Positions 1-32,551 of a stretch of 32,551 nucleotides of DNA are shown piece after piece. The position numbers and the translations under genes are program-made. The notes under the pieces are model-generated. The model worked only from the letters and a program-made list of their open reading frames with translations, did not search any database and was not told where the DNA came from. Position 1 is the first letter of the stretch; every line of letters begins with the position of its first letter. The stretch comes from Clostridiales bacterium (GTDB taxonomy: Bacteria; Bacillota; Clostridia; HGM11327): NCBI GenBank assembly GCA_015056475.1, contig SVGF01000008.1, forward strand, positions 1 through 32,551, read 5' to 3'.

Positions 1-101
1 ATCTCCGTCATGTTTATTTTTTTGTTGTCCTTGTCATATTCCGCAAGCATTGCTCTGCCGCTGGAAGCGCCGAAGTCAAACGCCAAAACTTTTTTACTCA
101 T
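1..101 (-). CDS. rhaB: Rhamnulokinase-like sugar kinase, N-terminal fragment
   Basis: Only the first 33 codons lie in the window; the gene runs off the left edge. The visible N-terminus reads MSKKVLAFDFGASSGRAML, followed by a short hydrophilic stretch. The DFGASSGR block is the phosphate-1 ATP-binding loop of FGGY-family carbohydrate kinases, and the ASSGR form is typical of rhamnulokinase, which phosphorylates L-rhamnulose in rhamnose breakdown. The ATG at 101-99 is preceded by GGAG at 112-109. A consensus promoter lies further upstream on the same strand at 190-162. Another FGGY kinase remains possible because only the first loop is visible. Confidence 0.7.
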   Translation of the reverse strand, partial: MSKKVLAFDFGASSGRAMLAEYDKDNKKINMTE

Positions 102-161
102 AATCGATCTCCATTCTTGATAGATAAAAGGAAATTATACAAACAATTTTCCCTTTATAAG

Positions 162-190
162 ATTATATCATTTATCACCTTTCATGTCAA
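162..190 (-). promoter_or_regulatory. Promoter for the rhamnulokinase-like gene
   Basis: On the minus strand, TTGACA (190-185) and TATAAT (167-162) are separated by exactly 17 bases, a perfect sigma-A-type match. Transcription would start near 155, giving a leader of roughly 55 bases before the ATG at 101. Confidence 0.75.
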
Positions 191-357
191 CTTGTTTTTG
201 TGCCAAATATATCAAAATTCATAAATTATTCTTAATTTTCTTACCATATTAATATAATTTTTGTTTAAGCGGTTTTTCGTTCATAATAATTTGCAGTCAG
301 GCTGTACGGGGGCAATATAGATTCAATATAAAATTTTAATTTTGAGTATTAATCGGC
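191..357. other. AT-rich divergent intergenic region
   Basis: The gap between the two divergent genes (102-447) holds the two promoters listed separately and this AT-rich core. I see no open reading frame, riboswitch fold, convincing PurR box or catabolite-response element in the core. Confidence 0.5.
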
Positions 358-386
358 TTGACATTTTAAGAGAAATACTGTATAAT
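358..386 (+). promoter_or_regulatory. Promoter of the purine operon
   Basis: TTGACA at 358-363 and TATAAT at 381-386 with a 17-base spacer form a perfect sigma-A-type promoter. The predicted start near 393 leaves a leader of about 55 bases before purE. The leader contains no evident guanine riboswitch, which would need about 80 bases plus a terminator. Confidence 0.8.
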
Positions 387-447
387 TTATATAATACGGC
401 GGAATAGTTTTTTGTCGTTATTTAATGTTTATTCTTGGAGGAAAACC

Positions 448-942
448 ATGAAAAAGGTTGCTATTATAATGGGAAGTGACAGCGATCTTCCCGTAGTTGA
501 AAAAGCTTTTGATACGCTTAAAGAATACGGTGTACCGTTTGAGGTGCATATTTATTCAGCACACAGAACACCTGTTGAAGCAAAGGAATTCGCTTCAAGC
601 GCAAGGGATAACGGCTTTGGTGCTATTATTGCCGCAGCAGGTAAGGCTGCTCACCTGGCAGGTGCTATCGCTGCAAATACTACTCTCCCCGTTATAGGTA
701 TTCCCGTAAAATCTTCCACGTTGGATGGGCTTGACGCACTCTTGTCCACTGTGCAGATGCCCGCAGGCATTCCCGTTGCAACAGTAGCTATTGACGGCGC
801 AGTAAACGCAGCTCTTTTGGCGATCCAGATAATTGCCGTTGAGGACGTTGCACTTGCTGAAAAATTAAACAACGCAAGAGCTGCCGCTGCAAAGAAGGTT
901 CTTGAAAAGAACGAGGCTGTTGCCGCAAAATATAATAACTGA
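448..942 (+). CDS. purE: N5-carboxyaminoimidazole ribonucleotide mutase PurE
   Basis: A 164-residue protein that moves the carboxyl group to form CAIR in purine synthesis. The nucleotide-binding GSDSD loop is at residues 9-13 and the SAHRTP motif is near residues 37-42. AAHLAG and [10 protein letters not shown] follow. These are class I (bacterial) features; class II enzymes instead carry AHKT and AGRSNAL. The usual AGGAAH loop reads AGKAAH here. Class I enzymes normally use N5-CAIR made by PurK, but no purK is in the window. The ATG at 448 is chosen because GGAGG lies at 437-441; an in-frame TTG at 412 lacks a site. It is the first gene of the operon. Confidence 0.95.
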
Positions 943-951
943 CAATACATG

Positions 952-978
952 TACGGCATATAACTCCATTTTGCCGTA
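952..978 (+). other. Intercistronic hairpin between purE and the purF homologue
   Basis: TACGGCA (952-958) and TGCCGTA (972-978) form a perfect 7-bp stem with a 13-base loop just before the ribosome site of the next gene (986-990). No run of T follows, so it is not a classical terminator. It could affect mRNA stability or access to the ribosome site. Confidence 0.35.
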
Positions 979-1002
979 AACTATCGGAGGGAAAATAAAT
1001 AC

Positions 1003-2424
1003 ATGGGTGGTTTTTTTGGTGTTTCTTCACACAGAGACTGTATAATCGACGTATTCTACGGAGCTGATTATCACTCCCATCTCGGAACAAAGAGAGCAGG
1101 AATGGCAGCAGTTGACAGTGTGAAGGGCTTTCAAAGAGAAATTCACAATATTGAAAACTCACCGTTCAGAACAAAGTTTGACGCTGTGCCCGGAGTAATG
1201 AAAGGAACTTCCTGCATTGGTTGTATAAGTGATTCCGATCCTCAGCCCATACTTATCCGTTCTCATTTCGGTACATACGCTATAAGCACTATCGGCAGGA
1301 TCAACAACGCAAAAGAACTAGTAAATATGTTGCTTGAATCCGGATGCCATTTTAATGCAATGGATACCGGTAAAATAAACGATACCGAGCTTATAGCTGC
1401 AATAATCAATCACAAAGGAAATTTGGTGGACGGCATAAAATACGTTCACGAGGTGGTAGACGGTACTGCTTCAATACTCATCCTTAAGGAGGACGGCAAC
1501 CTTATTGCCGCAAGAGATAAGCTCGGCAGACTGCCGATCGTGCTTGCAAAGGACGATAGCGGACATTCGGTTTCATTTGAATCGTTTGCGCAACAAAAGC
1601 TCGGTTACGAATATTTAAGAGAGCTTGGTCCTGCCGAGATCGTAGAGATAACTCCGGATGAAGTAAAAGTGCTCTCCCCTGCAAGGAAAAAGAAAAAGAT
1701 ATGCTCCTTCCTCTGGACGTATTACGGCTTTCCGAACTCATCCTACGAGGGTGTAAACGTAGAAACGATGCGTTACAAGAACGGCGAAATAATGGCAAAG
1801 GCAGACAAGGAAAGCGGCGTTGCGCAGGATATTGACTACGTAAGCGGTATTCCTGATTCCGGTACACCGCATGCAATAGGATATTCCAATAAGGCTCACA
1901 TCCCGTTTGCAAGGCCTTTTATAAAATACACTCCAACGTGGCCCAGAAGCTTTACTCCTTCAAACCAGGCACAAAGAAAAATGATCGCAAGAATGAAGCA
2001 GATACCCGTTCACGAGCTCATCAAAGGAAAGAAGCTGTTATTTGTTGATGACAGCATCGTAAGAGGTACTCAGCTTGGAGAAACGGTTTCATTCCTTTAC
2101 GAGCACGGTGCAAAGGACGTTCATATGCGCTCCGCCTGCCCGCCTATAATGTTTGGCTGTAAGTATCTTAACTTCTCTAACAGTCGCTCCGAAATGGAGC
2201 TCATAACAAGGCAGATAATAATGGAGCTTGAGGGCGAGGAGGGATTCAACCATATTGACGAATACCTCGACGGAAAGACAGAGCGTGGCAAGTCAATGCG
2301 CCAGGCTATCTGCAATAAATTCAAATTCTCATCACTTGAATACCAGTCCCTTGAGGGCTTGATAGAATCCATAGGGCTTGACGAATGCGAGCTCTGTACG
2401 TATTGCTGTAACGGCAAGGAATAA
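1003..2424 (+). CDS. purF: Amidophosphoribosyltransferase homologue lacking glutaminase catalytic residues
   Basis: A 473-residue protein homologous to PurF, which makes phosphoribosylamine from PRPP and glutamine. The C-terminal phosphoribosyltransferase domain is intact: PRPP loop LLFVDDSIVRGT at 345-356, and cysteines 234, 379, 462, 465 and 468 placed like the 4Fe-4S ligands of Bacillus PurF. The N-terminal class II amidotransferase fold is recognisable but degenerate. It starts MGGFFG where active enzymes have Cys-1 of CGVFG. The TRYST arginine region is replaced by ISDSD (75-79) and the HNG oxyanion motif by TIG (96-98). No upstream start could restore a cysteine: the frame closes at TAA 961-963 with no start codon or Cys codon between. 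The ribosome site GGAGG is at 986-990. Likely role: ammonia-using or partner-dependent PurF. Confidence 0.85.
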   Translation: MGGFFGVSSHRDCIIDVFYGADYHSHLGTKRAGMAAVDSVKGFQREIHNIENSPFRTKFDAVPGVMKGTSCIGCISDSDPQPILIRSHFGTYAISTIGRINNAKELVNMLLESGCHFNAMDTGKINDTELIAAIINHKGNLVDGIKYVHEVVDGTASILILKEDGNLIAARDKLGRLPIVLAKDDSGHSVSFESFAQQKLGYEYLRELGPAEIVEITPDEVKVLSPARKKKKICSFLWTYYGFPNSSYEGVNVETMRYKNGEIMAKADKESGVAQDIDYVSGIPDSGTPHAIGYSNKAHIPFARPFIKYTPTWPRSFTPSNQAQRKMIARMKQIPVHELIKGKKLLFVDDSIVRGTQLGETVSFLYEHGAKDVHMRSACPPIMFGCKYLNFSNSRSEMELITRQIIMELEGEEGFNHIDEYLDGKTERGKSMRQAICNKFKFSSLEYQSLEGLIESIGLDECELCTYCCNGKE

Positions 2425-2471
2425 AATAAAAAAGAATTATAACATTACATATTGAAAGGATAAGTCATATC

Positions 2472-3515
2472 ATGAACACAAAATCCAAATCTGACAGCTA
2501 CGCAGCAGCGGGCGTCGACATCACAGCCGGCTACAAGGCCGTTGAACTTATGAAGCAACATATTGCAAGAACCATGACGGGTGCTGAATGCTCTGACATC
2601 GGTGGTTTCGGAGGACTCTTTGAGTTAGACATGACAGGCATCACAAAGCCCGTACTCGTAAGCGGTACGGACGGTGTTGGCACAAAGCTCAAGCTTGCTT
2701 TTATTATGGACAAGCACGACACAGTTGGTATTGACTGCGTTGCTATGTGCGTTAACGACATCATTTGTTGCGGTGCTAAGCCCTTGTTGTTCCTCGACTA
2801 CATTGCTTGCGGTAAGAACTTCCCCGAAAAGATTGCCGATATCGTAAAGGGTATTGCAGAAGGCTGCGTACAGGCAGGTGCATCCCTTATAGGTGGCGAA
2901 ACAGCCGAAATGCCCGGATTCTACCCCATTGACGAATATGACCTTGCAGGATTCTCCGTTGGTGTTGTTGATAAGAGCAAGATCCTCAATAACAAGACAA
3001 TGAAGGAAGGCGACGTTATTATTGCTTTGCCCTCAAGCGGTGTTCATTCAAACGGCTTCTCCCTCGTAAGAAAGGTGTTTGACGTTGAAAATAACGACAT
3101 CAAGACTCCTCTTGAGTGCCTTGGCGGAAAGTCCATCGGAGAAACTCTCCTTACTCCCACCAAGATATACGTTAAGCCCATGCTCGCACTCTTTGATGCA
3201 GTTACAGTAAAGGGTGTTTCTCACATCACAGGTGGCGGTTTCTATGAAAATCTCCCCAGAAGCTTCCCCAAGGGCTTGTCCGCAAAGATCAACAGAAGTG
3301 CGGTTAAGGTCCTCCCCATATTTGACCTCATTGCAAAGACGGGCAACATCCCCGAAAGAGATATGTTCAATACGTTCAACATGGGCGTTGGTATGAGCAT
3401 CGTTGTTTCCGCTTGCGACGTTGATAAGGCTATTGAAATATTGAAAGCTAACGGTGAAGATGCTTACGTGATCGGCTCCGTTGTTGAAAGTGACGAGGGC
3501 GTTATCTTTGAGTAA
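2472..3515 (+). CDS. purM: Phosphoribosylformylglycinamidine cyclo-ligase PurM (AIR synthetase)
   Basis: A 347-residue protein, the normal family length, that closes the imidazole ring of AIR from FGAM and ATP. The glycine-rich GTDGVGTK motif is at residues 65-72, and [10 protein letters not shown] and [14 protein letters not shown], both family hallmarks, follow. GAAAGGA lies at 2454-2460, 11 bases before the ATG. The gene follows the purF homologue by 47 bases, and its last 8 bases overlap the start of purN. Confidence 0.97.
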
Positions 3516-4143
3516 TACAAAAAACGTAGTCGTTCTTGTTTCGGGCGGCGGCACAAATCTTCAGGCACTCATTGATGCACAAAAGCGCGGTGAGCTCGGC
3601 AACGGTAAGATCACATGCGTTATAGCGTCAAAGGCAGACGCATATGCCCTCACCAGAGCAAAGGATAACGGCATTAAAACAAGAGTCCTTGTAAGAAAGG
3701 ACTATGACGATATAGCTTCGTACAGCAGAGCTATGAAGGATGCACTCATCGAAGAAAAGGCTGACCTTGTGGTTTATGCAGGGTTTATGACCATCCTCGA
3801 CGAAACGGTATGCAACGCTTTTGAAAACAAAATGATAAACGTTCATCCCGCGCTCATCCCCTCATTCTGCGGAAAGGGCTACTACGGTCTTCACGTTCAT
3901 GAGGAGGCTCTCAAAAAGGGCGTAAAGGTTTCGGGTGCTACAGTGCACTTTGTTACTGCGGAGTGTGACGCAGGCCCCATCATCCTTCAGAAGGCGGTCG
4001 ATGTGCTTGAGGACGATACTCCGGAATCCCTCCAGCTCAGAATAATGGAACAGGTTGAGTGGAAAATACTTCCACAGGCTGTTAAATTATTCTGCGACGA
4101 CAGGATCACCGTTTCAAACGGCAAGGCTTATATCAAATATTGA
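3508..4143 (+). CDS. purN: Phosphoribosylglycinamide formyltransferase PurN
   Basis: A 211-residue enzyme that transfers a formyl group from 10-formyl-THF to [11 protein letters not shown] is at 12-19. The catalytic Asn111, His113 and Asp154 lie in NVHPALIP and ECDAG. The FCGKGYYG insertion after NVHPALIPS matches Firmicute PurN proteins. The start is taken as TTG 3508, which overlaps the purM stop by 8 bases. GAGGG lies about 9 bases upstream, and starting there leaves the first beta strand ([10 protein letters not shown]) intact. No in-frame ATG exists before that strand. The formyl donor can be supplied by fhs at the end of the operon. Confidence 0.94.
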
Positions 4144-4158
4144 AAGGACAAACGATCA

Positions 4159-4875
4159 ATGGAAATAAAAACTATAGAAAACGAGCTTAATTCCCTCGCT
4201 TATCACGGCAGAGGCATTATGATAGGTAAGAGTGCCGACGGCAAGAAGGCAGTTACCGCATATTTTATAATGGGCAGAAGCGTTAACAGCCGCAACAGAG
4301 TTTTTGTTGAAGAAGGCGACGCTCTCCGCACAAAGGCTTTTGACGAATCAAAAATGACCGACCCCCATCTCATCATCTATTATCCCGTAAGAGTGCTCGG
4401 CAATAAGACTATCGTTACAAACGGCGACCAGACTGACACCATCTACGACCTTATGGACAGACAGATGACATTTGAGCAGGCTCTCCGCACAAGAGAGTTT
4501 GAGGACGACGCGCCCAATTACACACCCAGAATTTCGGGTATCATCCGTCTTGAAAAGGGCGATATGAATTACGCAATGTCAATTCTTAAGTCCGCTGACG
4601 GTGACGGCAGCTCATGCCAGAGATATACTTACGCTTACAGCAACCCCATTGCAGGCAGAGCAAAGTTCATCCACACATATAAGTGCGACGGCAATCCCTT
4701 GCCCAGCTTTGAAGGTGAGCCAAAGACTTTGGAGCTCCCCGACGTGGATATCGACACTCTCACAGACCTCATCTGGACAAACCTCAACGAGGACAACAAG
4801 GTTTCTCTCTTTGTAAGATACATTGACCTTGAAACAGGTAAGGCTGATACAAGAGTAGTAAACAAGAATAAATAA
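4159..4875 (+). CDS. purO: Archaeal-type IMP cyclohydrolase PurO
   Basis: A 238-residue protein resembling the PurO/IMP cyclohydrolase-like family (Pfam IMP_cyclohyd), which closes FAICAR to IMP, the last step of de novo purine synthesis. The N-terminus YHGRGIMIGKS followed by YFIMGRSVNSRNRVF is the family signature. The protein is unrelated to the MGS-like cyclohydrolase domain of PurH. It sits 15 bases after purN and directly before a stand-alone AICAR transformylase that lacks the usual cyclohydrolase domain, so the two together replace bifunctional PurH. GAAAGGA is at 4142-4148. Function is inferred from family signature plus context. Confidence 0.88.
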   Translation: MEIKTIENELNSLAYHGRGIMIGKSADGKKAVTAYFIMGRSVNSRNRVFVEEGDALRTKAFDESKMTDPHLIIYYPVRVLGNKTIVTNGDQTDTIYDLMDRQMTFEQALRTREFEDDAPNYTPRISGIIRLEKGDMNYAMSILKSADGDGSSCQRYTYAYSNPIAGRAKFIHTYKCDGNPLPSFEGEPKTLELPDVDIDTLTDLIWTNLNEDNKVSLFVRYIDLETGKADTRVVNKNK

Positions 4876-4895
4876 TTTTGAAAGGAATACATATA

Positions 4896-6080
4896 ATGAA
4901 AGAATTTGAATTGAAGTATGGTTGTAACCCCAATCAGAAGCCATCCAAGATCTATATGCATGATTCAAGCGATCTTCCCATAGAGATACTCTCAGGACGT
5001 CCCGGTTACATCAATTTTCTTGATGCCTTCAACAGCTGGCAGCTTGTAAAGGAGCTTAAGGAAGCTCTCGGCTTGCCCGCAGCTACGTCATTCAAGCACG
5101 TTAGCCCCACATCCGCAGCAGTTGGTACAAAGCTCTCCGATACACTCAAGAAGGCTTGCTTTGTTGACGATATTGAAGGTCTTGACGACTCTCCCCTCGC
5201 TTGCGCTTACGCAAGAGCAAGAGGTACTGACCGTATGTGTTCCTACGGTGACTGGATCGCTTTGAGCGACGTTTGCGACGTTACTACAGCTAAGCTCATC
5301 GTTCGTGAGATCTCCGACGGCGTTATCGCTCCCGGATATGAGCCCGAGGCTTTGGAGCTCCTCAAAACAAAGAGAAAGGGCGCTTATAACATAGTTAAGA
5401 TCGACCCTGACTTTGTTCCCGATCCCATAGAGCGTAAGCAGGTTTTCGGTATCACTTTTGAGCAGGGCAGAAACAATTTTGAGATCAACGAAGCTCTCCT
5501 CAACAATATCGTTACAGAAAACAAGTGCCTCCCCGATAGTGCAAAGAGAGATCTTATCGTAGCTCTCATCACACTCAAGTACACACAGTCCAACTCCGTT
5601 TGCTATGCGGTTGACGGACAGGCTATCGGCGTTGGTGCAGGTCAGCAGTCAAGAATCCACTGCACAAGACTTGCAGGCGGCAAGGCAGACACATGGCATC
5701 TCCGTCAGCATGAGAAGGTGCTCAACCTCCCCTTCCTCCCCACACTTACTCGCCCCGACAGAGATAACGTTATCGACGGCTACATAAACAAGAACGAAGA
5801 AGACGTTTGTGCAGACGGTATCTGGCAGAATTACTTTACGGAGCAGCCCGAGCCTTTCACAAGAGAAGAAATGGACGCTTACCTTGCAACAATTTCAGGC
5901 GTTGCACTTGGCTCCGACGCATTCTTCCCCTTTGGTGACAATATCGAAAGAGCAAAGAAGAGCGGCGTTTCTTACATTGCAGAGCCCGGTGGCTCAATCC
6001 GTGACGACATAGTTATTGACGTTTGCAACAAGTACAACATTGCTATGGCATTCACGGGAATGCGTCTTTTCCACCATTAA
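4896..6080 (+). CDS. Stand-alone AICAR transformylase (PurH C-terminal domain only)
   Basis: A 394-residue protein that formylates AICAR to FAICAR with 10-formyl-THF. It matches only the transformylase part of PurH: SFKHVSP with the catalytic Lys67-His68 pair, later [43 protein letters not shown] and the C-terminal [10 protein letters not shown]. Bifunctional PurH is about 510-525 residues and begins with a roughly 200-residue cyclohydrolase domain, absent here. Such single-domain enzymes have been called PurV. The ATG at 4896 follows GAAAGGA (4880-4886); an in-frame TTG at 4878 has no ribosome site. It is preceded by purO and followed by glyA. The product of HisF/HisH in the nearby histidine operon, AICAR, is also its substrate. 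Confidence 0.93.
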
Positions 6081-6103
6081 TAATTGAAAGGAAAACCACA
6101 TTA

Positions 6104-7342
6104 ATGAATTTTTTTGACGAACTTGAGAGCTTTGATCCCGAGGTATTTGCCGCTTGCGACGCTGAACTCAAAAGACAAAGAGGCAATATTGAGCTTATCG
6201 CATCCGAGAATATAGTTTCCAAGGCTGTTCTTATGGCTGCAGGAACTGTGCTTACAAACAAGTATGCTGAAGGTTACCCCGACAAGAGATACTACGGCGG
6301 TTGCCAGTGTGTTGACGTAGTAGAAAACATCGCAAGAGAAAGAGCAAAGAAGCTTTTTGGTGCTGACCATGCAAACGTTCAGCCCCACAGCGGTGCAAGT
6401 GCCAACCTTGCAGTGTTCTTTGCACTCCTTAATCCCGGTGATACTGTAATGGGTCTTAACCTTGCACACGGTGGTCACCTTTCTCACGGCTCTCCCGTTA
6501 ATATTTCAGGTAAGTACTTCAACATAGTGCCTTACAGCGTAAACGACGACACAGAAATGCTCGATTACGATGCTATCCGCGCTACTGCGCTTGAATGTAA
6601 GCCCAAGATGATAATCTCCGGTGCAAGTGCATATGCAAGAACCATAGATTTTGCTAAGATCCGCGAGATATGTGACGAGGTCGGTGCTTACATGATGGTT
6701 GACATCGCTCACATTGCCGGTCTTGTTGCGGCAGGACTCCACCCCTCTCCCGTTCCCTATGCTGACGTTGTTACAACAACAACTCACAAGACTTTGAGAG
6801 GTCCCCGCGGTGGTCTTATACTCTGCAAGCAGGAATTGGCTCAGAAGATCGACAAGGCTATATTCCCCGGCGTGCAGGGCGGTCCCTTGATGCATATTAT
6901 TGCCGCAAAGGCAGTTGCTTTGGGCGAGGCTATGACGGATGAATTCAAGGAGTATCAGAAGCAAATAGTCAAGAACGCTTCTGCGCTTTGCGATGCGCTC
7001 ATAAACGAGGGCTTCAGAGTTGTTTCCGGCGGTACGGACAATCACCTCATGCTTATTGACCTTCGTCCGTTTGACATTACGGGTAAGGACTTTGAAAAGC
7101 GCCTTGATGAGGTTCATATCACAGTTAACAAGAATACTATCCCCAACGATCCTCAGAGCCCCTTTGTTACAAGCGGTATAAGAGTAGGTACTCCCGCTGT
7201 TACAAGCAGAGGTTTTAAGGAGGAAGAAATGCTCCTCATTGCTAAGTGGCTCAAGTTGGTAGCTACGGACTTTGAGAACACAAAGGAACAGATCATTGCC
7301 GAAGTAAGCGCACTTTGCGAAAAGTTCCCCATTTACGAATAA
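6104..7342 (+). CDS. glyA: Serine hydroxymethyltransferase GlyA
   Basis: A 412-residue PLP enzyme converting serine and THF to glycine and 5,10-methylene-THF. Signatures are [10 protein letters not shown], the tyrosine-rich [41 protein letters not shown] and [14 protein letters not shown], with the PLP lysine at residue 229. The ATG at 6104 follows AAAGGA (6087-6092). Its place in the purine operon makes sense because glycine is used by PurD and the one-carbon unit can feed formyl-THF. A stable hairpin follows the stop codon. Confidence 0.96.
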
Positions 7343-7357
7343 TTACACGACAAAAAG

Positions 7358-7378
7358 CCGGCGTGAAAACCACGCCGG
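7358..7378 (+). other. Strong hairpin between glyA and purD
   Basis: CCGGCGTG (7358-7365) and CACGCCGG (7371-7378) form a perfect, GC-rich 8-bp stem with a 5-base loop. The plus-strand flank (TATCCGTG) lacks a T run, so efficient intrinsic termination toward purD is not expected. On the minus strand the stem is followed by CTTTTTG, but no minus-strand gene ends here. A role in processing or in tuning distal gene expression is possible. Confidence 0.55.
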
Positions 7379-7428
7379 TATCCGTGTTTAATAACTGACT
7401 GCAATAATTTACACGATTGGAGAAAATT

Positions 7429-8703
7429 ATGAAGATTATGGTAGTTGGTGGTGGCGGACGTGAACACGCCATCATCAAAAAATTAAAAGAAAACAAAAGC
7501 ATTACCGAAATTTTTGCACTCCCCGGTAACGGCGGCATTGCGGCTGACGCTACTTGCGTTGCAATCGGCGCAAAGGATATCGAAAAGATCACAGCCTTTG
7601 CTAAGGAAAACGCTATTGACTTTGCAGTTGTTGCTCCCGATGATCCGCTTGTGCTCGGCGCTGTTGATGCCCTTAACGAAATAGGTATCCCCTGCTTTGG
7701 TCCTAAGGCAAACGCTGCAATAATTGAGGGTAGCAAGGTCTTTTCAAAGAACCTCATGAAAAAGTACGGTATTCCCACCGCACAGTACGAGGTTTTTGAT
7801 AAGGCTGAGGATGCTTTGGAATATATCAAGACTGCACCCATCCCCACAGTAATCAAAGCTGACGGTCTTGCGCTCGGCAAGGGCGTTATTATCGCCACAA
7901 CAAGAGAAGAAGCAGAAAACGCTATCCATGATATCATGGAAGATAAGGTGTTTGGCGAAAGCGGCAGCAAGGTTGTAATCGAAGAATTCCTTGAAGGCCC
8001 CGAGGTTTCTGTGCTTTCATTCACAGACGGTAACGTGGTTATCCCTATGATATCATCCATGGACCACAAGCGCGCTCACGATAACGATGAAGGACTTAAC
8101 ACTGGCGGTATGGGCACGGTTGCTCCCAACCCATACTACACAAAGGATATCGCCGATGAGTGTATGGAAACGATATTCCTGCCCACGATCAAGGCTATGA
8201 AGGCCGAAGGCAGAGAATTCAGAGGTTGCTTGTACTTTGGTCTTATGATCACAAAGAACGGACCAAAAGTCATTGAGTATAACTGCCGTTTTGGTGATCC
8301 CGAAACACAGGTAGTTCTCCCCCTTTTGAAGTCCGACCTCTTTGAGATCATGAAGGCAGTAAGCGAAGGTACACTCGCTGATGTGCCCGTTGAATTCTAT
8401 GACGATAAGTCCGCTTGCTGTGTTATAGTTGCTTCAAAGGGTTATCCTGTAAAGTATCAGAGCGGCTTTGAGCTTGGTTTGCCTAAAGCTGAGTCTGACA
8501 CAGATATTTTTGTGGCAGGTGCAAAGCTTGACGGCGATAAGCTCCTTAGCGCAGGCGGCAGAGTGCTCGGCGTTACAGCTATTGCAGACGACCTTGAGTC
8601 AGCTATAGCAAGAGCTTACGAGCATACAGCTAAAGTTAAATTTGAAAACGGATTCTATCGCCATGACATCGGTGCTCGCGCATTGAAGGCATTAAAGAAA
8701 TAA
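7429..8703 (+). CDS. purD: Phosphoribosylamine-glycine ligase PurD
   Basis: A 424-residue ATP-grasp enzyme that joins glycine to phosphoribosylamine, forming GAR. It shows the N-terminal GGGGREHA dinucleotide-like loop, KADGLALGKGV in the ATP-grasp fold, GLNTGGMGTVAPNP and YNCRFGDPETQ, all family hallmarks at normal length. The ATG at 7429 follows GGAGA at 7419-7423. An 86-base gap separates it from glyA, the longest intercistronic gap in the operon, and contains a strong hairpin. I see no good promoter there, so it is probably still part of the same transcript. Confidence 0.96.
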   Translation: MKIMVVGGGGREHAIIKKLKENKSITEIFALPGNGGIAADATCVAIGAKDIEKITAFAKENAIDFAVVAPDDPLVLGAVDALNEIGIPCFGPKANAAIIEGSKVFSKNLMKKYGIPTAQYEVFDKAEDALEYIKTAPIPTVIKADGLALGKGVIIATTREEAENAIHDIMEDKVFGESGSKVVIEEFLEGPEVSVLSFTDGNVVIPMISSMDHKRAHDNDEGLNTGGMGTVAPNPYYTKDIADECMETIFLPTIKAMKAEGREFRGCLYFGLMITKNGPKVIEYNCRFGDPETQVVLPLLKSDLFEIMKAVSEGTLADVPVEFYDDKSACCVIVASKGYPVKYQSGFELGLPKAESDTDIFVAGAKLDGDKLLSAGGRVLGVTAIADDLESAIARAYEHTAKVKFENGFYRHDIGARALKALKK

Positions 8704-8730
8704 TTACTAACGTTTAAGAAAGGTATTATT

Positions 8731-11700
8731 ATGGTTTACAGAATATACGTAGAAAAGAAAAAGGAGCTTGCACACGAGGCTAATGCCCTCCTTGGTGACG
8801 TAAGGTCACTTCTCGGCATCACAGCACTCGAAGATCTCAGGCTTCTTAACAGATATGACGTTGACAATATCGAAGCAGAGCTTTTTGATTACTGCATAAA
8901 CACAGTATTCTCCGAGCCCCAGCTTGACATAACGTCAACTGAGCTTGATAACGATGATGCAACTGTTTTTGCTGTGGAATATCTTCCCGGTCAGTTTGAC
9001 CAGAGAGCAGATTCCGCCGCACAGTGTATTCAGATCATATCACAGAAGGAGCGTCCCGTTGTTCGTACTGCAAAGATATATATGCTCTACGGAAGCCTCA
9101 CCGAGGATGACGTTAACAAGATAAAGAAGTACGTTATCAACCCCGTTGAAGCAAGAGAAGCTTCTCTCGATAAGGTAGAAACTCTCGTTGTGGATTACGA
9201 TATCCCCACCCAGGTTGCCGTTCTTGACGGATTTATTAACCTTGACGAAAACGGCTTGAAGGAATTTATGAACGCTCAGGGCCTTGCTATGGACCTTGAC
9301 GATATCAAATTCTGCCAGTCCTACTTCATAAGCGAGCAGAGAGATCCCACTATCACAGAGATCAAGATGATCGATACATATTGGTCCGATCACTGCCGTC
9401 ACACAACGTTCCTTACAACTATTGATAACGTTACTTTTGAAGATGCGCTTATCCAGCACGCATACGAGGAATACATTGCTACCCGTAAGGAGGTCAACAG
9501 AACTAAGCCTGTAAACCTTATGGATATCGCTACCATTGCAGTGCGCCTGCTCAAGAAGAATGGCAAGCTCAATAAGCTTGATGAATCCGAGGAGATAAAC
9601 GCTTGCACAGTTAAGATCACAGTTAACGTTGATGGCGTTGACGAGCCCTGGCTCCTCCTCTTTAAGAACGAAACACACAACCACCCCACAGAGATAGAGC
9701 CCTTTGGTGGTGCGGCAACATGTATCGGCGGCGCAATAAGAGATCCTCTTTCAGGCAGATCATACGTTTATGCCGCAATGAGAGTTACGGGTGCTGCTGA
9801 TCCGCTCAAGCCCGTTTCCGAAACAATGGAGGGCAAGCTCCCCCAGAGAAAGATAGTTACAACAGCTGCTGCAGGTTATTCTTCATACGGTAACCAGATT
9901 GGCCTTGCAACAGGTCAGGTTGATGAGCTTTATCACGACGGTTATGCTGCAAAGAGAATGGAGATCGGTGCTGTTATTGCAGCTGCTCCCGAGGAAAACG
10001 TAAGACGCGAAAGACCGGTTGACGGCGATATCGTTATTCTTCTCGGCGGCAGAACAGGTAGAGACGGCTGCGGCGGTGCAACAGGCTCATCCAAGTCACA
10101 TAACTTGAAGTCACTTGAAAACTGCGGTGCTGAGGTTCAGAAGGGTAATGCCCCCGAAGAAAGAAAGCTCCAGCGTCTTTTCAGAAATAAGGAAGCTTCC
10201 ACACTCATCAAGCGTTGTAACGACTTTGGTGCAGGCGGTGTAAGCGTTGCTATAGGTGAATTGGCAGACGGCCTTGTAATCAACCTCAACGCTGTTCCCA
10301 AAAAGTACGACGGTCTTGACGGTACAGAGCTTGCAATAAGCGAATCTCAGGAGAGAATGGCAGTTGTGGTTGCACCCGAGGACGTAGAAAAGTTCCTCGC
10401 ACTTGCTAACACAGAAAACCTTGAAGCAACCGTTGTTGCAAGAGTTCAGGAAGAGCCCAGACTCGTGATGAATTGGAACGGTAAGAACATCGTTGACCTT
10501 TCAAGAGAATTCTTGAACTCAAACGGTGCAGAAAAGCATATCGACATTGCTCCCGCACGTCCCGAGGATTACACAAGAAAGGTTGAAGGCAATTTTGCAG
10601 ATCTTTATACTAACCTTGCAGGTGACTTGAACGTATGCTCAAAGAGAGGTCTTTCCGAGAGATTTGACTCCACTATCGGTGCAGGCACGGTTCTTATGCC
10701 TTTCGGTGGCAAGAATCAGCTCACACCTATTCAGGCAATGGTTCACAAGATCTCAGTTGAGCAGAAGACAACTCACACATGCTCACTCATGGCTTGGGGC
10801 TATAACCCCTACATTGCAGAAAAGAGCCCCTACCACGGTGCTTACCTTGCAGTTGTAGAGTCAGTTTCAAAGCTCATTGCAACAGGTGCAACGTTTAATG
10901 ACGTTTACCTCACGTTCCAGGAATATTTTGAAAAGCCCTTGAAGGATCCCAAGCGTTGGGGCAAGCCCTTTGCGGCACTCTTGGGCGCATTCATGGCTCA
11001 AAAGGAGCTTGAGATAGGCTCCATCGGCGGTAAGGACTCCATGAGCGGCTCATTTGAAAAGCTTGACGTTCCTCCGACATTGGTTTCATTTGCTGTTACA
11101 ACAGAGGATACATCCGTTATCATCTCCCCCGAATTCAAGGCCGCAGGTCACAAGGTTGTATGGCTCAAGCCCGAATACGATGAGAATGGCTTGCCCGTAA
11201 CAGCATCCCTTAAGAACGTATTTGATACTGTAAGCAAGCTCGTTAACGAAAATAAGGTTTATGCGGCTTATACTCCCACTTACGGCGGTATTGCTGAAGC
11301 TATTATGAAGATGGCTTTTGGTAACGACATTGGCTTTGAATATAACGATAAGCTTTCACTTTGTGATATATTCGGCTATGCATACGGCTCATTCCTCCTT
11401 GAGGTTGACTGTGACGTTTGCGTAGGCGATGAGATCGGTAAGACAACGGAATGCAAGTGCATCAAGCGCGGTGACGAAAAGGTTTGCCTTGGCAAGCTCC
11501 TCGACATTTACGAAAACAAGCTTGAGCCCATCTTCTCTTGCAACATCAAGACAGAAGGTAAGGAGATTCCCGCATTCTCTTACAATGCAACAAGTTATCC
11601 CACACCTAAGGTATCCTTTGCTGAGCCCAAGGTAATAATCCCCGTATTCCCCGGCACAAACTGCGAATTTGATACTGCCAAGGTTATGCGCCTTGCAGGT

Positions 11701-12420
11701 GCAAAGCCCGAGATCATCGTAATCAATAACCTTACGGCTTCGGGTATTTCACAGTCCGTTGATTACTTTGCATCAAAGCTTAAGGAAGCACAGATGGTAT
11801 TCATCCCCGGCGGATTCTCCGGTGGTGACGAGCCCGATGGTTCCGGTAAGTTCATTACAGCATTCTTCAGAAACGCTGCAATTAAGGATGGTGTAAGTGA
11901 CCTCCTCGAAAACAGAGACGGTCTTATGTGCGGTATCTGTAACGGTTTCCAGGCACTCATCAAGCTCGGACTTGTTCCATTTGGTAAGATTATCGACACG
12001 GACGAGAATTGCCCCACACTCACGTTCAATACAATCTCTCGTCACCAGTCAAGACTCGTTCGCACAAGAATTGCTTCCAACAAGTCACCTTGGCTTGCCG
12101 CAACAAACGTTGGCGACGTTTATACTGTTCCGATATCTCACGGTGAAGGCAGATTCCTTGCTAATGACGAGGTTGTTGCCCAGCTTGCGGCTAACGGTCA
12201 GATCGCAACTCAGTACGTTGACTTTGACGGCGTTCCCACGGACAATATTCGCTTTAACCCCAACAATTCCGCATTCGCTATTGAGGGTATTACCTCTCCC
12301 GATGGCAGAGTGTTTGGTAAGATGGGCCACTCTGAGCGTACAGCAGACGATCTTTACAAGAACGTTTGCGGTGTATACGACATGAAGATGTTTGAGTCCG
12401 CAGTTAAATACTTTAAGTAA
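8731..12420 (+). CDS. purL: Phosphoribosylformylglycinamidine synthase PurL, single-chain type
   Basis: A 1229-residue enzyme converting FGAR and glutamine to FGAM. An N-terminal PurS-like part is followed by a linker with YWSDHCRH at 217-224, two PurM-like ATP-binding halves ([16 protein letters not shown]; later [14 protein letters not shown]) and a C-terminal class I glutaminase. Nucleophile Cys1070 is in CGICNGFQ, with SHGEGRF downstream. Bacillus splits this activity into PurS, PurQ and PurL; the fused form here matches the clostridial long PurL. In contrast to the purF homologue, this glutaminase site looks intact. GAAAGG is at 8718-8723. Confidence 0.96.
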
Positions 12421-12452
12421 ATAAAATTTTATATACAGAAAGGAACTTCGAT

Positions 12453-14120
12453 ATGAAAACAGATATTGAAATTGCACAGTCGTGCAAAATGCTTCCTATC
12501 ACTCAGATAACCGATTCACTCGGTATTGACGACAAGTACATTGAGCAGTACGGCAAATACAAGGCCAAGATCGACCTTGCTTATTTGAGAGAATCTCAAA
12601 GACCTAACGGTAAGCTCATCCTCGTGACGGCTATTACCCCCACCCCCGCAGGTGAGGGTAAGACCACAACGACTATTGGTCTTGCTGACGGTATGAAACA
12701 GATCGGTAAGAGCGTTGCAGTTGCGCTTCGTGAACCTTCCCTCGGCCCGGTTTTTGGCGTTAAGGGTGGTGCAGCAGGCGGCGGTTATGCGCAGGTAGTT
12801 CCCATGGAGGATATAAACCTCCACTTTACAGGTGACTTCCACGCTATCGGCGCGGCAAACAACCTCCTTGCAGCTATGCTTGACAACCACATCCATCAGG
12901 GCAACACACTCGGTATTGACGTAAGACGCATCACATGGAAGCGTTGCGTAGATATGAACGACAGACAGCTCCGTTTTATAGTTGACGGTATGGGTGGTAA
13001 GGTAAACGGCGTTCCCAGAGAGGACGGTTTTGACATCACAGTTGCTTCCGAGATAATGGCTGTATTGTGCTTGTCCAACTCCATAGATGACCTCAAGAGC
13101 CGTCTTGCAAGGATCATCGTTGGTTATACTTTTGACGGCAAGCCCGTTACTTGCGGTGATCTTAAGGCTCAGGGCGCAATGACAGCACTCCTTAAGGATG
13201 CTATCAAGCCCAATATTGTTCAAACACTTGAGGGTACACCCGCATTTGTTCACGGCGGACCTTTTGCCAACATCGCTCACGGATGCAACTCCGTTATCGC
13301 TACAAAATTGGCTATGAAGTCAGCTGACTACGCTATCACAGAGGCAGGCTTTGGTGCTGACCTTGGTGCTGAGAAATTCCTCGATATCAAGTGCCGTTTG
13401 GCTGAGTTGAAGCCCAGCGCAGTTGTAATAGTTGCTACCATCCGCGCACTCAAGATGCACGGCGGTCTTGCAAAGACTGAATTGGGTAGTGAAAATCTCG
13501 AAGCTCTTGAAAAGGGTATTCCCAATCTTCTCCGCCACGTTTCCAACATCAAGGACGTTTACAAGCTTCCCTCCGTTGTGGCTATCAACAGATTCCCCAC
13601 GGATACAGACAAGGAAGTTGAGCTCATAATCAACAAGTGCAAGGAGCTCGGCGTAAACGTTTGTCTTTCTAACGTTTGGGCTGAAGGTGGCAAGGGTGCT
13701 ATTGAGCTTGCAGAAGAAGTTGTTAGACTTTGCGAACTTGAAAACGACTTTACATTCTCTTATGAGCTTGACGGCACTATTCAGGATAAGATCGAAGCTA
13801 TCGTTAAGAACGTTTACAGAGGCGACGGAGTTGTATTCACTCCCAACGCCGCAAAGCAGATAGAAGAACTCACAGCACTCGGCTTTGACAAGCTCCCCAT
13901 CTGCATGGCTAAGACTCAGTACTCTTTCTCCGATGCTCCCGAAAAGCTCGGTGCTCCCGAGGGCTTTACGGTAACGGTTCGTAACCTTAAGATCTCAGCA
14001 GGTGCAGGCTTTGTGGTTGCACTTACGGGTGATATTATGACTATGCCCGGCTTGCCAAAGGTTCCCGCTGCTGAAAAGATCGACGTTGATAACGCAGGCG
14101 TTATTACAGGTCTGTTCTGA
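12453..14120 (+). CDS. fhs: Formate-tetrahydrofolate ligase (10-formyl-THF synthetase)
   Basis: A 555-residue enzyme making 10-formyl-THF from formate, THF and ATP. The P-loop TPAGEGKT is at 64-71, preceded by the typical LITPTP-like strand. [20 protein letters not shown] and [14 protein letters not shown] follow, and the length is normal. GAAAGGA is at 12438-12444. As last gene of the operon it supplies the cofactor for PurN and the AICAR transformylase. It is ended by a strong terminator 26 bases after the stop. Confidence 0.97.
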
Positions 14121-14146
14121 TAATACTAAGCTTTATAACAACATTA

Positions 14147-14179
14147 ACAGTCTTGATAGAAATATCAGGACTGTTTTTT
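14147..14179 (+). terminator. Rho-independent terminator of the purine operon
   Basis: Arms at 14147-14158 and 14163-14174 form a 12-bp stem with one G-U pair, closed by a GAAA tetraloop and running into TTTTTT at 14174-14179. It lies 26 bases beyond the fhs stop. Confidence 0.93.
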
Positions 14180-14227
14180 AATTTAATATTAAATTATGGT
14201 TAAATTAAATTTTACAAGGTATTGTAC

Positions 14228-14256
14228 TTGACTTTGTAATAACTTGGTTGTATAAT
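14228..14256 (+). promoter_or_regulatory. Promoter of the glycine-rich membrane protein gene
   Basis: TTGACT (14228-14233) and TATAAT (14251-14256) with a 17-base spacer. It lies after the purine terminator, so the downstream gene is an independent transcription unit with a leader of about 40 bases. Confidence 0.8.
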
Positions 14257-14301
14257 AATAGTATCAACTCAAATTATATTATAAAAAAGGAGGAAAAAAT
14301 T

Positions 14302-15234
14302 ATGCCCGGACCCGGAGGAGGCTCAAGAGGCGGCGGATTTGGCGGCGGATCAAGAGGTAGCTTTGGCGGAGGCTCAAGAGGTGGCTTTGGTGGTGGCTTT
14401 GGCGGACATCACAGCGGATTCCACGGAGGCTTTTACAGACCAAGACCGCATTTTTATATTCCGTTTTTTGGAAGAAGAAGATATTACGGCGGAGGTTGCT
14501 TTAACGGCATAGCCACGTTGTTGATAGTTGCTGTGGTTTTGCTCGGCACGATAGGTACAACGCTCTCGTCTGCAATAAAGACCATTGCAAATGGCGGTGC
14601 TGTAGAATATAATGAAAGAGCATTTCAAACTTATGCAGATGCTGAGTATGCAAAGGAATTTGGAGCATCTGAGGAAGGACTCTTGTTGGTATTCTTAACA
14701 GAGGAATCTGCTGACGGTTATTATGCTATTGCATGGTGCGGAGATAGTCTGCCCACAAGAATCAAAGACTTGTTCGGTGACGAAACTACAGTATTCGGTA
14801 GGACGGTAACGTCATGCATCAATAATGAGTATTATGCATATTCCCTTGACTCAAACCTCGCAAGTGTTATGGAAAATATGGCAGATTATATCGACGATAT
14901 GAATATTGATCTGTCCCACACAATGCCCGATGGCTTCAAGAATTTTAAGCCGCACATGAACAACTATACCGAATTTTCACTTACTGAAGCAACAGTAAAC
15001 AAAGGTATTGAGTATTTCTGTAACAAAACAAAAATTCCCACGGTTATAGTTGTTGACGATATGGAAAAGGTTTTTGGTAAGACCATATTCACAGGCGACG
15101 TTCAGCTGCTTTTGTTTGCGCTTTTAATCCTTGCTATTATTTTGGTTGCAGTTTTTAAGAGCAAAAATAATAACAATAACAGTCAGCAGGGTAATAATAA
15201 CACCTATAATAACTACAATTCAGATTTTCAGTAA
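14302..15234 (+). CDS. Glycine-rich two-segment membrane protein of unknown function
   Basis: 310 residues. The ATG at 14302 follows an ideal AAGGAGG. Residues 3-46 are built from Gly-Gly-Gly-Ser-Arg and Gly-Gly-Phe units, followed by an Arg/Tyr/Phe patch (45-62). A hydrophobic segment at about 68-88 is followed by a roughly 175-residue soluble domain with four Cys (146, 172, 240 and, before the first membrane segment, 66). A second hydrophobic segment lies at about 267-286, and the tail (288-310) is rich in Asn and Gln. Basic residues flank both hydrophobic segments, suggesting cytoplasmic ends and an external central domain (inference). The stretch around 108-150 (YADAEYAKEFG, then EEGLLLVFL) faintly resembles the TPM/YgcG fold, which is often paired with glycine-rich tails. 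I do not assign a function. Confidence 0.85.
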   Translation: MPGPGGGSRGGGFGGGSRGSFGGGSRGGFGGGFGGHHSGFHGGFYRPRPHFYIPFFGRRRYYGGGCFNGIATLLIVAVVLLGTIGTTLSSAIKTIANGGAVEYNERAFQTYADAEYAKEFGASEEGLLLVFLTEESADGYYAIAWCGDSLPTRIKDLFGDETTVFGRTVTSCINNEYYAYSLDSNLASVMENMADYIDDMNIDLSHTMPDGFKNFKPHMNNYTEFSLTEATVNKGIEYFCNKTKIPTVIVVDDMEKVFGKTIFTGDVQLLLFALLILAIILVAVFKSKNNNNNSQQGNNNTYNNYNSDFQ

Positions 15235-15243
15235 CAACAAAAG

Positions 15244-15285
15244 AACAGCACTATATCTCAAATATGAGAAATAGTGCTGTTTGTT
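15244..15285. terminator. Bidirectional terminator between convergent units
   Basis: Arms at 15244-15260 and 15265-15281 form a 17-bp stem with a single A-A mismatch and a 4-base loop. On the plus strand it is followed by TTTGTTTT; on the minus strand by CTTTTGTTG. It sits 9 bases after the stop of the glycine-rich protein gene and immediately past the end of the histidine operon, so it can serve both. Confidence 0.85.
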
Positions 15286-16098
15286 TTACTTTTTCTTTTG
15301 AGCTAAATAATCACCAAAATCAATGCAGTTTACACCAAGCTCCGCAATAATTGCTTCAGCTATTTCAGAGCCCGCTCTTAAAGCCAAGCTGGCGTGGCAA
15401 TCGGTCGTTATTATAACCGTGCCACCCTTTTGCTTTATGAATTCAAGCATCTGTCGCGTTGGGTACGGAGTTGAACGGTAGGACTTTGATATCGCACCCG
15501 TATTGACTTCAACAAATCTTGTTTTATCCTGAAGTAATGCCTCAAGCGCAGGCTTCCATATCTTTCCGTATTCCTCGCTCTGATCGTCAAACATCACTTG
15601 ATTTTCGTTGAATTTTGCAATAAGATCAAAATGACCTACGATATCACATTTGTTTTTGAGGTTGTGATCAACCAATGATTCGTAATAATCCTTTGCGTAT
15701 GCATAATAATCACCACCGTAAAGCTCCGTAACCGCCTTTTCGGTAACTGATGCAGCAAGATCTACGTCCATTACTACTCCGCCCTTTTTAATAGTATGTA
15801 CTGAGCCAATCGTATAATCAAACTGATCCAAAGGAAGGTCGGACGTTGAGTCAAGCTCAAGACCGCAATAAATATCTATTGAGTTTTTATACTTATTTTT
15901 AAGTGCATGTATCTCTGCAATATAAGACGGAATTGCATTCCTTTTCATGCTCCATCCGGAAACGTAATCTGCTCCCGGTGCGTGATCGGAAAAACCTAAC
16001 GACGTAAAATTGAACTCAATGGCTCTTTGTACCATTACCTCCGGCTCATTGTTACCGTCGCTATATATAGAATGTGTGTGAAAATTCGAACGTATCAT
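15286..16098 (-). CDS. hisK: Histidinol-phosphatase, PHP family (HisK/HisJ type)
   Basis: 270 residues, the usual length for PHP-type histidinol-phosphate phosphatases. Metal-binding motifs are in order: FHTHSIYSDG at the N-terminus, SDHAPG, GLELDS, GSVHTI, GHFDLIAKFN and TTDCHA near the C-terminus. It removes phosphate from histidinol phosphate, the eighth step of histidine synthesis. Because hisB here lacks a phosphatase domain, this enzyme is needed to complete the pathway. The ATG at 16098 follows AAAGGAGAAAT. It is the last gene of the operon, directly before the terminator. Confidence 0.92.
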   Translation of the reverse strand: MIRSNFHTHSIYSDGNNEPEVMVQRAIEFNFTSLGFSDHAPGADYVSGWSMKRNAIPSYIAEIHALKNKYKNSIDIYCGLELDSTSDLPLDQFDYTIGSVHTIKKGGVVMDVDLAASVTEKAVTELYGGDYYAYAKDYYESLVDHNLKNKCDIVGHFDLIAKFNENQVMFDDQSEEYGKIWKPALEALLQDKTRFVEVNTGAISKSYRSTPYPTRQMLEFIKQKGGTVIITTDCHASLALRAGSEIAEAIIAELGVNCIDFGDYLAQKKK

Positions 16099-16107
16099 AT
16101 TTCTCCT

Positions 16108-16329
16108 TTATTCTTCACTAAGAAGTGCTATCGCAACCTTGTAAAGCGGATCATATTCGCATCCGCAATCACCGCATTCCTCATCAGCCTGTTTTAGTGC
16201 TTTGATGAGGTCCGCTTTATTATCCGCGCCGTTAAGATAAGCAAGGCACGGCACGTCAATAAGCTCCCAACCGGATTCTGAAAGCTTTATAAGCACGTCA
16301 ACAAGATCTTTATCCAACGGTTTTCTCAT
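16108..16329 (-). CDS. Small cysteine-containing protein of the histidine operon, unknown function
   Basis: 73 residues, acidic, not recognised. The ATG (16329-16327) overlaps the hisIE TGA (16328-16326) in an ATGA junction, with AGGAG at 16345-16341, so it is translationally coupled to hisIE. Residues 1-50 look helical with a central GWELIDVPCLAYLNG segment. Then comes CGDCGC (Cys52, 55, 57), which with Cys28 could bind a metal or cluster, although this is inference. No signal peptide or membrane segment is visible. The downstream hisK begins 9 bases later. All ten pathway steps are assigned to other genes, so a role as regulator, chaperone or metal carrier is possible but unproven. Confidence 0.85.
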   Translation of the reverse strand: MRKPLDKDLVDVLIKLSESGWELIDVPCLAYLNGADNKADLIKALKQADEECGDCGCEYDPLYKVAIALLSEE

Positions 16330-16976
16330 TTTGTCATCTTCTCCTGCTTTACCTTGTGATCTATCACGTGGCGCGATGCAAGCTCCTTATGAATATCCTC
16401 TACCGAGATTCCCATCTGCACCATGAGCACCATTACGTGATATGCAAGGTCTGCTATCTCGTAGATAGTTTCCTTTTTGTCATCAGCTTTACCTGCAATA
16501 ATAACCTCAGTGCACTCCTCGCCAACCTTTTTGAGTATCTTGTCGATGCCTTTTTCAAAAAGGTAGGTTGTGTACGAGCCCTCGGGGCGCTGTTCATTTC
16601 TGCCAACCAAAAGGTCGTAAAGCCCCTGCATTGAGAATTCCGAAAGCTCATCGCTGTCCCATACTCTGTCGTTAAAGCATGAATCCGTGCCCTTATGACA
16701 AGCAGGACCGTCCTTTTCAACCACCACAACAAGTGCATCCTTGTCGCAATCTGCCGTTATAGAAACAATGTGCTGGTAATTGCCGCTTGTTTCACCCTTA
16801 AGCCAAAGCTCTTGTCTTGATCTGCTCCAAAAGCAAGTAAGACCCTTTTCCATTGATATTTGGAGGCTTTCTCTGTTCATATATGCGAGAGTAAGCACTT
16901 TTTTACTGATTGAATCTACTACTATTGCGGGAATAAGACCCTTTTCGTCAAATTTTAATTCGTCGATATTTATCAT
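16326..16976 (-). CDS. hisIE: Bifunctional phosphoribosyl-AMP cyclohydrolase / phosphoribosyl-ATP pyrophosphatase
   Basis: A 216-residue fusion catalysing steps two and three of histidine synthesis. The N-terminal cyclohydrolase (about 1-110) has CFWSRSRQELWLKGETSG and DCDKDALVVVVE with the downstream GPACH zinc motif. The C-terminal pyrophosphatase (about 120-205) has EGSYTTYLFEKG, KKVGEECTEVIIAGK and EIADLAYHVMVLM. The ATG at 16976 has AAGGAGAAAAT upstream. It lies 12 bases after hisF and is coupled to the small unknown gene by a 3-base overlap. Confidence 0.96.
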   Translation of the reverse strand: MINIDELKFDEKGLIPAIVVDSISKKVLTLAYMNRESLQISMEKGLTCFWSRSRQELWLKGETSGNYQHIVSITADCDKDALVVVVEKDGPACHKGTDSCFNDRVWDSDELSEFSMQGLYDLLVGRNEQRPEGSYTTYLFEKGIDKILKKVGEECTEVIIAGKADDKKETIYEIADLAYHVMVLMVQMGISVEDIHKELASRHVIDHKVKQEKMTK

Positions 16977-16988
16977 ATTTTCTCCTTA

Positions 16989-17750
16989 TTATTTAATTCT
17001 CATTGTAATGCCGTTTTGAGCAAGCGTTTGCTTGAGGTCGGGAATCATTACCTCGCCAAAATGGAATATTGATGCCGCAAGGCCTGCGTCAACCTTGGGC
17101 AATGTATTGAACAAAGTTACAAAATCTTCCTTTGATCCCGCACCGCCCGATGCAATAACAGGGACGTTTACCACCTTGCAAACTGCATCTAACATTTCAA
17201 TGTCAAAACCTTTTTTAACGCCGTCAGTATCTATTGAGTTTACAACAACTTCGCCTGCGCCCATATCTACACAGCGCTTGATCCATGAAATCGCTTCCAT
17301 GCCGGTATCTTCTCTGCCACCCTTGGCAAAAACTCTGAATTCACCGTCTACTCTCTTTACGTCAACAGAAAGCACAACACATTGATCGCCGTATTTACGT
17401 GCAGCATCCTCAACGAGCTGAGGGTTTCTGATCGCGCCGGAATTTACGCTCACCTTGTCTGCTCCGCAATTGAGCACGCGTTCAAAATCATCAACAGTAT
17501 TTATACCACCGCCAACGGTTAGCGGAATGAATATTGTGCTTGCAACCTTTGTGAGTATGTCTGTAAAAAGGCTTCTGCCCTCTGCCGATGCCGTTATATC
17601 GTAAAAAACAAGCTCATCTGCGCCATTGTCGCTGTAATACTTTGCAAGCTCAACGGGTGACGAAACGTCATTCAGACCTTCAAAATTAACACCCTTAACA
17701 ACTCTGCCGTTTTTAACGTCGAGACAGGGAATAATTCTTTTTGTTATCAT
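16989..17750 (-). CDS. hisF: Imidazole glycerol phosphate synthase cyclase subunit HisF
   Basis: A 253-residue (beta/alpha)8 enzyme that, with HisH, converts PRFAR and ammonia to imidazole glycerol phosphate and AICAR. The catalytic residues Asp11 (IIPCLDVKNGRVVKGVNF) and Asp130 (LSVDVKR) are present, as are the phosphate loops TVGGGI and ASGGAG. The ATG (17750-17748) overlaps the hisA TGA (17749-17747) in an ATGA junction, implying coupled translation. The AICAR released is a substrate for the transformylase in the purine operon. Confidence 0.97.
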   Translation of the reverse strand: MITKRIIPCLDVKNGRVVKGVNFEGLNDVSSPVELAKYYSDNGADELVFYDITASAEGRSLFTDILTKVASTIFIPLTVGGGINTVDDFERVLNCGADKVSVNSGAIRNPQLVEDAARKYGDQCVVLSVDVKRVDGEFRVFAKGGREDTGMEAISWIKRCVDMGAGEVVVNSIDTDGVKKGFDIEMLDAVCKVVNVPVIASGGAGSKEDFVTLFNTLPKVDAGLAASIFHFGEVMIPDLKQTLAQNGITMRIK

Positions 17751-18460
17751 TTTGCCACCTCGCAGGCTTCTTTCAAATCGATCGCACCCGTATAATACGC
17801 TTTGCCGATTATTGCGCCGTAAATATTCATCTCTTTTAACGCCTTTACGTCGTCAATGGATGAAACACCGCCGGATGCTATCACGTTCATTGAATACTTC
17901 TTTGAAAGGTGTTGATAAAGCTCACGGTTCGTACCCTTCATCGCGCCATCCTTTGAAATATCGGTACAGATTATTGTTTTAACACCCATATCCTGCATTT
18001 TTCTGCAGAATACATCCAACGTGAACGCAGAATTCTCAGTCCAACCCTTTATCGCAACAAAGCCGTCCTTTACGTCAATTCCAACAACTATCTTGTCACC
18101 GTAATCAGCCAATGCGTCAATCAAAAGTCCATCATCCTTTACAGCCGCAGTACCCAGGATTATTCTGTCAACGCCAATGTCCACGTATTTTTTAATAACG
18201 TCCATTGAGCGAATACCGCCCCCTATTTCAGCAGAAAGATCAGTATTCTCCACTATGCGTTTGACGGTTTGGATATTTGGTGTATCACCGTTTTTTGCGC
18301 CCTCAAGGTCAACAATGTGAATATGCGTTGCGCCGCAACGTTCAAAATCCTTTGCAACCTCTAAAGGGTCATCGTTATACACGGTCACCTGATCATAATC
18401 TCCCTTATAAAGACGCACAGCCTTGCCGTCTATTATATCTATTGCAGGTAAAATTATCAT
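17747..18460 (-). CDS. hisA: ProFAR isomerase HisA
   Basis: A 237-residue (beta/alpha)8 isomerase converting ProFAR to PRFAR. The catalytic aspartates fit Asp8 (LPAIDIIDGKAVRLYKGDY) and Asp129 (VGIDVKDG). GGGIRS and ASGGVSS are the phosphate-binding loops. It starts 6 bases after the hisH stop, with GGAG inside the hisH end, and overlaps hisF by 3 bases. Confidence 0.96.
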   Translation of the reverse strand: MIILPAIDIIDGKAVRLYKGDYDQVTVYNDDPLEVAKDFERCGATHIHIVDLEGAKNGDTPNIQTVKRIVENTDLSAEIGGGIRSMDVIKKYVDIGVDRIILGTAAVKDDGLLIDALADYGDKIVVGIDVKDGFVAIKGWTENSAFTLDVFCRKMQDMGVKTIICTDISKDGAMKGTNRELYQHLSKKYSMNVIASGGVSSIDDVKALKEMNIYGAIIGKAYYTGAIDLKEACEVAK

Positions 18461-18466
18461 TTTCTA

Positions 18467-19081
18467 TCACTCCATTTCACAAAACGCTTTGAGTATATTC
18501 AACCCTACATTTCCGCTTTTTTCGGGATGGAATTGACATCCGTAGACGTTCTTTGACTGTACTGCTGCGGTAATTTCCTTGCCGTATTCAGCAGTTGCAA
18601 TCACAGCATCATCACAGCCATCTGCATAATAGGAATGCACAAAATATACGCAATCGTTTTCACTTATATATTTGAAAAGCTCGCTCTTATTTTTTGTAAA
18701 ATGCAGCGCATTCCAGCCTATGTGCGGAATTTTAAGATCGGATGGGATAGTGCCATCCATTGGGATAACACTCCCCTTTATGAGCCCCAAGCCCTTGTGC
18801 TCACCGTATTCAAAGCTTTTTTCAAACAACATCTGCATACCAAGGCATATGCCGAGTATGGGCTTGCCCTTTTGCGCCTCACTTATAAGAACCTTGTCCA
18901 ACCCCGATGCTCTGAGCTTTTCGGCGGCGTCCTCAAATGCTCCAACGCCCGGAAGGATTATTTTATCAGCATTACGAATGGTTGCTTCATCCCCGCTGAC
19001 AATGATTTCTGCCCCTATGCTCTCAAACGATGATTTAAGCGAAAACAGATTGCCAACACCGTAATCAACTATCGCTATCAT
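18467..19081 (-). CDS. hisH: Imidazole glycerol phosphate synthase glutaminase subunit HisH
   Basis: A 204-residue class I glutaminase that feeds ammonia to HisF. The triad Cys79 (GICLGMQ), His185 and Glu187 (QFHPEKSG) is complete. The start is set at ATG 19081, which opens on the canonical MIAIVDYGVGN and overlaps the hisB TGA in an ATGA junction. The frame is open for 31 more codons upstream, but that stretch is hisB read in another frame. Confidence 0.96.
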   Translation of the reverse strand: MIAIVDYGVGNLFSLKSSFESIGAEIIVSGDEATIRNADKIILPGVGAFEDAAEKLRASGLDKVLISEAQKGKPILGICLGMQMLFEKSFEYGEHKGLGLIKGSVIPMDGTIPSDLKIPHIGWNALHFTKNKSELFKYISENDCVYFVHSYYADGCDDAVIATAEYGKEITAAVQSKNVYGCQFHPEKSGNVGLNILKAFCEME

Positions 19082-19665
19082 AATACGCCCTTTGTTGAGG
19101 GAATTTCGTCCCTGTACTGCTCGTCTATCTTGACAGCTTCTTTGAGGCAACGTGCAACAGCCTTGAATGCACACTCAGCAATGTGGTGAGAATTTGTGCC
19201 GTCAAGCTTCTTTATGTGTAGTGTAAGGTTTGCACTTCTTACAAACGCCCACCAGAATTCCTCAATAAGCTCGCTGTCAAAGTCGCCAATTTTTGGCGTT
19301 GGAATATCAAGAGTGTATCTCAGCATGCTTCTGCCCGAAATATCAACTGCCGCCAGAACGAGAGCCTCATCCATGGGGAGAGTAACGTCACCATATCTGT
19401 TAATACCGCGCTTGTCACCGATCACTCTTACAAAAGCTTCACCCAAACAAATACCGATATCCTCAACGGTGTGGTGGTAATCAACGTAGGTATCACCTTG
19501 GCAGTCAACCGTGATATCAAATCTTGAGTGACGCGCAAATAGAGTCAACATGTGATCCAAAAAACCGCATCCGCTTGAAATATTGCTCTTGCCACTTCCA
19601 TCAAGATCCAAATAAAGTCGGATCTTTGTTTCAGCAGTATTTCTGACTATTTCTATATTTCTCAT
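19078..19665 (-). CDS. hisB: Imidazoleglycerol-phosphate dehydratase HisB (monofunctional)
   Basis: 195 residues, catalysing step six. It contains GCGFLDHMLTLFARH, DYHHTVEDIG, KRGINRYG and the C-terminal HHIAECAFKAVARCL metal-binding histidine motifs. It lacks the N-terminal phosphatase domain of enterobacterial HisB, matching the presence of hisK. The ATG at 19665 shares one base with the hisC stop (TAATG) and follows GGGAGAATT. Confidence 0.96.
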   Translation of the reverse strand: MRNIEIVRNTAETKIRLYLDLDGSGKSNISSGCGFLDHMLTLFARHSRFDITVDCQGDTYVDYHHTVEDIGICLGEAFVRVIGDKRGINRYGDVTLPMDEALVLAAVDISGRSMLRYTLDIPTPKIGDFDSELIEEFWWAFVRSANLTLHIKKLDGTNSHHIAECAFKAVARCLKEAVKIDEQYRDEIPSTKGVL

Positions 19666-20726
19666 TATAATTCTCCCAAAATTTCTTTCGTTACGTTTAT
19701 AAAGCACTCCATTTGCTCGGGAGTACCTATTGTTACTCTGTTGTACTCTGTTATTTTGTCCTTTGAAAAGTGCCTTACAAGCACACCTCTTGCTTTTAAT
19801 TCTTTATAAAACCGCTCGCCGCTAATGCTTTTATTCTTTACGAAAAGGAAATTAGTGCTCGAATCAAGAACCTCAAACCCCAGATCAATTAGTTTTGCCT
19901 TTGTTGACTCTCGTGTTTTGATAATTTGCTTGCAGTTTTCCATATAATAATCATTATCAACAAGCGCTGCTACACCGCAAGCCATTGTCATTCTGTTTAC
20001 GTTGTAGGGGTTTGTAGAAAACCTCAAAGTATTCATGTCTCTTATAAGCTCCTCGTTTGCAATCGCAAAGCCAAGTCGCGCGCCTGCCATGGATCTTGAT
20101 TTTGAAAAGGTCTGAACAACTATCAGGTTTGAATATTTATTGATCAAGCTGACAGCACTATCTGAACCAAAATCAACGTAGGCTTCGTCAATTATAACGA
20201 TATTGTCAGGATTAGATGCAATGATCCTCTCAATTTTATCAAGGGAAAGTGCTATACCCGTTGGAGCGTTAGGATTTGCGATAACGACATTTTTACCGCA
20301 TGAACAGTAATCGTCAACGTTTATGGTGAAGTCGTCGCAAAGTGGTATCTCCTCATATGGAATATTATTTAACTCCGCAAACACGGGATAAAAGCCGTAC
20401 GTAATATCCGGAAAAGCTATCGGACGGTCCTGATCGCAAAAAGCCATGAATGCAAAATTCAACGCTTCATCAGAGCCGTTGGTACATATTACGTTTGACC
20501 TTGACACCCCATAAATCTTTGAAATTTGCTCTGTGAGCGACGTTATTTCAGGGTCAGAATACAAATTCAGCAATCCCGCCTGTTGTTTTGCGGCGTCAAT
20601 TACTGACTGTGACGGTGGATACGGTGATTCGTTTGTATTGAGCTTTACATACTGCATGTCGCGAGGCTGTTCACCCGGCACGTATGCTTTGAGCTTGTCA
20701 TATTTATGACTGAAGAATCTGCTCAT
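19665..20726 (-). CDS. hisC: Histidinol-phosphate aminotransferase HisC
   Basis: A 353-residue class I/II PLP aminotransferase. KLNTNESPYPPS near residue 30 is the substrate-side motif, NPNAPTG and IIDEAYVDF (Asp180) bind the cofactor, and Lys209 in TFSKSRSMAGARLGF forms the Schiff base. It catalyses step seven. The ATG shares a base with the hisD TAA (TAATG), so translation is probably coupled. Confidence 0.96.
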   Translation of the reverse strand: MSRFFSHKYDKLKAYVPGEQPRDMQYVKLNTNESPYPPSQSVIDAAKQQAGLLNLYSDPEITSLTEQISKIYGVSRSNVICTNGSDEALNFAFMAFCDQDRPIAFPDITYGFYPVFAELNNIPYEEIPLCDDFTINVDDYCSCGKNVVIANPNAPTGIALSLDKIERIIASNPDNIVIIDEAYVDFGSDSAVSLINKYSNLIVVQTFSKSRSMAGARLGFAIANEELIRDMNTLRFSTNPYNVNRMTMACGVAALVDNDYYMENCKQIIKTRESTKAKLIDLGFEVLDSSTNFLFVKNKSISGERFYKELKARGVLVRHFSKDKITEYNRVTIGTPEQMECFINVTKEILGEL

Positions 20727-22009
20727 TAATTATTCTCCTCGTCGAGCCTTATCGTGGCACTCCTTGCATGAGCTGTGAGGCCTTCCTTTTCTGCAAAATA
20801 CGAAACATCACGAGCTACCTTAGCCAAAGCTTCCTTTGTGTAGTAGGTATACTGTGTCTTCTTTACAAAATCGTCAACCGACAACGGGCTTGAGAATCTC
20901 GCCGTACCGCTTGTGGGAAGCGTGTGGTTAGGCCCTGCAAAATAATCGCCCAAAGCCTCGGGACAGTTCTTACCCATAAAAATTGAACCTGCATGCTTGA
21001 TGGCATCAAGATAATCAAATGGATTATCCACGCAAAGTTCAAGATGTTCGGGAGCAAGCTCATTTGCAATGTCAATTGCGACCTTAATGTCGTCCGCAAC
21101 GATTATTTTTCCATTATTATCAATGGATGCTCTTGCAATCTGGGCTCTTGAGAGAGTTTCTAACTGTTTTTCTATCTCCTGTTGAACAGCCTTCGCAAGG
21201 TCCATGCTGTCAGTTACAAGTACAGCACTTGCCATTTTGTCATGCTCAGCCTGCGAAAGAAGGTCAGCCGCTACGTACGCAGGATTGCACGTTGCATCCG
21301 CAACAACAAGTATTTCGCTTGGTCCTGCGATCATATCAATGGAAACGCGTCCGAATACCTGCTTTTTTGCCTCAGCAACAAAGGCATTACCGGGACCAAC
21401 TATCTTGTCAACCTTAGGTATGGACTGCGTTCCGTATGCCAACGCTGCAACAGCCTGTGCACCGCCAACCTTGAATATTCTGTCAACACCTGCAATTTTT
21501 GCAGCAGCAAGAATAACGGGGTTTACCTTGCCTTCTTTATTTGGTGGAGTTGTGATCACTATCTCTTTACATCCCGCAATTTTTGCAGGAACTGAATCCA
21601 TCAGTACTGTTGAAGGATAAGCAGCTGTGCCACCCGGCACGTAAAGGCCAACCTTTTCTATAGGAATAACCTTCTGACCTACCACCACACCCTCGTTCTC
21701 GTTTATTATGAAGCTGTTTTTAACCTGTCGCTTGTGGAATGAACGAATATTTTCTGCCGCAGCCTTTAATATTCCAATAAACTTATCATCTACAAGTTCA
21801 AAAGCTTCGTCAATTTCTTCCTGCGTTACCTCAAGAGAAGTAAGGTCAGCGCCATCAAATTTTTTGTTGTACTCAAACAGCGCATCATCACCATTCTTAA
21901 CAACGTTATCGATTATCTCTGTAACGATGCCTTCAACGTCCGGCGCAATATTTTCGCGGGCAAATATCTCACTGTTTGGTACATTGCCATATTTCAATAT
22001 TTTTATCAT
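20726..22009 (-). CDS. hisD: Histidinol dehydrogenase HisD
   Basis: A 427-residue zinc and NAD enzyme oxidising histidinol to histidine (steps nine and ten). Family blocks are PGGTAAYPSTVLM, KVGGAQAVAALAYGT, VGPGNAFVAEAKKQVFG, DLLSQAEHD with the zinc Gln and His, and GPNHTLPTSGTARFSSPLSV. Length is normal. The ATG at 22009 is preceded by AAAGG, 16 bases after the hisG stop. Confidence 0.97.
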   Translation of the reverse strand: MIKILKYGNVPNSEIFARENIAPDVEGIVTEIIDNVVKNGDDALFEYNKKFDGADLTSLEVTQEEIDEAFELVDDKFIGILKAAAENIRSFHKRQVKNSFIINENEGVVVGQKVIPIEKVGLYVPGGTAAYPSTVLMDSVPAKIAGCKEIVITTPPNKEGKVNPVILAAAKIAGVDRIFKVGGAQAVAALAYGTQSIPKVDKIVGPGNAFVAEAKKQVFGRVSIDMIAGPSEILVVADATCNPAYVAADLLSQAEHDKMASAVLVTDSMDLAKAVQQEIEKQLETLSRAQIARASIDNNGKIIVADDIKVAIDIANELAPEHLELCVDNPFDYLDAIKHAGSIFMGKNCPEALGDYFAGPNHTLPTSGTARFSSPLSVDDFVKKTQYTYYTKEALAKVARDVSYFAEKEGLTAHARSATIRLDEENN

Positions 22010-22025
22010 AATAAACCTTTCTTAA

Positions 22026-22655
22026 TTACTTACGTGCTTTTGTAAGCTCATCCAACGACTGCGAGATCCTTTCGATCTCATTGGACTTAAATCTGAAGCT
22101 CGCCTTATTTGCAATGAGCCTTGCGCTGATCGGAACTATTGTTTCAAACGGCTCAAGGTCATTTTCCTTGAGTGTTGTACCTGTTTCAACGATATCAACG
22201 ATTACGTCGGAAAGACCAAGGATCGGCGCGATCTCTATAGAGCCGTTCAGTTTGATAATGTCGATATCACGACACTTTGATGCGTAATAATTCTTTGCAA
22301 TATTAACAAACTTAGTTGCAACCCTGAGTGTTTTATCGGGATTATCGCGGAAATCCTTTTTTGCTGCAACAGCCATTCTGCACTTGCCGATATCAAGGTC
22401 GCAAAGCTCAAAAACGTCGGGCTCATATTCAAGCAGGATATCCTTGCCCGCAACGCCGATGTCGGCAGCGCCTCTTTCAACGTAAATTGCAACGTCGGAC
22501 GGCTTTACCCAGAAATATCTGATGCCTTTTTCTTTGTTTTCAAATATGAGCTTACGGCTATTTTCTTTTATAGAGGGACATTCATAGCCCGAAAGTTCAA
22601 ACATATCATAGACCTTTTCACCAAGTCTACCTTTTGGAAGTGCTACGTTTATCAT
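22026..22655 (-). CDS. hisG: ATP phosphoribosyltransferase catalytic subunit HisG, short form
   Basis: 209 residues, which fits the short HisG class (about 200-215) lacking the C-terminal histidine-binding domain; the long form is about 290. The N-terminus INVALPKGRLGEKV and the later DIVETGTTLKENDLE PRPP-type loop are diagnostic. It catalyses the committed step from ATP and PRPP. Short HisG requires HisZ, and hisZ is directly upstream: its TGA overlaps the hisG ATG by 3 bases, with AAGGAGGGG inside hisZ. Confidence 0.96.
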   Translation of the reverse strand: MINVALPKGRLGEKVYDMFELSGYECPSIKENSRKLIFENKEKGIRYFWVKPSDVAIYVERGAADIGVAGKDILLEYEPDVFELCDLDIGKCRMAVAAKKDFRDNPDKTLRVATKFVNIAKNYYASKCRDIDIIKLNGSIEIAPILGLSDVIVDIVETGTTLKENDLEPFETIVPISARLIANKASFRFKSNEIERISQSLDELTKARK

Positions 22656-23788
22656 ATATTCCCCTCCTTAAATATGATGTTGCCGTCAGCCGACAGCTGT
22701 GCTACTGATCTGTATTTTAACTTTTGAGGAACGATTTTTTGTGCTGTAACTGTAGAATATTGAGCAGTCAAGTTCTTAACGGCATCCATTACGATATTAA
22801 CGCTTACATTATTATTGTAGAGCAAAAGCACGTCAACATCATAAGCCTTGCTTTGAGTATCCATATATTCAAGCACATCTAAATATACTGCAAAACCAAT
22901 CGCTCCGGACGTTCTTGACATCTTTTTGAGTAATCTATCGTACCTGCCACCCGAAAGAACGCTGTCGGGAATACCGTTGATAAAGCCCTTAAAAACGATT
23001 CCGTTGTAATAACTCATTCCATTTGCAATCGAAAAGTCAAGGCGAAGCTTTGACTTGATAGGATCAGATCCAAGCGCGTCAGATATTAATTGAAGCTCAT
23101 CAATAATATCATCTGCCCACTCGCCGAGGTCAAGTGCTTTGAGCTTGTTAATAACAGAATCCATATCGCCGTATATCGATATAAACTTACAGAGCTTGTC
23201 GCAAATGCTCTGCTCTATTCCGTTTTCTGCACATATCCTTAACAGATCGTGAGCATTTTTACTTGTAATACACTCAATTATAGCTGACTTTGTGACGTCA
23301 TTTGCACCCGTCATCTCCAAAAGACCAAAGATTATACCCATATGTGAAACATCAAGCACATAATCGGGTGAGATCGTTTCCAAACTTTTAGCCGCAAGCG
23401 AAAGTACTTCTATCACGTTATACGTATCAATATCTCCAATGCACTCAAGTCCCGTTTGCATAATTTCGCGGTACGTTTCTGTACGAGAAGATACTCTATA
23501 TACGTTTTCATTATAGTATACCTTATTCACAAAGCCGTCAACGTCTGTGGAATTTTTAACTATAGACAAAGTAACGTCGGGCTTGAGCGCCAAAAGTCTG
23601 CCATCTGTGTCGTTAAACGTTATAACGCTTTCACTAACAAGAAAATCACGATTTCTGACATAGAGATCATACTCCTCAAACTTGCTCATCTTGTATGGGC
23701 GATAACCGTATGCCGTATATAATGAGCGAAGCTTAAAGACAATATCTTCTTCGTATTTAATAATATTTGTTACAGGATCATTCTTCAT
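22652..23788 (-). CDS. hisZ: ATP phosphoribosyltransferase regulatory subunit HisZ
   Basis: A 378-residue histidyl-tRNA synthetase paralogue without aminoacylation function that activates HisG and carries histidine feedback. The HisRS-like core shows LRPDV-type LLALKPDVTLSIVK, a motif 2-like YRVSSRTETYREIMQTGLECIG and a motif 3-like LSGGRYDRLL. The C-terminus is short and lacks the normal tRNA-binding domain. The start is set at ATG 23788 after AAAGGAGCGC, which overlaps the yerC stop by 11 bases; the frame extends 17 codons further upstream without a ribosome site. Confidence 0.93.
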   Translation of the reverse strand: MKNDPVTNIIKYEEDIVFKLRSLYTAYGYRPYKMSKFEEYDLYVRNRDFLVSESVITFNDTDGRLLALKPDVTLSIVKNSTDVDGFVNKVYYNENVYRVSSRTETYREIMQTGLECIGDIDTYNVIEVLSLAAKSLETISPDYVLDVSHMGIIFGLLEMTGANDVTKSAIIECITSKNAHDLLRICAENGIEQSICDKLCKFISIYGDMDSVINKLKALDLGEWADDIIDELQLISDALGSDPIKSKLRLDFSIANGMSYYNGIVFKGFINGIPDSVLSGGRYDRLLKKMSRTSGAIGFAVYLDVLEYMDTQSKAYDVDVLLLYNNNVSVNIVMDAVKNLTAQYSTVTAQKIVPQKLKYRSVAQLSADGNIIFKEGNI

Positions 23789-24080
23789 TTTGCGCTCCTT
23801 TGTTAAGCCTGTCCATAACAAGCTTATAACCATCAGCACCGTACGTCAGGCACTTGTTAACTCTGGAAATAGTTGCCGTGCTTGCACCGGTCTTGGTGCT
23901 TATCACCGAATAACTCTCACCCTGATCAAGCAATTTTGCAACCTCCAGACGTTGCGCTATCTCCGTGAGTTCTTTGATTGTGCACGCATCTTCAAAAAAA
24001 GCGTAGCATTCGTCTATATTTTTTAGTGTTAATATAGCAGTAAACAAATTATCTATTGATTCCGAATGAAAATCGACCAT
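23778..24080 (-). CDS. yerC: YerC/YecD-type TrpR-family transcriptional regulator
   Basis: 100 residues, matching the TrpR-related YerC/YecD family. Helical N-terminus (1-50) is followed by a helix-turn-helix around 53-77, with ISTKTGASTATISRVNKCL as turn and recognition helix. Comparative work has proposed members of this family as histidine-responsive repressors (HisR) in Firmicutes. Its place as first gene of the his operon, and palindromes over its own promoter, fit autoregulation and control of the whole operon. This is inference. The ATG at 24080 follows AAGGAG. Confidence 0.9.
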   Translation of the reverse strand: MVDFHSESIDNLFTAILTLKNIDECYAFFEDACTIKELTEIAQRLEVAKLLDQGESYSVISTKTGASTATISRVNKCLTYGADGYKLVMDRLNKGAQNEE

Positions 24081-24103
24081 TATTTTACTCCTTACAATAA
24101 AAT

Positions 24104-24113
24104 AAAGCGCTTT
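24104..24113. promoter_or_regulatory. Perfect 10-bp palindrome AAAGCGCTTT in the his leader
   Basis: AAAGCGCTTT is fully self-complementary. It repeats the AGCGCT core of the neighbouring 20-bp palindrome, with 16 bases between the two centres (about one and a half helical turns). It lies just upstream of the yerC ribosome site. Confidence 0.45.
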
Positions 24114-24114
24114 T

Positions 24115-24134
24115 ACACTTTAGCGCTTTAGTGT
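24115..24134. promoter_or_regulatory. 20-bp near-palindrome, candidate YerC/HisR operator
   Basis: The arms ACACT and AGTGT flank a central AGCGCT; only two symmetric position pairs fail to match. It lies at or just after the predicted start of transcription of the histidine operon. Its size and ACT/AGT ends recall TrpR-type operators. Binding by YerC is inferred. Confidence 0.5.
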
Positions 24135-24150
24135 GATATAAGTATATCAC
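24133..24150. promoter_or_regulatory. Palindrome GTGATATA-2-TATATCAC over the his promoter -10
   Basis: A perfect 8-bp inverted repeat with 2-base centre covers the -10 hexamer (24146-24141). A protein bound here would block RNA polymerase. It adjoins the 20-bp near-palindrome on its downstream side. Confidence 0.5.
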
Positions 24151-24169
24151 TAAACCTTAATATTGTCAA
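24141..24169 (-). promoter_or_regulatory. Promoter of the histidine operon
   Basis: On the minus strand TTGACA (24169-24164) and TATACT (24146-24141) are spaced by 17 bases. The leader to yerC is about 55 bases, too short for a T-box or a long attenuator. Control is more likely at initiation. Confidence 0.8.
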
Positions 24170-24258
24170 TAGGTAAAATGAAAAAAATGACAAAATTTAT
24201 AAAAATTATTATAAAACCACAATTTGAATTTTATATTGAATTATCCGAATATAAAATT

Positions 24259-24281
24259 AAGCTACTCTTACAGAGTAGCTT
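24259..24281 (-). terminator. Probable terminator of the arsR-family gene
   Basis: A 10-bp stem, AAGCTACTCT with AGAGTAGCTT, and a 3-base loop lie just past the stop codon at 24287. On the minus strand it is followed by AATTTTATATT, a weak T-rich tract. Confidence 0.65.
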
Positions 24282-24286
24282 ATGTA

Positions 24287-24631
24287 TTACAACAATACAA
24301 TATCTGTTTTGCGCTTTGTACGACGCTTTTGTTCAAATGTCTTGCGATCATCCTCTTCTACCAAGCAATCAACAAGAGCATCAAAGATCTTATCCCTGCC
24401 ATCTTCGCTGATGCAATAGAAAGTCCATCTACCATCCTTGCGTGAGCTTACAATTCCTGATTCGCACAAAATCTTCATGTGATGGGACAATGTCGGCTGT
24501 GAAATGTCCAATTCTTTAAGTATGTTACCCGCAAACTTTTCACCATCCAAAAGCAAAGTGACTATGCGGACTCTGTGCTCATCAGCAAGTGCTGCAAAAT
24601 AACCTGCGTATTCAGAATATTTATTATCCAT
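24287..24631 (-). CDS. ArsR/SmtB-family transcriptional regulator
   Basis: 114 residues forming a winged helix-turn-helix. The family pattern is clear: FAALADEHRVRIVTLLL, then ELDISQPTLSHHMKILCESGIVSSRKDGRW and YCIS in the wing. The DNA-recognition helix is around 44-58. The typical metal-site ELCVCDL motif in helix 3 is absent and no Cys pair is seen, so arsenic or cadmium sensing is not supported. The C-terminus is extended and basic (KRRTKRK). It has its own promoter and terminator, and no obvious target gene beside it apart from the his and arg operons. The ATG follows GGAGGTG. Confidence 0.88.
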   Translation of the reverse strand: MDNKYSEYAGYFAALADEHRVRIVTLLLDGEKFAGNILKELDISQPTLSHHMKILCESGIVSSRKDGRWTFYCISEDGRDKIFDALVDCLVEEDDRKTFEQKRRTKRKTDIVLL

Positions 24632-24671
24632 AATAACACCTCCAAGAATTTATTGAATTGATTCTATGTAT

Positions 24672-24700
24672 ATTATATAACAAAAATTACGTTTTGTCAA
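24672..24700 (-). promoter_or_regulatory. Promoter of the ArsR-family gene
   Basis: TTGACA (24700-24695) and TATAAT (24677-24672) on the minus strand with a 17-base spacer. The leader is about 35 bases. Confidence 0.8.
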
Positions 24701-24724
24701 GAATAATGTTGCAAATATTATTCT
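24700..24724. promoter_or_regulatory. Inverted repeat abutting the arsR-family -35 box
   Basis: AGAATAAT (24700-24707) and ATTATTCT (24717-24724) form an 8-bp inverted repeat with a 9-base centre. It overlaps the edge of the -35 hexamer. Binding sites of ArsR proteins are commonly AT-rich inverted repeats near the promoter, so autoregulation is plausible. Confidence 0.4.
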
Positions 24725-24804
24725 GTTTTTGATTGAAAAGACATAATACGTCTACGTTTGGTTGTAATAATACGTTTTTCCTTTTACCTTGAGCAATTCA
24801 TACT

Positions 24805-24843
24805 AAAAAACGCTGTGGCACAGACGAGTTCTGCATCACAGCG
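24805..24843 (-). terminator. Rho-independent terminator of the arginine operon
   Basis: On the minus strand, a stem formed by CGCTGTG/CACAGCG (24837-24843 and 24811-24817), with an inner CAGA/TCTG pairing, runs straight into TTTTTT (24810-24805). It starts 28 bases past the argF stop. Confidence 0.88.
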
Positions 24844-24871
24844 CGATTTTATATTTATATTATTGAATTTA

Positions 24872-25855
24872 TTATAGCGTTGCAGCCATAACAGCTTTTA
24901 TCGTGTGCATTCTGTTTTCAGCTTCATCAAATACAATGGACTGTGCACTCTCAAAAACATCATTTGTGACTTCCATTGAATCTCTGCCAAACTTCTCGCC
25001 CATCTCTCTGCCAACCACCGTATTTAGATCGTGGTATGATGGCAAGCAATGCATAAACACCGCATTATCGCCTGCAATAGACATAACGTTTGAGTTGACC
25101 TGATACGGTCCAAGGTCATCTATTCTCTCCTGCCATATCTCAACCGGCTCACCCATTGATACCCATATATCCGTATAGATAACATCCGCATTCTTTACCG
25201 CAGTTGCAACGTTGCTTTCAAACCTGAGCGTAGCGCCGGTCTGCTTTGCAATAGATTCGCATTCATCAATTAATTTTTGATCGGGGAAATATTTTGCCGG
25301 AGCGCAAGCGGTAAAATTCAAACCCATTTTTGCACAACCAACCATGAGTGAGTTACCCATATTGAATCTGGCATCGCCCATATATACAAAATTGATGCCT
25401 TTGAGCTTACCGAAGTGCTCTCTGATCGTAAGAAAATCTGCAAGTATCTGTGTGGGATGGAATTCATCGGTCAATCCGTTCCAAACAGGAACGCCTGCGT
25501 ATTTTGCAAGCTCCTCAACGATAGTCTGACCAAAGCCTCTGTATTCGATGCCGTCATACATTCTGCCCAAAACTCTTGCGGTGTCAGCTATGCTCTCTTT
25601 TTTGCCTATCTGTGAGCCCGTAGGGTCAAGATACGTAACTCCCATACCAAGATCCCTCGCCGCAACTTCAAACGCGCAACGGGTTCTTGTGCTCGTCTTT
25701 TCAAATATTAATGCGACATTCTTACCTTCATGAAGTTTATGAGGAATTCCTGCCTTCTTTTTAGCTTTAAGGTCAGCCGCAAGATCTATCAAATATTCAA
25801 TCTCCTCGCTTGTGTAATCCAAAAGCTTGAGGAAATTTCTGCCCTTCAAATTCAT
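24872..25855 (-). CDS. argF: Ornithine carbamoyltransferase ArgF
   Basis: A 327-residue enzyme making citrulline from ornithine and carbamoyl phosphate. The carbamoyl-phosphate loop STRTR is at 55-59, HPTQ at 133-136, the ornithine-loop SMG near 233-235 and HCLP at 269-272. The start is placed at ATG 25855, 7 bases after GAGGAG. The in-frame ATG at 25861 is only one base from the site and is less likely. It is the last gene of the operon. Confidence 0.95.
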
Positions 25856-25879
25856 ATTCATTCTCCTCTATGTACTATT

Positions 25880-27043
25880 TCAATCGGCACAAGCCGCAAC
25901 TATCACGTCAACAGCGTACCTTAGCTGTTCCCACGTGATGCTCAGCGGTGGCAAAAGTCTTACCTTATTCTTTGCTTTGATTACCAAAACACCGTTTTCT
26001 CTACACTCGGTAATTACAGCGGATGCGTCTTTTTTTGTTTCAATGCCGATCATCAATCCTTTACCGCTGACGCTTATTACACCGTCAGCCTTTGACAATC
26101 TTTCAAACACCATATCGGATTTTGCCTGCACTTCGGCAAGAAATTCATCCGTTAGACGGCTGATAACGTTTATCGCACCTGCGCAAGCCACGGGGTTTCC
26201 GCCAAAAGTGGATCCGTGATCCGAGCTTTGAAGCACGTTTTGCACCTTCTCGCTCATAACGCATGCGCCTATAGGCAAACCGCCACCCAAGCCCTTAGCC
26301 GTTGTGAACAGATCGGGTGTGATACCGTAGTGCATATATCCATAGAGCTTACCGGTTCTGCCGTTACCCGTCTGAACTTCATCGACGATCAACAATATAT
26401 CGTTTTCGTCGGCAATCTGCTTCATTTCTTTTACAAACTGCTCGTCAAGTGGTAATACACCACCCTCACCCTGCACAGTTTCAAACATTATTGCCGCAAT
26501 CTTATGCTCTGCCACTTTAGATTTAACATCATCAATGTTATTTGCCTCAGCATATACAAAGCCCTCAGTTAATGGCAAGAACTGGCTATGAAATACGTCC
26601 TGACCTGTTGCAGCAAGTGTTGTAAGTGTTCTGCCGTGGAAGCTGTTTTTAAGCGTAAGTATTGTATAATAATCGCTGCCCTTTGTCTGCATTGCATATT
26701 TTCTTGCTACCTTTATAGCGCATTCATTTGCCTCCGCACCGGAATTTCCAAAGAAAACCTTCTTCATGCCCGTTTTTTCGCACAAAAGCTTAGCAAGTTG
26801 AGCGCACGGGCGTGTATAGTAGAGATTTGACATGTGCTGGAGAGTATTCAACTGCTCTGTTACAGCCTTTACCCACTCATCATCTGCTATACCAAACGTA
26901 TTTACCGCGATTCCGCTGCCCATATCTACGTACTCCTTGCCGTTTGAATCAACGACCATCGCACCCTTACCCGAAACTATTTCTATCGGGAATCTGCCGT
27001 ATGTATTTGCAACGTAAGTGTTATCCATTTCAAAAATATTCAT
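25880..27043 (-). CDS. argD: Acetylornithine aminotransferase ArgD
   Basis: A 387-residue class III PLP aminotransferase converting N-acetylglutamate semialdehyde to acetylornithine. FFGNSGAEANECAIKVARKY, FHGRTLTTLAATGQ, LLIVDEVQTGNGRTG (Asp221) and TTAKGLGGGLPIGA with PLP Lys250 are clear. Related enzymes acting on ornithine or GABA look similar, but the arginine operon context settles the assignment. The ATG at 27043 follows AGGTG, 16 bases after argB. Confidence 0.95.
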   Translation of the reverse strand: MNIFEMDNTYVANTYGRFPIEIVSGKGAMVVDSNGKEYVDMGSGIAVNTFGIADDEWVKAVTEQLNTLQHMSNLYYTRPCAQLAKLLCEKTGMKKVFFGNSGAEANECAIKVARKYAMQTKGSDYYTILTLKNSFHGRTLTTLAATGQDVFHSQFLPLTEGFVYAEANNIDDVKSKVAEHKIAAIMFETVQGEGGVLPLDEQFVKEMKQIADENDILLIVDEVQTGNGRTGKLYGYMHYGITPDLFTTAKGLGGGLPIGACVMSEKVQNVLQSSDHGSTFGGNPVACAGAINVISRLTDEFLAEVQAKSDMVFERLSKADGVISVSGKGLMIGIETKKDASAVITECRENGVLVIKAKNKVRLLPPLSITWEQLRYAVDVIVAACAD

Positions 27044-27059
27044 ATTTACACCTGTCTAT

Positions 27060-27920
27060 TTATTCTTTCACAAACATTGTACCGATACCTTCATCGGTGA
27101 GTGTTTCGATAAGGATGGAATGAGGAATCGTTCCGTCAATGATGAATACCTGATTTACACCCCACTTGATAGCATTTGTGCAGCATTCAACCTTGGGAAG
27201 CATTCCGCCGGAAATGATACCGTCCTCAATGAGCTTGGGAGCTTCATCAAGAGTGATCTTTGGGATGAGCGTTTCAGGATCGTCCTTATCCTTCAAAATA
27301 CCGCTGATATCAGTCATCGAAATAAGGCTCTCAGCTCTAAGCTCGCCCGCTATCTTTGCCGCCGCTGTATCAGCGTTGATATTATAAACGTTACCTTCCT
27401 TGTCACAGCCAACCGTTGAAACAACGGGGATGTAGCCCTTGTCGATCACGTCAAGAATCGGCTGAACGTTTACGCTTGTTATCTCACCTACAAAGCCAAG
27501 TCTTTCATCCTTTACTGTCGCTTCGATCATGTGACCGTCCATACCCGAAAGACCGATTGACTTACCGCCCTTATTTTGGATGAGGTTAACAAGACTCTTG
27601 TTGATCTTGCCCGCCAAAACCATTTGAACGATATCAACCGTTTCCTTGTCTGTAACTCTGAGTCCGTCAACAAACTGTGTCTGCTTACCGACTCTCTTGA
27701 GCATATCCGTGATCTCAGGACCACCACCGTGAACAAGCACGGGCTTTACACCGATAAGTGAAAGCAAAACGATGTCGCGCATAACGGAATCCTTGAGCTT
27801 TTCATTTATCATAGCGTTACCGCCGTATTTGATAACAATAATCTTTCCTGTATATTTTTGTATGTAAGGAAGCGCGTGAACGAGTATTCTTGCGCGCTCC
27901 GCATTTGATATAGTTGACAT
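27060..27920 (-). CDS. argB: Acetylglutamate kinase ArgB
   Basis: A 286-residue amino-acid kinase phosphorylating N-acetylglutamate. KYGGNAM (phosphate loop lysine), VHGGGPEI, LSGMDG and NINADTAAAKIAGEL are typical. The N-terminus carries an extra helix (ILVHALPYIQKYTGK) like that of arginine-inhibited hexameric kinases from Pseudomonas and Thermotoga, so feedback inhibition by arginine is likely by analogy. The ATG at 27920 follows GGAGAT. Confidence 0.96.
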   Translation of the reverse strand: MSTISNAERARILVHALPYIQKYTGKIIVIKYGGNAMINEKLKDSVMRDIVLLSLIGVKPVLVHGGGPEITDMLKRVGKQTQFVDGLRVTDKETVDIVQMVLAGKINKSLVNLIQNKGGKSIGLSGMDGHMIEATVKDERLGFVGEITSVNVQPILDVIDKGYIPVVSTVGCDKEGNVYNINADTAAAKIAGELRAESLISMTDISGILKDKDDPETLIPKITLDEAPKLIEDGIISGGMLPKVECCTNAIKWGVNQVFIIDGTIPHSILIETLTDEGIGTMFVKE

Positions 27921-27942
27921 ATTATCTCCTTTTTAATGCCAA

Positions 27943-27965
27943 GAGCGTGAACTTTAGCCACGCTC
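27943..27965 (-). other. Intercistronic hairpin between argJ and argB
   Basis: GAGCGTG and CACGCTC form a 7-bp stem with a 9-base loop. The following minus-strand bases (TTGGCATTAAAAAGG) have no T run, so it is not a classical terminator. It lies just upstream of the argB ribosome site. Confidence 0.4.
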
Positions 27966-27972
27966 CGATTGA

Positions 27973-29184
27973 TTACGTTCTGTAATCGCCGTTTATCTTT
28001 ACGTATTCGTACGTGAGGTCGCAGCCCCAAGCTGTTGATGAGAATTCGCCGTCATTCAATGCAACGTTGATGCCGATCTCATTCTCAAGAAGAATCTCCT
28101 TTGCTATCTCCTCGGAGAAATCCACGCCTGCGCCATTCTTACATACCTCAATAGTGCCCTTAGCTGAAGTAAAGCTTACGTCTATCTTTGTAACGTCAAC
28201 GTCAGCACCGCTGTAGCCTATTGCACAAAGAACTCTGCCCCAGTTTGCATCCGCGCCGAACATTGCCGCCTTTGTGAGTGACGAGCAAATAACTGATTTT
28301 GCAACCGTCTTTGCGATCGCATCACTCTTTGCCCCCGTTACCTTGCACTCAAGAAGCTTTGTAGCGCCTTCACCGTCACCCGCAATACATCTGCAAAGGT
28401 AAACCGTAACCGTGTTCAGAGCCTTCATAAATGCGTTGAACGCCTCGCCGTCCTCGGTTATTTCATTATTACCTGCCATACCGTTTGCAAGTACTGTAAC
28501 CATGTCGTTTGTGGAAGTATCACCGTCAACCGAAACCATATTAAAAGTGCTCTTAATATCGGTTGAAAGTGCCTTTTGAAGCATATTGGGAGCTATCGCA
28601 CAGTCCGTTGTGATGAAAACAAGCATTGTTGCCATATTGGGGTGGATCATGCCGGAGCCCTTTGCGATACCACCGATCTTGCACTCAACGCCGTCAATAT
28701 CAAACGAAACTGCTATCTGCTTGAGTCTTGTATCGGTAGTCATGATGCCTTCAGCCGCTTCCTCGCTGTTATTACCTAAAGCTTTTACAAGCGCAGGAAT
28801 GCCGTCTGCTATGGGTGTTACGTCGAGAGGCTGACCTATAACGCCCGTGGACGCTACAACAACGTCATTTGTATCAATATTGAGCGCATCCGCAATAAGA
28901 TCGCTCATCTTCTCGGCTACCTCAACGCCGTTTGCGTTGCAAGTATTTGCATTACCGCTGTTACAGATAACCGCTTGCGCAAAACCGTCTGCAACGTTTT
29001 TTTTTGTAACTGCAATGGGAGCACCCTTTACAAGATTGGTTGTATAAACACAAGCTACACTCGCTTTCTTTTCGCTGTAAATAAGAGCGAGGTCCCTTTT
29101 TGTTCTGTTTTTACGGATACCGCAATGCACGCCGCTTGCAGTAAATCCCTTTGCGGCACAAACGCCACCATCTATTATTTTCAT
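27973..29184 (-). CDS. argJ: Bifunctional ornithine acetyltransferase / N-acetylglutamate synthase ArgJ
   Basis: A 403-residue Ntn-type enzyme that moves the acetyl group from acetylornithine to glutamate, recycling acetyl. Autocleavage would occur before Thr186 in KGSGMIHPNMATML, the conserved site that creates the alpha and beta chains. VICNSGNAN and ASTGVIG are also diagnostic. The start is set at ATG 29184 after AAAGGG; in-frame starts further upstream lie inside argC. No argA or argE is in the window, as expected for a cyclic pathway. Confidence 0.95.
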   Translation of the reverse strand: MKIIDGGVCAAKGFTASGVHCGIRKNRTKRDLALIYSEKKASVACVYTTNLVKGAPIAVTKKNVADGFAQAVICNSGNANTCNANGVEVAEKMSDLIADALNIDTNDVVVASTGVIGQPLDVTPIADGIPALVKALGNNSEEAAEGIMTTDTRLKQIAVSFDIDGVECKIGGIAKGSGMIHPNMATMLVFITTDCAIAPNMLQKALSTDIKSTFNMVSVDGDTSTNDMVTVLANGMAGNNEITEDGEAFNAFMKALNTVTVYLCRCIAGDGEGATKLLECKVTGAKSDAIAKTVAKSVICSSLTKAAMFGADANWGRVLCAIGYSGADVDVTKIDVSFTSAKGTIEVCKNGAGVDFSEEIAKEILLENEIGINVALNDGEFSSTAWGCDLTYEYVKINGDYRT

Positions 29185-29200
29185 ATTATTCCCTTTCATA

Positions 29201-30133
29201 TTACAACTCGAGGCACTTGCACTCATCCTCGCCCAAAACTATGTTTAGACACTCAACCGCCGCGCCACTTGCACCCTTGCCGAGGTTGTCATATCTTGCA
29301 ACGAGGATAATTCTGTCGTCATTACCGTAAACAGACACCTGCATGCTATCCTTTGAAGATAGTGCACCTGCAGAGAGGAAGCCTGCCTCATCGGCATTTT
29401 CTACGTATTTAACGAGCTCGCCTGAATACTTTGCCTTGTATGCGTTTTTGATGTCCTCAACTGTTTTTGAGTCGCAAAGCTGTTGCTTAAAAAGCGCTAC
29501 CGTAACCTCCATGCCGCTGTAAAAATCAGCAACTATCGGGCAGAAGATTGGAGCATTATTGATACCCGTTACAGCCTGCATTTCCTTTAAGTGCTTATGC
29601 TTTTGTATTATGCCGTACTGTCTGGGAGCATCAAGCAAAGCACATCTTGCTTCGTCATCATACTCAGCGATCATCTTTTTGCCGCCACCGCTGTAGCCCG
29701 TGAGCGAATGGCAAGTAAGCAAAGCATCTGCACTGATGATCCCTGCTTCAACAAGTGGGTAAACAAGCGCGATAAATCCGCTTGCATGGCATCCGGGGAC
29801 TGCTATCCTCTTGGAGGACTTTATCTTGTTAAGATGCGCCTCGCCAAGCTCGGGAAAGCCGTATGCCCAATCGAGGTTTGTCCTGTGCGCTGTGGATGTG
29901 TCAATAACCACAGTATTATCGTTTTCTATGAGCGAAACAGCCTCTATAGCCGCATCATCGGGAAGGCACAAAAACGCTACGTCAGCCGAATTAAGGGCTT
30001 TTTTTCTCGCCTCGGTGTTTTTTCTTTCTTCCTCAGAAAGTGTGATGAGCTCCACGTCATTTCTGTTTTCGAGTCGCTCGTATATTCTTAAGCCGGTTGT
30101 ACCTGCTTTGCCGTCAATAAATATCTTTTTCAT
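29201..30133 (-). CDS. argC: N-acetyl-gamma-glutamyl-phosphate reductase ArgC, short type
   Basis: A 310-residue NADPH enzyme of the shorter ArgC class (about 310 rather than 340-350 residues). The nucleotide loop is DGKAGTTGLRI and the active-site Cys115 lies in VPGCHASGF. TAHRTNLDWAYGFPEL matches the short class. The start lies one base past the argH stop (TAA-A-ATG), with only a weak GAAAG site, so translation is probably coupled to argH. Confidence 0.93.
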   Translation of the reverse strand: MKKIFIDGKAGTTGLRIYERLENRNDVELITLSEEERKNTEARKKALNSADVAFLCLPDDAAIEAVSLIENDNTVVIDTSTAHRTNLDWAYGFPELGEAHLNKIKSSKRIAVPGCHASGFIALVYPLVEAGIISADALLTCHSLTGYSGGGKKMIAEYDDEARCALLDAPRQYGIIQKHKHLKEMQAVTGINNAPIFCPIVADFYSGMEVTVALFKQQLCDSKTVEDIKNAYKAKYSGELVKYVENADEAGFLSAGALSSKDSMQVSVYGNDDRIILVARYDNLGKGASGAAVECLNIVLGEDECKCLEL

Positions 30134-30134
30134 T

Positions 30135-31520
30135 TTATTTTCTTTCGTTTGTCAAAAAATCGTCAACGTGATCGATCTGAGCCTTTACAGCCTCGGGACC
30201 TGCAGAACCCTCGGACGTACGCTTTGCGACACAAGTTTCAAGTTTTATAGCCTCGTAGAGGTCCGTATCAAAAAGCTCGTGTATCTGCTTATATTCGTCG
30301 ATAGTGATATCTTCAAGCACCTTGCCCTCGCTAACGCACTTTGCAACTGTTGTGCCCACTATCTTGTAAGCCGTTCTGAACGGAAGCCCCTTAACTACAA
30401 GGTAATCCGCAAGGTCGGTTGCATTTATAAAGCCTTTTTGTGCAGCCTTATACATATTGTCCTTATTTACCTTCATGGTTCTTACCATTGGAGCAAATAT
30501 GTTGAGGCATTTCTGCACGGTTTCAACCGCATCGAATATAGCTTCTTTGTCCTCCTGCATATCCTTATTGTATGCAAGGGGCAAGCCCTTAAGCGTTGTG
30601 AGCAACGCTACGAGGTCGCCGTAAACTCTGCCGGTCTTGCCGCGAACGAGCTCCGCCATGTCGGAATTCTTTTTCTGAGGCATTATGGATGATCCCGTTG
30701 TGAATGCATCGTCAAGCTCTACGTACTTAAATTCCCAGCTTGACCAAAGTATGATTTCTTCGGAAAAACGGGACAAATGCATCATTATTACGGAATACGC
30801 GCTCATAAGCTCAAGACAGAAATCTCTGTCTGAAACGCCATCCATGCTGTTGAGTGTGATGCCGTCAAATCCAAGATTCTCAGCAACCATTCTTCTGTTG
30901 ATGGGGTAAGTTGTACCAGCCAAAGCACATGAGCCGAGAGGTGAATAGTTCATCCTCTTGAGGGCATCCCTCAATCTGGAGCAGTCCCTCATAAGCATCA
31001 TAGCGTATGCCATCAGATGGTGAGCAAACGTTACGGGCTGTGCTCTCTGAAGATGAGTATAACCGGACATGATCGTGTTTACGTGCTGCTTTGCCTGCTC
31101 GTTTACAGCATCTATGAGCTCATACAAAAGCTCCAAGACGGTATTCGTTTCGTCGCGGAGATACATTCTCACGTCGAGCGCTACCTGATCGTTACGACTG
31201 CGCGCCGTGTGAAGTCTTTTACCTGTGTCGCCTATTCTCTTTGTAAGCTCTGCCTCTACGAACATGTGGATATCCTCTGCATCCATTGCGATTGCAAGCT
31301 TGCCGCTGTCGATATCGTTCAGAATATCACCCAAGGTGTCAATAATAAGCTTGCTTTCACTGTCCGTAATAATACCGCATGCAGCAAGCATTGCTGCGTG
31401 CTGCATAGAACCGGTAATATCCTGCTTGTACATTTTAGAATCAAAATGAATGGAAGAATTGAAGTCGTCAGCGTCCTTATTTACTGCGCCGGCAGTTCTT
31501 CCTGCCCACATTTTTTCCAT
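30135..31520 (-). CDS. argH: Argininosuccinate lyase ArgH
   Basis: A 461-residue enzyme of the fumarase/aspartase superfamily splitting argininosuccinate to arginine and fumarate. The superfamily signature GSSIMPQKKN is at 276-285, GYTHLQRAQP at 153-162 and HTARSRNDQV near 104-113. The ATG at 31520 follows AAAGGAT, 13 bases after argG. Confidence 0.97.
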   Translation of the reverse strand: MEKMWAGRTAGAVNKDADDFNSSIHFDSKMYKQDITGSMQHAAMLAACGIITDSESKLIIDTLGDILNDIDSGKLAIAMDAEDIHMFVEAELTKRIGDTGKRLHTARSRNDQVALDVRMYLRDETNTVLELLYELIDAVNEQAKQHVNTIMSGYTHLQRAQPVTFAHHLMAYAMMLMRDCSRLRDALKRMNYSPLGSCALAGTTYPINRRMVAENLGFDGITLNSMDGVSDRDFCLELMSAYSVIMMHLSRFSEEIILWSSWEFKYVELDDAFTTGSSIMPQKKNSDMAELVRGKTGRVYGDLVALLTTLKGLPLAYNKDMQEDKEAIFDAVETVQKCLNIFAPMVRTMKVNKDNMYKAAQKGFINATDLADYLVVKGLPFRTAYKIVGTTVAKCVSEGKVLEDITIDEYKQIHELFDTDLYEAIKLETCVAKRTSEGSAGPEAVKAQIDHVDDFLTNERK

Positions 31521-31533
31521 ATAATATCCTTTA

Positions 31534-32551
31534 TTACTTCTTGTTGTTCTTAGCGTTTACCTGAGCCTGAACCTTTATGGGCAAGCCAAAGAGGTTGATA
31601 AAGCCTGCGGAATCCTTCTGGTCGTAAACGTTATCTTCACCAAACGTTGCAATCTCCTCAGAGTAGAGAGAATAATCACTCCATGCACCAGCCTTGATGA
31701 TGTTGCCCTTGTAAAGCTTGAGCTTAACTGTACCTGTAACGTTTTCCTGTGTCTTGTCAACAAAAGCAGAGAGAGCTTCTCTCAAGGGTGTGAACCACTG
31801 ACCATTGTAAACGAGGTCTGCAAACGTGATTGCAAGCTCAGCCTTCTTGTGAGCTGTCATCTTATCAAGACAGAGTGTTTCGAGGTAGTTATGAGCAAAG
31901 TAAAGAATTGCACCGCCGGGAGTTTCATATACACCACGACACTTCATACCAACGAGTCTGTTTTCAACGATGTCGAGCAAGCCGATACCGTTAGCACCGC
32001 CAACCTTGTTGAGCTCAAGAATGATGTTCTTTGCGCTCATCTTCTCGCCGTTGAATGCAACCGGAACACCCTTTTCAAAGTCGAGAGTGATGTATGTGGG
32101 AACGTCGGGAGCTTCAATGGGAGAAACGCTCATTTCAAGGAAGCCCTTCTTTTCATACAAAGGCTCGTTGCCTGCATCCTCAAGATCAAGACCCTCATGA
32201 GAAAGATGCCACAAGTTCTTATCCTTGGAATAGTTTGTTTCTCTGTTTATCTTGAGGGGAACGTTGTGAGCCTCAGCATAGTCGATTTCCTCTTCTCTTG
32301 ACTTGATGGACCATTCTCTCCAGGGAGCAATGATGTGCATATCGGGAGCGAATGCCTTAATTGTAAGCTCAAAACGCACCTGATCGTTACCCTTACCCGT
32401 GCAGCCGTGGCAAATAGCGTCAGCGCCCTCCGCCTTTGCGATCTCAACGATTCTCTTTGCAATTACGGGACGAGCAAACGACGTACCGAGCATATACTCC
32501 TCGTAAAGAGCTCCTGCCTTAACTGTGGGAATAACGTATTCGTCAACAAAT
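31534..32551 (-). CDS. argG: Argininosuccinate synthase ArgG, N-terminus outside the window
   Basis: The last 338 codons plus stop are visible; the frame stays open to the right edge, so the start is missing. ArgG joins citrulline and aspartate using [33 protein letters not shown], the LWHLSHEG region, [29 protein letters not shown] and the C-terminal Ser-Tyr-rich [21 protein letters not shown] are family motifs. Gene order argG-argH begins the arginine operon as seen here. Its promoter is outside the window. Confidence 0.96.

Follow-up and report, generated by a model that had tools for sequence, protein, structure and literature searches.

The his promoter and its proposed operator

Which bases in front of a histidine operon are recognised by a repressor that the operon's own first gene encodes? 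Control of his operons by HisR (YerC), with autoregulation, is already known: the open text of PMC9413887 describes HisR as a repressor of his operons in Firmicutes that depends on histidine and often controls its own gene, gives cacTTTAnnnnnnTAAAgtg as its consensus for most Firmicutes, reports autoregulation of hisR in nearly half of genomes and shows that R. gnavus HisR binds a 20-bp site in a histidine-dependent manner. The window analysed here, a stretch of 32,551 nucleotides, belongs to a genome of 1.99 Mb (~79% complete) whose closest named relatives, among the 80 listed of 170, are gut Clostridia assemblies. It carries a his operon with the following surroundings.

23778-24080, minus strand: hisR (yerC), TrpR-family repressor of 100 aa (TIGR02531), with PDB relatives 3frw, 3g1c and 3kor
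16326-23839, minus strand: hisZ, hisG, hisD, hisC, hisB, hisH, hisA, hisF and hisIE in this order, by family matches
15286-16098, minus strand: HisJ-family histidinol-phosphatase (TIGR01856, 124.7 bits, cut-off 90.2)
24258-24282, minus strand: terminator-like hairpin that separates the his promoter from the ArsR-family gene upstream of it

The first gene had been described as TrpR-like, and its family matches confirm this (136.2 bits to TIGR02531 against a cut-off of 42.2, and also PF01371). Its product is close to these three solved structures, of which 3g1c is the E. eligens HisR discussed in the open text of PMC9413887, and the link to histidine biosynthesis is provided by hisZGDCBHAF-IE and the HisJ-family gene downstream. 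HisZ (22652-23839) is divergent, scoring 205 bits, under the NCBIfam equivalog cut-off of 271.65. A 73-aa frame between hisIE and the HisJ-family gene (16108-16329) has no Pfam or NCBIfam match, and a 328-aa plus-strand frame without a Pfam match (14248-15234) adjoins the end of the operon.

The initial annotation had also placed a perfect inverted repeat on the -10 hexamer of a promoter with 17-bp spacing and had taken it for the operator of a self-limiting, histidine-responsive repressor. Both the repeat, GTGATATAAGTATATCAC, which is exact at 24133-24150 with 8-bp arms, and the promoter are present: the minus strand reads TTGACA (24169-24164), 17 bp and TATACT (24146-24141), an 11/12 match to the consensus with TG preceding the -10.

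24164-24169, minus strand: -35 box TTGACA of the his promoter, invariant in 3/3 same-genus sequences
24141-24149, minus strand: extended -10 box TGA-TATACT, its TG and TATA invariant in 3/3 same-genus sequences
24133-24150, either strand: inverted repeat GTGATATA-AG-TATATCAC, an exact sequence match
24134, minus strand: predicted transcription start, at the A of the CA that follows the -10 by five bases

Read on the minus strand the repeat is GTGATATACTTATATCAC and covers the extended -10; one arm is the extended -10 itself and the other comprises the bases up to the predicted start. The start was placed at 24134 because CA at this offset is the peak among the extended -10 promoters of the genome, of which the pattern TTGACA-N14-TGnTAnnnT retrieves 93 from the two strands combined, whereas its reversal retrieves 2; CA lies five bases past the -10 in 26 of the 93, with 14 at the next most frequent offset.

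The symmetry on the -10 as promoter grammar

How unusual the repeat is depends on what is asked of it. As a sequence it exceeds chance, with 0.12 matches to GTGATATAAGTATATCAC at up to three mismatches expected per shuffled window. As an inverted repeat it does so less: the window holds 9 perfect inverted repeats of at least 8 bp with a loop of up to 10, against 5.2 (sd 2.5) in 40 shuffles. Four of this kind lie in the 206 bp upstream of hisR, against 0.19 in shuffles, and the neighbouring one at 24103-24130, which directly adjoins the -10 repeat, is the longer, with 9-bp arms. As symmetry on an extended -10 element it does not exceed chance. The grammar TGn-TATAAT-N5-CA is partly self-symmetric, TGn...CA being itself a mirror, and the his promoter scores 8 of 9 mirrored pairs; a score of at least 8 is reached by 1 of the 93 real promoters, against 0.8 expected when upstream halves are paired with downstream halves of other promoters in the set.

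The same conclusion is suggested by the rest of the genome, where the repeat with three mismatches is enriched (28 matches against 5 per strand for the reversed pattern). Several of those inspected among the 28 are promoters of unrelated genes, and we therefore read the excess as promoter grammar. The second-best symmetric -10, GTGATAAAATAATATCAC, stands ahead of a T-box leader and trpB, not a histidine gene (1354-1633 of locus L127, contig C86); the T-box match scores 82.7 bits with E 2.2e-18 and so stays short of the gathering score, which is 93. The repeat thus appears to arise mainly from the chance mirroring of an extended -10 element by a CA start.

A candidate HisR operator beside the -10

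Next to the repeat, beginning at the predicted start, lies the stretch that matches the published HisR consensus best.

24116-24135, minus strand: best HisR-consensus match CACACTAAAGCGCTAAAGTG, 12/14 (consensus from the open text of PMC9413887)
24107-24138, minus strand: array of 8-bp period, TATCACAC TAAAGCGC TAAAGTGT AAAAGCGC, in direct reading

A site near cacTTTAnnnnnnTAAAgtg is thus found upstream of hisR, its right half matching 7/7 and its left half 5/7, and it encloses the conserved stretch 24116-24130 (minus strand, TAAAGCGCTAAAGTG). The candidate operator is at the same time a direct repeat of 8-bp period, TAAAGCGC TAAAGTGT. These two middle units are the firm part of the array and are kept in 3/3 same-genus sequences; in steps of 8 the reading can be continued at either end, to TATCACAC and to AAAAGCGC. 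The likely landing site of HisR adjoins the -10 repeat and takes the form of half-sites eight letters apart. By eye, TATCACAC (24138-24131) keeps the 8-bp register of the TAAAG repeats, and the arms of the -10 repeat show the 13-bp offset of HisR half-sites, so the array may begin with a degenerate unit in the right arm of the repeat.

Taken alone, the consensus is not rare. With up to three mismatches it gives 93 matches per strand in the genome against 123 for the reversed pattern, and for this reason it is too weak for genome-wide target finding. With one or two mismatches it matches at 8 places besides the his promoter, 5 of which were inspected; four of these (L227, L230, L233 and L239) lie inside reading frames and were rejected as HisR targets. 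The fifth, CACTTTATCACGTTAAAGGA (L128:2434-2453, contig C133:8433-8452), is intergenic with 12/14 to the consensus, and the ribosome site that it overlaps belongs to a probable lipoprotein of 496 aa that has no Pfam or NCBIfam match. A two-unit pattern with two mismatches (52 matches against 38 for the control) was too loose to define a regulon.

Half-sites recur at 8 bp across hisR upstream regions

We assembled 172 non-redundant hisR upstream regions out of 194 loci: 80 from relatives (of 170), 4 from the window's family, and 30 plus 80 from a listing of 204 genomes, the last 80 being picked by hand down the listing and covering part of it. The 22 loci dropped either had a similarity above 78% over the final 140 bp or measured less than 120 bp; start codons were set by rule, and two of the loci (L002 and L006) are the same contig. 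Of the 172 regions, 78 contain the HisR consensus at 11/14 or better, where shuffles give 3.3 (maximum 6).

Exact TAAAG/TAAAG or CTTTA/CTTTA pairs 8 bp apart occur in 18/172 regions, against a mean of 0.24 and a maximum of 2 in 200 dinucleotide shuffles. Distances from CTTTA to TAAAG peak at 11 (13 regions), 19 (5) and 27 (3), again in steps of 8, and the decoy words GAAAT and TAAAC show no peak at distance 8 in the 172 regions. Near the 78 consensus sites, further exact half-sites stand at +8 in 8/78 and at -8 in 10/77, and none was found at offsets 4, 6, 7, 9, 10, 11 or 12. An additional peak of exact matches at -5 (9/78) may reflect a CTTTACT -35 box. When 4/5 matches are admitted and TATAA words excluded, a neighbour at 8 is seen in 47/78, a count inflated by -10 boxes like TAAAAT; at this stringency part of the signal at plus or minus 8 can stem from -10 (TAAAAT) and -35 boxes. 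In the remaining 154 of the 172 regions an exact 8-bp pair is missing, in many of them because hisR is not autoregulated there.

The arrangement of the units varies. Three regions (L204, L209 and L028) are double palindromes of the form CTTTA-CTTTA-TAAAA-TAAAG/GAAAG. In three others (L005, L017 and L025), the stretch past the -10 shows an 8-bp recurrence of units that begin with TA, with TAGCAC/TATCAC-like words replacing TAAAGTG; these could possibly reflect a HisR of other half-site specificity.

Conservation separates the array from the repeat

Two other genomes of the same genus, G001 and G002, both with hisR, were aligned with the window (n=3); a fourth genome of the family has a more distant hisR copy and no comparable site. 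TTGACA, GTGATATA and TAAAGCGnTAAAG are invariant in 3/3 sequences. The left arm, which is the promoter's TGn-TATA, is the only repeat arm that survives in both relatives; the right arm, TATATCAC, reads TTAGTCCG in G001 (3/8) and TATGCCGT in G002 (4/8). In G001 the array stands at a distance of 9 from the -10, in the window at 10. Across the 172 upstream regions, the -10 repeat is matched within three mismatches in 3, the window's included (0.1 in shuffles).

These data bear on a joint reading, in which a longer tandem array would run from the -10 into the leader and have the -10 repeat as its first, weak dimer site. The register and the 13-bp arm offset in the window argue for it, as do the left arm and the register in G002, but the register is off by one in G001 and the right arm is not conserved, and we regard this arrangement as unlikely.

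The proposal that the repeat itself is the HisR operator, with one dimer on GTGATATA/TATATCAC, has in its favour the perfect symmetry on the -10, the 7-mers AGTGATA and TATCACA that start 13 bp apart like HisR half-sites, the register of TATCACAC with the TAAAG units, and the TAGCAC/TATCAC-like units after the -10 in L005, L017 and L025 (Oscillospiraceae/Clostridia/Ruminococcus). Against it, TATCACA has only TA in common with TAAAGTG, the base missing between the -10 and the array of G001 breaks the register, and the same symmetric -10 is found at the unrelated T-box-trpB promoter. We dropped the repeat as operator because its right arm is lost in the relatives and 3/172 upstream regions match; conservation upstream of yerC, which the annotation had named as a check, is thus not seen. 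On these sequence comparisons the repeat is probably not a HisR operator, and its recognition by a single dimer strikes us as quite improbable.

Upstream of hisR there is also the adjoining repeat.

24103-24130, minus strand: perfect 9-bp inverted repeat with a 10-base loop, a possible leader hairpin, absent from G001 and G002

That this hairpin followed by ATTTTATT acts as a transcription attenuator, as its 9-bp stem and the folding of the leader at -13.5 kcal/mol (z -2.75) might suggest, is very improbable and was rejected: the hairpin is not conserved in G001 or G002, a histidine leader peptide would not fit into the 54-base leader, and the surrounding 3 kb gave no Rfam match at gathering score, T-box and His leader RNAs included.

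A model for autoregulation and its relation to known systems

We consider it likely that this is an autoregulated hisR-his promoter at which HisR with histidine acts on a start-site array of half-sites, the mirror on the -10 being mainly promoter grammar. RNA polymerase would use TTGACA-17-TGATATACT; histidine-loaded HisR would bind TAAAGYG-type half-sites, every 8 bp from about the transcription start, occupying 24135 down to 24115 and perhaps to 24107. Holo-HisR on the array would cover the start site and block initiation, and histidine would thereby turn down the his pathway and hisR together. Several points count against this model: the HisR consensus is not rare in the genome, the left half of the 20-mer is the weaker one and the best score in G002 is only 9/14, part of the 8-bp signal at 4/5 can stem from promoter boxes, 154 regions lack an exact pair, and in the window the right arm of the -10 repeat shares the register of the array. 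Of the control first proposed, the self-limiting response to histidine agrees with what PMC9413887 reports, in its open text, for the HisR family and with the gene order; the repeat as its operator is probably wrong. The model corrects which bases to test as operator and shows that extended -10 promoter grammar can pass for an operator palindrome.

Occupancy by tandem HisR dimers is suggested by the 8-bp period together with the paired dimers of TrpR: the open text of PMC8745587 reports that a pair of E. coli TrpR dimers binds synthetic operators in tandem, cooperatively. A broader reading, to which we give an even chance, is that HisR operators generally are modular TAAAG half-site arrays on an 8-bp lattice, placed between -35 and -10 in some clades and at the start site here, on which at least two dimers would stack cooperatively, so that array length and placement would set the sharpness of histidine shut-off. 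We found no report of such a lattice for HisR in the open literature text; in the main text of PMC9413887, 'direct repeat' and 'overlapping' are absent and 'tandem' is used for other matters only. As far as open text shows, the lattice is therefore undescribed for HisR. If it is bound in tandem, models of HisR sites as one 20-bp palindrome would miss half-sites and misplace weak sites.

With extended -10 sigma-A promoters the his promoter shares TTGACA-N14-TGnTAnnnT and the CA start five bases on, and it differs in that it happens to lengthen the mirror to 8 bp. With the HisR regulons of PMC9413887, to the extent of its open text, it shares a TrpR-family protein encoded first in or near the his operon and the cacTTTAnnnnnnTAAAgtg consensus; common autoregulation and histidine as corepressor are further traits of those regulons. 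The site described there is a single 20-bp palindrome, whereas here and in related promoters the half-sites follow an 8-bp period, as direct repeats or double palindromes.

E. coli TrpR differs from the HisR studied here in corepressor and half-site. The TrpR half-site is CTAG/GNACT, and a CTAG-type operator is not found here, with no CTAG in 24078-24175. An eight-base-pair spacer between TrpR half-sites is nevertheless cited in the open text of PMC9413887, and tandem binding, reported for TrpR (PMC8745587, open text), is for HisR what we infer from sequence. Should the lattice be bound in this way, tandem binding would be common to HisR and TrpR, although the two differ in operator and ligand.
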